From positions 1 to 56,590 of IMG/VR virus record IMGVR_UViG_3300037189_017720: a stretch of DNA of 56,590 nucleotides; one strand, 5' to 3'. This document shows, piece after piece, positions 1 to 56,590 of this stretch (position 1 is its first letter; each line of letters opens with the position of its first letter). The notes under the pieces were generated by a model. That model did not search any database. It saw nothing but the letters and a program-made list of their open reading frames with translations, and had not been told where the DNA came from. The position numbers were made by a program, and so were the translations under genes. Origin of the DNA: a virus.

Positions 1-88
1 ATGGTGTTGGTGTGTTTGTTGAGGTTTGAGATGGTGTTGGTGTGTTTGTTGAGGTTTGAGATGGTGTTGGTGTGTTTGTTGAGGTTTT
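1..88. repeat. 30-bp in-frame tandem repeats
   Basis: A 30-base unit is repeated exactly at 1-30 and 31-60, and most of a third copy follows at 61-87. On the minus strand each unit encodes the decapeptide [10 protein letters not shown]. Less regular relatives of the same repeat continue to about position 450. The array probably continues beyond the left edge. Confidence 0.9.
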
Positions 89-871
89 TGTATTTGTTGG
101 TGTATTTGATGGTGTTGATGTATTTGTTGGTGTATTTGAAGGTGTATTTGTGTTTGTGGGTGTGTTTGTTGGGGTTTGTGTATTAGTTGGTGTATTTGAA
201 GGTGTTTTTGTGTTTGTCGGTGTGTTTGTTGGAGTTTGTGTATTAGTTGGAGTTTGGGTTGGTGTTGATGTATTTGTTGGTGTGTTTGTTGGTGTTTGAG
301 TATTTGTTTGAGTAGGTGTATTGGTTTGTGTTTGAGTAGGTGTATTGGTTTGTGTTTGAGTAGGAGACGGCGTATTTGTTGGAGTTGGTGTTTGGGGTGG
401 CGTTTGTGACGGAGTTGGTGATGGTAGTGTGGGACGTTCTGTTGGAATATATTTGTAAGGATATGATACAGGTATTCCCGAAGAAAGTAATTTAGAATTT
501 GTTAATTTTCCATATCCAGCTTCATTTTCAACAATAATATCAAAAAATCCAGAAGTTTTTGGTGCTTGTGGCAAAGTAAAAGATATTAAATTTTCAGTAT
601 ATGAAAAAGAATTTAATAATACGCCACTAAATCCTAAATTGTCAGCCGATAATTTCTCAACACCAGAAAAGGGATTATAAAAAGTAATATTATCAAACAT
701 TAAAGGTTTAGATGCACTTAAATATACATTTAATAATTGAAAAAACATTCCACCCTTAACTAAAAAATCTAAATCTTTGTTTGATGTCAAATTTGCATTT
801 AATAAATAAAATTGCTTCGGTGAAGAATATTTTAAAATAGGTTTAGCTAAAATGACAAATCTTTCAACCAT
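1..871 (-). CDS. Pro/Thr-repeat adhesin-like structural protein (3' end outside window)
   Basis: The reading frame is open from an ATG at 871 down to the left edge, about 290 codons with no stop, so the C-terminus is missing. Residues 1 to about 140 form a globular region that begins [16 protein letters not shown]; its later part ([15 protein letters not shown]...[15 protein letters not shown]) looks like an IPT/TIG or Ig-type beta domain. The rest is low-complexity Thr/Pro/Asn/Gln repeat of the [15 protein letters not shown] type. The start lies one base after the stop of the gp15-FISUMP gene, so the two are co-transcribed. A virion fibre or adhesin role is inferred from the neighbour and composition. 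Frame and start are clear; function is uncertain. Confidence 0.75.
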
Positions 872-872
872 A

Positions 873-2342
873 TTATGGGCGAGTTGGTGTTGGGGTAGGA
901 GTTGGGGTTGGTGTTTCGGTTAAAGGTGGTGTGCTTTGTTTTAATCTTATAGAATAACCCTTGGGTTTACTGTCGGGGCCATGATAAATGGTATCAAGAT
1001 AATTATTAAAATTCATAACCATTGCAGAACCGCCATTTTCTGTAGATGTCCAAAAACTTCCGCGCCTATTGCGTAGGTCGGATGTGCCACCATCGGACAT
1101 ATATCCGCCGGGGACAACCGAAAAACCAGTTTCGTTTGTCGCATTTGTATTTGGAGAGTTCCATAGACCAGTGGCGTCTTCTATCGTTCCAGTTGTTTTC
1201 ATTTTACCGCCAGCTTGATTTCCTAAACAGGTTTCAATATCAGTCCAATCCGATTCACTTGGAATCGAATAACCACCCTGACCAATACCTCTTGCATCAC
1301 CCACAACATACCAGTTATATAATTTACCGTAAATTGTTTCATTGCTGGGATCAAAATCATAATAACACCAAGCGGGTGTGCCAGCAATGCCAGCATCTAC
1401 CCACTCGGATTGAGTGATTGCTTGTGGTATAGAATCACCGTTTCTGAAGGTTGTGCCGTTAAAGTTTTGAGTATCCCAATTTTGAATGCAATTTAAAATT
1501 AATGGTTTTGTTGGAGTGGGTGTTGGAGTAGGTGTGGGTGATAGCGTTGCTGATGGCGTTAGTGTTGGGGTTGGAGTATTTGATGTAGTACTTGTTGGTG
1601 TTGGAGTTGGGGTTTGAGTAATTCCAAAAAAAGAATCATAATCTATTAACAAGGAATCTTTAACATTAAAATCTATATAATCTGATGTTATTTTATAAAT
1701 CTTTTTAACTATTTCTGTTGAATTTTTAAACATCCACCCCTTTATAGTAAAACTCGTGTCAGCGGATATTCTATATGGTTGTGTTGGTGTTAAATTGTCA
1801 GGATATGTCATTTGTATAGTACCGCTCCACAAAACCTCGCTTCTTATTTCATAGGGAATACTATCTTTTGGGTTTAAATTATTATCTGGTAATTTCCAAG
1901 AAATAATAATATAAGGATCACAATAAGGTACAAAATTAGTTAATATTTGATCCATATCCAATTGATATTTTGTAACAATTGTCATGTTAACTGTTATATT
2001 AATTGGTACTGGCTGTAATATTTGTTTAGATAAAACTCCATTTGTTTTATTCATTACATCCACTTTAAATCCTTCGTTTTTATTAAAAACTCTAACAGGA
2101 TCTCTAGATATTCCGCCAATACTAACAGCAATAACGGGAACGGTTAATCCTCCGGGGGCTGGATTATTTAATGTATTATATACTCTAGATTTTGGTGAAT
2201 ATACATATAAAACCTTAACTCCGCTATTTGGAGGCGTTAAAGTATTTGTGTTATCATATCTTTTTATAATAACATCATTAAAAGCACCAATAAACTGTTC
2301 TACTAATGTTTGTACCTCAAAACCAAAAGTATAATTTTTCAT
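873..2342 (-). CDS. gp15: gp15-like tail sheath terminator fused to a FISUMP domain
   Basis: Residues 1 to about 240 match the T4 gp15 layout (tail-sheath stabilisation and tail completion): IIKRYD, YSPKSR, ISRDPVRVFN, then VTKYQLDMDQILTNFVPYCDPY and FTIKGWMFKN, compare T4 IFTRYEDDMFQI...LPYFQPH and EVNGWMYPP. Residues 243-280 are a TPTPT linker. Residues 281-470 are a FISUMP (Fibrobacter succinogenes major paralogous) domain: WDTQNFNGTTFRNGDSIP, YGKLYNWYVVGDARG, GGKMKTTG, ATNETGFSVVPGGY, FWTSTE. A second Pro/Thr tail ends the protein. T4 gp15 is about 270 aa and lacks the extra part. FISUMP domains are known from secreted Bacteroidota and Fibrobacterota proteins and some phage fibres. Here it would be displayed at the neck, probably for carbohydrate or surface binding (inference). 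Confidence 0.75.
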   Translation of the reverse strand: MKNYTFGFEVQTLVEQFIGAFNDVIIKRYDNTNTLTPPNSGVKVLYVYSPKSRVYNTLNNPAPGGLTVPVIAVSIGGISRDPVRVFNKNEGFKVDVMNKTNGVLSKQILQPVPINITVNMTIVTKYQLDMDQILTNFVPYCDPYIIISWKLPDNNLNPKDSIPYEIRSEVLWSGTIQMTYPDNLTPTQPYRISADTSFTIKGWMFKNSTEIVKKIYKITSDYIDFNVKDSLLIDYDSFFGITQTPTPTPTSTTSNTPTPTLTPSATLSPTPTPTPTPTKPLILNCIQNWDTQNFNGTTFRNGDSIPQAITQSEWVDAGIAGTPAWCYYDFDPSNETIYGKLYNWYVVGDARGIGQGGYSIPSESDWTDIETCLGNQAGGKMKTTGTIEDATGLWNSPNTNATNETGFSVVPGGYMSDGGTSDLRNRRGSFWTSTENGGSAMVMNFNNYLDTIYHGPDSKPKGYSIRLKQSTPPLTETPTPTPTPTPTRP

Positions 2343-2348
2343 TCTTTC

Positions 2349-2357
2349 TACTTATTA
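2349..2357 (-). promoter_or_regulatory. late-type promoter core upstream of gp15-FISUMP
   Basis: On the minus strand this reads TAATAAGTA and lies 6 nt before the ATG at 2342, in the 27-base gap between genes. It resembles the T4 late core TATAAATA and the ATAAGTA sites before gp17 and the tape measure gene. Confidence 0.4.
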
Positions 2358-2369
2358 GAAAAAATGTTT

Positions 2370-2621
2370 TTATTTTGAAATATTTGTCTTTAAAGATTTA
2401 ATATATTCAAAATCTATATTTTTTCTTACGCAATTGCATATGGCATAGGCAAAGGTTTTTTGTTCTCTACCACAATTACCTCTACCTAAACATTTTTTAC
2501 AGCTATTTGATGGTTTTTTGGTTAAAGGTAGCTGACCAATGTCTAAAAGTTTAATGTCTTTTTCAAGAATTTCATAAAAAACTCCAGAAAATACGCTATA
2601 TATTGTTTTTTTCGTTTCCAT
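2370..2621 (-). CDS. small Cys-rich (zinc-ribbon-like) phage protein
   Basis: 83 aa. The second half carries CKKCLGRGNCGR and then YAICNCVRK, a DnaJ-like arrangement of cysteine pairs with a GRG turn that probably binds one zinc ion. Small proteins of this shape are common in T4-like phages and have no assigned role. The gene overlaps the end of the upstream gene by 26 bases and lies directly before the gp15-FISUMP gene. A DNA- or protein-binding accessory role is only a guess. Confidence 0.65.
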   Translation of the reverse strand: METKKTIYSVFSGVFYEILEKDIKLLDIGQLPLTKKPSNSCKKCLGRGNCGREQKTFAYAICNCVRKNIDFEYIKSLKTNISK

Positions 2622-2970
2622 TTACGCTTATTAATAATATACTATCCCAAAATTTATTTCCACTTATTTTTTTTGGATAAACTATTAAATTTGTTTCAAT
2701 TTCTGGTGCATGTTTAGATAAAGTTTTAATTCTATAGTCAAAATAAATCAAATTATCATCTTCGTGAAATTCTACATCATAAGGAATTGGAATTTCTATT
2801 TTTTCTTTGATTTTTTTACAAGTATCCATTACAAATGTAATATAAAAATTTCTTTGATAAAATAATAATAATTTTCCTTGTTTATATGTTTTATTTTTAA
2901 TATCAATTGTAATATCTTTTTGTAAAAGATATTTGCAAGCTTTTTCTAAATTAGTTCCATAAATTGTCAT
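2596..2970 (-). CDS. hypothetical protein (124 aa)
   Basis: Not recognised. The protein is soluble, mixed alpha/beta, basic in the first half (CKYLLQKDITIDIKNKTYKQGK), and has no membrane segment or clear motif. It overlaps the downstream zinc-ribbon gene by 26 bases and starts 2 bases after the upstream stop, so it belongs to the minus-strand transcription unit running from 4863 down to 2370. Confidence 0.6.
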   Translation of the reverse strand: MTIYGTNLEKACKYLLQKDITIDIKNKTYKQGKLLLFYQRNFYITFVMDTCKKIKEKIEIPIPYDVEFHEDDNLIYFDYRIKTLSKHAPEIETNLIVYPKKISGNKFWDSILLISVNGNEKNNI

Positions 2971-2971
2971 T

Positions 2972-3409
2972 TTAAGTTGCCATAAATTGGCGAGGATTAA
3001 TTCTGGTTATCTTAGAATTATAAAATTTGGCAAATTCTTCAATACCCTTTTGATCATTAACATATATAGGCAGTGAATTAGCATTTTTTTTCTTAATCAA
3101 AACACAAGATTTAATGTCTATATTTCTCCAATCTTGAATTAATATGTCCCAAACGGTTAATAATCCTTTTGCGGCAGCATTATATGGCGGTTCATAATAT
3201 GGCAATTTATATTTTAAAGTTTTCATGCCAAATGGAGATCTTAATAATAGTTGATTTGTTGTACAAATTATTCTTCTGGTTTTTGATGTAACCGATGGAT
3301 CTTTTGCTCGTCTTCTTCTAACAAAAACGATTTCAACAACATTTTGAGAAACGTATTTTGCAATTTCTCCAACGCTATGAGTACCATAAAATCCAGAATA
3401 TTCCGCCAT
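2972..3409 (-). CDS. WYL_2 / Sm-like SH3-barrel family protein
   Basis: 145 aa. The core reads NVVEIVFVRRRRAKD, then TRRIICTTNQLLL, then GLLTVWDILIQDWRNIDIKSCVLI. This is the pattern of the WYL_2 (DUF2693) phage family: a beta-barrel with a conserved arginine strand followed by a VWDl...WR block. Such proteins are frequent in T4-like phages; their biochemical role is unknown, though an SH3/Sm barrel suggests nucleic-acid or protein binding. The basic RRRR loop fits that. The family call is by pattern only. Confidence 0.5.
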   Translation of the reverse strand: MAEYSGFYGTHSVGEIAKYVSQNVVEIVFVRRRRAKDPSVTSKTRRIICTTNQLLLRSPFGMKTLKYKLPYYEPPYNAAAKGLLTVWDILIQDWRNIDIKSCVLIKKKNANSLPIYVNDQKGIEEFAKFYNSKITRINPRQFMAT

Positions 3410-3421
3410 ATTCTAATTATT

Positions 3422-3811
3422 TTATTCTTTTTTAGTTTTTGGTTCGCAAATACCAAAAATACGAGATTCATTTAAAAACACTATGTTTTTTAAATCATTT
3501 AAATTTGCTACTTGTATACCTTTATCGTTAGGAAACACAATAATATCATCAGCCTTTACAGTTTTGCAATCTGCACCAGCTAAAATTACCCTAGCCAACC
3601 TCCAAGTAAAGTTAACAGCATTGATAGGAACCCAAATACTGCCTCTTTTAACTTCTGTGCCATTATCGTTGATATCAATGTATTGACACATTAAAATATC
3701 GTCTAAAACTTTTGTTAAGTTCCATTCATCAAGAGCAAATTCATGCCCCAAATAATTATCTAATTGAACTTTTCCTCCAATTAGATCTTCTTGTGGTGGT
3801 CTAGGTATCAT
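3422..3811 (-). CDS. GroES-like co-chaperonin (gp31 functional analogue)
   Basis: 129 aa. The C-terminal half resembles the Cpn10 barrel: RVILAGADCKTVKADDIIVFPNDKGIQ followed by IVFLNESRIFGICE, compare GroES VxxVGxGxx...VKVGDxVIF and MSESDILAIVE. T4 gp31 replaces GroES so that GroEL can fold the major capsid protein, and many T4-like phages encode a diverged Cpn10. The mobile loop would fall near residues 45-60 and is not obvious. The similarity is weak but includes the ordered GD/VF/ES features. It lies just downstream of gp62, with a possible late core at 3819-3825. Confidence 0.5.
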   Translation of the reverse strand: MIPRPPQEDLIGGKVQLDNYLGHEFALDEWNLTKVLDDILMCQYIDINDNGTEVKRGSIWVPINAVNFTWRLARVILAGADCKTVKADDIIVFPNDKGIQVANLNDLKNIVFLNESRIFGICEPKTKKE

Positions 3812-3817
3812 ATGTTT

Positions 3818-4192
3818 TTATTTACTACCGATATTTAATTCTGCAATAGTCTGTTTAAACAAATTTATCTCTCTTTCTGAGCATTCCATGATATAGGCCA
3901 TTTTAATGTCTTCATCAAAATCATCGTTTTCTTTGATTTCCTTTTTAATATAATCTATTTTTTTATTATATTTTGGTAGTATAACTCTATAAAAATTTTT
4001 TATATCAAAATCCTTAACAGAACAACACCATTTATTTGTAGTTAAATTTAAAATTTTAGCAAATGATGGATTTGCCATAGATAACCACCTATTAACGAGA
4101 AATGTTGGTGGTTTGTAATCTTTAGTATCATTATTTCCGTTTTTTAAAACAAAATTAATGAAATCAAACAAATTATTGTCTTTAAATTTCAT
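3818..4192 (-). CDS. gp62: clamp-loader small subunit (gp62-like)
   Basis: 124 aa. It starts LFDFINFVLKNGNND, then YKPPTFLVNRWLSM, then FDIKNFYRVILPKYNKKIDYIKKE and a helical end (AYIMECSEREINLFKQTIAELN). This is the pattern of phage clamp-loader A subunits, especially the Y-P-F-VNR-LS block. With the ATPase subunit gp44 (not in this window) it loads the gp45 clamp at primer junctions. The ATG at 4192 shares one base with the stop of the upstream glycosyltransferase gene (TAATG), which favours it over the TTG at 4198. T4 gp62 is longer (187 aa); short versions occur in cyanophages. Confidence 0.65.
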   Translation of the reverse strand: MKFKDNNLFDFINFVLKNGNNDTKDYKPPTFLVNRWLSMANPSFAKILNLTTNKWCCSVKDFDIKNFYRVILPKYNKKIDYIKKEIKENDDFDEDIKMAYIMECSEREINLFKQTIAELNIGSK

Positions 4193-4863
4193 TAACAATA
4201 TAATTTTTTAAAAATTTCGGAAGATTTATTCCACTCCAAAGTATTCATAGAATCACCCATACCAAAATGTACAACTCTAATAGGAGTTACGCCCATTTTA
4301 AGCTTATTTTTATTTGAATTTAAACAAAAAGTAATATCATAATGATGAAATTCAAAATTTTCATCAAATTTTGTATTAGTATCTAATAGTCTATTAACAT
4401 TTACCGCTAAAAATAATCCATCCAAAACCAATGCTCTAGATTCGGTTGGTCCAAAACAGGTGGTCCATACACGCTTTTCGTATGAGTGAGCAACTTCACC
4501 GATATGATCTTCTCTATTTGACATTAGATGCCATGCTGGTGGTTTGGATAAATCGCATTTTCTGGAACCTGCTAACCCAACAATATCATATTTCTCAAAA
4601 GCAATATCCAATTTTTCAAATATAAATAAATCTTCTATTAGAACATCGTCGTGAACAAAAATGACTTTTTTATCTTTATATGATTCGTTTACAAATTTAT
4701 TATAAATTTTAGGAAGACCATCTTTATTTTCATAAAAAACTGTTGAATTTTTGGATAATCCAAATTTATCTAAAAATATAGAAATTTGAGTTTGTTTTTT
4801 AAACTCTTCTTTGTTTTTCTGAGTTGCTATTACGAAGTGATATTTATTTAATGAATTAGGCAT
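4192..4863 (-). CDS. glycosyltransferase, StrF-type (Glyco_tranf_2_5)
   Basis: 223 aa. Hallmarks are GLPKIYNKFVNESYKDKKVIFVHDDV (donor-binding strand with HDD), IVGLAGSR, and HHYDITFCL near the C-terminus. These match the GT-A fold family typified by StrF. It would transfer a sugar from an NDP-sugar to an unknown acceptor, such as a virion protein, modified DNA base or host glycan. It stands apart from the main glycosyltransferase island, in an operon with gp62. No membrane segment is visible. Confidence 0.75.
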   Translation of the reverse strand: MPNSLNKYHFVIATQKNKEEFKKQTQISIFLDKFGLSKNSTVFYENKDGLPKIYNKFVNESYKDKKVIFVHDDVLIEDLFIFEKLDIAFEKYDIVGLAGSRKCDLSKPPAWHLMSNREDHIGEVAHSYEKRVWTTCFGPTESRALVLDGLFLAVNVNRLLDTNTKFDENFEFHHYDITFCLNSNKNKLKMGVTPIRVVHFGMGDSMNTLEWNKSSEIFKKLYC

Positions 4864-4893
4864 ATGATGAGGTAAATAATATAGTATATATTA

Positions 4894-5511
4894 ATGAAAT
4901 CCAAAAAGAAAATCAAGTTAAAAAAAAATATGAATAAGACCATTGTTTCCAAGCCAAATAAAAATGTACAAAATGAAGTTAATCGTATTTTAAAACAAAA
5001 TATGTCATCTATGGATTTAAACGAATCACATATACCGTTTGTTTCAAGATTTTTAAAAACATTAATAAGAGAAGCAGAAGAAACAATTGCACCAGAAGTT
5101 CCAGAAAAAACAACTCCTGTTGATGGAAAATCTCCTGAAGAATTTACACCAGAAACAAATCAACAAGATTTTGAACAATCTTTAGAACCTTCCACTGACC
5201 CAAATCAATTTGAGACTGAAGGTGTTCCTAGTGATGTTACATCTGATACAATTAACAGCATCAAGCAATGGTCTGATAAATTAAATGAATTTGCTGAATT
5301 TTTAAATGATCCATCAACAAACTCACTTCATAAAATTTTAGCTGATGGTGACAGAGCAGGTAGCCTTTTACGAGGTGTTACTAGAAAAGCATCAGACTCA
5401 ATTACTCGTATTGCGGGTGAAGTTGAAAAGTTAAAAGAAATTCTTAATACATATATTATCACGGCACCCAAAAAGCTTCGTGATACTGAGCAGCTTAAAG
5501 CTGGAAGTTAG
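4894..5511 (+). CDS. acidic/helical hypothetical protein, possible internal head protein
   Basis: 205 aa, not recognised. A very basic N-terminus (MKSKKKIKLKKN) is followed at about residues 49-60 by FVSRFLKTLIREAEE, then a Pro/Glu/Thr-rich stretch (about 65-115) and a helical C-terminal half ending in KLRDTEQLKAGS. The segment FLKTLIRE resembles the L-x-E sites cut by T4-type prohead protease, so a scaffold or internal protein is possible but unproved. It is the only plus-strand gene between 2.3 and 8.4 kb. Its stop overlaps the stop of the primase gene on the other strand. Confidence 0.55.
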   Translation: MKSKKKIKLKKNMNKTIVSKPNKNVQNEVNRILKQNMSSMDLNESHIPFVSRFLKTLIREAEETIAPEVPEKTTPVDGKSPEEFTPETNQQDFEQSLEPSTDPNQFETEGVPSDVTSDTINSIKQWSDKLNEFAEFLNDPSTNSLHKILADGDRAGSLLRGVTRKASDSITRIAGEVEKLKEILNTYIITAPKKLRDTEQLKAGS

Positions 5512-6467
5512 TATAAATTTTCTATTAAAATTTTATAGTCTATTTCATCCAACTCTTCGAACATACACATTTCGTTGAAATCTTTATAAGACATACCATC
5601 TTTCCACATAAATACATTTTCTCCATTAGAGACAAGTTCTTTTATTTTATTACTAGCCGTTTCATCAAATTTAGGATTATCCAAAACCCATATTTTTTTA
5701 TGAAAAGGAAATTCCAAAAGTTGCTCTTCTTGCTTTTTTGTTAAAGTTATTCCCGCCGCACTTATTCCATTTTTTACAAACATGGAATCAATTGGGCCTT
5801 CAAAAATAAAAATATAAGGAATATCAATATTAACACGGTCTATTCCAAACAAAGTTTTATCATAACCCGTCTTCCCTAAATATTTTGGGTTGCTGTTATC
5901 AATAGATCTTGATTGATAAAATACAATTTTCCCGCTTCTATCATAAAAAGGAATACATATTCTGTTTTTATGTATAATATCAGTCAAGCTAATGAACAAA
6001 TTTAATGGTTTATTGATAGCAGTATTAAGTCTTCTTGATCTAATGTAAGAATTGGCTTCTTTGAATTTTAAATTATCTGAATAAAATTTTTGCTGTATTT
6101 CATCAAATAAATTTATGGAATCATATGGCAAGTCTGGAAGTTCTTTCTTCTTAATGAAAATTTCTTTGACTAATGTTTTTTCAACATCAAGAGATGATGT
6201 ATTACTTGATATTTCATAATCCAATTCATCCTTTGATATGTTGCAAACTTTGGTTATCCAAGAAAATGCTGACCATGTTTTTGAACAATTAAAACAATGA
6301 AACGTGTTAGATTCTGGATAAAAAAACAATCTTTTCTTTTTGCCTAAACTTTTACCTTCTTTGCATATAGGACAACCTGCATTGTATGTACCGTCATGTT
6401 TCCTGTATGTTGGTTCGTATGAATATGAATAAAATTTATTTAAAACAAATGTTTCTGGTATTTTCAC
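5508..6467 (-). CDS. gp61: DNA primase (gp61-like)
   Basis: 319 aa, GTG start. An N-terminal zinc-binding module has CPIC at 32-35 and HCFNC at 57-61, the DnaG/gp61-type finger that reads the priming site. A TOPRIM region follows: YIFIFEGPIDSMFVKNGISAAG near residues 217-240 and KIWVLDNPKFDETA after it, which provide the catalytic Glu and the metal-binding acidic residues. With the gp41 helicase it makes the RNA primers of the primosome. Just upstream is a TTGACT...TACACT promoter whose predicted start of transcription falls on the GTG. Confidence 0.85.
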   Translation of the reverse strand: MKIPETFVLNKFYSYSYEPTYRKHDGTYNAGCPICKEGKSLGKKKRLFFYPESNTFHCFNCSKTWSAFSWITKVCNISKDELDYEISSNTSSLDVEKTLVKEIFIKKKELPDLPYDSINLFDEIQQKFYSDNLKFKEANSYIRSRRLNTAINKPLNLFISLTDIIHKNRICIPFYDRSGKIVFYQSRSIDNSNPKYLGKTGYDKTLFGIDRVNIDIPYIFIFEGPIDSMFVKNGISAAGITLTKKQEEQLLEFPFHKKIWVLDNPKFDETASNKIKELVSNGENVFMWKDGMSYKDFNEMCMFEELDEIDYKILIENLY

Positions 6468-6473
6468 ACTTCA

Positions 6474-6503
6474 AGTGTAATTCAAAATACCCAATCAAGT
6501 CAA
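6474..6503 (-). promoter_or_regulatory. sigma70-like promoter of primase
   Basis: Minus strand: TTGACT (6503-6498), 18-base spacer, TACACT (6479-6474), then 6 bases to the GTG at 6467. The predicted start of transcription is the G of the GTG. The gp46 gene has the same TACACT-N6-GTG arrangement. Confidence 0.5.
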
Positions 6504-6507
6504 GCGT

Positions 6508-6927
6508 TTATTCCTGTTCCGGAATAAATAAGTCATCATGTTCCGAAGATTCTTCTTCTTGAGGCTCTTTAGACTCTTCGGTTTCGGCATTTTTATCATA
6601 ATCCTCAAATGGAGAATCTACCCGATCTCTTAAAAAGGTATAAATTAATTTACTATAACCGTCAGCTATAGTTGGTTTCCCAATACCTTTCATAATACTT
6701 TTTACATGGTCAGTAAAAGTTTTAGGTGTATATATTTCGTTTGAATTTAACTCATCAGCTATAGATAAAAAATGAGATTTATCATTACGATAATGATGAT
6801 GTTTATCTCCAATTTCGTTAATATGTTGTTTTACTTTTTCAATATTAACCTTAAACTTTTTTTTATCATCAGACTTTCTACCTTCGGTAAGAATGTTTTC
6901 GCAAAACAAATCAAAATTCTTTAACAT
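6508..6927 (-). CDS. hypothetical protein with capsid-targeting-like leader
   Basis: 139 aa, not recognised. The N-terminus MLKNFDLFCENILTE resembles in shape the capsid-targeting leader of T4 internal proteins (MKTYQEFIAE), which is cut after L/I-x-E by the prohead protease; ILTE would be that site. The middle is basic and helical, with KHHHYRNDKSHF. The C-terminus is strongly acidic (EESKEPQEEESSEHDD). A minus-strand GTAAATA core lies 5 nt before the start. An internal or core head protein is a hypothesis. Confidence 0.6.
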   Translation of the reverse strand: MLKNFDLFCENILTEGRKSDDKKKFKVNIEKVKQHINEIGDKHHHYRNDKSHFLSIADELNSNEIYTPKTFTDHVKSIMKGIGKPTIADGYSKLIYTFLRDRVDSPFEDYDKNAETEESKEPQEEESSEHDDLFIPEQE

Positions 6928-6932
6928 GTATA

Positions 6933-6939
6933 TATTTAC
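6933..6939 (-). promoter_or_regulatory. possible late promoter core
   Basis: Minus-strand GTAAATA, 5 nt before the ATG at 6927. It overlaps the end of the upstream kinase gene. The match is weak evidence on its own in AT-rich DNA. Confidence 0.25.
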
Positions 6940-7619
6940 CCTTTAAACATATCAGATTCTATGTTTTTCAAATCATTCATAGAAGCTGGTATAACAGTAT
7001 CAAGTAAATTTTCATCCTCCCCATATCCCTTACCTTCTTCGGTTATATAAAATTCAGTTAATTTAATTCTTTCGGTTGGACTTCCGAAAATTTCAATAAC
7101 TGCTGGTGTATCGTCTTTTGGAAAAATTCTACCATCACCTTTATGATAAGATTCTTCAAACACTTTAAAAATATTATCAATTTCTTCTCTATAAACCGGA
7201 TCAATTTCACGAAAACCATCATTTTCAATTTCAACAGTAGCCGCCTTTGTCATTGGGATAAAGAAAATAATATCATACAATTTCAAAGTTTCTCTGATAA
7301 TAATTCTTTGCTGATCTAAAAATTTTTCACTAACTTTATCATTTAAACATAACCATGTCGAGTATGCTAAAACATCAAGAACGGATCGGTCTAATATGAT
7401 ATTGTCTTTTTTTGAATAAGTTGTAGCTTGATCTATTAAAAAATCTAAAATAACCTTTTGAGTTTCTTCCGTTGCATCTTTGCTATGTGGAAGATTTTTT
7501 TCTTTAAGAATTTCTCTATATGATGTTTCGGGAGTACTATACATTGGCCATTTTTTAACAAAATCTTTAATGTAAGTTGTTTTTCCTATGTTGGTTGTTC
7601 CTATTACAGCTATTTTCAT
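6936..7619 (-). CDS. AAA_28-type nucleotide or nicotinamide-nucleotide kinase
   Basis: 227 aa P-loop protein. The Walker A motif GTTNIGKTT is at residues 7-15, DRSVLD is near residue 85, and a lid-like region (IFFIPMTKA...GFREIDPVYREEID) follows. This is the AAA_28 / NadR-kinase / thymidylate-kinase-like arrangement, with the DRS motif that binds the phosphoryl acceptor. It could phosphorylate a deoxynucleoside monophosphate or nicotinamide riboside; the substrate cannot be read. It follows a small unknown gene by 21 bases and probably shares that gene's promoter at 7934-7961. Confidence 0.7.
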   Translation of the reverse strand: MKIAVIGTTNIGKTTYIKDFVKKWPMYSTPETSYREILKEKNLPHSKDATEETQKVILDFLIDQATTYSKKDNIILDRSVLDVLAYSTWLCLNDKVSEKFLDQQRIIIRETLKLYDIIFFIPMTKAATVEIENDGFREIDPVYREEIDNIFKVFEESYHKGDGRIFPKDDTPAVIEIFGSPTERIKLTEFYITEEGKGYGEDENLLDTVIPASMNDLKNIESDMFKG

Positions 7620-7640
7620 ATTTATATAATTATTATTTTT

Positions 7641-7925
7641 TTAAAATTCACAACTCTTTTTTTCTATTTCGGGAAAATATTTAATCAATTCATCGGAATA
7701 TTCATCTAAAACAGGTTTGTTTTTATTTTCATGAATGTAAACATTATCTACAATAATTTCCGGAAACATTTGTCTAATTTTCTTAGCAATATCAAAAGAT
7801 ATGTTAGTATTTTCTTTATACCAATCAGAACATACGGATGCTGATGATGAAAATAATAAAGATTCTAATATAATCTTTAATTCTTCTGGACTTAATGAAT
7901 TAATATTGTAGGTTACATTTGTCAT
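7641..7925 (-). CDS. hypothetical protein (94 aa)
   Basis: Not recognised. It is a small mixed alpha/beta protein with LSPEELKIILESLLFSSSASVCSDWYKE and an acidic C-terminal half. It is preceded by a sigma70-like promoter (TTGATT-N16-TATTAT) and followed after 15 bases by the AAA-type kinase gene, so it is probably expressed early with it. Confidence 0.6.
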   Translation of the reverse strand: MTNVTYNINSLSPEELKIILESLLFSSSASVCSDWYKENTNISFDIAKKIRQMFPEIIVDNVYIHENKNKPVLDEYSDELIKYFPEIEKKSCEF

Positions 7926-7933
7926 ACGTAACC

Positions 7934-7961
7934 ATAATAATTAATTTTATTTAAAAATCAA
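7934..7961 (-). promoter_or_regulatory. sigma70-like promoter
   Basis: Minus strand: TTGATT (7961-7956), 16-base spacer, TATTAT (7939-7934), then 8 bases to the ATG at 7925. The predicted start of transcription is within 2 bases of the start codon. Confidence 0.5.
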
Positions 7962-7968
7962 TATTTAT

Positions 7969-8346
7969 TTATGAATTTGTTTCGGAAGTATCAACTGGTA
8001 AATTTGATTGATTGAAAATATAAATTAATTTGTCAACTGTATCTTCTGAATTTTCGCTATTAATTTTTGAAGGTAATTTATTTATTTCATTAACCGAATC
8101 AGCAGATAATGCTGAACCTTTTTGATAGAAATCTACAATTATTTCTATTAATTTTTCAATTTTTTCATTATCAACATCTTTAACTTTTGATTGAGTTTCT
8201 GGATCAAGTGTTGCTGTTGTTGGATCAACTGGTTGACCTGGCGCAGGTTCCGTGGCGGTTTCTGGTGTTGTGTCAAATTCAGGTAAACCATTTTCTTCTT
8301 TTAAAAACCTCTCAACCCTTTCACATAATTTTAAAAATTTACTCAT
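7969..8346 (-). CDS. hypothetical protein with capsid-targeting-like leader
   Basis: 125 aa, not recognised. The N-terminus MSKFLKLCERVERFLKEENG resembles the leader of the protein at 6508-6927 and T4 internal-protein targeting sequences; FLKE would be a prohead-protease-type site. Next comes a Pro/Thr/Glu-rich stretch (FDTTPETATEPAPGQPVDPTTATL) and a helical acidic C-terminus. A GTAAATA core lies 5 nt before the start, consistent with late expression. An internal head protein is a hypothesis. Confidence 0.55.
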   Translation of the reverse strand: MSKFLKLCERVERFLKEENGLPEFDTTPETATEPAPGQPVDPTTATLDPETQSKVKDVDNEKIEKLIEIIVDFYQKGSALSADSVNEINKLPSKINSENSEDTVDKLIYIFNQSNLPVDTSETNS

Positions 8347-8351
8347 ATTAT

Positions 8352-8358
8352 TATTTAC
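8352..8358 (-). promoter_or_regulatory. possible late promoter core
   Basis: Minus-strand GTAAATA, 5 nt before the ATG at 8346, in the 77-base divergent gap that also holds the plus-strand promoter of the heme oxygenase gene. Confidence 0.35.
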
Positions 8359-8387
8359 ACTTAAATTTAAAATTTTATATTATTAAT

Positions 8388-8415
8388 TTGACATTATTAA
8401 TATATACAGTAACAT
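8388..8415 (+). promoter_or_regulatory. sigma70-like promoter of the bilin cassette
   Basis: TTGACA (8388-8393), 16-base spacer, TAACAT (8410-8415), then 8 bases to the ATG at 8424. The hexamers and spacing are the same as in front of gp32. A 7-bp inverted repeat (8381-8387 and 8396-8402) flanks the -35 element. Confidence 0.6.
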
Positions 8416-8423
8416 ATAAGAGT

Positions 8424-8957
8424 ATGACATTTCAACAAAAATTAAAAAATGAAACAAAAATTAAGCATGATTTAGCGGAACAACATGAGTTTAATGCTCA
8501 ATTAATGCAAGATAAACTATCAGATAGAAAATATTTTGTTTATCTTCAAAACATTTATCCGATTTATGATTATATTGAAAAAAGATTAAATTTTAGTGGA
8601 GAATTAATCAGATCAAATTTAATTCTTGCTGATATTTTACAATATTCCAGACAAGGACATAAAATTGACGAAAACGAACTATATTATTTTGATTGGATTA
8701 ACAATTTAGCACAAAAATCAGATCTAATGTTGTTATCTGAAGTGTATGTTGAATGGCTAAAAGACCTTTATGGTGGTCAAATTATTTCTAAGCACATTAA
8801 ATATAGCACATCATTAAAGTTTAACGATATTCCAAAAACAATTTCAGCTGTAAGATTACTATTGATCAATAGTTTAATAGAAAATGATGAATTTATTGAG
8901 GCGGTAAATAAGACTTATGATTTTCATTATAATTTATTAGAAAACATCATGGTATAA
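8424..8957 (+). CDS. ho1: heme oxygenase (biliverdin-forming)
   Basis: 177 aa. The family pattern is clear: LKNETKIKHDLAEQHEFNAQLMQDKLS at the N-terminus, with His15 in the place of the proximal heme ligand; YFVYLQNIYPIYDYIE; and YVEWLKDLYGGQI at 109-120, where DLYGGQ equals the distal-helix D-L-x-GGQ. The enzyme would use ferredoxin electrons and oxygen to open heme to biliverdin IX-alpha, iron and CO. It is shorter than usual bacterial heme oxygenases (about 200-240 aa). The ATG at 8424 was chosen because the promoter lies just before it and homology begins there. The stop overlaps the start of the bilin reductase gene (TAATG), so product and next enzyme are coupled. Confidence 0.85.
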   Translation: MTFQQKLKNETKIKHDLAEQHEFNAQLMQDKLSDRKYFVYLQNIYPIYDYIEKRLNFSGELIRSNLILADILQYSRQGHKIDENELYYFDWINNLAQKSDLMLLSEVYVEWLKDLYGGQIISKHIKYSTSLKFNDIPKTISAVRLLLINSLIENDEFIEAVNKTYDFHYNLLENIMV

Positions 8958-9622
8958 TGATCAAGCAACTCCATAACGAATATAGGGAATTATCAAACTT
9001 ATCATGTCAAAGGATTAAACATAATAATTCTTTGAAAAATGATGACATAATTTGGGAAAATGACATCTATTTTAATCCAAGTATTCGTTATGGGCATTTG
9101 CAATACTTTAAAAGTGGAAATGATAAGATTGAGATTATTCATTCAGTGTTCTATCCATCGTATTTTAAAAAATTACCAATATTTGGGTTTGATGTAATTG
9201 CTCTCAACGGTGTTATAACTGGTATTTTTTGTGATTTTACGGATTCTCCCTACGGATGTAGCGAACTTTCACTTAGTTTAAAAAAATTAAAAGAGAGATA
9301 CGGACCATATTCAAGAGAACTGCCACCTTGGGCAACTTTTTTTTCCGATAATTTTATTTGCATTAATCCAAAAGGACTAGATGAATCTATTTTAATTAAA
9401 GATTTTGTAGATATTTTTAAAAAATATATTTTTTTTGTTGCAAATGTAAATTTTAATGAAAGTTATTTTTTAATAGATGACATTAAAATGTCTATTGAAA
9501 CCCAAAACACCTATTCTTTCAATCAACGAAAGAATGAGAAAACATCTAAAGCATTATCCGCTTATATTGGTGCTGATGAAGCTAGAGAGTTTATGGAAAC
9601 TATATTATTTCCTATATATTAA
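8957..9622 (+). CDS. ferredoxin-dependent bilin reductase (PcyA/PebS/PcyX family)
   Basis: 221 aa. Family blocks are IEIIHSVFYPSYFKKLPIFGFDVIAL (56-83), ELPPWATFFSDNFICINP (121-138) and RKNEKTSKALSAYIGADEAREFM (191-213). Aligned by eye with Synechocystis PcyA, His62 equals His88 and Asp79 equals Asp105, but Gln49 takes the place of Glu76 and Glu194 the place of Asp220. Loss of Glu76, which PcyA needs for the vinyl reduction, points to a phycoerythrobilin-type product as in PebS or PcyX rather than phycocyanobilin (inference). It follows heme oxygenase with a one-base overlap, so the pair would turn heme into a reduced bilin using host ferredoxin. No phycobiliprotein or phytochrome gene is in the window. 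Confidence 0.85.
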   Translation: MIKQLHNEYRELSNLSCQRIKHNNSLKNDDIIWENDIYFNPSIRYGHLQYFKSGNDKIEIIHSVFYPSYFKKLPIFGFDVIALNGVITGIFCDFTDSPYGCSELSLSLKKLKERYGPYSRELPPWATFFSDNFICINPKGLDESILIKDFVDIFKKYIFFVANVNFNESYFLIDDIKMSIETQNTYSFNQRKNEKTSKALSAYIGADEAREFMETILFPIY

Positions 9623-10230
9623 ATACAACTTTCTATTAATTTAGCTTCCGCTTCTCTTCTGGATATTAAACCATCAAGATTTTTACCTTCCCAAAGTCTT
9701 TTCATTTTTCTAACTTCTCTAGCTATTCCTTTATAATCTTTTTTTAGAACTAAATCACGAATATTTCTCATTTCCAATCTACTTTCACCCTTCATAGAAG
9801 ATCCCCTATTGAATACCAAAGAAACTATAGCACCATAAGCATCATCTTTTAATTCTTCTAATTTAGGGAATGCATTTTCCGCTAATCTTGCAAATTTAGA
9901 CCAAATCAAATTATTAAATAAACTTAATGCTTGATCCCATGTAATTACAATACCAGAATCTTTATATTTTTTAGTATATTCCTTTCCAGATTGACCAGTT
10001 TTTCCTGAAGCATTCTTAACAATTTGTAATTGTTCTTTTGGTAAAAAATAAAACATTTTATCTAATTCGGATTGCGTATAATAACCACAATCAACACCTA
10101 TACCTAAAGTAAATCCACTAGCACCACCCGGCCATGTGGGTTTTGATAAATATTTTTCAAAATATGACTTACCTCCCCCAACTTCATATTCTAAAATTAA
10201 ATCTAATGCATTTTTTGATGGATTTTTCAT
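9619..10230 (-). CDS. endolysin, pesticin/T4-lysozyme-like muramidase
   Basis: 203 aa. The N-terminus LILEYEVGGGKSYFEKYL carries the probable catalytic Glu (16). FTLGIGVDCGYYTQSEL corresponds to the YTIGIGH block of T4 lysozyme and to pesticin-type muramidases. The C-terminal half (AIVSLVFNRGSSMKGESRLEMRNI, RLWEGKNLDGLISRREAEAKLIE) is the usual GH24-like end, compare NRGS and RRxxEAxL. It cuts peptidoglycan at lysis. No signal peptide is visible, so it needs the holin encoded just upstream, which it overlaps by 4 bases. It shares TTAA with the stop of the convergent bilin reductase gene. Confidence 0.85.
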   Translation of the reverse strand: MKNPSKNALDLILEYEVGGGKSYFEKYLSKPTWPGGASGFTLGIGVDCGYYTQSELDKMFYFLPKEQLQIVKNASGKTGQSGKEYTKKYKDSGIVITWDQALSLFNNLIWSKFARLAENAFPKLEELKDDAYGAIVSLVFNRGSSMKGESRLEMRNIRDLVLKKDYKGIAREVRKMKRLWEGKNLDGLISRREAEAKLIESCI

Positions 10231-10658
10231 ATTTTAACCTCCGAAATATCATAATCATCTTCTTTTGTGTTATTAGTTAATATTTCTTCTCTTTTTTCAA
10301 CTAAAACATGACCCTCAATAGACGAATTGGAAGAACTATTGTATTTTAAATCTATTAATCCTTGAGCGCCTAAGTAAACTGATATAATAATTGCAAAAAT
10401 TTCAATTACTTTACTGAAAATAGTAACAAATGCAGTTACATATTCTGGAGATGAGGGTATTAACCAAAGAATTCCAACACTTGTATAAAAAAGAAAAGCA
10501 AGCATTATTAATGAACTGAAGATGATAAAAAATTTTTTAGAACTCAAATGATTCATATCTTCAATTTTTTCTTTTACCCTTTCACTTGTATTTGGTGGAG
10601 CAACACCGTTTTGTAAAAAAGAAGAAGCACTTTTTAATATTTGTAAAATATCAAACAT
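10227..10658 (-). CDS. putative holin (two membrane segments)
   Basis: 143 aa. Two hydrophobic segments are visible: FFIIFSSLIMLAFLFYTSVG (about 43-62) and, after a short loop, VIEIFAIIISVYLGAQGLI (about 84-102). The N-terminal part is amphipathic and the C-terminus is charged (VEKREEILTNNTKEDDYD). Position and overlap with the endolysin gene make it the probable inner-membrane holin. It is not similar to T4 holin gp t, so the call rests on topology and context. A TGTAAATA core lies 8 nt before the start. Confidence 0.65.
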   Translation of the reverse strand: MFDILQILKSASSFLQNGVAPPNTSERVKEKIEDMNHLSSKKFFIIFSSLIMLAFLFYTSVGILWLIPSSPEYVTAFVTIFSKVIEIFAIIISVYLGAQGLIDLKYNSSSNSSIEGHVLVEKREEILTNNTKEDDYDISEVKI

Positions 10659-10666
10659 AATAGTAA

Positions 10667-10674
10667 TATTTACA
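10667..10674 (-). promoter_or_regulatory. late-type promoter core of the lysis cassette
   Basis: Minus-strand TGTAAATA, 8 nt before the holin ATG at 10658, in non-coding DNA. It differs from T4 late TATAAATA at one position. Confidence 0.45.
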
Positions 10675-10710
10675 TTTTTTTCTATTATAATAAAATTATT
10701 GTATTAAAAT

Positions 10711-10785
10711 CTATTAAAATAATATTATTGTAAATACAATCTATTATAAAGTATTAAAATAATATTATTGTATTTACAATCTATT
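10711..10785. repeat. two 35-bp direct repeats with internal palindromes
   Basis: Copies at 10711-10745 and 10751-10785 differ at the first base and by AA versus TT in the centre of the ATTGTA-TACAAT dyad. The 40-base period is close to four helical turns, which would place both palindromes on the same DNA face. Confidence 0.7.
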
Positions 10786-10849
10786 AAAATAGTACTATTA
10801 AAAACTCCACATTGTTATTTTACAAGCGAGATGGTATTTTGTCAATAGG

Positions 10850-11329
10850 TTATTTTAATTTTTTTAGATTTTTTAACAAAAAATCTTCATCTTCACCAGA
10901 GGGAATTAAGCAAGGTATGCCATTAAATCTACCACTTACCTTTTCAAATAAATTATTTTCAATAGTTTCTATAAAATTTGGTAATTTTTTTGATAAAACC
11001 TTTTTTGAAATTTTTATAAAGTTGTAAGGATCTTGAAAATAATCAACCCAAACATTTAATTCTTTTTTTTCTTTAAAAAAACACAATATTTTACAATTAG
11101 TTTTTTCGGAAATGGCATTCATTTCATTTATAGCATCAAAACAATATAATTGAATATATTCTTTAATCCTTATATTTTTTGAATTAACCAAATTTTCTTT
11201 TATAAACCCCCATTCAAAACAATGATCTATAAAGTCAGCTGCAATTTCTTCTATATAATCAAAAACATCAAAAATTAATATATTATCTTTTAAATAATAT
11301 ATAAAATATTGTTTATGTTTCCTTTTCAT
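10850..11329 (-). CDS. hypothetical protein (159 aa)
   Basis: Not recognised. It is rich in aromatic and charged residues (HKQYFIYYLKDNILIFDVFDYIEEIAADFIDHCFEWGF) and predicted soluble and mostly helical, with a C-terminus ending in LLKNLKKLK. Its start overlaps the end of the zinc-motif gene upstream by 17 bases, so it is the last gene of the 12537-10850 unit. Nothing in it points to a function. Confidence 0.55.
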   Translation of the reverse strand: MKRKHKQYFIYYLKDNILIFDVFDYIEEIAADFIDHCFEWGFIKENLVNSKNIRIKEYIQLYCFDAINEMNAISEKTNCKILCFFKEKKELNVWVDYFQDPYNFIKISKKVLSKKLPNFIETIENNLFEKVSGRFNGIPCLIPSGEDEDFLLKNLKKLK

Positions 11330-11855
11330 TGGATGATATTATAACATCAACCAATATTTCTTCAACTATTTCTTGTGGAAGTGAAATGTTTGCATGTTTA
11401 ACAGTTTCATTCAATTGTTTAAATTGTTCTTTTAACCTTTCCTTCAATTCAAATGCTTTGATATTGTGTTCTTTTGTTAAACTGGCATATGTAGGTCTTG
11501 ATTGAAGATTCAAAGCTTCAAGCAGAGGTTGGCTTGAGTTGCTCACAATGCCCATTAAACGCTTGTAAAACCTACTCAGAGGCGTTAACGGTTTATTTGA
11601 GTCATCCTTATTTATATTTTCATACAAATAGCTTAACATTGTGGATTTTTCTACTTGCTCTTTTACGTTTGCAGTAAACTCTGGACCTCTAACGTGATTT
11701 TTTCCAAATGGATTAAACATACATCCCCCTCCAAGCGTTTTCGAACCACAATAAATGCATTTATTTGGAACATCAAAATGTACATGTGTATTTGATGGAG
11801 AAAAAATACAAGGTTTACCATAAGTTGTTGAATTACAATAAATGCATTTGCTCAT
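11313..11855 (-). CDS. protein with two tandem zinc motifs
   Basis: 180 aa. The N-terminus contains the same motif twice: CIYCNSTTYGKPCIFSPSNTHVH (4-26) and CIYCGSKTLGGGCMFNPFGKNHV (33-55). Each has the form CxYC-S-T-G-C-F-P-H and probably binds one zinc ion. The rest is helical (LKEQFKQLNETVKH...EEILVDVII). Single-copy relatives of this finger occur in many T4-like phages with no known role. It starts 2 bases after the GIY-YIG gene. Confidence 0.65.
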   Translation of the reverse strand: MSKCIYCNSTTYGKPCIFSPSNTHVHFDVPNKCIYCGSKTLGGGCMFNPFGKNHVRGPEFTANVKEQVEKSTMLSYLYENINKDDSNKPLTPLSRFYKRLMGIVSNSSQPLLEALNLQSRPTYASLTKEHNIKAFELKERLKEQFKQLNETVKHANISLPQEIVEEILVDVIISSNEKET

Positions 11856-11857
11856 AA

Positions 11858-12298
11858 TTATATAATTACCTCAGTGTTTTTAAATTTCTCTAATTCTAAC
11901 TTAGGCGCTTTACCAATTCTGCAATTTATAATACCATTATGGTAATCTTCTCTAAATAATACGTTTTTGTCTATTTGTTCTTTTATCTCATAGTAAGCTA
12001 AAGCCCATTTAGAGTCACATGTTCTTAATATTTTAAAAGAAAAATTATCTTTACCATGTTTTTTAATTTCTTCATTTAAATCATTAGATGAACTTGTATA
12101 ATTTTTCCAATCAGATTGTTTATATTCAATTCTATTTCTAGTTTTACCCTTTAGTGGTTTTCTTTTTATTCTGGAATGACATTGTTTTTTACCAATATAT
12201 TTTTTATTAGTTATATTATTAGTAATTTCATAGATAAAACCAAATGTTTCATCTGTAATTTCAATAAATTCGGGTAATGTCCAATGTCCTATATCCAT
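11858..12298 (-). CDS. GIY-YIG family putative endonuclease
   Basis: 146 aa. GFIYEITNNITNKKYIGKKQ is the GIY-YIG core, with FIY and YIG strands. DLNEEIKKHGKDNFSFKIL and WALAYYEIKEQIDKNVLFREDYHNGIINC follow, with the helix Glu expected for metal binding. This short phage version without a DNA-binding module is common in T4-like phages; it may act in host-DNA breakdown, repair or homing. The ATG shares one base with the stop of the upstream gene, so it is an integrated operon member rather than an obvious recent insertion. Confidence 0.7.
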   Translation of the reverse strand: MDIGHWTLPEFIEITDETFGFIYEITNNITNKKYIGKKQCHSRIKRKPLKGKTRNRIEYKQSDWKNYTSSSNDLNEEIKKHGKDNFSFKILRTCDSKWALAYYEIKEQIDKNVLFREDYHNGIINCRIGKAPKLELEKFKNTEVII

Positions 12299-12537
12299 TA
12301 TAGTGATTTTCTATTTAATGGTCTTCTTGCAATTGGAAAGAATTTTTTTTTCTTTTTTTTGGGATTAACGCCACCAGCAATAGACATATCACCTTTAATC
12401 GAAGAGTTATTAAAGGTGTTCTGTGTAGCGTTTGGTCCAAAAGTTCCTCCACCAGTCGAATTACTTGTTGCTGGTGAAGGCGCAGCTGCAACATCTTCAA
12501 GTATATTTAAAATAGTTTGTTGAAATTTATCAAACAT
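12298..12537 (-). CDS. small basic-tailed conserved phage protein
   Basis: 79 aa. A helical start (MFDKFQQTILNILEDVAAA) is followed by a Gly/Asn/Thr linker (GGGTFGPNATQNTFNN) and a Lys/Arg-rich end (NPKKKKKKFFPIARRPLNRK). Small proteins of this layout occur in other T4-like phages without known function. The basic tail suggests DNA or RNA contact. ILED near the N-terminus is not a strict prohead-protease site. A TAATAAGTA core lies 11 nt before the start. Confidence 0.6.
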   Translation of the reverse strand: MFDKFQQTILNILEDVAAAPSPATSNSTGGGTFGPNATQNTFNNSSIKGDMSIAGGVNPKKKKKKFFPIARRPLNRKSL

Positions 12538-12547
12538 AATATATAAT
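12520..12547 (+). promoter_or_regulatory. sigma70-like promoter of uvsY operon
   Basis: TTGAAA (12520-12525), 16-base spacer, TATAAT (12542-12547), then 17 bases to the ATG at 12565. This is the best -10 in the window and leaves a leader of about 11 nt. The -35 lies inside the divergent gene. Confidence 0.6.
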
Positions 12548-12548
12548 C

Positions 12549-12557
12549 TACTTATTA
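12549..12557 (-). promoter_or_regulatory. late-type promoter core
   Basis: Minus-strand TAATAAGTA, 11 nt before the ATG at 12537, in the divergent gap with uvsY. Confidence 0.4.
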
Positions 12558-12564
12558 ACTAATT

Positions 12565-12963
12565 ATGAATTTATTTGAGAAATATTTAGAAGAAATCAAA
12601 GAAGATACAAAATTTGATCAAATTAATATTTTAGAAAAACAATTAATGCTGCCTTCTATAAAGCATAAATGGGTTTCTTGTTTAATTAGACAAAAAATTC
12701 AAAAAAATAATTTAGAAAAAAAAAGAAAAGTTTTAAAAGAGGAAGTTTTAAAATCTTTATCCGAAAAAGGAATACCTACGGGAATTCCAAAAGCAGCTAT
12801 AAATTCAAAAGTTGAATCATCTGAAGTTATTAAAAAAATAGATGATGAAATAAGTGATTTAAATTTAATAATTGAATATTTGGAAAAAGTTGAAAAAATA
12901 TTTACTTCAATTACTTATGATATAGGAAATGCAACCAAATTAATGGTTCTAGAAACAACATGA
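12565..12963 (+). CDS. uvsY: recombination mediator UvsY-like
   Basis: 132 aa, helical throughout, close to T4 UvsY (137 aa). Shared layout: LEEIKEDTKFDQINILEKQLMLPSIKHKW (T4 LQEELKKDVFIDSTKLQYEA...YSKW), a basic middle helix (RQKIQKNNLEKKRKVLK), and a C-terminal helix pair around LNLIIEYLEKVEKIFTSITYDIGNA. UvsY helps UvsX displace gp32 from single-stranded DNA. It is directly followed by uvsW with a 4-base ATGA overlap; the two genes are also near each other in T4. The identification rests on pattern plus synteny. Confidence 0.7.
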   Translation: MNLFEKYLEEIKEDTKFDQINILEKQLMLPSIKHKWVSCLIRQKIQKNNLEKKRKVLKEEVLKSLSEKGIPTGIPKAAINSKVESSEVIKKIDDEISDLNLIIEYLEKVEKIFTSITYDIGNATKLMVLETT

Positions 12964-14387
12964 TTGAATTAAAATTATTAAACAATAATCAAGCACAAAT
13001 TTTTACTAGTGTTTCTACTTTAGAATTAATTAGAAAAAATTTTTCTATCGCAAATCCAGCATTTGGTAGAGGAAACAAATTTGCACCAGCTAGATTGTAC
13101 GCAATAACACCATCTGGTAGATTTGATATAGGATTATTGGATAATATAACAGCTTATTTAGAATCTGAACAACATCTCTATAAAATAGATAAAGAATTAA
13201 CTAATAAATTCGAAAATGGATTTAAAGAACCCATTATTAAACAATATAATTTAACATATAGAGATCATCAAGATAAATCAATTAAAAAAGCACTCAAAAA
13301 AGGTAGAGGTGTTATTGTTATTCCTACAGCTGGTGGAAAAACTTTAATCATGTCAGGAATAATTGAAAGTTTAAGATTAAATTTAAACAAACCAAATGCC
13401 TTGGCTATGGTCATAGTCCCAACATTGCAATTGGTAACACAAACAGCAACAGATTTTGAATCTTATGGTATGGTGAATGTAACTAAATGGTCCGGAAACA
13501 ATACACCAGACCCAAATGCCACTACTATTGTTGCTGGAACACAAATTTTACTAAGCGATAAAAGTGATTTAACGATATTAAATGATGTTGACATATTATT
13601 AATTGACGAATGTCACGGAAGTAGAAAGGGAAATGAAATTAATAAAATATTTAATTTAATTAAAACCGATTATAAGTTTGGATTTACTGGAACAATGCCA
13701 CCATCTCTAATAGATCAATGGAATATTATAGGAAAAATAGGACCAATAATCTATGAGGAAAAAACTCAAGACTTGAAAGAAAAAAAATATGTTTCTGATT
13801 TTAAAATTATAATTTTAAACATTAAACATACTAAGATTCCAAATTTTTTTAAAAACACTTTCGGACCAGCGGATGCATACAATAACGAAATTGATTTTTT
13901 GATAAATAACTCAAGAAGAAATCAAATTATAGCTAAACTAGCAACAAGATTGACAAATAACTCAATAATAATGGTAGATCGAATAGATCATGGGTTAAAC
14001 ATAGAAAAAGAATTAAATGATATTCATAGAAAACTAGGAGATGATAGACCAATATGTTTTTTAAGAGGATCTACTGAAATTGAAGAGAGAGAGAAAATTA
14101 GAAAATTGATGAGTGAAAGAAGTGGTGTTATAGTTGTTGCTATTTCAAAAATATTTAGCACAGGTATCAATATACCAAATTTACACAATATAATTTTTGC
14201 ATCAGCTGGAAAATCTAAAATCAAAATAATGCAATCTATAGGTAGAGCATTAAGACTTCATCCAACAAAAACTATGGCAAATATTTTTGATATAGCCGAT
14301 AACACAAAATACTCAATAACACATTTGAGTGAAAGATTAAAATTATATAATAATGAAAAATACACATATGAAACAAAAAACATTTAA
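12960..14387 (+). CDS. uvsW: UvsW-like SF2 DNA/RNA helicase
   Basis: 475 aa. Superfamily 2 motifs are in order: I, VIVIPTAGGKTLIMSG (about 117-132); II, LLIDECHG; III, FGFTGTMPP; IV, SIIMVDRIDHG; V, GVIVVAISKIFSTGINIPN; VI, MQSIGRALR. The N-terminal domain before motif I matches the UvsW/gp2.7 layout. UvsW unwinds branched intermediates and R-loops and moves the phage from origin- to recombination-dependent replication. It overlaps uvsY by 4 bases and the sigma gene downstream by 35 bases. A (D)ECH box replaces the more usual DEAH. Confidence 0.88.
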   Translation: MIELKLLNNNQAQIFTSVSTLELIRKNFSIANPAFGRGNKFAPARLYAITPSGRFDIGLLDNITAYLESEQHLYKIDKELTNKFENGFKEPIIKQYNLTYRDHQDKSIKKALKKGRGVIVIPTAGGKTLIMSGIIESLRLNLNKPNALAMVIVPTLQLVTQTATDFESYGMVNVTKWSGNNTPDPNATTIVAGTQILLSDKSDLTILNDVDILLIDECHGSRKGNEINKIFNLIKTDYKFGFTGTMPPSLIDQWNIIGKIGPIIYEEKTQDLKEKKYVSDFKIIILNIKHTKIPNFFKNTFGPADAYNNEIDFLINNSRRNQIIAKLATRLTNNSIIMVDRIDHGLNIEKELNDIHRKLGDDRPICFLRGSTEIEEREKIRKLMSERSGVIVVAISKIFSTGINIPNLHNIIFASAGKSKIKIMQSIGRALRLHPTKTMANIFDIADNTKYSITHLSERLKLYNNEKYTYETKNI

Positions 14388-15045
14388 TAAAAAAAATAAA
14401 ATTCTTGATAACGATTTTGATAATCCTTTTGATAAAGAAATTGAAAATGAACTATTAGAAGATTATGGTACAAATGATAATCAATATGATGACGATGACA
14501 TAATGGAAGATGATGTATCGGATGAATATGATGAAGATGTACCGGAAGAGGAAGATGAAGTTCCTGTAAAAATTGTTGAAAATATTGAAGAAAACAAACC
14601 TAAAAAGAGAGGAAGAAAGTCTTCAGATAAAACAAAATTTTATGTTGAACCAAAAATGTTTGACGAAGAGATTATAAAGTTTTATGATTCTGGAGTTATT
14701 TCTAATGAGTTGGCGGAAATGATTAGTAAAATATCACATAAACTAAGTTATGCTCCTAATTTTATAAATTATTCTTATCGTGAAGAAATGGTCGGTGATG
14801 GCATCATAAGGATGATGAAAGCAATAATAGCAAAAAAATATAATAGAGATAAAGGTACTAACCCATTTTCGTATTTTACCAGAATTGCATTCAATGCATT
14901 TAGAAATAGAATTAAAAAAGAAAAACATATACATGAAACTCATGCAAAATATCAAAAAGAATTAATGTTTATGTCTGAAAATTTTAATAATGTTTCAAAA
15001 AATAACAATATTAGTATAATGAAAGAAAGAGATAGAAATTATTAA
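14353..15045 (+). CDS. gp55: late-transcription sigma factor gp55-like
   Basis: 230 aa. A long acidic N-terminal region (residues 15-85, with DYGTNDNQYDDDDIMEDD) is followed by the sigma core: NFINYSYREEMVGDGIIRMMKAIIAKKY and NPFSYFTRIAFNAFRNRIKKEK. These equal T4 gp55 [21 protein letters not shown] and [21 protein letters not shown]. It directs host RNA polymerase to late promoters. T4 gp55 (185 aa) ends in a hydrophobic-acidic tail that binds the clamp; this one ends MKERDRNY, so that tail is not visible. It overlaps uvsW by 35 bases; an ATG at 14368 is an alternative start. Confidence 0.85.
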   Translation: MKNTHMKQKTFNKKNKILDNDFDNPFDKEIENELLEDYGTNDNQYDDDDIMEDDVSDEYDEDVPEEEDEVPVKIVENIEENKPKKRGRKSSDKTKFYVEPKMFDEEIIKFYDSGVISNELAEMISKISHKLSYAPNFINYSYREEMVGDGIIRMMKAIIAKKYNRDKGTNPFSYFTRIAFNAFRNRIKKEKHIHETHAKYQKELMFMSENFNNVSKNNNISIMKERDRNY

Positions 15046-16070
15046 TGAAAATAAACAATAAACATATAGGATGTTTTTCCGACATCCATCTTGGGTTGAA
15101 TCAAGATAATAAAGAATGGCATAACATAGCTTTAGATTTTGCTAAATGGGCATCTGAAACTTATAAGAAGTTTGGTATTAATGAAATTATAATACCGGGA
15201 GATATATTTCATAATAGAAGTTTTATATCGGTTGAAACCTTATCAGTAACAAAAAAATTTTTTGATTATTTTAAAGACTTTACAATATATATTTCAACAG
15301 GAAACCATGATTCATTTTTAAAAGAATCAAGTTCAATAAATTCAATATCAATTTTAGATGGGTGGGATAACATTCATATTATAGATAATGACCCTATGGT
15401 TCTGGAAACCAATTACTCTAAAACTATTGGATTGATTCCTTGGGGAACATCGTTAGACAAAATGCCAAAAACTGATATTATGTTTGGTCATTTTGAAATT
15501 AACTCCTTTTATATGAATTCTTATAAAATCTGTGAGCATGGATTTTCATACAATGATCTTTTTGAACGTTCCCCCATTATTATATCTGGACACTTTCATA
15601 AAAAAGATAATAGATCTTATAAAAACGGCAATATAACCTATTTAGGAAGTCCATATCAACAAAATTTTGGAGACACTTTAGATGAAAGAGGCATTTACAT
15701 TTTAGATTTAGAAAAAGATGATTTTGTTTTTTTCAAAAATGAAATTTCTCCAAAATATTTCAAATTAAAAATTGGCGAAGATGTTTCAGAAAATATTATT
15801 AAAAATAATTTTATTAGTTTAATTGTTGATAATAATTTAGATGAAGAAAAAATAATAGAGTATAAAGGTAAATTATCAGCATTATCTCCTAAAATTATAA
15901 GAGTTGATTATAATGAAAAAGAAACAAAAATTGATGTATTGGAAGAAAACAAAGAACTTGGAACTAATAATTTAATGCAAAGTATAGAAGAATATGTTGA
16001 AACATTAAAACCAGAAAATAAAAAAGAAGTTGTAGAATATATAAGGATGATGTATAATTCTTTAATATGA
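15045..16070 (+). CDS. gp47: recombination endonuclease subunit gp47 (Mre11/SbcD-like)
   Basis: 341 aa. Metallophosphoesterase motifs are GCFSDIHLG (8-16), IIPGDIFHNR (about 49-58), STGNHDSF, FGHFEI and ISGHFHKKD, supplying the Asp/His/Asn ligands of the di-manganese site. With gp46 it resects ends and helps degrade host DNA. It begins on the last base of the sigma gene stop and overlaps the first glycosyltransferase by 4 bases. Its partner gp46 is 7.2 kb downstream, unlike T4, where the genes are adjacent or nearly so. Confidence 0.9.
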   Translation: MKINNKHIGCFSDIHLGLNQDNKEWHNIALDFAKWASETYKKFGINEIIIPGDIFHNRSFISVETLSVTKKFFDYFKDFTIYISTGNHDSFLKESSSINSISILDGWDNIHIIDNDPMVLETNYSKTIGLIPWGTSLDKMPKTDIMFGHFEINSFYMNSYKICEHGFSYNDLFERSPIIISGHFHKKDNRSYKNGNITYLGSPYQQNFGDTLDERGIYILDLEKDDFVFFKNEISPKYFKLKIGEDVSENIIKNNFISLIVDNNLDEEKIIEYKGKLSALSPKIIRVDYNEKETKIDVLEENKELGTNNLMQSIEEYVETLKPENKKEVVEYIRMMYNSLI

Positions 16071-16816
16071 GTGATATTGGAATAGCAATTATTGATGTGT
16101 ATGATCAAGAAAATTTAAATTCTTGCTACGAATCAATTGAAAATAAAGAAAATTTAATTATTATTTCTAATACAAATAATAAGTTGCCTGATTGTGAGAA
16201 AAAACAATTCAGTGGATTTATTCCATTTGCCACATTAAGAAATTATGCAATCAACAATTTTAGAATTAAAGGATTAAAACATTTTTTTATAATTAATTCA
16301 AATCAAATAATAAAAGATCAAAATGTTTTTGAAAAAACCATAAAAACTGCTGATGTTTTTGGTATTTGGGCTTTTTTAGGACCGGAAATGCTAAAATTAT
16401 CAATTGAAGATGATCAACACAATATATCCTTAAATCTTTCCGAAAACATTAATAGCGATTTTATATATCTACATACTGGTATTATAACAAATATTGGTTT
16501 CTTTGATGAGAGATGCTTTAACACCAAAAGTCTTGATGTTCTTGATTATATTTTAAGAATGAGGAGTAAAAAAGTATTCCCACCAACTGGATTTATACCA
16601 ACAATAAATGATGGATTGGAAAAAATGAAAGGGAATATTAAAAAAACAAATTATAGGGAGATTCAAGATGCGGATCAAAGTGTTAATATGTCATATGCTT
16701 ATTTTTTAACACAACATAGCTATATACCAACGCAAAATGATCCAAAGTCTGTTTCTAATAATGAATTAATGTCTTCTTTGGAAGAACTTCAAAAAAATTA
16801 TTCAAATAAATTATGA
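16067..16816 (+). CDS. GT-A-like glycosyltransferase (divergent)
   Basis: 249 aa. It resembles GT2-type proteins in general form (IGIAIIDVYDQENLNSCYESIE, then FATLRNYAINNF...HFFIINSNQIIKDQNVFE) and ends with a region like the acceptor side (TGIITNIGFFDERCF). The metal-binding DxD is replaced by NSN, so activity may be lost or metal-independent. It is the first gene of the sugar island, joined to gp47 by an ATGA overlap. Family assignment is moderate. Confidence 0.5.
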   Translation: MSDIGIAIIDVYDQENLNSCYESIENKENLIIISNTNNKLPDCEKKQFSGFIPFATLRNYAINNFRIKGLKHFFIINSNQIIKDQNVFEKTIKTADVFGIWAFLGPEMLKLSIEDDQHNISLNLSENINSDFIYLHTGIITNIGFFDERCFNTKSLDVLDYILRMRSKKVFPPTGFIPTINDGLEKMKGNIKKTNYREIQDADQSVNMSYAYFLTQHSYIPTQNDPKSVSNNELMSSLEELQKNYSNKL

Positions 16817-17676
16817 ACAAAGAAAAAATAGGAGTTGGTATTACCACCTGCAATAGACTTGAATATTTTAATCAATGTTTCAATAGTCTTGACTTATCTA
16901 AAATTGACCATTTAGTTGTTGTAAATGACGGTTTTCCTGTTAATTTTGATGATTATCAATTAAATGATAAAGTACATATCATACAAAATGAAAAAAATAT
17001 TGGTGTGGGAAGATCTAAAAATAAAATACTTCAACATCTTCTTGATATGAAGTGTGATCATATTTTTACCCTTGAAGATGATTGCATCATTACAGATAAT
17101 AATGTTTTTGAAGAATACATTAAAGCATCAAAAGAAACCGGATTAAAGCATTTTAATTTTGGTCCGGGGAGTCCTTGGAATAGATTCCAAGAAGACAGTT
17201 CTGTTATTGGAGATCTTTCTAAAAGACAATTAGCATCTCAAACCGGAAACCCTAACCCAAAAATGACTATAAATTACAAAAATAATGTTTCTATATGTCT
17301 TTATGAACATATCGTTGCTATGTTTTGTTATTTTGATGCAAAAGCATTGCGTGATGTTGGTTTATTAGAAGAGAGGTTCTATAATGCTTGGGAACATGTG
17401 GAACATACTCTTAGATTTATTAAAAAAGATTATTATACTCCTTTCTGGTGGTTTGCTGACATTAATGGTAGCGAAAAATACATTAAAGAAGCTAAAGATG
17501 AAAAAGCAAAAACATCTTTAGCGAAAAATGAAGAACAATTCATGAAACAAGTACAAGATGGGCTTAAAATTTTTTATGAATTACATCAAACCGTACCATC
17601 AAACATTGCAGCAGCACCATCTAACTATATTAAACCATTATTAAAGAGAATTTATGATAGAAACGCAAATAATTGA
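16813..17676 (+). CDS. family 2 glycosyltransferase
   Basis: 287 aa. GVGITTCNRLEYFNQCFNSL is the GT2 start, LVVVNDGF and NIGVGRSKNKIL follow, and FTLEDDC is the DxD-type metal site (about residue 92). YNAWEHVEHTLRFIKKDY is probably the catalytic-base helix. It would act on a nucleotide-sugar in the cytoplasm; no membrane segment is seen. It is linked by an ATGA overlap to the upstream gene and by a 23-base overlap to the next methyltransferase. Confidence 0.8.
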   Translation: MNKEKIGVGITTCNRLEYFNQCFNSLDLSKIDHLVVVNDGFPVNFDDYQLNDKVHIIQNEKNIGVGRSKNKILQHLLDMKCDHIFTLEDDCIITDNNVFEEYIKASKETGLKHFNFGPGSPWNRFQEDSSVIGDLSKRQLASQTGNPNPKMTINYKNNVSICLYEHIVAMFCYFDAKALRDVGLLEERFYNAWEHVEHTLRFIKKDYYTPFWWFADINGSEKYIKEAKDEKAKTSLAKNEEQFMKQVQDGLKIFYELHQTVPSNIAAAPSNYIKPLLKRIYDRNANN

Positions 17677-18253
17677 TGAAAGAATAGTTTTAACGCAGCA
17701 TTTAGATGAATTTGAAATTCTTTTACATGAATATATTAATTTAAATGCTAAAAATGTATTAGAAATAGGTTCTTATTTCGGTTACTCATTGCACCATTGG
17801 CTTTATTATAGTGCAAAAAATGCAAAAATTGTCAGTATCGATTTACCAATTTCAGAATTTTGTGGACAATCTGATCCACGTGTACCTGTTCAAGAGTATG
17901 TTATTGCAAATGAATGGAAAGTTTGGACAAAAAGAAATAACAATAAACTTTTTTTGATACAAAACTCCTCTCAATTAGAAAGCACAAGGGAAAAATCTAT
18001 TAATTTAATTAATAATGAAAAATTTGATTTTGTTTTTATTGACGGGGATCATCGTTATGAAGCAGTTAAAACTGATTTTGAAATGTATTTACCTACAGTT
18101 AAAAGCGGAGGCATCATAGCACTACATGATATTGGATATGCGGAAGAAGGTGGAGTACATCAACTTTGGGACGAAATAAAAAGCGGGTTTAAACACAAAG
18201 AACTGAGACTGCATCCTAATAATGAAAAGGGAATAGGAATTATATTTGTATGA
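17654..18253 (+). CDS. class I SAM-dependent methyltransferase (Methyltransf_24-like)
   Basis: 199 aa. Motif I is NVLEIGSYFGYSLHHWL, the acidic end of strand 2 is KIVSIDLP, and FDFVFIDGDHRYEAVKTDFEMYLPTVKSGGIIALHDI holds motif IV and the following strand. This is the Methyltransf_24 / cephalosporin-hydroxylase-like pattern typical of sugar O-methyltransferases in polysaccharide clusters. It probably methylates a sugar made by its neighbours (inference). Confidence 0.8.
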   Translation: MIETQIIDERIVLTQHLDEFEILLHEYINLNAKNVLEIGSYFGYSLHHWLYYSAKNAKIVSIDLPISEFCGQSDPRVPVQEYVIANEWKVWTKRNNNKLFLIQNSSQLESTREKSINLINNEKFDFVFIDGDHRYEAVKTDFEMYLPTVKSGGIIALHDIGYAEEGGVHQLWDEIKSGFKHKELRLHPNNEKGIGIIFV

Positions 18254-19065
18254 TAACGTTTGTAACACATTTAAGATACGATAATCATGATAGAATTGAA
18301 AATTTAAACACAATTATTCGTTATTATTCTAATAACATTAGAGATGTTAAATTTATCTTTATCGAAGATGATAAAGAGCATAATAAAGCCTTTGATTTGG
18401 TTAATTTTGTTAAAGGTAAAACATCTTTTAATTTTGTCAAAAACGATTCTATCTACTATAGAACTAGAGCCTTAAACATTGGCATTAAAATGGCTCAAAG
18501 TGATGTTGTTGTATCATTAGATACCGATTGTATAGTTCCAATTGAATCCTTACTGGCATGTAAAGATGCATTGCTGAACGGCGCAACAGTAGCTTGGCCT
18601 TATAATGGTTATTTTGTAGACGTTTCTCAACAACTTCGTAATAAAATAGTAACCTCTCAATTTAATTATGGCGATATTTTACAACAATTAGACTCAAATT
18701 TTAATTTACCATTAAGTTCAAGTTACAAAGATTTCCACGTAAGATGCACAAACAATCAACACCTCGGAACTGGTGGTATTGTTATGTTTAACCGTAGTCT
18801 GTTTATTGAGGCTGGTGGATATAATGAAAATTTTATAGGTTGGGGTTGTGAAGATAATGAAATCGTTTCTAGATTAGATACTCTTGAACATAAAAAATTT
18901 AGAGATACAAGACCAGAAGCTATATGTTTTCATCTTTTTCATAGATCGGCGCAAAGGGCTGAAAATCCATTTTTTAACAACAATAGTGAAGAATGGCATA
19001 AAATAAAAAATATGAATAAGGCAGAAATGCTTGAATACATTTCAAAATGGGGACAATTTAAATGA
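18250..19065 (+). CDS. GT-A glycosyltransferase, galactosyltransferase-like C-terminus
   Basis: 271 aa. SLDTDCIVP (DxD) is near residue 91, and GTGGIVMFNRSLFIEAGGYNENFIGWGCEDNEI near 173-205 matches the Glyco_transf_7C pattern (GGxxxF-GWGxEDxD) of galactosyltransferases and chondroitin-polymerase-like enzymes. The GWGCED motif places the catalytic acid. It has ATGA overlaps on both sides, so it is translated with the rest of the island. Confidence 0.8.
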   Translation: MITFVTHLRYDNHDRIENLNTIIRYYSNNIRDVKFIFIEDDKEHNKAFDLVNFVKGKTSFNFVKNDSIYYRTRALNIGIKMAQSDVVVSLDTDCIVPIESLLACKDALLNGATVAWPYNGYFVDVSQQLRNKIVTSQFNYGDILQQLDSNFNLPLSSSYKDFHVRCTNNQHLGTGGIVMFNRSLFIEAGGYNENFIGWGCEDNEIVSRLDTLEHKKFRDTRPEAICFHLFHRSAQRAENPFFNNNSEEWHKIKNMNKAEMLEYISKWGQFK

Positions 19066-19862
19066 TTACTACCAGTCAATTGGGACGAAATGGTGAATTT
19101 GGAAATCATTTATTTCAAATTGCCGCCACCATAGGTCATGCTATAAAAGTAAATCAAGATTATATCTTTCCTAGATGGGTTGGGCTATCGTCAAAAGACT
19201 ATTATACTAAATATTTTTTAAATAAAATACCAGAAACAGATAATTTAAAACAAACTAAACAATTTTGGAATGAACCACATTTCCATTATCACGAAATACC
19301 AAATGTAACAGATTTAGATTTATTTGGATATTTTCATAGTGAAAAATATTTTAAACATTGCAGTGATATTATTAGAAATTACCTACTAGAGCCTAGTGAA
19401 ATTTTAAAAAATATAAATATTATCGATTATAGTAATACGGTATGCATTCAAATGAGATTTTATGATAATAAAAGACCATATGATGTTAGTCATATCGGTC
19501 ATAAACTAGATCCGGAAGGATCCATTTACTATCAACCAGAAGAAATTTTGGATTATTATATAAAAGCTATAAATTATTTTGGAAAAAATAAAACATTTTT
19601 TATAGTAACAAACAATCCAGAAAAAGCAAAACGTTTATTTTCAACATATAAAAACATTTATGTATTAGATAATTTTAATTATTTAGAACAATTTTTTATA
19701 CAAACTAAATGTGAAAATAACATTATTTCTAATTCTTCTTTTGGTTGGTGGGGGGCTTGGTTAAATTCTAACACAGATAAAATTGTTTTTGCTCCCCAAA
19801 AATGGTTTAAAGACGATAAAATCACAAAAGATTTATATCCCCAAAAATGGAAAATTTTATGA
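19062..19862 (+). CDS. GT11-like fucosyltransferase homologue
   Basis: 266 aa. The start RNGEFGNHLFQIAATIGHA equals the GT11 GxLGNQLFQYA block, and the end ENNIISNSSFGWWGAWLN equals xxISNSTFSWWGAWL. These define alpha-1,2-fucosyltransferases. The HxRRGD motif that binds GDP-fucose is present only as VCIQMRFYDNKRPYD, so His and one Arg are missing. The enzyme may use another donor or be altered. It lies between two GT-A enzymes in one operon. Confidence 0.75.
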   Translation: MITTSQLGRNGEFGNHLFQIAATIGHAIKVNQDYIFPRWVGLSSKDYYTKYFLNKIPETDNLKQTKQFWNEPHFHYHEIPNVTDLDLFGYFHSEKYFKHCSDIIRNYLLEPSEILKNINIIDYSNTVCIQMRFYDNKRPYDVSHIGHKLDPEGSIYYQPEEILDYYIKAINYFGKNKTFFIVTNNPEKAKRLFSTYKNIYVLDNFNYLEQFFIQTKCENNIISNSSFGWWGAWLNSNTDKIVFAPQKWFKDDKITKDLYPQKWKIL

Positions 19863-20584
19863 TAAACATATTTACAATAGCAACAAATAAATATAAATTT
19901 TTTATTAATTCTTTTTATAAAAGTTTTAATGAAAAATTTATATTAGATGAAAAAAAACAATTTTATATTTTTACGGACGATTTAAATCATGAAATTTTTA
20001 ATAATGAAAATACAAAAGGTATATTAATAAAACACGAAGAATGGCCTCATATAACACTTAAACGATATAATAATATTAAATCTATATTAAACAAATTAAC
20101 AAACAATGATGATCTTTGTTTTTTTATAGATATTGATATGGAAGTAATGCAAGATATAGCTAAAATCTTATTACCGCCTCAAAAAAAATATATAGGTGTT
20201 GTGCATCCCAGTAATATAAACAATTCGATGGATGCGGAATTAGAATCTAACCCAAAAAGTTCAGCATATGTTGATCTTTCACAAACCGAATCAACAAATC
20301 CTTATATACAGGGGTGTTTATGGGGTGCAAGGAAGATTGATTTTGAGTATATGATTAATATTTTAGACGAAATGGTTAAAATCGATTTAAATTCTGGTAT
20401 TATAGCTAAATGGCATGATGAATCTCATTTAAATAAATTTAAAATTTTAAATAAAAAAGAATTTGGATTTTTATCATCAGATTTTTGTTATCCTGAAAAA
20501 TGGAATTTACCAAAAAATGTAAAAAAAACAATTATACATAAAGATAAAAATTACATAGACTTTCCAAGATTTAAAAATAATTAA
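19859..20584 (+). CDS. GT6 (ABO-type) glycosyltransferase homologue
   Basis: 241 aa. INIFTIATNKYKFFINSFYKSF, FYIFTDD, HEEWPHITLKRYNNI, CFFIDIDMEVM (DxD), GVVHPSN, PYIQGCLWGAR and IAKWHDESHLNKFKI are in the same order as in GT6, the family of human ABO transferases and bacterial relatives. WHDESHLN is the family signature. Known members add alpha-1,3 Gal or GalNAc. The metal site is DxD as in animals, whereas many bacterial members have NxN. The ATG at 19859 gives an ATGA overlap like its neighbours, so it is preferred to the one at 19847. Confidence 0.85.
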   Translation: MINIFTIATNKYKFFINSFYKSFNEKFILDEKKQFYIFTDDLNHEIFNNENTKGILIKHEEWPHITLKRYNNIKSILNKLTNNDDLCFFIDIDMEVMQDIAKILLPPQKKYIGVVHPSNINNSMDAELESNPKSSAYVDLSQTESTNPYIQGCLWGARKIDFEYMINILDEMVKIDLNSGIIAKWHDESHLNKFKILNKKEFGFLSSDFCYPEKWNLPKNVKKTIIHKDKNYIDFPRFKNN

Positions 20585-20592
20585 AACGTATT

Positions 20593-21282
20593 ATGAAAAA
20601 CAAATTAAAAATATATTCAATACAATATAATTCTCCAAATTATATTTATTTACAAAATAAAAGTTTTAATAAACATATTAAAACACCATACGAATTTATT
20701 ATTATAAATAATGCAGTTAATGATAATAAAATAAAAGAAATTCAAAAAATATCAGAGGGATTAGGTTTACAACACATACATACTAAAAATGATATAAATA
20801 AAGTTAAAGATCATTCTTCAGATTCTCATGCTTATGCTTTAAATTTTTTACTATCTGATGTTATAAAAGATGATGATATAGTAATGATTTTAGATCATGA
20901 TATATTTTTAATAGAAGATTTAGATGAAACGTATTATAAAAATTATGATATAATATACACAATACAAAAAAGATCACATATCGAATATCCTTGGGCTGGT
21001 TTTATTGTTATAAACAAAGTAAAGAATAAATCAGATATGTCATTTAATTTGTGCATAGTAGATAATAATTTATTGGATACTGGAGGTAGTATGTATTTTT
21101 ATTTAAAAAAACACAAATTAAATAGCAAAATTGTAAAAGAATTATTTTTTAATGACGAAACACCATTAAGATATTCTATTATAGATGATAAATTTTTGCA
21201 TATTGTAGCAGGGTGTGATTGGAATCCTTTTTATAATTTAAATGAAAAACTTCAAATGTTAAAAGAAAAATTTAGTTTATAA
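20593..21282 (+). CDS. GT-A-type glycosyltransferase-like protein
   Basis: 229 aa. YSIQYNSPNYIYLQNKSFNKHI...EFIIINNA starts like a nucleotide-sugar fold, IVMILDHDIFLIED carries a DxD (DHD, about residue 97), and NNLLDTGGSMYFYL may form the acceptor loop. No named family was recognised beyond this. The gene is even more AT-rich than the first half of the island. It lies 8 bases after the GT6 gene. Confidence 0.6.
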   Translation: MKNKLKIYSIQYNSPNYIYLQNKSFNKHIKTPYEFIIINNAVNDNKIKEIQKISEGLGLQHIHTKNDINKVKDHSSDSHAYALNFLLSDVIKDDDIVMILDHDIFLIEDLDETYYKNYDIIYTIQKRSHIEYPWAGFIVINKVKNKSDMSFNLCIVDNNLLDTGGSMYFYLKKHKLNSKIVKELFFNDETPLRYSIIDDKFLHIVAGCDWNPFYNLNEKLQMLKEKFSL

Positions 21283-21286
21283 CATT

Positions 21287-21907
21287 ATGGAAACAATAAT
21301 AATAAAAGAACATACACTTATTAAAGATTTTATTAAAGATAAAAATTTAACTATTATAGATTTAGGTGCTTGTATTGGTGAATTTAGTTCAAAAATAAAT
21401 GAATTATTTGCAGTTAAAAAATCTATTTTAGTTGAAGCTAATCCAACAAATTTTAATAAACTTCCAAAAAATAAAAATTTTATATGTTTAAATAAAGCAG
21501 TTTACATTGAAAGCAATAATAAAATTAAATTTAAAGAAGATTTAACATCACCCTATAACGGTTCTATTGTATTAAATTATTTTTCAAATACAGCTAAAGA
21601 ACATATAATTGATACCATATCTTTAAAAGATTTAATAGAGATTATGGACGTAGATGATGAAATAGACATTCTTAAAATTGATATAGAGGGATGTGAATAT
21701 ATGATTTTAGAAAACGTATCAGATGATGTTTTATTAAAATTTAAACAAATTACAATAGAATTTCATGATTTTGTAGATAAAAAATTTGAATATAAAAATA
21801 AAATTATAGAAGAAAAATTTTTAAAATTAGGATTTAAATCCATAAAAAATAAAATAAATTGGTTGAATAATTCTGATTATTATGATACATTATTTTATAA
21901 ATTATAA
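21287..21907 (+). CDS. FkbM family methyltransferase
   Basis: 206 aa. TIIDLGACIGEFSSKI is motif I, KSILVEANPTNFNKL is motif II with the acidic residue, and ISLKDLIEIMDVDDEIDILKIDIEGCEYMILEN is the FkbM hallmark (DIEGxE). FkbM enzymes O-methylate sugars and polyketides, and in clusters like this they usually modify a glycan. It is spaced by 4 bases from the upstream gene. Confidence 0.85.
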   Translation: METIIIKEHTLIKDFIKDKNLTIIDLGACIGEFSSKINELFAVKKSILVEANPTNFNKLPKNKNFICLNKAVYIESNNKIKFKEDLTSPYNGSIVLNYFSNTAKEHIIDTISLKDLIEIMDVDDEIDILKIDIEGCEYMILENVSDDVLLKFKQITIEFHDFVDKKFEYKNKIIEEKFLKLGFKSIKNKINWLNNSDYYDTLFYKL

Positions 21908-21912
21908 TTTAT

Positions 21913-22536
21913 ATGGGTATCTCATTACAATTATTTAATAAATACAATAAAATTAAAACATTGTTTAATTCTAATATGACATTATTAGAACTAGGAGATC
22001 AAGATATTTGTTTTAATCCACATTATGGTAAAAAATTTAGAAATTCAAATGAAAAATTTTTTTATAAAGATTGGAAAACATTAGATTTACATGAAAGAAA
22101 TGGCGTTACAATAAAAGATTTATCTATATTAAATAATGATATTGGAAAATGGGATATAATTACTAATTTTGGAACATCAGAACATGTTGAACCCGAAGTT
22201 GGACATTATAATTGTTGGAAAAATATACACAATTGGTTATTTTTAGGTGGTTATTCTATACATGAATTACCCGAAGTAGGAGCATGGCCTAATCATTGTC
22301 GTTATTATTATAATGAAGATTTTTTTAATCATTTTACAAAAATTGGATATGAAATAATTGAAAATTCAACTATTTTTTATGAAGATAACGGTAATTTGAG
22401 ATTTTGTATTATGAAAAAAATAAAAGATATAAGTTTTTTTTCTAATTTATTTTTTGATAAAATTGTACATATTGAAAAAAATAATACATCTATTACAATA
22501 AATCCCGAAAATAATCCAAAAGGTTTAATTTTTTAA
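21913..22536 (+). CDS. SAM-dependent methyltransferase-like protein
   Basis: 207 aa. TLLELGDQDICFNP resembles motif I (E-x-GxQ form), KTLDLHERNGVTIKDL supplies the acidic residue after strand 2, and GKWDIITNFGTSEHVE corresponds to motif IV of class I methyltransferases. YSIHELPEVGAWPNHCRYYY follows. The G-rich loop is LGDQD rather than the usual GxGxG, so the fold call is firmer than the activity. It probably modifies the same glycan as its neighbours. Confidence 0.65.
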   Translation: MGISLQLFNKYNKIKTLFNSNMTLLELGDQDICFNPHYGKKFRNSNEKFFYKDWKTLDLHERNGVTIKDLSILNNDIGKWDIITNFGTSEHVEPEVGHYNCWKNIHNWLFLGGYSIHELPEVGAWPNHCRYYYNEDFFNHFTKIGYEIIENSTIFYEDNGNLRFCIMKKIKDISFFSNLFFDKIVHIEKNNTSITINPENNPKGLIF

Positions 22537-22545
22537 TATAAAAAT

Positions 22546-23277
22546 ATGAATATTGCTATTTGTTATTTAACTAATAATAAAAATACATTAGAAATGGAAA
22601 GAAGATACAATCTTTTACCGTCTAATACTGACAATTTTATTATTTATGATAAAAAAGAAAATTTAAATTATAATAATAATATTAAAACTTTTAATTTTAA
22701 TTTTAACTTATTAGATATTTCAAAAACGGATTTACCATTAGATAATAACGAAAGAACGATATATAGATTTACATATATATCACTGTTATATTTTTATGAA
22801 AAATATCCAAATTATGATTATTATTGGTTAATAGAAGAAGATTTAATTTTTAATGGAGATTTTCATTTATTTTTTAACTCTACAGAGTCATTAAAAGAAG
22901 ATTTTATTGGATGTTATGGGCATTTTAAAAAAGATAAAGAAATTAATGTTCAACATTGGTTTACAATTGAACCTAATAGAATATATGGAAATTATGAACA
23001 TAAATTTCCATTAGTTGGTGGGTTTATTGGTATACAAAGAATGTCAAATGCACTTATAAAGGAATTACATAAAAAAGCTTTTAGTGATGGTATTTTTGGT
23101 AATGCGGAAAGTTTTCCTGCAACACTTGCATATTTAAATAATATGAAACTTGGATTTTTGGAAAAAATATTTAAAGAATACTATTCAAGAGAATATTGTG
23201 ATTGGAATAAAAGATTTTGTTTAAATGATCTTCAGCGTTTACCAAAAAACAATTTAATTCATGCAGTTAAATTTTAA
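22546..23277 (+). CDS. putative GT-A glycosyltransferase
   Basis: 243 aa. YDYYWLIEEDLIFNGDFHLFF has the form of a donor/metal site (EED in place of DxD), and FPLVGGFIGIQRMSNALIKELH resembles the acceptor side of Golgi-type GT-A proteins. The pattern is close to DUF3405-like proteins (YW..E.Dv..tG.w). It is the last gene of the island, ending 40 bases before gp46. Confidence 0.55.
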   Translation: MNIAICYLTNNKNTLEMERRYNLLPSNTDNFIIYDKKENLNYNNNIKTFNFNFNLLDISKTDLPLDNNERTIYRFTYISLLYFYEKYPNYDYYWLIEEDLIFNGDFHLFFNSTESLKEDFIGCYGHFKKDKEINVQHWFTIEPNRIYGNYEHKFPLVGGFIGIQRMSNALIKELHKKAFSDGIFGNAESFPATLAYLNNMKLGFLEKIFKEYYSREYCDWNKRFCLNDLQRLPKNNLIHAVKF

Positions 23278-23283
23278 AAAAAA

Positions 23284-23311
23284 TTGACTTTTAGTATTAA
23301 AAATATACACT
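23284..23311 (+). promoter_or_regulatory. sigma70-like promoter of gp46
   Basis: TTGACT (23284-23289), 16-base spacer, TACACT (23306-23311), 6 bases, then the GTG at 23318. The predicted start of transcription is the G of the GTG. It lets gp46 be made independently of the sugar island. Confidence 0.55.
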
Positions 23312-23317
23312 ATATAA

Positions 23318-25114
23318 GTGAAAAAAATACAATTTAATTTTGTAAAAATACAAAATTTTTTATCTATTGGTAAAGATCCAATATTTATAGATTTTCAAAA
23401 AGGGATTACCGTAATCACAGGAGAAAACAAAGATAAGGGTGGTAAAAATGGAATAGGCAAGAGTACGATTGCTGATGGTATATTTTGGTGTTTATTTGGT
23501 AATACTATTAGAGAATTAAAGAAAGATAAAATTCAACACAATAAAAATAAAGAGGATTGTAAGGTTGTTTTATGTTTCAAAATACAAGATACGGAAAAAA
23601 CTATTAATTATAAAATAACTAGAACGCTGGAACCCTCAAAAATCGAAATTTTGCGTGAAGATGAAGATATTACTTTATCAACTTTGCCAAAAAATGATGA
23701 ATTTATTAAAAATTTAATAGGAGCAAACGAAGAAGTTTTTAATAATGCGGTTATTATGTCCGCAAACAACACAATTCCGTTTATGGCTCAGAAAAAAACG
23801 GAAAAACGTAAATTTATAGAGGGAATTTTACAATTAAACATTTTTAGCGAAATGTTGCTTAAAACTAGGTCAGAATATAATGATTTAAAAAAAGAAAATG
23901 ACATTAACAGTTCTAATTTTATCAATGAACAAAAAATTTTAACAATTTTAAATGATAATAAAGTTAATTTTGATGAAAGTAAAAATAATAGAATTAAATT
24001 AATTGAAACTAAAATAGAATCACATTTAAAAGACATAGAAAGTTTAAAAGACAAAGAAATTGCCGATTCAAAAGTTGTAAAAATTGAATTAGATGAATAT
24101 AGAGAAAAAGAACAAAAACTTAATGAATTACAAGCTGAATTAAACCGTGAAATTGTAAAATTAACAACTCAGAAAACACAATCCGAAATGATTGTAAAAC
24201 AAAAAGATTTGGAACAAAAGAATTTTACAAAAAAGGGAACAATTTGTCCAACTTGTAATAGAAAATATTGCTCAGATGATATTGATCATGTAACAGCACA
24301 AATAAAAAAAATTAAACAAGAACTTAAAGAAGAAAATACAAAAGCTTGGGATATTGGACAAATTATAAAACAAAAAAATGAATTAATATCTAAAATTTGC
24401 AAAAATAAAAACAAAATACAACAATTAATAGATAACTGCATATCATCTTTAAGAGAATCTTCATTACATGAAGAAAAAATATTAAATTTTGTTAATAAAA
24501 ATTTAGAATTAAAGAATGATATTGAAATTATTAAAAAAGAATCTTTTAAAGATGATGCAAAAATTATAGAAATTGAAAAAAATATTCAAAAATTAGAAGA
24601 ATCTTTAAAAGATATTAAAAAAAGTTTATCAATTCTTGATACTGTTAAATTTATTGTTTCGGAAGAAGGCGTTAAAACATATATTGTTAAAAAAATTATC
24701 AATATTCTTAACACAAAACTTAATTACTATCTACAAACACTTGATGCTCCGTGTAAATGTGTGTTTGATGAAATGTTTGAAGAGACTATATATAACGATC
24801 AAGGAAAGGAATGTTCATATTTTAATTTTAGTGGTGGGGAACGCAAAAGAATCGACACAGCAATACTTTTCACATTCCAAGATGTCATGAGGTTCCATTC
24901 TGGAACCTCATTTTCTTTAAACATATATGATGAGCTTTTTGATTGTGCTTTGGATGTTAAAGGTACAGATAAAATTTTAGAAATTTTAAAAGAAAAAGTT
25001 GAAAAGTATGATGAAACAATATATATTGTTTCCCATAAACATTCGGAAATTTCAAATATTGATAATGTTATATTTTTAGAAAAATCTAACGGTGTAACAA
25101 AAATTGTTAATTGA
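23318..25114 (+). CDS. gp46: recombination endonuclease subunit gp46 (Rad50/SbcC-like)
   Basis: 598 aa, GTG start. The N-terminal ATPase half has Walker A (GGKNGIGKSTIADG, about 44-57). Long coiled coils follow (about 190-290 and 315-440) on either side of the zinc hook CPTCNRKYC (about 309-317). The C-terminal half has the ABC signature YFNFSGGERKRIDTA and Walker B NIYDELFD. It pairs with gp47 for end resection and host-DNA degradation. GTG is supported by the promoter placement and by the homology starting at once (IQFNFVKIQNFLSIG). Confidence 0.92.
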   Translation: MKKIQFNFVKIQNFLSIGKDPIFIDFQKGITVITGENKDKGGKNGIGKSTIADGIFWCLFGNTIRELKKDKIQHNKNKEDCKVVLCFKIQDTEKTINYKITRTLEPSKIEILREDEDITLSTLPKNDEFIKNLIGANEEVFNNAVIMSANNTIPFMAQKKTEKRKFIEGILQLNIFSEMLLKTRSEYNDLKKENDINSSNFINEQKILTILNDNKVNFDESKNNRIKLIETKIESHLKDIESLKDKEIADSKVVKIELDEYREKEQKLNELQAELNREIVKLTTQKTQSEMIVKQKDLEQKNFTKKGTICPTCNRKYCSDDIDHVTAQIKKIKQELKEENTKAWDIGQIIKQKNELISKICKNKNKIQQLIDNCISSLRESSLHEEKILNFVNKNLELKNDIEIIKKESFKDDAKIIEIEKNIQKLEESLKDIKKSLSILDTVKFIVSEEGVKTYIVKKIINILNTKLNYYLQTLDAPCKCVFDEMFEETIYNDQGKECSYFNFSGGERKRIDTAILFTFQDVMRFHSGTSFSLNIYDELFDCALDVKGTDKILEILKEKVEKYDETIYIVSHKHSEISNIDNVIFLEKSNGVTKIVN

Positions 25115-25143
25115 TATTACAGATAACATTTATAAATCTTATT

Positions 25144-26451
25144 ATGGCACTTAAAATTAAAGAACAAAACGACACTCAAAATAAAAACAATGTTGTATAT
25201 CAATACAATTCTGTTTTAGCAGGAATACCCAATGCTCCAGCAAACCTGCCTATTGGAATGCCAGTGTTTTCTTATGCCTCCTTGAATCCAGTTAGTGTTC
25301 CTGCTGCACCAAGCCTAGAAATGCCAGAAGCAAACCTCCCAAGAGCTATTAATTATTATGCTGATTATGGTGGATGTGGTTTTTGGCGGATGATTTGGCC
25401 TGAATTTTGTTTAAATGCTTATTCCAAAGCTTGCATGTCGGGATTAACTCAAATGATTTTAGATTTGAGATTTTATGGTGGCATTAAAGCCATTAGAATG
25501 CAAAGACAAGCTACACCAACTCAACGTGATTTCATTAAAGAATTAAAAAAAGCACAAGATCATTTTAAGTTCAGAATGATTTATGAAGTAGATGATATTG
25601 TTTTTAAGGACGATATTCCTGATTATAATAGATGCAAAGATGCTTTTGTCGATCAAACCATTATCGATAGTATTTTAGACATTATGCAATGCATGGATGA
25701 AATTACGGTTACATGCAAATACATGAAAGAATATTATCAGAACAAAACTGGTAACAAAAAAATAACTGTTATTCCAAATTATCCACCAAAATTTTGGCTT
25801 GATAGGTTTTATGATAAGCATAGGGTTGAAAAACTTTATGATCAAAATAAAAAGCGCCCAAGAGTTTTATACTCAGGCTCAGGAACTCATGTTGATGTCC
25901 TTAATCGCACAGGATTAAATGATGACTTCAAACACATCACCGATGCAATCATAAAAGCTCGTAAGAAATTTAAATTTGTGTGGAAGGGATGTTATCCCTT
26001 AGTATTAAAACCATATATTGATAATGGTGAGATGGAATATATTGATTGGTCAAGTCTCCACGATTATCCCCAAGGATTATTTGATACTAACTGTAACGTA
26101 GCTTTTGCTCCATTAATTGATAATGTATTTAATAGATCAAAAAGTAATATTAAAATCATTGAAGCTGGTGCATTTGGTATGCCGGGAGTCTATCAAGACA
26201 TGTGTACATATGAAGATGCTGAATTTAAATTTAAATCTGGTGATGATTTGATCAACCAACTTGAACATTTAACATCTAATCACGATAGATACATGAAAGC
26301 TTCGTCAAATGCTAGAAAATTCACTGAAGGTCTTTGGTTAGAAGATCATTTAGATGAATATGATGCAATGTATTTTACTGAATGGGGTTCAAAAGAACGA
26401 AATGATAAATCCCCAAATTTGATAAAGAACAATTTAGATCAAAAGGTATAA
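25144..26451 (+). CDS. GT-B (GT4-like) glycosyltransferase
   Basis: 435 aa. GGCGFWRMIWPEFCL, FRMIYEVDDIVF, DEITVTCKYMKEYY, KITVIPNYPP, RPRVLYSGSGTHVD and SKSNIKIIEAGAFGMPGVYQDM follow the order of a two-domain GT-B enzyme; IKIIEAGAFGMP is the donor-binding E-x7-E-like region of GT4. The first 55 residues are Pro/Ala-rich and may be a linker. The ATG at 25144 is preferred to a TTG at 25111 that overlaps gp46. It stands outside the main island, between gp46 and the broken SET gene. The acceptor is unknown. Confidence 0.75.
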   Translation: MALKIKEQNDTQNKNNVVYQYNSVLAGIPNAPANLPIGMPVFSYASLNPVSVPAAPSLEMPEANLPRAINYYADYGGCGFWRMIWPEFCLNAYSKACMSGLTQMILDLRFYGGIKAIRMQRQATPTQRDFIKELKKAQDHFKFRMIYEVDDIVFKDDIPDYNRCKDAFVDQTIIDSILDIMQCMDEITVTCKYMKEYYQNKTGNKKITVIPNYPPKFWLDRFYDKHRVEKLYDQNKKRPRVLYSGSGTHVDVLNRTGLNDDFKHITDAIIKARKKFKFVWKGCYPLVLKPYIDNGEMEYIDWSSLHDYPQGLFDTNCNVAFAPLIDNVFNRSKSNIKIIEAGAFGMPGVYQDMCTYEDAEFKFKSGDDLINQLEHLTSNHDRYMKASSNARKFTEGLWLEDHLDEYDAMYFTEWGSKERNDKSPNLIKNNLDQKV

Positions 26452-26453
26452 TC

Positions 26454-26857
26454 ATGAACACTCCTTTAATAGAAGAAGATAATGCACCGGACACTTACGT
26501 AAAAAAATCTTCTATTCATGGGTTTGGTTTATTTGCATCTAAAAAATTTGTAAAAGATGAATTAATTATTGATATGGTTTATTTTCAGATAATTGGTATA
26601 AAACAACTTACGATAAATTATCCGAATATCAAATTAAAAATAGCAGATATGTTATGATAGATAATTTTAATTGCATTACATCTGATAAAATTTCGAAATT
26701 TGGTTATATAAATCATTCAAGAAATCCAAATTGTAATTGTGTGTTTATGGATAGAAAAGTTATTGCTTTACGAGATATTAAAAAAGATGAAGAATTTTTT
26801 ATTGATTATAGATTAGAACCTATACCCAATCAAGTAAAGTTTCCGGATTGGATTTAA
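26454..26857 (+). pseudogene. SET-domain protein split by a -1 frameshift
   Basis: Two frames together make one SET-domain protein of about 134 aa. Frame 1 (26454-26657) gives VKKSSIHGFGLFASKKFVKDELIID and then turns to unrelated residues. Frame 2 continues from about 26573 with YGLFSDNWYKTTYDKLSEY, then SRYVMIDNFNCITSDKISKFGYINHSRNPNC and EEFFIDYR. GFGLFA, NHSxxPN and the final FxxDYR are the SET motifs that bind SAM and lysine. Shifting back one base at about 26573 (GAT re-read into TAT) restores the frame. This may be a real mutation, an assembly error at a single base, or programmed frameshifting. An ATG at 26654 overlaps the frame-1 stop as ATGA. Confidence 0.75.
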
Positions 26858-26860
26858 TGC

Positions 26861-26889
26861 TTGAATGATTCTTTATTTTGTGCCATAAT
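26861..26889 (+). promoter_or_regulatory. sigma70-like promoter of gp43
   Basis: TTGAAT (26861-26866), 17-base spacer, CATAAT (26884-26889), 6 bases, then the ATG at 26896. The predicted start of transcription is the A of the ATG. Confidence 0.5.
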
Positions 26890-26895
26890 TATTCT

Positions 26896-29466
26896 ATGGC
26901 TTATAGAAATGTCTATTACGACAACAATAAAGAGACAATACATCTATGGACTTGGGATGAAAACGGAGAAAGAACGAAAGTAATAACTTCTTTTGAACCA
27001 TTTTTATATATTGAAAATCCCACAGGCACAGATGCCAAATCAATTTTTAATACATCTTTAAAAAAGCTGTCTTTTAGAAATCAATCGGATAGGAAAAAAT
27101 TTGTAGATGCGTCTCCAAATAAAAGATTATTTTTTAATTTACAGGTTCAACAGCAGTTTTTATTAAATACATATAAAGATGAGATTGATAAACCAAATTT
27201 TGGCAATCAACCTCTTAAAATTTTTATTATTGATATTGAAACTTATGCTACCGATCACTTTTCTACACCGGAAGCAGCAACAGACCCTATAAATCTTATA
27301 ACAATATATGATTCTTTAAGTGAACGTTATTATACGTGGGGTTGCAAAAACTATTCGACGATGGAGGATGATGTAACTTACATTAAATGTAAAAATGAAA
27401 GAGATTTATTAAAAAGTTTTGTTAAATTTTGGAAAACAGATCCACCGGACATAGTTACTGGATGGAATATTCATGGTTACGATATTCCTTACATTATGAA
27501 TCGTCTATCTAAGATATTTGAAGATGATTATAACAAAAAATTATCTCCGATTGAAAGAATAAGACTTCAAGAAAAGGCAAAACTTAACAAATTAGGAAAG
27601 GCTATTGATAGATGGTATATTGGTGGTATTAGTATCATCGATTATATGGAATTATATGAATCTCTTTGTGGCGGAAAAAGAGAATCAATGTCATTAAATT
27701 ACATTTCAGAGTACGAATTAGAAGAAAATAAAATTGCAATAGGCAGTACAACTCTTTCAAATCTGGCGGATACCGATTGGTTTAAATTTGTAGACTATAA
27801 CATACAAGACGTTAGACTTATTGTTAAATTGGAGAAAAAATTAAAATATTTGCAACTTGTTAGGAACCTTGCATACCGTGGATTTATTCCATTTGAGAAA
27901 TCTATGGGTAAAGTTGCGATGATTACTGGTGCAGTTGCCCATCAAGCATTGAGACAAAACATGGTAATTCCTACATTTAATATCGAAAACATTAAACAAG
28001 ATTTCGTAGGTGGTTTTGTTTATGAACCAATTAAAGGTTTGTATGAAGATGTTGTAACATATGATGCGAACAGTCTATATCCAAATACAATTATTACTTT
28101 AAACATATCTACTGAAACAAAAATAGGTAAAATTGTAGAAAAAACAAATGATGGTGTTACTTTAAAGTTAACAAATAACAAGATAGTAGAATTAACTAAC
28201 GATAAATTTGAAAAAGTAATAGAATCTGAAAAATTATGTATAACGAAAGCTAATGTTTTATACACGCAGAGATTTAAGGGAGTGGTTCCTACACTTATTG
28301 ATAGATTATATAGCGAAAGAGTTAATGCTAAAAACAAAATGTTTGAAGCTCAAAAGAATTTAGAAAAGGCAACCACATTAGAGGATAAAAAACATTACGA
28401 AGAACAAGTAAACGATAACGACACCTTATCAAATGTGTACAAAGTTTTTTTAAATTCTATTTATGGTGTGTTTTCAAACATATATTCACCACTATTTGAC
28501 ATTGATCATGCTGAAAGCGTAACAACATCAGGACAAGCTGTTGTAAAAAGAGGTCCAGAAATAATTTATGACCATGCTATCAAACAAGGATTTAGTGGTA
28601 AGATTGAAGATATATTAATTTATCAAGATACTGACAGTGAATTCTTATCATTTAAGAATATTTTTGCTAGTAAAGGAATAAAACTAACTAATGATGGTAA
28701 AAATATAACAAAAGAAGCATATGATATTATTAGTGAATATGGAGATATTTTAAATAAAGGTATAAATGATTGGGCTAAGAGTGAATTTAGATCAATTGAT
28801 CCTAGATATGTTTTTAAACGTGAAAAAATATGTGATGTAGCTTTATTACAAGCAAAAAAATTCTACATATTGCATATTTTAGATAAAGAAGGAAAGAAAA
28901 CTAATGATTTTGAATACAAAGGAATCGCAATTGCACAGGCAACTTTTTCAAAAGAGGTAAAGGAACTTCTTAAAAGCGTTGTTGAATCTGCAATTTTATC
29001 CAAAAACAGAAAACAAGCTATTCATATTTTTCAAGAGGGATTTGAAAAATTTTCCGAAATGTCTGTTGAAGAAATATCAACCAGAAAAAAAATTAATAAT
29101 TACGAAAAGTGGGATGTCGATAGCGAAAATGATGAATTTGTGAAAGGAACTCCGATTCAAGTTAAAAGCTCCATGAATTTTAATGATTCTTTAATTAAGT
29201 TGAGTATTGATAGTAAATATCCAACAATTAAAAGCGGCCTTAAAATTAAATTTTTTTACTGTAAAAAGAATATTTATGGTTATGAGACAATAGGTTTTAT
29301 TGATTACTATCCAAAAGAACTTTTACAAGTTATTAAACCGGATTATAGGTTTATGTTTGAAAAAAACGTAGTTCCTGTCATTAGTAGAATATTTGAGGTT
29401 ATTGGATGGCCTATCCCAGCAGTTGGATGTGAAGAACATACAGATCTTATAGAATTATTCTCTTAA
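26896..29466 (+). CDS. gp43: family B DNA polymerase (gp43)
   Basis: 856 aa. Exonuclease motifs: Exo I IIDIETYA (Asp/Glu near 113-115), Exo II VTGWNIHGYDIPYI, Exo III YNIQDVRLI. Polymerase motifs: A TYDANSLYPNTI, B FLNSIYGVFSN, C IYQDTDSEF. It is the replicative polymerase with proofreading. The C-terminus ends LIELFS, a hydrophobic-acidic tail that may bind the gp45 clamp, as in T4/RB69. The ATG at 26896 is chosen over a TTG at 26878 because the promoter geometry places the RNA start on it. The length is near T4 gp43 (898 aa). Confidence 0.95.
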   Translation: MAYRNVYYDNNKETIHLWTWDENGERTKVITSFEPFLYIENPTGTDAKSIFNTSLKKLSFRNQSDRKKFVDASPNKRLFFNLQVQQQFLLNTYKDEIDKPNFGNQPLKIFIIDIETYATDHFSTPEAATDPINLITIYDSLSERYYTWGCKNYSTMEDDVTYIKCKNERDLLKSFVKFWKTDPPDIVTGWNIHGYDIPYIMNRLSKIFEDDYNKKLSPIERIRLQEKAKLNKLGKAIDRWYIGGISIIDYMELYESLCGGKRESMSLNYISEYELEENKIAIGSTTLSNLADTDWFKFVDYNIQDVRLIVKLEKKLKYLQLVRNLAYRGFIPFEKSMGKVAMITGAVAHQALRQNMVIPTFNIENIKQDFVGGFVYEPIKGLYEDVVTYDANSLYPNTIITLNISTETKIGKIVEKTNDGVTLKLTNNKIVELTNDKFEKVIESEKLCITKANVLYTQRFKGVVPTLIDRLYSERVNAKNKMFEAQKNLEKATTLEDKKHYEEQVNDNDTLSNVYKVFLNSIYGVFSNIYSPLFDIDHAESVTTSGQAVVKRGPEIIYDHAIKQGFSGKIEDILIYQDTDSEFLSFKNIFASKGIKLTNDGKNITKEAYDIISEYGDILNKGINDWAKSEFRSIDPRYVFKREKICDVALLQAKKFYILHILDKEGKKTNDFEYKGIAIAQATFSKEVKELLKSVVESAILSKNRKQAIHIFQEGFEKFSEMSVEEISTRKKINNYEKWDVDSENDEFVKGTPIQVKSSMNFNDSLIKLSIDSKYPTIKSGLKIKFFYCKKNIYGYETIGFIDYYPKELLQVIKPDYRFMFEKNVVPVISRIFEVIGWPIPAVGCEEHTDLIELFS

Positions 29467-29481
29467 TTTAAAAAATGTCTA

Positions 29482-29509
29482 TTGATTATTATAAAACATG
29501 TGTTAAATT
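29482..29509 (+). promoter_or_regulatory. weak sigma70-like promoter
   Basis: TTGATT (29482-29487), 16-base spacer, TAAATT (29504-29509), 8 bases to the ATG at 29518. It is weaker than the others in the set but has the same geometry. Confidence 0.35.
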
Positions 29510-29517
29510 AATATAGT

Positions 29518-29919
29518 ATGAGTAATGAAAATACAGAAACAAACAAACTAACCGTAATCTTAGACACAATTGGGAGGACTGTTCTTGGCGAAACAGTTTC
29601 TACTGATGGGGATTATATTAAACTAAAAAATCCAGTTATCTTGCACATTGTTCCTGCCGATAATAATGGAAAGATGTCAGTTCAACTCCTTCCTCTATTT
29701 TTTAGAGAGTTTTTGGCTGATAAAACCGGAGATATTACATTCTCTTATTTAAAAGATAAGATTGTTGTAACCGATATTGATGCACTCGACTTCCGTTTGC
29801 AGGGACAATATTCGCAAATGTTTAATGCACAAAATTCATTTGTATCTCCCGGCGGAAATCCACCTCAATCACCAAATACCGGAGAGACACCATCCGTAGT
29901 TAATTTGTTTGACGAATAA
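29518..29919 (+). CDS. conserved phage hypothetical protein between gp43 and uvsX
   Basis: 133 aa. Beta-rich: LTVILDTIGRTVLGETVSTDGDYIKLKNPVILHIVP...VQLLPLFFREFLADK. This resembles an Sm-like or small barrel protein seen in other T4-like phages; the role is unknown. The last third is Pro/Asn-rich and disordered and ends VVNLFDE, similar in character to clamp-binding tails. It lies between polymerase and recombinase genes and is followed by a strong terminator. Confidence 0.6.
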   Translation: MSNENTETNKLTVILDTIGRTVLGETVSTDGDYIKLKNPVILHIVPADNNGKMSVQLLPLFFREFLADKTGDITFSYLKDKIVVTDIDALDFRLQGQYSQMFNAQNSFVSPGGNPPQSPNTGETPSVVNLFDE

Positions 29920-29944
29920 AAGTAAAAATTAACTAATAAAATAT

Positions 29945-29982
29945 AAAACCCCGCAATAGAATTTGACTATTGCGGGGTTTTT
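29945..29982 (+). terminator. Rho-independent terminator
   Basis: A perfect 15-bp stem (29945-29959 with 29967-29981) has a 7-base loop and a GC-rich centre (CCCCGC/GCGGGG), followed by a T run (29978-29982). It ends the gp43-side transcript. The -35 of the uvsX promoter (TTGACT) starts in the loop and runs into the right arm. Confidence 0.92.
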
Positions 29983-29990
29983 GTTATCAT
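29963..29990 (+). promoter_or_regulatory. sigma70-like promoter of uvsX
   Basis: TTGACT (29963-29968), 16-base spacer, TATCAT (29985-29990), 6 bases, then the ATG at 29997. The predicted start of transcription is the A of the ATG. The element is overlaid on the terminator of the previous unit. Confidence 0.6.
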
Positions 29991-29996
29991 GTGAGT

Positions 29997-31097
29997 ATGG
30001 CTAAAACTAAAAACACAGAAACCGAAGAACAAGAACTTGGAAACATTGACGATGCATTTAAAATTTTAGATGATTTAAATCCAGAAGCTACTTTTTTGGA
30101 TGAAAACTCTCTATCAAATGTTAAAGAGTGGATTGATACTGGTTCCATGGCATTAAATGCAATTATTTCTGGTTCTATTTACGGTGGAATTCCCATGGGT
30201 AGATTGAGTGGATTTATTGGACCAGAATCTTGCGGAAAAACCTTAATGGCTAATAAAATTATGGCTAATGCACAAAAAAAAGGTATGCATGTTGCCTATT
30301 TTGATACCGAAGGCGCACTTGACGAAGATACTGCTAAAAGATTAGGTTGTGATACATCTAAAATTAAACATGTTCCCACCGAACTAACAGAGCAATGCAG
30401 AAATCAAATTGTAAAATTTTTAGAATCAATTGTTGAAAAAAAATTACAAGGAAAGGTTTTAGTTGTTATTGATTCTTTGGGAAATCTTATCACAACTCAA
30501 GAAAAAAAGAAAATCGATGAGGGTAGTGATACTCCTGATATGGGAAATAGAGCTAAAGCATTAAAAAGTATGATGAGAGCAATCACACACTCAGCTGCCA
30601 AGGCAAATTGTCCAGTAGTATTCACAAATCACATCTATGATGACCCATCACAATTACATCCAACAGCAATTAAAAAGCAAGCTGGCGGTTCTGGTCCTTT
30701 ATATATGGCATCAGTGATCATTCAAATGGCTAAAAAGGCTGAAAGATCAAGTGATAGTAAGAATAAAGACTCAAATGATACAGTTACGCCTCTTTCAAAA
30801 GACATTAATGGTTTAACTCTCAGGGCATTTACGACTAAAAATAGATTTGTTCCACCGTTTCTTGAGACTGAGATGTATTTAAATTTTAGAACAGGTCTTA
30901 ACAAGTATTCGGGACTTCTGGAAATGTGCGAAGGTTATGGTATTCTCGAAAAACAAGGCCATAGACACGCATTTAATGGAGAAGTTTTGGGATTTTTTAA
31001 AGACTGGAAGAGTGATGATTCCGTTTGGGAGAAAATATTACCATCACTCGAAGATAAATTGAAAAAAGAACTTACTTTTAAAAACGAGGGAGTCTAA
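29997..31097 (+). CDS. uvsX: RecA-like recombinase UvsX
   Basis: 366 aa. Walker A is GPESCGKT (75-82), the catalytic Glu lies in VAYFDTEGALDE, Walker B is KVLVVIDSLGNL, loop-1/loop-2 regions are near GNRAKALKSMMRAITHSAAK, and VVFTNHIYDDP follows. It forms filaments on single-stranded DNA for strand exchange, with UvsY and gp32. The length is close to T4 UvsX (391 aa). The ATG at 29997 is supported by the promoter placement; an earlier in-frame start at 29970 would lie inside the terminator. Confidence 0.92.
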   Translation: MAKTKNTETEEQELGNIDDAFKILDDLNPEATFLDENSLSNVKEWIDTGSMALNAIISGSIYGGIPMGRLSGFIGPESCGKTLMANKIMANAQKKGMHVAYFDTEGALDEDTAKRLGCDTSKIKHVPTELTEQCRNQIVKFLESIVEKKLQGKVLVVIDSLGNLITTQEKKKIDEGSDTPDMGNRAKALKSMMRAITHSAAKANCPVVFTNHIYDDPSQLHPTAIKKQAGGSGPLYMASVIIQMAKKAERSSDSKNKDSNDTVTPLSKDINGLTLRAFTTKNRFVPPFLETEMYLNFRTGLNKYSGLLEMCEGYGILEKQGHRHAFNGEVLGFFKDWKSDDSVWEKILPSLEDKLKKELTFKNEGV

Positions 31098-31110
31098 TTT
31101 AAAAAATAAT

Positions 31111-31145
31111 TTATAGATTGCATTCTGCGTGGATGCAATCTATAA
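31111..31145 (+). terminator. hairpin between uvsX and gp41 (terminator- or operator-like)
   Basis: A perfect 13-bp stem (31111-31123 with 31133-31145) with a 9-base loop is followed by a short, broken T-rich run. It is weaker than the 29945 terminator. Its arms overlap the -35 and -10 of the gp41 promoter, so it could instead be a dyad operator. Confidence 0.65.
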
Positions 31146-31146
31146 T
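31118..31146 (+). promoter_or_regulatory. sigma70-like promoter of gp41
   Basis: TTGCAT (31118-31123), 17-base spacer, TATAAT (31141-31146), 8 bases, then the ATG at 31155. Both hexamers lie in the arms of a 13-bp inverted repeat. Confidence 0.55.
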
Positions 31147-31154
31147 ATTTTCCT

Positions 31155-32546
31155 ATGATAGATAAACCACTACCCTTAGACTTGGACTTCTTTGAAAGAA
31201 TTATCATATATAATGCTATCTTTGACCAATCTTACTTGGAAACTATATTAGATTTTGTAAATCCAACATATTTTAAAGATAAAAAAATTTCAAGTATATT
31301 TAATGTAATTAAATCTTTTTATATTGAGCATAAAACAGTTCCTAATATAACTGAATTAAAATCACATCTAATAACTGATGAATTAAAGTCAAATTTTAAA
31401 GAAACTGTATTATCATTCAATAGTATTGATAAAAATTACAATAAAGATGTATTATTAAAAAACACAGAACGCTTTTTGAAAGAAAAAGCGGTTTTAAATA
31501 CCGTATTTGAAACTTCAATTGATGTAAATTCTGGTAAAATCGATAGTTCACAGATTTTAAAGAAATTTGAATCAGCTTGTGGAGTATCTTTAACTACTGA
31601 TATTGGATTTGATTATTTAGAACAGATAGATAAGCACTGTGAAGACTTGAATCAAGTCTTTAATACCATTTCTAGTGGATGGAAATGGTTGGATAAACAT
31701 ATTGGTGGTGGATTTGTTTCAGCTGGTAGAGCTTTATATGTGTTTTTTGGCATAACCAATGTCGGTAAGTCAATATTTTTGGGAAACATAGCAACAAATA
31801 TCTTAAATCAAGATAAAACGGTTATTTTGATTTCTTTGGAAATGCCAGAACAGGTTTATGCCAAAAGAATATCTTCCCAATTATCAAAAATACCATTTGA
31901 TGATTTAAAATTGCAAACTAGTCCCTTAAAACGTCATTTGAATGAATATAAGGTTAAGAATAAAAATTCTAAATTGATTATTAAAGAATTTCCACCACAG
32001 TCAATAACAGTATTGCAGTTAAAGACGTATATAAACAAATTAGTACAGAAAGGAATCAAACCAGACGCTATTATTATTGATTATATCAATTTAGTTGCAC
32101 CTCCTTCGGTTGGGTTGAGTTCATATGAATCAGTTAAAAAGATTACAGAAGGAATCAGAGCCATGTCTTATGATTTTGAATGTCCAATCATATCAGCAAC
32201 GCAAGCTAACAGACAAGCGGTAGATATGGTTAAACCCGACATGGGCAAAACTAGTGAATCTATGGGATTAGCTCACACAGTTGATGCCATGATGAGTATT
32301 TGGACTGAAGACGGTGATTCTGATCTAGGGATAATTCATATGGGGGTTGAAAAGAACAGATTTGGGCCAAGAGAAGTATATACACATCTGAATATTGATT
32401 ATCCGACACTATCATTAACAGAACCAGATGAATTAGCGCAACAAAATTCAATAAGAGGAAGCTCACCCAAATTAAATGTTAATTTGGACGACGATGATAC
32501 GAGTATATCAGATACTTTGAGTCTAATTGATAAATTGAGTGAATAA
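31155..32546 (+). CDS. gp41: replicative DNA helicase (gp41, DnaB-like)
   Basis: 463 aa. The N-terminal helical domain resembles DnaB/gp41 (ERIIIYNAIFDQSYLETILDFV). Walker A is FFGITNVGKSIF (198-209), the catalytic Glu follows in VILISLEMPEQVYAKRISSQL, Walker B is DAIIIDYINLVAP, and ATQANRQAVDM is the glutamine sensor (H3). It is the 5'-3' replication-fork helicase working with primase gp61. The length is close to T4 gp41 (475 aa). It heads the operon that continues to 34390. Confidence 0.92.
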   Translation: MIDKPLPLDLDFFERIIIYNAIFDQSYLETILDFVNPTYFKDKKISSIFNVIKSFYIEHKTVPNITELKSHLITDELKSNFKETVLSFNSIDKNYNKDVLLKNTERFLKEKAVLNTVFETSIDVNSGKIDSSQILKKFESACGVSLTTDIGFDYLEQIDKHCEDLNQVFNTISSGWKWLDKHIGGGFVSAGRALYVFFGITNVGKSIFLGNIATNILNQDKTVILISLEMPEQVYAKRISSQLSKIPFDDLKLQTSPLKRHLNEYKVKNKNSKLIIKEFPPQSITVLQLKTYINKLVQKGIKPDAIIIDYINLVAPPSVGLSSYESVKKITEGIRAMSYDFECPIISATQANRQAVDMVKPDMGKTSESMGLAHTVDAMMSIWTEDGDSDLGIIHMGVEKNRFGPREVYTHLNIDYPTLSLTEPDELAQQNSIRGSSPKLNVNLDDDDTSISDTLSLIDKLSE

Positions 32547-32550
32547 TATT

Positions 32551-33450
32551 ATGACAAATGATTTAAATAAAAAATATCAAGTTTTTACACATAAAGATTT
32601 AGATGGTGCTGTTAGTCTTTTAACATTTTTATGGTCAAAACCTAACGATTCAATTACATATAGAGAAGTTACCAATGTTGAAATTGATATAATTAAAGAT
32701 TTTGTCAAAAAAACATGCAACCCTCCGAATATTTTAGTATTTGATCTTGCATTAAGAGATGAGATGTTGCCAGAACTTGATTATGATTACATAACATTTA
32801 TTGATCATCACAATAGATCAGAAGAATACATAAAAAAATTTAAACAAGCTAAAATTATTCATAAAAACACTACATCAAACACAATTTTGATTAGAAAATT
32901 GTTTAAAGACAATGCTCCAGAGTTTACTGATGCTCAAAAAAAATTAATTTTACTTGCTGATGATCATGATTGTAATGAAAATAAATTTAAAGAGTCTTAT
33001 GATTTAAATATTTTGTTTTGGACTCAGTTTAAAAATGAATTTTGTTATTTTTGCAATTATTATAGAGATGGTTTTAGACCTTTTACTGAACATCAAAAGA
33101 AAATTATTAAAAATGCAAGAGAAAATGCGGAAATTAAAGAAAAAGAAACTAGATGTTTTGGTGGAAATTTAATAATTGATGGAAAAGTCCAAAATGTATT
33201 AGCTGCAATGACAGAAAATTACAATAATATTGTAATTGATATGTTAATGAGTAAATATCATCCAGATATATTATTTTATATCAACACAAAAACAGAAAAA
33301 GTGAGTATGCGTCAAAAGAAAAGAGATGATTCTATAAATTTATCAGCATTTGCTGAAAAATATTGTGATGGTAATGGACATATGTTTGCTGCTGGCGGAA
33401 AAGTAACTCCACTTTTTTTGGAATTGACAAAAAAACTAAAACCATTATGA
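32551..33450 (+). CDS. DHH/DHHA1 phosphoesterase
   Basis: 299 aa. DHH-superfamily motifs: HKDLDGAVS (Asp16, Asp18), ILVFDLALRDE, TFIDHHNRSE (the DHH motif) and LADDHDC; the C-terminal DHHA1 motif appears as GNGHMFAAGG. Relatives are RecJ exonuclease, nano-RNase/pAp phosphatase NrnA and cyclic-dinucleotide phosphodiesterases. Its length is close to NrnA (about 310-320 aa), so short RNA or a nucleotide second messenger are possible substrates. It sits 4 bases after gp41 in the replication operon. The ATG at 32551 is preferred to a GTG at 32539 overlapping gp41. Confidence 0.8.
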   Translation: MTNDLNKKYQVFTHKDLDGAVSLLTFLWSKPNDSITYREVTNVEIDIIKDFVKKTCNPPNILVFDLALRDEMLPELDYDYITFIDHHNRSEEYIKKFKQAKIIHKNTTSNTILIRKLFKDNAPEFTDAQKKLILLADDHDCNENKFKESYDLNILFWTQFKNEFCYFCNYYRDGFRPFTEHQKKIIKNARENAEIKEKETRCFGGNLIIDGKVQNVLAAMTENYNNIVIDMLMSKYHPDILFYINTKTEKVSMRQKKRDDSINLSAFAEKYCDGNGHMFAAGGKVTPLFLELTKKLKPL

Positions 33451-33740
33451 TAATCACATCTTCTCAACAATTAGAAAATCTATCAAACCCATCAAATGCT
33501 TTAAATATCGAAGAATTTGAAGATATAACATTGAAATTCGGATCTTTTGTTTGTATCTGTAAGGGGAAAAAGTTTAATTATTTGAATTTTTTAAAATTTT
33601 TAATTGATGATAAGAAAACACAAAAAATCTATTTTTCTCTTTTGGGAGAATACAACTTTCAAAGCATTATAAAAGCATATTTAAATTCAACTCCTAATGT
33701 TTATAAGAAGATTTTTAGATCAAAGATGAATAAAAAATGA
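33447..33740 (+). CDS. hypothetical protein (97 aa)
   Basis: Not recognised. An acidic first third (SNPSNALNIEEFEDITLKFG) is followed by a basic second half (CKGKKFNYLNFLKFLIDDKKTQKIY...YKKIFRSKMNKK). It overlaps the DHH gene by 4 bases and the next gene by 4 bases, so it is a true operon member. Confidence 0.6.
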   Translation: MIITSSQQLENLSNPSNALNIEEFEDITLKFGSFVCICKGKKFNYLNFLKFLIDDKKTQKIYFSLLGEYNFQSIIKAYLNSTPNVYKKIFRSKMNKK

Positions 33741-34390
33741 TTAATTTAACTAATTTCGAAAAACAAATATATAATTGTTATCTTAAAAACTTTAGAAGAG
33801 GCGAACCATACAAAATTAGAAAAAATTTTTCTAATATAAATCCAAATATTGCAGTTTATTTGCAAAAAATTGGAAATTTTTTGACAAAATATCCTCATAT
33901 TAATGTTAATGAGTATTTTGAAGCACCTAATTCTTTATATAAAGATGAAAAATATCCGCCATTAAAATCTTTTATTAGCAGAACTGCTATCAGAGATTAT
34001 TCTTTATATCAAAAACAAAAACAAGATAAGAATCCGGAAAATCAATTTGAAGAAATAAAAAACAGCTTTAGATTTATAGGAATGTTTTGTGTTGAGAAGA
34101 AAATTCCATTTAACAAATACCTAACCGATAAATCTGGTTGTATATACTCATGGCTTAACCATTACAGAGAGCATAGAGTGAATCCATATTCATTATTTGA
34201 ATTTGGAAATGTAATTTCGACGCTAGATGACATTCCTAAAGACGAATTATCTTTGTTTGCTCAAAATCTCCAAGAAAATATTATAGCATTTCACAATAGA
34301 TACAAAAATTCCCCCAAAACAAAACAATATTGTCAAACAATTTACAAAAAAGTTTCAGATTTTGTAGAAAAAGAGTTGCACAATCTATAA
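33737..34390 (+). CDS. hypothetical protein upstream of gp32
   Basis: 217 aa, basic and helical, not recognised. It contains KSFISRTAIRDYSLYQKQK and RFIGMFCVEKKIPFNKYLTDKSGCIYSWLNHYREHRVNPYSLFEFGN. It occupies the place between helicase and SSB genes and has the same length as T4 helicase loader gp59 (217 aa, next to gene 32), but no convincing sequence match to gp59 could be seen. The loader role is only a positional suggestion. It overlaps the previous gene by 4 bases. Confidence 0.6.
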   Translation: MINLTNFEKQIYNCYLKNFRRGEPYKIRKNFSNINPNIAVYLQKIGNFLTKYPHINVNEYFEAPNSLYKDEKYPPLKSFISRTAIRDYSLYQKQKQDKNPENQFEEIKNSFRFIGMFCVEKKIPFNKYLTDKSGCIYSWLNHYREHRVNPYSLFEFGNVISTLDDIPKDELSLFAQNLQENIIAFHNRYKNSPKTKQYCQTIYKKVSDFVEKELHNL

Positions 34391-34400
34391 AAAATGTCAT

Positions 34401-34424
34401 AATATTTTTAGTCAAAAAAATATT
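34401..34424. repeat. inverted repeat upstream of gp32
   Basis: A perfect 9-bp stem (34401-34409 with 34416-34424) can be extended with one bulge to TGTCA...TGACA (34395-34429). It lies between the operon end at 34390 and the -35 of gp32, and could be a weak terminator or an operator; there is no clear T run after it. Confidence 0.5.
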
Positions 34425-34451
34425 TGACAATCAAACAAATTCAATTAACAT
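34424..34451 (+). promoter_or_regulatory. sigma70-like promoter of gp32
   Basis: TTGACA (34424-34429), 16-base spacer, TAACAT (34446-34451), 7 bases, then the ATG at 34459. It is the same pair of hexamers and spacing as in front of heme oxygenase. Confidence 0.6.
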
Positions 34452-34458
34452 TAAATTC

Positions 34459-35328
34459 ATGAGTACTAAATACAACGCAAGTCTCTTTGATTCTCTCAAA
34501 GAGGCATTCAACAACAAGAACAACACAGAGTCCAACTTCAAGGACTTCTTGAAAATGGAAGCTGGAAAGACATATACTGTTAGACTTATTCCCAATGTGG
34601 AGAATATTAATTCTAGCTGGTATGCATATTCTCAGCATATCTTTAAAAGTAATTTGTCTGGAAAGGTTATTTCGGTTCTTTGCCCAAATACCTACAAGGA
34701 AAAGTGTCCTATTTGCGAATATCGTTCAAAGATTTGGGCAACAAAGGACCAAACTTTGATTGATCAAATTAAACCTTTGAAGAAGTCCGAAAAGTGGCTG
34801 TATAATGTTTATGTTATCAGCGATCCAACTAATCCATCTAATCAAGGACAAATTAAGTTCTTGAATGCTGGCTCTCAGCTAGAAAAGATTATTGAATCCG
34901 CTCGCTTTGGCGATGACAAGGATGAATTTGGTCCGAAGATCTTTGACCTTTCACCAAACGGTTGCAATTTGCAGATTAAAGTTGAGACTAATGATGGAGG
35001 TTATCCAACATATGTTAGCTCACGCTTCAAGTCTCCGTCTAAGATCGATGGTCTTGATACAGATCAAAAGATCAATGAGATTTATGATGGATTTAAACCT
35101 CTTGATACCATTTTTAACAAAAAGTCGTATGAAGATATTAAAAAGCTTCTTGATGTTCACTTTTTGGGTAAAGATGAGACACCTTCACCACAAGCACAAG
35201 AAGATGAAGATGAATTTAAGGTTGACAGTGATGACGATGTTATTGAAACAAATTCTTCTTCGGTTGAAACTGGTGAAGTTTTGTCTGAACAGGAAAAAAG
35301 AATGCAAGATATTTTAAAGGATCTTTAA
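34459..35328 (+). CDS. gp32: single-stranded DNA-binding protein gp32
   Basis: 289 aa. The basic N-terminus carries the self-assembly segment. MEAGKTYTVRLIPN starts the OB-fold core, VLCPNTYKEKCPICEYRSKIW is the zinc subdomain, KSEKWLYNVYVISDPTNP and GQIKFLNAG follow, and the acidic C-terminal tail (EDEDEFKVDSDDDV...) would contact partner proteins. The length matches T4 gp32 (301 aa). The codon use is visibly richer in G and C third positions than its neighbours (AAG, CTC, GGC), as expected of an abundantly made protein. The in-frame region upstream of 34459 belongs to the preceding gene and promoter. Confidence 0.92.
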   Translation: MSTKYNASLFDSLKEAFNNKNNTESNFKDFLKMEAGKTYTVRLIPNVENINSSWYAYSQHIFKSNLSGKVISVLCPNTYKEKCPICEYRSKIWATKDQTLIDQIKPLKKSEKWLYNVYVISDPTNPSNQGQIKFLNAGSQLEKIIESARFGDDKDEFGPKIFDLSPNGCNLQIKVETNDGGYPTYVSSRFKSPSKIDGLDTDQKINEIYDGFKPLDTIFNKKSYEDIKKLLDVHFLGKDETPSPQAQEDEDEFKVDSDDDVIETNSSSVETGEVLSEQEKRMQDILKDL

Positions 35329-35329
35329 T

Positions 35330-35845
35330 ATGAACACAGAAGACGCATTAGAAGTTGCTAAATTAGCTGCTGCTGTTGGCGGTCAACTTAAAAACATTGA
35401 TCAATTCACAACAGAAAGAACTAGTAATCCAGCAAATAAAATTAATATTAATAATTTTATTGCTAAAGTTAGAAACCCTAATGCGTCTTTTGGTCCCGCA
35501 AGATATTTAACTGACCTTCCTTCTGGATTTGCCGCCCCACCACCAGAAGAATATATTCAGCAAATGGTTCCAGAACAGCCATCATTAATTCCGCAACAAA
35601 TACCATTGCCGCCACTACAACAAGCTACAATGGCAACAGCGTCAGAATTAATGCCTATACAAGCAACATTACCAACCGCAGTTGCTCCGGTGGAAAATCA
35701 AAAATCATCAACAAAAAAACAAAACGATTTTAATTTAACACGTGGAGATGTTGATAGTATTAAAAACTCTTTAAAGAATATTGACAAAACATTATCCGGT
35801 ATGCTAACATTATTACAAGATAAGAAAAAAATTAATAATGACTGA
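35330..35845 (+). CDS. hypothetical Pro/Gln-rich protein
   Basis: 171 aa, not recognised. The N-terminal third is globular (EDALEVAKLAAAVGGQLKNIDQFTTER; NNFIAKVRNPNASFGPARYLTDLPSGF). The middle is Pro/Gln/Ala-rich and disordered (about 65-120), and the C-terminal helix (DVDSIKNSLKNIDKTLSGMLTLLQDKKK) could form a coiled coil. It is one of few genes here with a Shine-Dalgarno-like AAAGGA about 8 bases before its ATG, inside gp32. It overlaps the clamp gene by 8 bases. Confidence 0.6.
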   Translation: MNTEDALEVAKLAAAVGGQLKNIDQFTTERTSNPANKININNFIAKVRNPNASFGPARYLTDLPSGFAAPPPEEYIQQMVPEQPSLIPQQIPLPPLQQATMATASELMPIQATLPTAVAPVENQKSSTKKQNDFNLTRGDVDSIKNSLKNIDKTLSGMLTLLQDKKKINND

Positions 35846-36593
35846 AACCATAATCCCGATTCCAAAAATTTCTTTAGAAAAATTATTAAAACCTGTAAAC
35901 AGACTTACAGAATCTTGTGTTTTAAGAGGTGATGGAGAGTCAATATATACCCTATGTTGTTCACCTGATAACAGTGTAATTCTTTATGCTAAGACAAATC
36001 TTCCAATTAAGTTGGAATATACCAAGCTTAACATTATTAATATTAAAAAACTTCTTACTGGTTTGGATTGTCTTGGTGATGATGGAGAGTTTAAATTATC
36101 ATATAATGAAAACAATATTGTCTGTAAATCTATAAACGAATCAACAAACGAAAATACTTACTTTAAATATCATTTAGTTGAAGATAATATCATTAAAGAA
36201 TCTACTGTTAACATAGAAAGAATCGCTAGTTTAACATATGATACTATCTTTGAATTGTCTCTACCAAAAATTAAGCAAATCATGTCAGCTTATTCTTTTG
36301 TTAGTGATGTAAATAAAATTTATTTTTATACAAAAGACCAAAGCGTGTATGCGGAAATTGATGATAAAACATTACAAAACGTGGACAATGTTTCTTTAAT
36401 GGTTTCTCCATTATTTGTGGGAGACGCTCTAGTAAAACCATTATCGATAAAAATAGAAGTTTTTAAGTTATTATCAAGCAGTAAAAATAACATTAAAGTC
36501 AAAATTAACAATGAATTTAATGTATTCGTGTTTGAAACCCAAGAAGACGATAATACACAGCTAAAATATATAATTTCCGCACTTGTTAAATAA
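35838..36593 (+). CDS. gp45: sliding clamp gp45-like
   Basis: 251 aa (T4 gp45 is 228 aa). It shows the two-fold beta-alpha pattern of phage clamps: ISLEKLLKPVNRLTESCVLRGDGESIYTLCCSPDNSVILYAK, LNIINIKKLLTGLDCLGDDGEFKLSYNENNIVCKS, then FELSLPKIKQIMSAYSFVSDVNKIYFY. The ring holds polymerase on DNA and is also the co-activator of late transcription. Overlap with the preceding gene and position with gp32 and gp43 support the call. Confidence 0.8.
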   Translation: MTETIIPIPKISLEKLLKPVNRLTESCVLRGDGESIYTLCCSPDNSVILYAKTNLPIKLEYTKLNIINIKKLLTGLDCLGDDGEFKLSYNENNIVCKSINESTNENTYFKYHLVEDNIIKESTVNIERIASLTYDTIFELSLPKIKQIMSAYSFVSDVNKIYFYTKDQSVYAEIDDKTLQNVDNVSLMVSPLFVGDALVKPLSIKIEVFKLLSSSKNNIKVKINNEFNVFVFETQEDDNTQLKYIISALVK

Positions 36594-36610
36594 TTTATCT
36601 GTGGTAAATT
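36583..36610 (+). promoter_or_regulatory. sigma70-like promoter
   Basis: TTGTTA (36583-36588), 16-base spacer, TAAATT (36605-36610), 6 bases, then the ATG at 36617. An 11-bp inverted repeat (36587-36597 with 36605-36615, 7-base loop) covers the -10. Confidence 0.45.
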
Positions 36611-36616
36611 ATTTAT

Positions 36617-36940
36617 ATGGCAAAAAACAAGTTAACAACTGTAGGGTATTTTATTAAAAGGTTACGTGATTGTGGTTATGTAACTGATAAAATATTTACT
36701 GATTATTCTAACAACGATTCTAGGGCTTGGACTGTTGTAGTAGATCCTAAATTTACTTCAGTATTTATAACTTGTTATAATAATGAAAATTATTTTGGAG
36801 AAGAATATTTTGAAATTCATGATGGCGGTCAGTATATACCTGATAGATTTAAACTAAAAACCAGTTCAATCGAAATGGTTATAAATTATTTGGTTAAGTA
36901 CAACATTAACAATAAATCAAAATCTTACAATGACAAATAA
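36617..36940 (+). CDS. conserved phage hypothetical protein (107 aa)
   Basis: TTVGYFIKRLRDCGYVTDKIFTDYSNNDSRAWTVVVDPKFTSVFITCYNNE is a compact alpha/beta start, followed by FEIHDGGQYIPDRFKLKTSSIEMVINYL. Proteins with this YIKRLRDxGY...WTVxxDP...DGGQxxP pattern occur in several T4-like aquatic phages without known function. It is preceded by its own promoter and an 11-bp inverted repeat and overlaps the next gene by 11 bases. Confidence 0.65.
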   Translation: MAKNKLTTVGYFIKRLRDCGYVTDKIFTDYSNNDSRAWTVVVDPKFTSVFITCYNNENYFGEEYFEIHDGGQYIPDRFKLKTSSIEMVINYLVKYNINNKSKSYNDK

Positions 36941-37313
36941 AAGAAAAAAAACAGTAAAAACGCCATCATTGTCATCCGAAAATGTTAAAACTTTTAATGG
37001 AATGTCTGACAGTGAAATCAAAGAACTAGAAGAAAAAGTTTTTACTGCTGTAAATAATCTAGAATTACAAAAATCTATTGAGAAATGGTCCAAAGAAAAA
37101 AATAATAAAACTAAAGTTAGCGAAAGAGATTTAACTATTTTAAAAAATCATATAATTGAATATATGGATTCTTTTTTATTATTTGGATACACTTTTGATG
37201 GTGAGAGAATTATTATGCAGCATTTTGATAAACCAAAAGATAGAGATGCTATGATGGAATTTTTAAAAATTGTATTTTATAATCAACAACAAGATAATTT
37301 TTTAGATGAATAA
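36930..37313 (+). CDS. hypothetical protein (127 aa)
   Basis: Not recognised. A basic start (MTNKRKKTVKTP) is followed by helices with SDSEIKELEEKVFTAVNNLELQKSIEKWSKEK and HIIEYMDSFLLFGYTFDGERIIMQHF, and the tail MEFLKIVFYNQQQDNFLDE. The last residues NFLDE resemble short clamp-binding tails. It overlaps both neighbours and is near gp45. A role as late co-activator (gp33) cannot be supported by sequence. Confidence 0.55.
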   Translation: MTNKRKKTVKTPSLSSENVKTFNGMSDSEIKELEEKVFTAVNNLELQKSIEKWSKEKNNKTKVSERDLTILKNHIIEYMDSFLLFGYTFDGERIIMQHFDKPKDRDAMMEFLKIVFYNQQQDNFLDE

Positions 37314-38310
37314 CATATCAACAGATCCAAACTGTAATACCAGTAAATTAAATTCTGCATTTTTTCCGGTAGGATCTGCTCAACATCTTGACATTAATTT
37401 TAAAATATTACCATTTCTTTGTGACTTACTAAAAGCAACGACTGATGATAGTGTTAGTCCATTATTAACAGAACCACCAACGCCATTTGATCTAACACCC
37501 TATACAGACTTTACTGAATTAAATCAAATCGGTGATCCTAGAGTTTCACTGGGGGAAACCATGACTCAAACCTATATTAATTTTTTACCAAGAGTTATAG
37601 CCCAAACAGAAGTTAGACAAAATGGAGGAACTCAAGTTGTAGATGGTTATATATGCAATTCTGATGGAGTTCCTATTAAAAAATCAGAATCCATAAATGC
37701 TATTTTATCGCTAGATTTAAACGGCAAAAATTCATATCAATATGGAGCAATAACAGTTCCTCCAATTTCCGCTACATTTGAGGAATTGATGAAACCATTG
37801 GAATCACAAGAAATCATAGATTTTGTTAATACCTTTGTCAGTGATACAAAAAATTTATATTCTGAATATTTTGTTGATTTTATTAAAAAATATTTTCCAA
37901 ATTGGACTCCTACAGTAAACGCATATCAAGAATCAAAATTTATAATTGTTGAATTAAAATTAAAAGATCAAACTGTTTACTTAAAATATTACTTTGATTC
38001 AGCAAACAGAGTTGCGTGTTTATTGGGTCTTGATAAAATTAATTATTATTTGGGAAATCAAACACCAAGTAATATGGCACTAGCAATAGCCACTGGATCT
38101 ATTATACCAAATTATAAAGATTTAATGTCTGATACAAATAAAGCCAATGCTTTTTTTGAAACGATAAATTCAACATATTTATCAACGCCAGAAAAACAAT
38201 ACACCTCTATACTTTCAAATTCAGCTACAGCCATTTCTTATTTTAATGAAATGGCTAATAAAATTAATACTGCATCCGTCAGCGCAGTACCAGTTATTCA
38301 ATGCGATTAA
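37306..38310 (+). CDS. hypothetical, probably structural protein (334 aa)
   Basis: Not recognised. Near the N-terminus SAFFPVGSAQHLDINFKILPFLCDLLKA is followed by a Pro-rich loop, then YINFLPRVIAQTEVRQNGGTQVVDGY and a long alpha/beta region. The composition (Asn, Thr, Ser rich; few charges) fits a virion protein. It overlaps the previous gene by 8 bases and converges on the spike gene, sharing TTAA as both stops. Confidence 0.5.
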   Translation: MNNISTDPNCNTSKLNSAFFPVGSAQHLDINFKILPFLCDLLKATTDDSVSPLLTEPPTPFDLTPYTDFTELNQIGDPRVSLGETMTQTYINFLPRVIAQTEVRQNGGTQVVDGYICNSDGVPIKKSESINAILSLDLNGKNSYQYGAITVPPISATFEELMKPLESQEIIDFVNTFVSDTKNLYSEYFVDFIKKYFPNWTPTVNAYQESKFIIVELKLKDQTVYLKYYFDSANRVACLLGLDKINYYLGNQTPSNMALAIATGSIIPNYKDLMSDTNKANAFFETINSTYLSTPEKQYTSILSNSATAISYFNEMANKINTASVSAVPVIQCD

Positions 38311-40379
38311 CAATTTAAATCTATACTTGGTGGTGGAATTAGATTTCCAGCCTCATCAAAAACGCCATTTGTTTGCACAAAATTGGTTCCATTATAAACA
38401 TTGTTATCAGATTCCCCTAATCCATATTTTGCGTTTCTTTTTGAACTTCCACCAAAGGGATTTATACAAGGCAAGCACAAATCACCAACGTTTTTATGAC
38501 CGGGTTTTGATCCCATACCAGACGATTTAGCTGGTGTTGGCACATGACTTGGTTCGGGTCTTGAGGCTCTTGCTGTTTGACTATTAGCAACAGCATGACC
38601 TTGAAAACCTGTATAATCATGCGAATGATTACCTCCGGGGCTTCCGTGATTATGTGTAAAATTAAACACTGGTAATGTTTGACCGGGAACTACAAAAGTA
38701 TATGAGAAAACGACTGGGTATGGTCCAGCAGTGGCTATTCCATTTACCATTAATGGTGTTCCAGAAGGCACACCGGGAGGTGTAAAGTATGTTTGCGCGT
38801 AACCAGTTGGCATACCTGAATTATCAACAGTTACTCCAATCATAATTGAAGCGTATGTTTCTTCGATTAATGTTTTTATTTCCGCCATACCGTTTATAAG
38901 ATTTGAACTCAGAGCGTTAAATATATCCCTGCTTGCGGCTTTATACTTTTTATCATATTTATCGTAAATAGTAGCTTGCAGTCCATTAACTGGATTATTC
39001 CAAGTAGCTCCAGAATGCACTTGATGCGCAGCTCCAGATGGCCCTGTTGCAATTCTTTCACCGGGGCATGTTATGTGAGTACAAAACAATCCACCGTCCA
39101 TTGATAAAGTTCCTTTTAATGCTAAATCTCCTTGTACATGCAACGCTCCACCAACCATTGTATTTTCTGAATCAATTCTGACACCAGTATCGCCAGACCT
39201 ATCATTAGCATCAATTACAATATTTTTTCCTTTTATTGTTGTTACATTATTAGATGCCAATGTTAATTCTCCTTCTGTTGCATTTATTGTAGTTGTCGTT
39301 GCATTTAATTGAGCAAGTCCTGTTGTATGAATATCAATTCCAGGAGAACCTGTTGTCATTGTAAATTTTTCAGTTACTCCTAAAAATAAACTTCCGGGGT
39401 TTATTAAAGGTGGAGTGTGAATAGCTTTTTTACAATTACCTTTTGTTTTTGGAATAAAACCAGAACCCTTCGGCGTTGTATTATTTGTAAATCCAAAAGC
39501 GGTTACGTTATGGTCTTTTAAAACAACTGTGGGAGCAGTGTTCATTGTTTCTGGATGACCAACCATAATAGAAACATCTGACATAAATGGACCCATAGCA
39601 TGAGTTCCGCCACCTCCCATGTTTCTTTGATGTTTTTCTAAATCCTTTTGTTTCTTTTCTAATTCCTTAACAGCTACTTCATTCCCCTTTTGAATTGATT
39701 TTTGTGGAGATTTCACCATTCCAGATTTACATCCGGGACTTCCACACCCCTTTCCAGCATTTAATTGTTTAACTTCTTCTGGTGATAAAAATGGTATAGC
39801 TAAAAAATTTAAAAATTTTTCTAAAATATCTAAAGGATATGGAAAATTAGGAATAGCTAATCTTATTAGTTTTACAGCCAAATCCAATAAACATTGTCCT
39901 CTATCAGTTAAAACTTTAGATGAACAAACTGGACATGGTACTTCTTCTCCTTCTGTATTTTTAATTGTTTCAACTTTTTTCTCATCTATTTTTTTAGTTT
40001 CCTCCTGAAGTTTTTTAGCAGCATCAACTTCTTTTGAACCAGCTTCGCCAACTTGCTTCGTTTCATTTCCCTTTACATAACTATGATTATTTCCACCTAA
40101 AACGCTTTGATAATCACCACCAACAGATTTAAACATGTGTTGTTGAGAACCAAGATACAAATCTGTTTGTGCTTTTAGTGTTACATTTCCATTATTAAGT
40201 TGAATTAATTCTTTACATTTACCTTGTAATAATACATAAGAATGATCATCAGATAAAACTGATCCAAAATTAACATCATTATATAAATTTGTTTTAAACT
40301 CTATTCCACCAGCCTCCGACAACAAAGAACTTGTTTGTTGAGAACCTGAATTATTATTTATTATAGATTTTGCTGGCAT
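38307..40379 (-). CDS. baseplate central spike / needle protein (gp5 C-terminal-like)
   Basis: 690 aa. Repetitive beta-strand-rich stretches with alternating Thr/Val/Asn (IEFKTNLYNDVNFGSVLSDD; LAQLNATTTTINATEGELTLASNNVTTIKGKNIVI) are typical of trimeric beta-helix spikes such as the gp5 C-terminal part and VgrG. Cysteine pairs at CPVC (149-152) and GCGSPGC suggest bound metal ions. Near the C-terminus FNFTHNHGSPGGNHSHDYTGF is a histidine-rich motif like iron-binding spike tips. It follows the gp5-like hydrolase gene by 8 bases, so OB/enzyme part and needle are separate polypeptides, while in T4 gp5 they are one. A CTAAATA core lies 5 nt before the start. Confidence 0.65.
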   Translation of the reverse strand: MPAKSIINNNSGSQQTSSLLSEAGGIEFKTNLYNDVNFGSVLSDDHSYVLLQGKCKELIQLNNGNVTLKAQTDLYLGSQQHMFKSVGGDYQSVLGGNNHSYVKGNETKQVGEAGSKEVDAAKKLQEETKKIDEKKVETIKNTEGEEVPCPVCSSKVLTDRGQCLLDLAVKLIRLAIPNFPYPLDILEKFLNFLAIPFLSPEEVKQLNAGKGCGSPGCKSGMVKSPQKSIQKGNEVAVKELEKKQKDLEKHQRNMGGGGTHAMGPFMSDVSIMVGHPETMNTAPTVVLKDHNVTAFGFTNNTTPKGSGFIPKTKGNCKKAIHTPPLINPGSLFLGVTEKFTMTTGSPGIDIHTTGLAQLNATTTTINATEGELTLASNNVTTIKGKNIVIDANDRSGDTGVRIDSENTMVGGALHVQGDLALKGTLSMDGGLFCTHITCPGERIATGPSGAAHQVHSGATWNNPVNGLQATIYDKYDKKYKAASRDIFNALSSNLINGMAEIKTLIEETYASIMIGVTVDNSGMPTGYAQTYFTPPGVPSGTPLMVNGIATAGPYPVVFSYTFVVPGQTLPVFNFTHNHGSPGGNHSHDYTGFQGHAVANSQTARASRPEPSHVPTPAKSSGMGSKPGHKNVGDLCLPCINPFGGSSKRNAKYGLGESDNNVYNGTNFVQTNGVFDEAGNLIPPPSIDLNC

Positions 40380-40384
40380 ATTTG

Positions 40385-40391
40385 TATTTAG
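40385..40391 (-). promoter_or_regulatory. possible late promoter core of the spike gene
   Basis: Minus-strand CTAAATA, 5 nt before the ATG at 40379. It overlaps the end of the upstream gene. Confidence 0.3.
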
Positions 40392-42097
40392 CTGTGTGCT
40401 TGTATATTGGAAGGTTCATAAACTTGTCCAACATAAATTGGTCTTTGTGGACTACCATTTTCAAAAACAACCCAAACCTTTGAACCCGCCATTGGTATAG
40501 AAAAATTACCCACAGGAGAACCGTATCTGGACATATTTAAACTACCATAAGCATTTATTCCTTGTGATGTGGTTCTCTGAACCAATCTTCCAGATTTTGC
40601 AACGCTTAATCCAGATCCTTCACCCCTCAATCCAGCCATTGTTGTGGATGCAAAAGATCCTTGTGATGTTACACCATGATCTAATCCAGCTATACTATTA
40701 TTTCTAGTAATTTGATTTTCAACAAGAGAAATTGCAACATTAGCGGAAAGTTCTGGATTTGTTTCTATGTCATTTACGGTTTTTCCTTTATATTGACCAT
40801 ATGTTTCTGTATCTTTTTGGCTTACGGAAAAAGCCCCCCATGAACCACCGGGATCATTTGTTGAGTCTGGATCACTTGCAGCAGAAACCATACCACCCCT
40901 TTCAGCTAAAGCAGTTCTCCACATAAAATCTGCCCATTGATTCGCGTCTTTTGAGTTAGTTATTCCATATCTTTGAGCTTCTTGTGGGTCTATATTAGCT
41001 GATAACAACGGAGAACATTCTAAACGTTTTGCTGCATATGCTTTAAAGGATTTTTCATCCATCACACCATTATTAACCGTTATTTTTAAATTATTTGCAT
41101 CCATTTTTTGATTTAATTCCGATGCTAATTTTTGTGACTGCGAAAATTCGATAGGCGAACCGGAATATGTACTATTACAATTTCCAGAAGTTCCGGTTGA
41201 AAGTGGTGTTTGATTTCCAAATGTTCCCGAAGTGTTATTAACACCATCATCAGCTATCACTCTATTGTCTGGATTAGCGGTTCCAGTGTATGCATTGCTG
41301 TTATTATTGGGTCCAACTAAATTAGCATATTTTGATAAATCTTGCTCGTTTATTTGCCAATGCCAAGGTTCTTTTTGAGTTCCATTTGCTCCATTTGTAT
41401 CCGGTCCATATCCACTAGCGTAATTTGCCCAACCATTTTTTGGAGCATTTGTCCTCAACCATTCATATGCTTGCTCTTGAGTTGTTCCATTTGTTCCGGT
41501 TAAATCAAAAGCCAATCCCACGCCATGCTTACTTGTTCCGGGGGTTGCTGCTAAGTTCCCTTTTGTTGCTTTTAATTTAACTTGTTCGTCATAATCTCTA
41601 TATGAATCTGTTATTCCTAAATTTATTCCATCTTTTTTGGCTAAAGATTCTAATTCTTTAAATTTAGCAGCAACTATTGGATGCGCCATAGCTCCAGAAT
41701 GACCATCTATGGGTACTAATTTACTTTTATCATTGGTATCAAGCTTTCCATTCGTACCATTTAAAGCATAACCACCACTTAAACCATTGTCTGTAGGTAT
41801 CACGGTAGCTCTATTTGTGTCAACATTTACAGGCGCACCAGTCCCACCACCCCAAACAGGCATTGACGGTCTAGCCCAAGGCAAAACCCCTAACAATCTA
41901 TCTAACAATTCAGGATTAAATGTATCATTATTTAAAGTTGTGAATGAAATATCAGTATTTTTATCATTCCAACCTTTAAATAATGGCCCAGTTACTCCGG
42001 GAACTATTAATTTTACTCGTCCCAATTCGTCGGGATCTTGAGTGTCAAGAACTAGTCCCACATAAGTTCCATATAATAATTTATCTTTTAATGCCAT
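40388..42097 (-). CDS. gp5: gp5-like hub with M15 peptidase and second wall-hydrolase-like domain inserted in the OB-fold
   Basis: 569 aa. Residues 10-82 are the first part of a gp5/VgrG OB-fold (YVGLVLDTQDPDELGRVKLIVPG ... LPWARPSMPVWGGG, compare T4 FVGVVEDRMDPLKLGRVRVRVVG ... LPWMSVIQP). Residues about 130-255 are an M15/VanY D-Ala-D-Ala carboxypeptidase: SYRDYDEQ, SKHGVGLAFD (His191, Asp198) and EPWHWQ (His246). Residues about 345-510 look like a lysozyme or transglycosylase-type domain (RTALAERGGM, GGSWGAFSVSQKDTETYG). Residues 525-560 (GSPVGNFSIPMAGSKVWVVFENGSPQRPIYVGQVY) complete the OB-fold. It would sit in the baseplate hub and open the cell wall during entry. T4 gp5 instead carries its lysozyme after the OB-fold. 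Confidence 0.75.
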   Translation of the reverse strand: MALKDKLLYGTYVGLVLDTQDPDELGRVKLIVPGVTGPLFKGWNDKNTDISFTTLNNDTFNPELLDRLLGVLPWARPSMPVWGGGTGAPVNVDTNRATVIPTDNGLSGGYALNGTNGKLDTNDKSKLVPIDGHSGAMAHPIVAAKFKELESLAKKDGINLGITDSYRDYDEQVKLKATKGNLAATPGTSKHGVGLAFDLTGTNGTTQEQAYEWLRTNAPKNGWANYASGYGPDTNGANGTQKEPWHWQINEQDLSKYANLVGPNNNSNAYTGTANPDNRVIADDGVNNTSGTFGNQTPLSTGTSGNCNSTYSGSPIEFSQSQKLASELNQKMDANNLKITVNNGVMDEKSFKAYAAKRLECSPLLSANIDPQEAQRYGITNSKDANQWADFMWRTALAERGGMVSAASDPDSTNDPGGSWGAFSVSQKDTETYGQYKGKTVNDIETNPELSANVAISLVENQITRNNSIAGLDHGVTSQGSFASTTMAGLRGEGSGLSVAKSGRLVQRTTSQGINAYGSLNMSRYGSPVGNFSIPMAGSKVWVVFENGSPQRPIYVGQVYEPSNIQAHS

Positions 42098-42099
42098 AA

Positions 42100-43617
42100 T
42101 TATGCTGCATTAGATTTTATTTCTGCTGAACTTATAACATGACCATAAGCATCTTCTTTTCCATTTTTTGTAAAAAGAGCGCCCAATATATCAACGGGTT
42201 CGGGTCTGGTTCTACTTGGATCCCTTCCGACACCTAAAATACTACCCATAACATTCATGTCGGTAAATGTTGGACCCATTTCATCTAATATTCTTTCATA
42301 TAACGCACTTTGAGTTTGTTTAGCGGCTATACCATAGCCAAAATCCATTAACATTCCGGATAAATATGAGTTAGGATTATCTACAAGTGAATTTACCGCC
42401 TTTATAACTTTATTTACGTCTGGTGGTAAAAATTTAGAAACTTCTCTCAAAGGATCATCTGCAAATCCATCAATATTAAATTTAAATGTTTCTTCAACAT
42501 AATCTTTAAAATTCGATTCTAATTCATATGCTAAGTTTGACATATTCATTAATGACGAATAAAAAGGAACATCGGTTAACATAGAATCTAAAATGAGTAG
42601 AAGTATACATAAAAGATCAACTGGAATTATGCTTTCCAAAAATCCCATTATCAATTGTTGAATTTTTGTAATTAAAGCATTTATAAGTCCAAATATTTGT
42701 TGTATATATGCTATTATACCATTATAAATGTCTGTTATTATTTGCGCAAAAGCGGTTAACACTCCATTTATAGCAGTAACAAGACCAACCAATGCACCAA
42801 AAGCTCTTTTTGGTAAAGTTAAATATGCATTTGTTCTCACTCTATTGCAAAATGCATTCATGGAAGTAACTGCATTTGGATGTATTTTATCAATAAGAGC
42901 TTCTATTGTTCTTGGAATTTCAGTTAAAGGTCCAGTAATTATATTAGAAAACATATTATTTGCATTTGCTTGAGTTACTCCAAGTTTTCCAATTTCATTA
43001 AAAGAACCCTTCGCATAAGCTGGTGTTTTTTTAATTATTTCTTGTAATTGTGGAATTTTTGCCATTCGCAAAAAGTCATTTAAAAATTCTTCATCGATAA
43101 CATATTTGTCATGGCCGTATACACCAGATTGTAAAATTTTATTATCAAAACCATAAACCAACATGTTTAATAATAAATAATATTTGTTTTTATTTAAATT
43201 TGAAAATTGATGTCTTATTCTTGCTAACTCACCAGCGAATAAATAAGGATAAAGAGTCAAATTCGTTTGAACTTCTAAATCTTTTATTTCCTTAGATGTT
43301 ATTGTGTGTGATTTAACTCCACCCTCATTTAATTCTGCTACTTCATTTTTATTTTTATCTGTTTTTGGTGTAGTGGATAATTTCTGTAATCTTTCGTTTG
43401 GATTTGATGTTTTAGCATTATCATCTACGATGTTTGCAACGTAAATTGGAGCATTAAATAAAAGTGGATTTGCACCAGTTATTGTATAATTTGCTTCATC
43501 TTCGGTTGTCGTTGTTTTTGGTGGAACTGTGACCGAAATAGAGGATGATGGATCATTAGGATTAACAACTTGATAATTATTATTAAACTGCAAATCATTG
43601 GGAATTGTTATAGTCAT
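42100..43617 (-). CDS. putative baseplate/structural protein with long hydrophobic helix region
   Basis: 505 aa, no named family recognised. The first 100 residues are polar and beta-rich. Residues about 265-345 are a continuous series of hydrophobic helices (GALVGLVTAINGVLTAFAQIITDIYNGII...LLCILLLILDSML) like tape-measure or baseplate-core proteins. The end is Pro/Gly-rich (VGRDPSRTRPEPVDILGALF). It is 2 bases upstream of the gp5-like gene in the late operon. A membrane-contacting or hub role is inferred from context. Confidence 0.55.
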   Translation of the reverse strand: MTITIPNDLQFNNNYQVVNPNDPSSSISVTVPPKTTTTEDEANYTITGANPLLFNAPIYVANIVDDNAKTSNPNERLQKLSTTPKTDKNKNEVAELNEGGVKSHTITSKEIKDLEVQTNLTLYPYLFAGELARIRHQFSNLNKNKYYLLLNMLVYGFDNKILQSGVYGHDKYVIDEEFLNDFLRMAKIPQLQEIIKKTPAYAKGSFNEIGKLGVTQANANNMFSNIITGPLTEIPRTIEALIDKIHPNAVTSMNAFCNRVRTNAYLTLPKRAFGALVGLVTAINGVLTAFAQIITDIYNGIIAYIQQIFGLINALITKIQQLIMGFLESIIPVDLLCILLLILDSMLTDVPFYSSLMNMSNLAYELESNFKDYVEETFKFNIDGFADDPLREVSKFLPPDVNKVIKAVNSLVDNPNSYLSGMLMDFGYGIAAKQTQSALYERILDEMGPTFTDMNVMGSILGVGRDPSRTRPEPVDILGALFTKNGKEDAYGHVISSAEIKSNAA

Positions 43618-43625
43618 AAAAAAAA

Positions 43626-43653
43626 TTGATTTTATATTATCTTTGTCTATAAT
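43626..43653 (+). promoter_or_regulatory. sigma70-like promoter of the dNMP kinase gene
   Basis: TTGATT (43626-43631), 16-base spacer, TATAAT (43648-43653), 6 bases, then the ATG at 43660. The predicted start of transcription is the A of the ATG. An 8-bp inverted repeat (43633-43640 with 43649-43656) covers the -10. Confidence 0.6.
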
Positions 43654-43659
43654 ATATTT

Positions 43660-44274
43660 ATGTTCAAAGCTAATTTTAATGTTATTAAAAATTATGTTCC
43701 AATAGGAATTTCTGGAGCAGCAAGATCCGGAAAAGATACATTATGTTTAGCTTTAATTCGTTATTTATCAGAATTAAACGTTCCAGCAACCAGAAAATCT
43801 ATTGCTGGAGATTCCATTAAAAGAGATTTAAATTCTTTTATATTAAAACATTTTTCAATTGATTCTTTTACAGAAAATCTTGAAAAAAAAGAATTCATAA
43901 GACCATTGTTAGTAGAATATGGAAAAATGAAACGTAAAAATACTAAAGGTAGGTATTTTATTGACAACTTTAAACCAGATTTAGATAAAATAAACATTTT
44001 ACCAGATATTCGTTATATGGAATATACAAAGGATGAAATTTTTTGGTTAAAAAATGAAGTAAATGGTTTTTTAATTTTTATTGAAAGAAAAAATGTGCAT
44101 GATGCCAACGATACAGAAAAAATTAATAACGAAAAAATTAAAAAAATGGCGGATTTTATTTTAAATTGGGACACTTTAAATGCAAATAATTATGATGATT
44201 TAATGATTATAAACAATCACGCTAAAAATATAATAGATAATCACTATTTACCATTTTCCAACCGGACAACTTGA
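43660..44274 (+). CDS. deoxynucleoside monophosphate kinase-like (gp1-like)
   Basis: 204 aa P-loop protein. Walker A is GISGAARSGKDTL (compare T4 gp1 SGVKRSGKDTT). KSIAGDSIKRDLN follows the first helix, and ILPDIRYMEYTKDEIFWL and FLIFIERKNVHDANDTEKINNEKI correspond to the PDTRQDHEM and NDTHITEAG parts of gp1. It would phosphorylate dNMPs for phage DNA synthesis. It is a plus-strand early gene inside the minus-strand late block and overlaps its convergent neighbour by 27 bases. Confidence 0.7.
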   Translation: MFKANFNVIKNYVPIGISGAARSGKDTLCLALIRYLSELNVPATRKSIAGDSIKRDLNSFILKHFSIDSFTENLEKKEFIRPLLVEYGKMKRKNTKGRYFIDNFKPDLDKINILPDIRYMEYTKDEIFWLKNEVNGFLIFIERKNVHDANDTEKINNEKIKKMADFILNWDTLNANNYDDLMIINNHAKNIIDNHYLPFSNRTT

Positions 44275-44559
44275 TGCTTTCAAATATACTTTTACTGCCA
44301 TATAACAACCACACTTAGTACACCTTTCTTCTTGACGGTTAAAAAATTCGCATTTATTGCAAATATCTTTTCTTCTTGCTGCTTCGACATCATCTGAATT
44401 TAAATCATTACCAGAGGCAACGCTTTTAACGTTTTTAATAATTTCATTTCCTAAATTTTTAGCCATTTGTGGTAAAGATGGAAAATTTGTTTTATTGGAG
44501 GACGAAAAACTTTTAATTCTATTTTGTTGGATAATATTTTTTAATTGATTTTTGTCCAT
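44248..44559 (-). CDS. small zinc-ribbon phage protein
   Basis: 103 aa. The C-terminal 40 residues hold ICNKCEFFNRQEERCTKCGCYMAVKVYLKASSCPVGKW, with CxxC, CxxCxC and a final CPxGKW. This small cysteine motif is widespread in T4-like phages and has no known function. The N-terminal half is helical (MDKNQLKNIIQQNRIKSF). The ATG at 44559 is chosen because it directly follows the upstream hub gene. Its end overlaps the dNMP kinase gene tail to tail. Confidence 0.7.
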   Translation of the reverse strand: MDKNQLKNIIQQNRIKSFSSSNKTNFPSLPQMAKNLGNEIIKNVKSVASGNDLNSDDVEAARRKDICNKCEFFNRQEERCTKCGCYMAVKVYLKASSCPVGKW

Positions 44560-44560
44560 A

Positions 44561-46159
44561 TTAATAATTATCGTCTTTTGTTGGCGAATGTTCGGAAAAC
44601 ATGTCAATTTTATTTGCTACAACTTGAGTTACATATTCTCCCTGTGTAAATAAATGAGAAACATTAGTCATCATCCATTGACCCAAAAACCTATCATCAA
44701 AAGCATTTTTTTCATAAAAAGAACCCACCTTTTCAATAGCTATAAATTTTCCCGGAGTTCTTATTGTCAATCCTGGAGATTGAAATGATAAAGATTGATT
44801 TAAAAAAACAGAATCTAAAAGCATTTGCATTAAAGGTGAACTATGAGAACTATATGGTCCATTTAATGCTAATTTGTTTTTCGACATCTGACCTTCCGTT
44901 TTAGTTTTATTTGCATTTAATACTATTTGTGGCTTTTCTCTTTTGTTCTCACTAAAAGAATATAACCCTTTTTTGGCCATTTCTTGTAATTTTTCAATTA
45001 ATTTATTAATAGAATTTTCTTCTTTTTTTATTTCAAAAGAACCAGTATGTTCATTAAAAAAACAATAAGGAGAATTTAATAATCTATTATCATCAACAGC
45101 AACCATTGGAGAAAATTGATAAGATGTAATTCTAGATGCAACTAAAGAAGTAAAATTGTGAATTTGGCTTTTATCTTCCATTGAAGCCCTTGGTCTATAT
45201 GGTAATGAATTTGTTAAACCATCTTCAATAATCATCCATTCAACTTGTTCTTTTGTTGAATTTTTAAAATAATCAGAAAAACAGATTAAATGCCAGCCTT
45301 TATCTTCACTAGAACGCCCATAATCCAGTATAACAGGAAATCCATTACTTGATACACAGTGAGATAGTATGTAAAAAATATCATCTAAAGCTGTTGTATT
45401 AGCGTCTGGATATAAAACACATAAATTTTCAGTTTTTCCCACATCCCATTCATTAATTTTATCTAAATCTATATTTGGTTTATCAATAGAGCCATTTTTA
45501 TTAAATCCAATTTTTATTTTTGGCATAGCATCCCCATTAGTAGATGCTATTTTTAATAATTCCTTTAATGCTTCACATGGATTTATTGCAGCTTCCGAGT
45601 CTTTTAAACTTTTAGCTGGTTTGTTTAATTTTTTAGAAGCTATAGTTGCGGATGACCATTCTAAATTTTTTTCTTTTAATATTTGATAACGCTCATCTAC
45701 AAAAATATATCTTTTCTTTTTTCTTTGAGAATTATTAACAGGTAAATCTTCAATATTCATTACAACAAAATCATGATTTATTTCCCAATATTTTTTTGGA
45801 AATTTATCAGAACTATCTATGTTTTCTTTTATAACTCCGGAATCTATACTAGCATCTACTGGATATATGATAACACTTAATCTATTTCTACCATCAGTTC
45901 TATCTATGTAAGGAACTTTTGCTTTTTCATCACTTTTTTTATTATCACCACCCCTTGCAAAAATTTCAAAATCCGAATTAAAAACTATTTCTCCTTTTGT
46001 TATCCAGTTGTATAGAGACTCATGAATAGTTATAGAATCAACGAAGAAAAAGGGTACATATAAAGGTTCTTGTCCTTCGATTTGATTATACAAAGATATT
46101 TCAATATAATAATATTGATCTCTTATTTGATGATAGCTCCCTCTTTTATTATTATCCAT
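44561..46159 (-). CDS. gp27: baseplate hub protein (gp27-like)
   Basis: 532 aa. The beta-rich N-terminus (IRDQYYYIEISLYNQ...PFFFVDSITIHESLYNWITKGEIVF) and the C-terminal part (LTIRTPGKFIAIEKVGSFYE...DRFLGQWMMTNVSHLFTQGEYVTQVVANKIDMF) match the two tube-like domains of gp27/VgrG hubs, the latter with the typical G-W-V-x-H-F-xGxY-T-K pattern. It would join the tail tube to the gp5-like spike. It sits between a tube-like protein and the late operon end. The ATG at 46159 is preferred to TTG at 46168, which overlaps the preceding stop. Confidence 0.65.
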   Translation of the reverse strand: MDNNKRGSYHQIRDQYYYIEISLYNQIEGQEPLYVPFFFVDSITIHESLYNWITKGEIVFNSDFEIFARGGDNKKSDEKAKVPYIDRTDGRNRLSVIIYPVDASIDSGVIKENIDSSDKFPKKYWEINHDFVVMNIEDLPVNNSQRKKKRYIFVDERYQILKEKNLEWSSATIASKKLNKPAKSLKDSEAAINPCEALKELLKIASTNGDAMPKIKIGFNKNGSIDKPNIDLDKINEWDVGKTENLCVLYPDANTTALDDIFYILSHCVSSNGFPVILDYGRSSEDKGWHLICFSDYFKNSTKEQVEWMIIEDGLTNSLPYRPRASMEDKSQIHNFTSLVASRITSYQFSPMVAVDDNRLLNSPYCFFNEHTGSFEIKKEENSINKLIEKLQEMAKKGLYSFSENKREKPQIVLNANKTKTEGQMSKNKLALNGPYSSHSSPLMQMLLDSVFLNQSLSFQSPGLTIRTPGKFIAIEKVGSFYEKNAFDDRFLGQWMMTNVSHLFTQGEYVTQVVANKIDMFSEHSPTKDDNY

Positions 46160-46161
46160 AA

Positions 46162-46752
46162 TTAACAAGAAACTTTATCAACATTTTTTTCAAGTTTAAC
46201 CTCCAATCTATTAAAAGCAAAAGTTACATTTGAATTTATTTCACTTGTTTCTTGATCTGAAAAATTAATTTCACTCAATTGAGTGGGGAATGCATTTGTA
46301 TATTTGAAAGATATTATTTTATTATTAAATTCATCCAACCCATATATTGTAAATGATGATGTATAATCTGACATTGGATGTCTTAAATAAGAATTTTCCT
46401 CATCTATTGTGTGGGCGGTTGATTCTGAATTTTTAAAATCATTTAAAAGATTTAACCAATTCCAAATAACCCAATAATTTTTATATCCATTGTCTATTAA
46501 AAATTTTAATGATAATGGTTCATATGCTGGTCTAGAAAAAGTAGATGTTTTATAAACTTGACCACCAAATCCAACATCTATTGCTGGAATGTTTATAGCT
46601 GGAACAGGAGAACCATATATAGAAAGTTGCAATGGATTTATTTTAAAATTTTCTTCTAATGTTAAATCTACTTTTCTTTTTAAAGCTACTGGTAAATCTA
46701 ATACTAAAGTAAATTTATCGTTACGAGATCTATTTAATGGTGTTTGGATCAT
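46162..46752 (-). CDS. tail-tube-fold baseplate protein
   Basis: 196 aa. DVGFGGQVYKTSTFSRPAYEPLSLKFLIDNGYKNYWVIWNWLN and SFTIYGLDEFNNKIISFKYTNAFPTQLSEINFSDQETSEINSNVTFAFNRLEV follow the tail-tube fold (compare T4 gp19 IKGLWPTNVGELQLDWDSNNEIQTFEVTLALDY). Since a better gp19 is at 55088-55645, this is probably a tube initiator or a gp54-like baseplate protein. It is encoded between terminase and hub genes, with 1-2 base spacing. Confidence 0.6.
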   Translation of the reverse strand: MIQTPLNRSRNDKFTLVLDLPVALKRKVDLTLEENFKINPLQLSIYGSPVPAINIPAIDVGFGGQVYKTSTFSRPAYEPLSLKFLIDNGYKNYWVIWNWLNLLNDFKNSESTAHTIDEENSYLRHPMSDYTSSFTIYGLDEFNNKIISFKYTNAFPTQLSEINFSDQETSEINSNVTFAFNRLEVKLEKNVDKVSC

Positions 46753-46753
46753 A

Positions 46754-48634
46754 TTAAAAAATTACAGTTGGATAATATTCTTCTCCATTAAATAATTTAT
46801 CCTTTTCGCCCTTATTATCTAAAGGTTTTGAGTCAACTAATGGTGGCGGTGTACCAACATTACCCCAATTTAAAAGCCAATTTTTTAAATTAGATGCTTC
46901 CGTTTCATGTGTTATTGGTTTTTCCGTTTCAAATTTACCTACAAAACTATATCCGGTTGTTATAATTGGATTTTTTTTGAAATTTGAAACCTGTCCGTAA
47001 AATATTGGACTTTTTTTAATTAAATCTGAATTATCAACTAACGGTCTTATTTTTAAAGGTTTCCCTTGATCATCGGTTTCTAATATATTGTAATATTTTA
47101 TAGCAACAGATGGATCTAAAATGAATATAGCCCATATCAAAGATAATACTCTATCATCTAAATCTTTTTCGGTTCTTTTACTAAATGTAAAATTTTCATG
47201 TTTTACAAAATTAGTTAATTCTACTAACGTATCTATATCATATAATGCTAATGCTTTTAAACTATTGGCCCAATATCTGAAATTGGTAACGCCCCTATAC
47301 CTAGTATTCGTGTGGTTATGTATACCAAATCTATTTTCGTTATTATAATGCTTACTAAAACCATCAAAATGATATGAAATTACAGATTCATAATTGTGAG
47401 TGTGGCATAAAACATCCAAAACCTGTTGTCCATTATTATTATTTTCAACTAAAATTGGAGGTCTTCCCCAATCATCAAGAATTCCCATCAACCTAGTACC
47501 AAAATGATACGGACTCATTGTGTTGGTTGAATATATTGCGACTTGTTTTATGTTTGTTAAATCAGATAAATCCAAAATTTGAGCAACTGTATTGCTTCTA
47601 CCAATACCTTCACCAACATCAACCCCGATTGCATAAAAACTTTCAGAATTTGGAGCTTCAAATATTTTATAGTCACCATTATCCATTACCAATATAGGAT
47701 CTTTGCATTGAGATCTTAATCTCTCTAGTAATTCTGGATCTATTGCGGTTTTTCCTTTTTCGTGGAAAACATTTCCAAACTCTTGATCAAAATCTTCCTT
47801 TGAACCCATTTCTGCGATGGTATTAATTTTCCATTGTTCATCACGATCAGGAACCTCCCACCAATCAACTCTTTCTAAATGCCATCTACTATCAGGTCTT
47901 TGGGTTTCTTGATAAAGTTCATAAAATTTATTATCAACACCATTTGGAGTACTAATAACAACGAGTTGGGATTTCTTCATCGAAGAAATAATTGGATATG
48001 CGGATTTCCACAACTCTTTCATTAATTCTGGTTGACAATGCGCCATCTCATCAATAATAAGTAGATTACTTGTACTTCCACGTGGACCTGATGTGGATGT
48101 TGTACTAATTGTTATTGCGGAATCGTTTTCTAACTGAAATCCATCACGCCTCCAAGATTTTACTGGAGGTTTCATCCAAATCGGCAACTGCTCAAATGCC
48201 ATTTTAATACGAGCAAAAATTTCTTTAGCAGTATCTTCTTTGTTTGCAAGAATAGTTATTCTTTTATCGCTTTGAAAACATACCATCCACAGAGCATAAA
48301 TGGTTATTGTAGTGGTTTTACCACTCTGTCTACTAGATAACACTAGATTGAATCTATTGTTAGCAAAAGCCTTTAACAAACGTTTTTGATATTTCCTTAA
48401 TTCAATCTTCCGTTTACCATCTTCCGTAACAATGAAAAAATAATTTTCAGCAAAATGTAATATTTTTCTAAAACAAATCTTCATCTCCTCAATCATTTCA
48501 GGAGTCCATTTGATTTGAGCATTTCCCCTTAGAAGATTTTCATTTCCTTTATAAAAATTTCCATCAACTAAAACATCTTCATTTTGCAAATCAGATAAAT
48601 TTGATGAATCTTCTATTTTCTTTTTTCTTCCCAT
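46754..48634 (-). CDS. gp17: terminase large subunit gp17
   Basis: 626 aa (T4 gp17 is 610 aa). ATPase: Walker A LVLSSRQSGKTT (about 97-108), Walker B NLLIIDEMAH, coupling motif VVISTPNG. Nuclease (RNase H fold): FYAIGVDVGEG (about 334-344), LVENNNNGQQVLD, and later acidic residues near EKDLDDRVLSLIWAIF. It pumps DNA into the prohead and cuts the concatemer. The gene is divergent from a small plus-strand gene across a 26-base gap with overlapping late-type promoters. Confidence 0.93.
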   Translation of the reverse strand: MGRKKKIEDSSNLSDLQNEDVLVDGNFYKGNENLLRGNAQIKWTPEMIEEMKICFRKILHFAENYFFIVTEDGKRKIELRKYQKRLLKAFANNRFNLVLSSRQSGKTTTITIYALWMVCFQSDKRITILANKEDTAKEIFARIKMAFEQLPIWMKPPVKSWRRDGFQLENDSAITISTTSTSGPRGSTSNLLIIDEMAHCQPELMKELWKSAYPIISSMKKSQLVVISTPNGVDNKFYELYQETQRPDSRWHLERVDWWEVPDRDEQWKINTIAEMGSKEDFDQEFGNVFHEKGKTAIDPELLERLRSQCKDPILVMDNGDYKIFEAPNSESFYAIGVDVGEGIGRSNTVAQILDLSDLTNIKQVAIYSTNTMSPYHFGTRLMGILDDWGRPPILVENNNNGQQVLDVLCHTHNYESVISYHFDGFSKHYNNENRFGIHNHTNTRYRGVTNFRYWANSLKALALYDIDTLVELTNFVKHENFTFSKRTEKDLDDRVLSLIWAIFILDPSVAIKYYNILETDDQGKPLKIRPLVDNSDLIKKSPIFYGQVSNFKKNPIITTGYSFVGKFETEKPITHETEASNLKNWLLNWGNVGTPPPLVDSKPLDNKGEKDKLFNGEEYYPTVIF

Positions 48635-48640
48635 ATTTTT

Positions 48641-48654
48641 AATAAGTACTTATG
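48641..48654. promoter_or_regulatory. overlapping divergent late-type promoters
   Basis: The plus strand reads AATAAGTA (48641-48648), the minus strand reads CATAAGTA (48654-48647). Each core ends exactly 12 bases before the ATG it faces (48661 plus, 48634 minus), so the palindrome is centred between the two genes. Confidence 0.5.
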
Positions 48655-48660
48655 TAAAAT

Positions 48661-49038
48661 ATGAATAAATCATCATTATATTCAACATTTTTAGGAAAAA
48701 AAGATTCATTTGTGAATTATCAAAGTAAATGGATGATTTATAAATTAAACGTATTTGATAAAAATGGATTATGGATAAAATTTAAAGATAAATTAAATGA
48801 TTTAAATTCAAAAAACAATTTAAAAATTCCAGAAGGATTCGAATTATTTGATTATTATATGGAAAATCCAGATATTGAATTTGAATTACTTTTTTTTAAC
48901 GATATTATGCAAAAACATCATATTTTTAAAATTAATGATATTATATATTCATATTCTATTGGCAAAAAAACAAAAAAAACCAAAAATATTGCTTATGTTA
49001 GATTTTATTTTGATTTAAATGAACTTTTTAATTACTAA
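48661..49038 (+). CDS. hypothetical protein (125 aa)
   Basis: Not recognised. It is aromatic- and Lys-rich: STFLGKKDSFVNYQSKWMIYKLNVFDKNGLW, FELFDYYMENPDIEFELLFF, YVRFYFDLNELFNY. It is a lone plus-strand gene inside the late minus block, probably driven by the late-type AATAAGTA core 12 bases before its start. Its 3' end overlaps gp53 by 11 bases tail to tail. Confidence 0.55.
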   Translation: MNKSSLYSTFLGKKDSFVNYQSKWMIYKLNVFDKNGLWIKFKDKLNDLNSKNNLKIPEGFELFDYYMENPDIEFELLFFNDIMQKHHIFKINDIIYSYSIGKKTKKTKNIAYVRFYFDLNELFNY

Positions 49039-49384
49039 TTTGTTTATTTATATTTGTTATTATAGCCCAAACGTAATCTTTTTTTAATAATTTTATCTTA
49101 TCTCCCGGTTCTGGTTGAATTGTTGGGTTTTGTATTCTATTATATTCACATACCAACCACCATAAAAACATTGTTCCATAATATTTATAAGAAATTAATA
49201 ACCAAGTATCATTTAAAACCACATCATAATCAATTTCAACTGAACTATCATTTGCAGGAAATATGTTTACCGATCTTAAAAGATTATAAAATCTCATACC
49301 ATCATCATCCGAATAGATATTTAAAAAATTCTCATATCTATAAAATGAAAGTTGTGGTAAATCTGTAAAATTTGATTGATTCAT
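49028..49384 (-). CDS. gp53: baseplate wedge protein gp53-like
   Basis: 118 aa. RYENFLNIYSDDDGMRFYNLLRSVNIFPAND is followed by the diagnostic block YYGTMFLWWLVCEYNRIQNPTIQPEPGDKIKLLKKDYVWAII, compare gp53-type WW.I...N.I.NP...P..G..I. The second half is LysM-like. T4 gp53 (196 aa) joins neighbouring wedges in the baseplate. The gene is 6 bases after the gp48-like gene. Confidence 0.75.
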   Translation of the reverse strand: MNQSNFTDLPQLSFYRYENFLNIYSDDDGMRFYNLLRSVNIFPANDSSVEIDYDVVLNDTWLLISYKYYGTMFLWWLVCEYNRIQNPTIQPEPGDKIKLLKKDYVWAIITNINKQISN

Positions 49385-49390
49385 AAATTA

Positions 49391-50506
49391 TTAAAAACTA
49401 TTTTTAACAGTTTCTCCAAAATCTTTATAATTTTCTGTTACTTTATTTCCAATACCAATAGCGGCTTCGGATAGTGATGGTGCATTTGTTATTTTTACTT
49501 TAACGCCACCCAAAGCTCCAGCCAATACATTAGAACTTTGAGATAATAAATCGGTAAATGTTATAGTCACTCTGTATGCCTCTGGTATTAGTATTTCCTT
49601 TGCTCCAAAAGAGTCCCAATCACTCATTCTTCTTGTGGTTCCTATACTATCAACTTTAAAATTGCTTACATAAGCTGCTGGCATATAAACCCCACCAACC
49701 GAACACGCATCAACTTCATATAATTTTGGGGGAATATATGACATTAACGATGTTCTTGTTTTTAAATTTTGAAAACTAAAAAGATTTACAAAACTAAAAT
49801 GATTAAATGCCGACTTTAAATCTAATGTGTTGTATAAAGGAAATGTTATAGTTAATGATTGTTGAGATGTTCCACTGAATTGTTTAGTGTCCTCAAATCC
49901 AAATCCGGGAGTCATAGAACCAACCGCAACACCAACAGCAGCACCTACTATTGAACTTAAAATATTTCCCTTATCCGCTGATTTTGTGGAATTTCCCATA
50001 CCACCAAGAATATCATTTAACCCACCTATAGGCGACCATTGATTTTCAATAGCACGAATACCATCTCCATTTTTTAATAACCAAGGAAAATTGTAATAAA
50101 ACCCAGTTTGTTCTGCATTATATAATTGCGTGAATGTATCTAAAGATGGTGCATTATTTAAAGTTTTCCAAGGGGTTGCATTCATGGTATTAGTAGCCAA
50201 ACTCTCTATGGCAACCGCACCTTGCGTTAAAATATTTGATAGTTGAGTTGCCCACACACCATATTGCAGTTCTTTTTCTATTACAAAAATCTGAGGAACT
50301 TCATCTTTACTTCCCAAATTTGACCAATACATATCATTATACACATCTACAACACCGTTACCTATAGGTTTTAATACTGTATATGGGGTGTGAGTAATTC
50401 CTAAAAATTTACTTTCTTGATTTTCAGCCCTGAAATATCTATTCCCACCAAAAGCGGTATTAATTCCATTAGCAGAAGTTTGATCTGATGGCAGAATATT
50501 ATTCAT
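49391..50506 (-). CDS. gp48: baseplate tail-tube cap gp48-like
   Basis: 371 aa (T4 gp48 is 364 aa). The middle holds a Gly/Ala stretch (ILSSIVGAAVGVAVGSMTPGFG, about 188-210) and the C-terminal part has MSYIPPKLYEVDACSVGGVYMPAAYVSNFKVDSIGTTRR followed by ILIPEAYRVTITFTDLLSQSSNVLAGAL, a tube-like domain typical of gp48/gp54. It would close the baseplate centre and start the tube. A perfect TATAAATA lies 9 bases before the start. Confidence 0.65.
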   Translation of the reverse strand: MNNILPSDQTSANGINTAFGGNRYFRAENQESKFLGITHTPYTVLKPIGNGVVDVYNDMYWSNLGSKDEVPQIFVIEKELQYGVWATQLSNILTQGAVAIESLATNTMNATPWKTLNNAPSLDTFTQLYNAEQTGFYYNFPWLLKNGDGIRAIENQWSPIGGLNDILGGMGNSTKSADKGNILSSIVGAAVGVAVGSMTPGFGFEDTKQFSGTSQQSLTITFPLYNTLDLKSAFNHFSFVNLFSFQNLKTRTSLMSYIPPKLYEVDACSVGGVYMPAAYVSNFKVDSIGTTRRMSDWDSFGAKEILIPEAYRVTITFTDLLSQSSNVLAGALGGVKVKITNAPSLSEAAIGIGNKVTENYKDFGETVKNSF

Positions 50507-50515
50507 TATATATAA

Positions 50516-50523
50516 TATTTATA
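50516..50523 (-). promoter_or_regulatory. T4-type late promoter
   Basis: Minus-strand TATAAATA, identical to the T4 late consensus, 9 bases before the ATG at 50506. It overlaps the stop codon of the tape-measure gene. Confidence 0.55.
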
Positions 50524-52528
50524 ATGCGGCACTATACTCCCTAGAATTTTTCCACCACTGTTCTCTTTTATCATTATTAATATCAAATACTGGTTTTAAA
50601 AGGTAGGAATTGGATGTATCGGATGTTTGTGTGATCGTACTTTGATTATTGATTAAAGTTTGAGGTTTGTTTATAGATGCAAATTGATATAATGTTTTAT
50701 TAAAATTTTCTATTAATTTTTCATTTAATTTATTTTGATTTTTTATCATTTCATCTAACTTATCTACTGTTGGATTTTTTATATTTTGCGAAACTGGTTC
50801 AAATCTTTGAACGTTTTCTGGTTTTTGTTGAATTATTTCTGGTTTTTGATTAACAGGATTTGGAATAGGTGCTGGTTTTTGTTCTCTTTCATATTTTTCA
50901 TCCATTTCCTTTTGCTGTTCCGGTGAAAGATCTCTATATACTGATGATTCTTTATATGATGGTTTTTTTGTTCCAAACCCAAACATAGATTTTAATCCAG
51001 TGATAGAATCATCTATTAAAGTTCCTTTATTTGCATCTTTTGCTAAAGAAATATATTTTTTACTAACAACCTGTCCAACCCCACCTTGATCATTTATGTT
51101 TTGATCTAAAAATTGAGAAACAGCATTATCAGGCTTCCAACCCTTTCCAGTTGCCCAACTAAATATTCCAGTAAGACCTTTAGCTAACAAACTAGTTAAG
51201 TTTGGAATTATGTCTAATAATCCCCCAATAAAAGATGTAAAAACTGCAATAAATTTTTGAAATGGATCTAAATCAACATCATCCCAAACGGAAAATAATG
51301 TTTTAATTGCGCTAATAGTGCCATCAATAATAGCTAGAACCTCAACACTTAAAATTCTTCCTAAAAATTCAAACAAAACCGTGAATGGTTTAAATATAAC
51401 TAATAATCTTCCTAACGGTCCTTCAAAAGTTCTTATATAACCTAAAACCGAACCAAACATGTCCATTATACCTTGAAAAAATCTAGAAATACCAGACAAT
51501 CTACCTTCAGCTTTAAAAAGATTCAAAATAGTTTCAGCCCATTCTCCAATAATAGTTTTTGCTGAATTTAATTTATCCATTCCTTGTGTTAATGGTTTGA
51601 TTATTCTTTCAGTCCAAGCATTAGATAACCATGTGCCTATTTCTTCCAATTTTAACCATGATTTTATAGAATTTTTAATTCTATTAATATTTGTAATAAA
51701 GGATGACGCCGCTTCATCCGTTTTTAATGCGCTATTAATACCTTTAACTTCCAATTTAATCTCGCTAAATAATTCTTTTAATGGATTTTTTATAAATTTT
51801 GCAAAGTTTTCTCCTAACTTTAATTCTTCAAAAAAAGCAGAAAAAGCTGTTTTTATTTTTCCGGGAAGTTCAAATAACCAAACAAATGCATCCTTTATTT
51901 TAGTTGCAACTAAAATTATATCAGAAAGAAAACCCATAACTAATGGTATTAACATGGGCAATGCAGTAATAAGAAATCCAATGATACCAGAACCACCACT
52001 ATTACCACTCATTCCATCTATAAGTTCTTTGATATTTTTATTTAAAGCATCCATACTGGCATTTAATGCGTTGTATATGGGTTCTAAAAGAGTTTTTAAT
52101 ATCTTTATACCTTCTGGATGAAAACTAACACGCATTACTTCTTCGCCAATATTTTTTTGTTCACCAGTATTATTATTATTTTTATTTCCAAAATTTTTTA
52201 AACTTTCTGGTATTAACTTTAAAATATTACTATCTTTTAATTTTTCTAACTCTTCGTTATCTTTTTTTATTTTTTGTTTTTTATCTTTGTATTGCTTTTC
52301 TTCTAAAATATTAATTTCTTTTTGTCTATCTTCTTTTAATTTATTTAATTTATCTTCTTCGAGATAATTTTTCTTTTCGGTTTTAATTTCAGACTCAAGT
52401 TTTTTAAAATATTCTTTTTGTTGCTTTTCAAAAAGTTTTGTATTTTTTGCAACCATTTCATCAATAGATTTAAAATCAATCTTTTGAGATTGATTCATAT
52501 ATTGATTTAAATTATTGTCACCATCCAT
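50519..52528 (-). CDS. tape-measure protein (gp29-like role)
   Basis: 669 aa. The N-terminal 100 residues are a charged coiled coil (KNTKLFEKQQKEYFKKLESEIKTEKKNYLEEDKLNKLKEDRQKE). Hydrophobic segments lie near 180-205 (IIGFLITALPMLIPLVMGFLSDII) and 370-440. Long amphipathic helices fill the rest, and the C-terminus is Pro/Gln/Asn-rich. It is the longest structural protein of helical type in the tail region, placed between gp26-like and gp48-like genes, so it is the probable ruler. It starts with a late-type CTATAAGTA 6 bases upstream. Confidence 0.65.
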   Translation of the reverse strand: MDGDNNLNQYMNQSQKIDFKSIDEMVAKNTKLFEKQQKEYFKKLESEIKTEKKNYLEEDKLNKLKEDRQKEINILEEKQYKDKKQKIKKDNEELEKLKDSNILKLIPESLKNFGNKNNNNTGEQKNIGEEVMRVSFHPEGIKILKTLLEPIYNALNASMDALNKNIKELIDGMSGNSGGSGIIGFLITALPMLIPLVMGFLSDIILVATKIKDAFVWLFELPGKIKTAFSAFFEELKLGENFAKFIKNPLKELFSEIKLEVKGINSALKTDEAASSFITNINRIKNSIKSWLKLEEIGTWLSNAWTERIIKPLTQGMDKLNSAKTIIGEWAETILNLFKAEGRLSGISRFFQGIMDMFGSVLGYIRTFEGPLGRLLVIFKPFTVLFEFLGRILSVEVLAIIDGTISAIKTLFSVWDDVDLDPFQKFIAVFTSFIGGLLDIIPNLTSLLAKGLTGIFSWATGKGWKPDNAVSQFLDQNINDQGGVGQVVSKKYISLAKDANKGTLIDDSITGLKSMFGFGTKKPSYKESSVYRDLSPEQQKEMDEKYEREQKPAPIPNPVNQKPEIIQQKPENVQRFEPVSQNIKNPTVDKLDEMIKNQNKLNEKLIENFNKTLYQFASINKPQTLINNQSTITQTSDTSNSYLLKPVFDINNDKREQWWKNSREYSAAL

Positions 52529-52534
52529 ATATAC

Positions 52535-52543
52535 TACTTATAG
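52535..52543 (-). promoter_or_regulatory. late-type promoter core of the tape-measure gene
   Basis: Minus-strand CTATAAGTA, 6 nt before the ATG at 52528, in a 27-base intergenic gap. Confidence 0.45.
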
Positions 52544-52555
52544 TAGTAATATGGT

Positions 52556-53362
52556 TTAGTTTAAAAACATTATACTATCAACATTAACAGTTTGCGTATA
52601 ATCTTCATATTTTACTGTTAAAATTTCATCTAAATTATTTTTCCATTCACTAATTTTATCTATGATTTTTTGTAATAAACTGCTTGGAAGCTTTTCTATT
52701 AACTTTATTCTTTGCTCAAATGGTAAATTATTTAATTCAACTTCACTTTCATTTATCCAAACCTTATTGATATATTTTGAAATTTCTCCTATGAAAGATT
52801 CAGATACTAGTTTTTGAATATCTTCTGTAGTTTTTACTTCTTCTGGTTTTTTATTACCTTTGAATTGACTATCATAATCAAACTCCACTTTAATTGTTGG
52901 GTATAATATTTCAGTTTTAAGTAAAAATGAACCATTATTTTCCTCTAACAAAGCGGGTTTAGGTGTAATATATTCTTTTAAGGAATCTAATATTGGTTTA
53001 ATTTCAAATTTGTTTGATATTTTATTTTTTTCTCCAAAGAAAACGGTTATTTCATTTGAAATTTTACTCTTCAAAGACAAACCAATACAGGTTTTATCCA
53101 CTAATGTTAAATTATCAATATTAACATTTTCTGTTATTAAATTATCTTTTAAAATGCTATAAAAAGTTTTTATAAAACTTGTATTATAAACGGAAGTATC
53201 CATAGCAGCACCCAATAATTGCTTTTGTTGTTTTGCATTTAACTGTTTAAAAGTTAAATTGCTTTGAATTGAAGGTATCCAAGAATCAACAGTAAAACTG
53301 TCCGATACTTCACCCAATGCTTTTAAGGCATTATTAAAATCCAATACATTATCATTCACCAT
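52556..53362 (-). CDS. baseplate hub assembly protein, gp26-like (T4_baseplate)
   Basis: 268 aa. FTVDSWIPSIQSNLTFKQLNAKQQKQLLGAAMD is the signature of the T4 gp26-type family (W-PS...F..L..KQQKQLL), and LPFEQRIKLIEKLPSSLLQKIIDKISEWKNNLDEIL is the helical C-terminus. gp26 and gp51 act in hub assembly like tail-assembly chaperones. The gene precedes the tape measure gene, the usual site of tape-measure chaperones. The next upstream gene is a second, diverged member. A CTAAATA core lies 7 nt before the start. Confidence 0.6.
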   Translation of the reverse strand: MVNDNVLDFNNALKALGEVSDSFTVDSWIPSIQSNLTFKQLNAKQQKQLLGAAMDTSVYNTSFIKTFYSILKDNLITENVNIDNLTLVDKTCIGLSLKSKISNEITVFFGEKNKISNKFEIKPILDSLKEYITPKPALLEENNGSFLLKTEILYPTIKVEFDYDSQFKGNKKPEEVKTTEDIQKLVSESFIGEISKYINKVWINESEVELNNLPFEQRIKLIEKLPSSLLQKIIDKISEWKNNLDEILTVKYEDYTQTVNVDSIMFLN

Positions 53363-53368
53363 AATACA

Positions 53369-54355
53369 TTATTTAGATAAATCTTCGCCAAATTCAAGGG
53401 ATAATTTTTTAATCTCGTCACTAAAATTATTTTGATCAATATTTTCTGGAGAATTTTGCGATTGTTTGTCTGTTTTTTTATTTTGTTCTTCAATTATAGA
53501 CATGTATATGTTTCTTTCTGAATTAGATATACCCATAATATAATTTGGAGGTAGATTGTTATATGATAAAAAATATATTTCTTGATATAAAGTTCTTAAA
53601 TCATATGAAAAAATCATTTTTATATGTTCTACAAAATTTAAATTATAAATGCTAAATTTATAATCTTTAAAAAATGATATTTCAAATAAATCAAATTCTA
53701 CTAATATTTTAAAAGCAGATAATACTTTTTCTTGTATTTTGTTTTTAATTACCAATGGTATTTGTTCAAAAAAAATAATTTTTTCTTCTTTTTTAAAACA
53801 TTCCCAAGAGGTTTTACTTTCATTTATTTCAATATATTCTACAAATTCAAATAAAGTTTCATTAAAAATTTTATATTCCAAATTATCATTTAAAACATTA
53901 TTAAAAGAATCTATACTTTTTATATTTGGCCAATTGATTTTTATTTTTATATTGTTCTCTTGTATAATTGAATTGTCATACTGTTCAAAATAATTCGATG
54001 CATTATATAAATTATTTAAATATTTTTTTAAATCTATTTGTATTTTAGTCTTAGATTTTGAATCACCATCATTTTTTAATAGAAAATCAATTGTGGAACC
54101 AACGCTTATTATTCTTAATTTTACCAAAAATAAAACAAATTCGATTATATTAATTTTATAAAAATCTTCTTTGTTTTTTATACAATTTAAAATTATATCT
54201 AAAACATATTGAACATAATCATATAAAAATTCTCTTTTATCCGAAAAACTAATATTAGCTTTAGCGATTAATAATTGTTCCTGTGTATTAATCTCTCTAA
54301 AATTTATTTTATTTTTAGTATAAGGTAGATCTACACTATAATTGTAATAATTCAC
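53369..54355 (-). CDS. second gp26-like baseplate hub/chaperone protein
   Basis: 328 aa, GTG start. YSVDLPYTKNKINFREINTQEQLLIAKANISFSDK and KINIIEFVLFLVKLRIISVGSTIDFLL match the N-terminal form of gp26-type proteins (P-K-v-fRE-t.keq...; LR..SvG). The end, RTLYQEIYFLSYNNLPPNYIMGISNSERNIYMSIIEEQNKK, is like tail-assembly chaperones. It follows the tube-like gene at 54364 by 8 bases. It may function together with its neighbour at 52556-53362 as two halves of a chaperone set. Confidence 0.6.
   Translation of the reverse strand: MNYYNYSVDLPYTKNKINFREINTQEQLLIAKANISFSDKREFLYDYVQYVLDIILNCIKNKEDFYKINIIEFVLFLVKLRIISVGSTIDFLLKNDGDSKSKTKIQIDLKKYLNNLYNASNYFEQYDNSIIQENNIKIKINWPNIKSIDSFNNVLNDNLEYKIFNETLFEFVEYIEINESKTSWECFKKEEKIIFFEQIPLVIKNKIQEKVLSAFKILVEFDLFEISFFKDYKFSIYNLNFVEHIKMIFSYDLRTLYQEIYFLSYNNLPPNYIMGISNSERNIYMSIIEEQNKKTDKQSQNSPENIDQNNFSDEIKKLSLEFGEDLSK
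53370..53376 (-). promoter_or_regulatory. possible late promoter core
   Basis: Minus-strand CTAAATA, 7 nt before the ATG at 53362. It overlaps the end of the upstream gene. Confidence 0.3.
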
Positions 54356-54363
54356 TTATTAAT

Positions 54364-55062
54364 TTATGGCAAATATATCAAATCTCCAGTTTCTCCATCT
54401 AAAATAGAATATTTGTCATATACAAATTTTACATCACTATATCGCAACCCCTCTTCATTGTATGAATAAGTTTCTCCAGCAACGCTTATCGGAGCAGCAT
54501 TGTAAAATCTGTAAATTTTTCTAATACCCATTGGATTTCTTTGTCCAGTTTTAGCGTACATCACAACATCTATCGCATTAGCTTTTACGTATTTGGGTGA
54601 ACTTGGTGATCTTGCTACTAAACCATTATAACCAACCATTATAATCCAAGGTCTTATTATTAAATCTAAAAACGAAGCATTAGTTTCCAACATTGTTATG
54701 GTTAAAGGATCATATTTTCCTCTATTTGATGCCGTAGCTGGAGCTAAAAATCCACCATAGTCCAATCCTTGGTTACTTGCCTCAACCGATTCGTTAGGTA
54801 GTGTGACTTGTCTAGCAAAAACACAACCCATCATAAGGTTACTACGAGCCTGAAGACCTCCATCTAATAATATGGAAGTTACTTCATTATTGTAAGACCA
54901 CAATGATTGCTCTCTATTTCTAATAGAATCTTCTAAATTATTGAATAAATTAGATACACTATTAAAATGTATAGTTACCATCCACTGCGAAGCTAATGCT
55001 ATGCCAGTGGGCCAATAACTTAAAAGAGACAGGTAATATTCGTATGGACTTTTAGGAGGCAT
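54364..55062 (-). CDS. tail-tube-like / baseplate tube protein
   Basis: 232 aa. WMVTIHFNSVSNLFNNLE, VFARQVTLPNESVEASNQGLDYGGFLAP, DPLTITMLETNASFLDLIIRPWIIMVGYNGL and RKIYRFYNAAPISVAGETYSYNEEGLRYSDVKFVYDKY follow the strand order of tail-tube-fold proteins, as in gp19 and gp54. Placed just after gp19, it may be the tube initiator or a minor tube protein. A minus-strand ATAAATA core is 5 bases upstream. Confidence 0.6.
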   Translation of the reverse strand: MPPKSPYEYYLSLLSYWPTGIALASQWMVTIHFNSVSNLFNNLEDSIRNREQSLWSYNNEVTSILLDGGLQARSNLMMGCVFARQVTLPNESVEASNQGLDYGGFLAPATASNRGKYDPLTITMLETNASFLDLIIRPWIIMVGYNGLVARSPSSPKYVKANAIDVVMYAKTGQRNPMGIRKIYRFYNAAPISVAGETYSYNEEGLRYSDVKFVYDKYSILDGETGDLIYLP

Positions 55063-55067
55063 AATAA

Positions 55068-55074
55068 TATTTAT
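55068..55074 (-). promoter_or_regulatory. late-type promoter core
   Basis: Minus-strand ATAAATA followed by TTATT and the ATG at 55062. The 12 bases ATAAATATTATT are shared with the site before gp19. Confidence 0.45.
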
Positions 55075-55087
55075 GCCTTAGACTAAA

Positions 55088-55645
55088 TTATCTTCCAAGA
55101 GTTTCGCCAGTCAATCTCCAAAACTGATAAGCTATAGTTGCTTGTTGCTCAAGAATTTCTCCAGCATTTGTTAAATTAACAGTTAAATCACCAATAGCTT
55201 GGCAATATGCACCATATAAAGTATATTCTCTTAAAGGGTTTCCTTTTTTGTCTAAGAGAACCATAACAATTTGATTTTGAGCATCTTTGCCGGGAATAGT
55301 ATATGAACCAGTGCTATTACGATCATCAAAAACTCTCTTGGTCCAATCTTCAAATTTTCTTCTGATAGAAAGATCCGAAGGAACTCTAAATGTAATTTGC
55401 CAAGCTTGGCTATTAGGATAAGTAGCTGTTCCGGGAACATTAAAACTAAGCCCCATAAATGGAACTGGAACATTAGTAATAGCCCTTCCGGGTAAGGTTG
55501 TTGTTGTTACATAAAGTAACTCTTGTTGTGTAAATGTTCTTCCACCTAAAGATACGATTCTAAAAAGATTTTGCCTTGCAAAGTCTTTAACAATCGCAGC
55601 ATCGTAGAAGTTTTCTATTCCTTGTGTTTCAAATAATCCAGCCAT
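55088..55645 (-). CDS. gp19: tail tube protein gp19
   Basis: 185 aa (T4 gp19 is 163 aa). DFARQNLFRIVSLGGRTF, VTTTTLPGRAITNVPVPFMGLSFNVPGTATYPNSQAWQITFRVPSDLSIRRKFEDWTKRVFDD and YTLYGAYCQAIGDLTVNLTNAG are the strand, loop and helix elements of the T4-type tube protein. It forms the inner hexameric tube through which DNA passes. It follows the sheath gene by 48 bases and has its own late-type core. Confidence 0.88.
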   Translation of the reverse strand: MAGLFETQGIENFYDAAIVKDFARQNLFRIVSLGGRTFTQQELLYVTTTTLPGRAITNVPVPFMGLSFNVPGTATYPNSQAWQITFRVPSDLSIRRKFEDWTKRVFDDRNSTGSYTIPGKDAQNQIVMVLLDKKGNPLREYTLYGAYCQAIGDLTVNLTNAGEILEQQATIAYQFWRLTGETLGR

Positions 55646-55657
55646 AATATATAATAA

Positions 55658-55664
55658 TATTTAT
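55658..55664 (-). promoter_or_regulatory. late-type promoter core of gp19
   Basis: Minus-strand ATAAATA (as GATAAATATTATT), 12 nt before the ATG at 55645, in the 48-base gap between sheath and tube genes. Confidence 0.45.
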
Positions 55665-55693
55665 CTTATATGCTATACATTAATCAGTATATT

Positions 55694-56590
55694 TTAAGAT
55701 TGTCCTCCTGCTACTAATTCCGAAAAATTAACACCAGTTCTCGTTGCAATGAAGTCGGCTAATATAAATTCAGCGGCTCTTACTGGTTGAATATAAATTG
55801 ATATTTTCAATTCATTATTATCAATAACATCCGGTGTATTATTAGTAGTGTCACAGACTAAAAGATAATCATAACATCCTTCATTTAATTTAGCTTGATC
55901 AAATATAGGAGTTAATGCACCTTTCAAACGATTTCTTGTAGCAAAATCATTTGGTTCAAACACAAAAAACTTTAATAGCTTCTGTGCTTCTTTCTCTAAA
56001 GTTAAGAACAATCTACGAACATTAATTCTATCAAAAGCAGATGGTTTTCTGTAAAATGTTTTCTGACCATAAATCACAAATCCATCCATATTAAAGAATG
56101 CAATTGGATTTATATTAATTTTATAAAGTAAATCTCTTTGTTTTTGAGTTGGATTAACGCCCAAATCAGTAACATTTGTTAATGTACCTCTAGTGAAGCC
56201 AGCTGGAGCAATCCAAGGGAATGTTGTTTGAGATGATTTTGCAATTATAGCAGTAGCATATCCAGAAGATGGCAACCATATTGGTTTACTTGAATATACA
56301 TCTGTTGATTTCACCCAATTTCCATAAGATGTAACATAGCTGCTTTGCACATTTGAATATATATTGTTTAAAGGCCAATAAATATTATTAGAAAAAACGT
56401 AATTCTTTTTAGATGAAACTTTAGCGTTTTGACCTCTTACGAAAATTTGTCTCAATGGGTCGGAAATAAACAAATGATCTCTTCTACCTTCGGCAAAAGC
56501 AACAAACTGATTTGTAATTGCTTGATAACCATTAAATGTATTTCCTGTTGGAATTATATTTACTTTAGTGTTACCTATACCATTTGAATC
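55694..56590 (-). CDS. gp18: tail sheath protein gp18, C-terminal part (5' end outside window)
   Basis: The frame is open to the right edge (298 codons plus stop visible), so the N-terminus is missing; TTG at 56473 is not a real start. The C-terminal sheath domains are clear: VAFAEGRRDHLFISDPLRQIF, PSSGYATAIIAKSSQTTFPWIAPAGFTRGTL, INPIAFFNMDGFVIYGQKTFYRKPSAFDRINVRRLFLTLEKEAQK and ISIYIQPVRAAEFILADFIATRTG. These match the Phage_sheath family, with the conserved handshake strands at the C-terminus. It contracts to drive the tube into the cell. Confidence 0.93.
   Translation of the reverse strand, partial: DSNGIGNTKVNIIPTGNTFNGYQAITNQFVAFAEGRRDHLFISDPLRQIFVRGQNAKVSSKKNYVFSNNIYWPLNNIYSNVQSSYVTSYGNWVKSTDVYSSKPIWLPSSGYATAIIAKSSQTTFPWIAPAGFTRGTLTNVTDLGVNPTQKQRDLLYKININPIAFFNMDGFVIYGQKTFYRKPSAFDRINVRRLFLTLEKEAQKLLKFFVFEPNDFATRNRLKGALTPIFDQAKLNEGCYDYLLVCDTTNNTPDVIDNNELKISIYIQPVRAAEFILADFIATRTGVNFSELVAGGQS

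Follow-up and report, generated by a model that had tools for sequence, protein, structure and literature searches.

The window analyzed here, the full 56,590-nucleotide stretch of the viral record IMGVR_UViG_3300037189_017720, carries a two-gene cassette for heme oxygenase (HO) and a ferredoxin-dependent bilin reductase (FDBR), and its reductase belongs to a phage clade in which two positions, 76 and 86 in PcyA numbering, have repeatedly changed together, being either Glu and Val or Gln and Ile. The HO-FDBR cassette as such is of an already known kind: phage hemO-FDBR cassettes have been described from both marine and freshwater sources, with PEB-making PcyX and a PCB-making freshwater enzyme that lacks Asp55 (PMC11480375). 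The reading developed below, to which we give about an even chance of being right, is that a T4-like phage carries the pair as an auxiliary cassette for converting heme to a bilin, that residues 76 and 86 act as a two-residue switch in the phage-clade reductase, and that the Q76/I86 form present in the window would yield phytochromobilin, possibly with some PEB.

The cassette lies on the + strand and is flanked on both sides by genes on the - strand (Table 1). Both products score well above the curated Pfam cut-offs (HO, 48.4 bits against a cut-off of 23 for PF01126; FDBR, 70.9 bits against 31 for PF05996), and these matches, together with the PcyA-type fold described below, bear out the first-pass annotation of a phage HO and bilin reductase cassette. 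HO was above the Pfam cut-off in 14 of the 15 related phage contigs tested, and in the remaining one HO is truncated by the end of the contig. The pairing is therefore conserved, and chance does not account for it. The pair had also been described as a fused, overlapping operon with one promoter. Fusion is ruled out, since there are two separate ORFs; they overlap by one base at the junction TAATG, with the HO stop codon at 8955-8957 and the FDBR ATG at 8957-8959. A conserved -35 box precedes the pair. The sequence TTGACA-16-TAACAT matches the promoter consensus at 10 of 12 positions, the TTGACA beginning 36 bases before the HO start; a scan for such matches gave 16 sites where 11.4 were expected. 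A stronger basis than the consensus scan is an alignment of four related phages (L244, L245, L246, and L247), whose sequences ahead of the HO gene share TTGACAT at the same spot and little else, suggesting that a single promoter may drive both genes. No alaS gene was found near the pair in this 56.6-kb fragment, the Pfam-scanned neighbors being phage lysozyme, an AAA-domain protein, and a primase-like protein; in this the window differs from the three-gene hemO-pcyA/X-alaS phage cassette.

Table 1. Features of the HO-FDBR cassette and its immediate surroundings, in window coordinates.
Feature	Position	Strand	Basis or remark
Gene upstream of cassette	7969-8346	-	On the opposite strand
-35-like box TTGACA	8388-8393	+	Motif scan; TTGACAT identical in four related phages
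-10-like box TAACAT, weak match	8410-8415	+	Consensus match only; support below that of the -35 box
HO gene	8424-8957	+	177 aa; Pfam PF01126, E 1.3e-12
HO His15 codon, proximal heme ligand position	8466-8468	+	Alignment to solved HO chains; invariant
HO Lys113-Asp114 codons	8760-8765	+	HO-1 Asp140 position kept; Gly139 position is Lys
FDBR gene	8957-9622	+	221 aa; PF05996, E 1.6e-19
FDBR Gln49 codon CAA	9101-9103	+	PcyA Glu76 / PcyX Asp55 position
FDBR Ile60 codon	9134-9136	+	PcyA Ile86 position; partner of Gln49
FDBR His62 codon	9140-9142	+	PcyA His88 position
FDBR Asp79 codon	9191-9193	+	PcyA Asp105 position
FDBR Glu194 codon	9536-9538	+	PcyA Asp220 / PebS Asp206 position
Phage lysozyme gene	9619-10230	-	Pfam; four-base overlap between its end and the FDBR stop

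For HO, residues are compared in human HO-1 numbering, which we take from established knowledge of the family combined with alignment. The alignment of full-length relatives shows no variation at His15, Asp114 (HO-1 Asp140), and Gly117-Gly118 (HO-1 Gly143-Gly144). The distal motif reads LKDLYGGQ in the window protein as against LGDLSGGQ, with Tyr at the Ser142 position. At the Gly139 position the window and its close kin carry Lys, the other clade members Ala, and pelagiphage Mosig Gly. The distal Gly139 of the GDLSGG motif is thus absent, as a lineage variant, and membership of the family does not depend on it. HO would be expected to be a working, biliverdin-forming enzyme.

The reductase is PcyA-like in fold but not in all of its diagnostic residues. 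Its best sequence matches among solved structures are all PcyA, the top one being 3i95, the laboratory E76Q mutant of Synechocystis PcyA, in which residue 76 is the same as in the window. The AlphaFold model (pLDDT 94.7) is closest to PcyA (Z 25.6, 2.4 A over 216 residues), followed by PebA, PebB, and phytochromobilin synthase. Alignment to PcyA confirmed that Gln49, His62, Asp79, and Glu194 correspond to PcyA 76, 88, 105, and 220, as first proposed. With cyanobacterial PcyA (Synechocystis, PDB 2D1E) the window protein shares the fold (Z about 25), His88, and the Asp105 equivalent expected of an FDBR (Asp79); it differs in lacking Glu76, the 18-vinyl proton donor (Gln49 instead), in scoring 99.1 bits against the NCBIfam PcyA equivalog, whose cut-off is 206, and in falling in a separate clade. 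The Mosig FDBR is nearly the same as solved PcyX (5OWG), and its Asp55 aligns exactly at the Gln49 position, so that the “PcyX-specific Asp55” of PMC11480375 is PcyA position 76. At this position the window enzyme has neither the Glu of PcyA nor the Asp of PcyX. The PebS pattern, an Asp105/Asp206 pair without His88, is likewise not matched: Asp79 and Glu194 are present, but the window enzyme retains His62 at the position of an Asn in PebS. Glu194 had initially been taken as part of the active-site signature. Position 220, however, varies freely among phage FDBRs (Asp, Glu, Ser, or Thr within the clade; Lys, Pro, or Gln elsewhere), which rules out Glu194 as a functional marker, and it has no pattern like that of 76 and 86.

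Eighteen phage FDBRs, that of the window included, form one clade (support 100/99) next to PcyX and alphaproteobacterial-type PcyA. The larger group holding all three (100/100) excludes cyanobacterial and cyanophage PcyA, and PcyX is a clade of its own (100/98) with the window FDBR outside; these trees are based on about 229 columns, with PebS (sequence from NC_006883) a very long branch that serves as a distant row only. The separate clade and the Gln at the Asp55 position together rule out membership of PcyX. The nearest kin of the window FDBR (L085, L088, L006, L005, and L087; 54-60% identity) belong to the same group of phages, in which the cassette occupies one shared site beside neighbors that are 33-83% identical; they keep Glu at 76. 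A scan of genome contigs for close bacterial relatives yielded three loci, 25-29% identical, of which two fall within phage PcyX, and sampling of 199 and 385 genomes of two bacterial groups turned up few FDBRs. The FDBRs L151 and L152, on contigs binned as Pirellulales and Neomarinimicrobiota, fall inside phage PcyX, and these contigs may be viral or misbinned. Two other arrangements were seen in passing. A PcyX-like reductase on a long branch (L237:6950-7615) has Ser at PcyA 76 and Met at 86, another natural variant at the proton-donor site. In L052, a PebS-like FDBR gene of about 208 aa (5234-5860) directly precedes a PcyA-like one (5863-6552), and similar tandem pairs occur in L048, L097, L108, L127, L142, and other viral contigs.

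Across the 276 alignment columns of the 18-row clade, only positions 76 and 86 split the rows without overlap: position 76 is Gln in five and Glu in 13, and position 86 is Ile in the same five and Val in the same 13, the five being the window and four other sequences from separate contigs. That close relatives have Glu76, and that position 76 changes jointly with position 86, lay beyond the view of the first-pass annotation. When the tree was built without columns 76 and 86, each position needed at least four changes by parsimony, and all four independent pairs were concordant (with four pairs, the p-value of a sign test cannot fall under 0.125). Under LG+G simulation on the same tree, 0.074 perfectly separating columns were expected per 229, and the exact one-residue-versus-one-residue pattern was found in none of 500,000 simulated columns; for a single two-state site, the exact pattern had a probability of at most 2.8e-5, and there were 26 two-state columns. 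A Pagel-type comparison of dependent with independent evolution gave LR 19.6 and p 6e-4 for the clade rows, and p 1.4e-3 when four outside rows including L093 were added, p-values that apply to a column pair picked after looking.

The change in the window lineage lies deep in the tree and is distinct from the changes in the clade's other half, where L007 and L008, 87% identical in protein sequence, differ at both 76 and 86. The Q/I genes are under purifying selection (dN/dS about 0.06 for L002 versus L013). Some of the four changes could be exchanges of gene pieces between related phages and not new mutations: around positions 76-86, L007 and L010 are more alike than they are overall. Recent gene conversion is thus a possible explanation of the whole switch, although synonymous differences persist in that segment. 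The sole exception seen to the pairing of Gln76 with Ile86 lies outside the clade (L093:2306-3007, with Q76 and V86). Cyanobacterial PcyA combines E76 with I86, so I86 does not require Q76. In PcyA, Ile86 lies near Glu76 and Asp105, and an I86D mutant breaks proton delivery (PMC9800206), so that a pairing of 76 with 86 makes structural sense.

In the proposed mechanism, an infected cell would express HO and the bilin reductase from one phage promoter; HO would convert heme to biliverdin IXalpha, iron, and CO, and the reductase would take electrons from host ferredoxin. The position of the D-ring proton donor (PcyA Glu76) and the nearby position 86 would then form the two-residue switch of the clade. 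Most members, with E76/V86, are expected to be PcyA-like and to produce phycocyanobilin. The Q76/I86 enzymes (the window and the four others) would leave the 18-vinyl group and reduce the A-ring, giving phytochromobilin and possibly some PEB, but not phycocyanobilin. The basis is that, among FDBRs, Glu76 is a PcyA-specific residue that 18-vinyl reduction requires, and that of the FDBRs without it, pre-2 makes phytochromobilin and pre-3 makes phytochromobilin and PEB (PMC10151467). We therefore favor an A-ring-reduced bilin, most likely phytochromobilin, as the product of the window enzyme. These pre-PcyA enzymes of heterotrophic bacteria resemble it in having Asp105 and lacking Glu76 (PMC10151467), but pre-2 has Asn and pre-3 has Thr where the window keeps the His88 equivalent, and they belong to other gene clusters; the rows of the tree include neither pre-2 nor pre-3.

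The product first suggested from the residue combination was PEB, by a four-electron reduction. Such a PEB synthase by another route, taking biliverdin to PEB or stopping at 15,16-dihydrobiliverdin, and using Glu194 in place of the second PebS/PebB aspartate, is possible but not favored, and we consider it somewhat unlikely. The earlier-characterized phage FDBRs of two-gene hemO cassettes were PcyX and made PEB (PMC11480375), the pre-3 enzyme without Glu76 makes PEB besides phytochromobilin (PMC10151467), and the residue at the PebS Asp206 position is still a carboxylate. A close comparison is with PcyX itself (marine phage PEB synthase, for example PcyX_EBK42635, PDB 5OWG; pelagiphage Mosig), likewise encoded in a phage two-gene hemO-FDBR cassette and likewise related to PcyA with the His88 and Asp105 positions kept. 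In PcyX, however, residue 76 is Asp, residue 86 is Met, and residue 220 is Pro, the last of which means that Glu194 is no PEB marker; the window protein has Gln49 in place of the PcyX-specific Asp55, lies outside the PcyX clade, and is 27% identical to the Mosig reductase. The tested FDBRs that lack Glu76 make phytochromobilin with or without PEB, and the freshwater phage CB_2 enzyme (PcyA/X, “PcyA*”), which also lacks Asp55 and is also encoded with hemO, was reported as midway between PcyX and PcyA and made PCB, not PEB (PMC11480375). The comparison with CB_2, whose phage also has alaS, is with its published description. In Mosig (L003:1500-5915), the stretch immediately upstream of HO and PcyX holds four genes annotated as 2OG-Fe(II) oxygenases and one as “putative ferrochelatase.”

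Phycocyanobilin as the product after all, if Ile86 or some other group made up for Gln at 76, would fit the enzyme's fold and mostly PcyA-like active site and the E76/I86 state of cyanobacterial PcyA, in which I86 is the normal residue; the PcyA-specific requirement for Glu76 in 18-vinyl reduction (PMC10151467) makes this improbable. Decay of the gene, or an assembly error at codon 49, would need as little as one base change from Glu to Gln (GAA to CAA) in a lineage represented by a single record. But the same change with the same partner is present in four other sequences from separate contigs, one Q/I sequence was recovered identically in two metagenomes (L013 and L014), the ORFs are intact, and dN/dS is well below 1, leaving this very improbable indeed. 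A different kind of alternative is that the cassette serves heme breakdown for iron, CO, or redox relief, in which case the bilin would be waste and residue 76 irrelevant. HO is the first gene of the operon, no biliprotein (GAF) or photosystem gene was found in 12 contigs, and a part in iron supply is among the roles discussed for cassettes of this kind (PMC11480375). Release of iron or CO needs no reductase, however, although every relative checked has kept the two genes together; repeated coupled change at a product-setting residue would also be hard to explain if the product were waste, and on balance we judge this alternative unlikely. A pure iron or CO function would be indifferent to the reduction product, and the repeated coupled change hints, if weakly, that the product matters.

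The reductase gene has also moved. In the half of the clade that does not hold the window FDBR, the cassette follows gp43 in L173, L177, and L184, lies between uvsX and gp41 in L180, L182, and L183, and stands beside the gene for a 1,500-aa protein in a second phage genus (L175, L176, and L178). The L179 cassette locus is identical to that of L178, and the gp43 of the L179 phage is just 53% identical to that of the first genus. Sister FDBRs repeatedly come from different sites, which indicates that the FDBR gene moved between phage genera. The HO tree pairs L173 with L184 and L175 with L178, whereas the FDBR tree pairs L010 (of L173) with L012 (of L175) and L002 (of L184) with L013 (of L178); some forks of both trees are modestly supported, and their disagreement suggests that the reductase was in part exchanged on its own. 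The L173/L177/L184 and L175/L176/L178 loci (about 6400-7650) represent two unrelated cassette sites in two phage genera, and each sister reductase pair spans both.

The window phage is T4-like, with a family-B DNA polymerase and a T4-type terminase by Pfam; other replication genes are presumed from the ORF list. The best terminase matches are weak (about 34%) and mostly to alphaproteobacterial T4-like phages, and those of the polymerase come from cyanophages, at 29%. A run of about nine same-strand genes of the window (16067-23277), flanked by a gp47-like and a gp46-like gene, reads in the ORF list like glycosyltransferases and methyltransferases. In L259 (G008:C1:30370-32909), the DNA polymerase gene is split or frameshifted near its end, with four stops inside the match, possibly an assembly error. 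No Fer2 ferredoxin was found in the window and 11 related contigs, which are linear and may be fragments, and the electrons would therefore have to come from the host. The same contigs, again linear and possibly fragmentary, gave no GAF photoreceptor, and none of them, up to 226 kb in length, gave a Photo_RC match. The absence of photosystem genes noted at first for the window thus extends to its relatives, and the 12 contigs give no support to a cyanophage with photosystem genes. A user of the bilin, if there is one, is then probably in the host.

The role of phage heme-to-bilin cassettes in apparently non-cyanobacterial hosts has been called enigmatic (PMC11480375). Neither a natural Gln76 PcyA or phage phytochromobilin synthase, nor a clade-wide E/Q switch with a partner at 86, was found described in the literature searched, with most subscription journals lying outside it. 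The clade supplies natural PcyA Glu76Gln enzymes for the study of product change in FDBRs, and the repeated coupled change at the residue of PcyA regiospecificity provides matched enzyme pairs, such as L007 versus L008, for comparison of products. Should those products differ, the cassette would need an explanation beyond the supply of iron or CO. A broader and more tentative proposal, which we hold at somewhat less than an even chance, is that phages of the clade repeatedly flip between E76/V86 and Q76/I86 in a horizontally exchanged reductase, so that the bilin made in one kind of host would differ between related phages. If this reading of the switch is true, the identity of the bilin itself, beyond the breakdown of heme, would be under selection.
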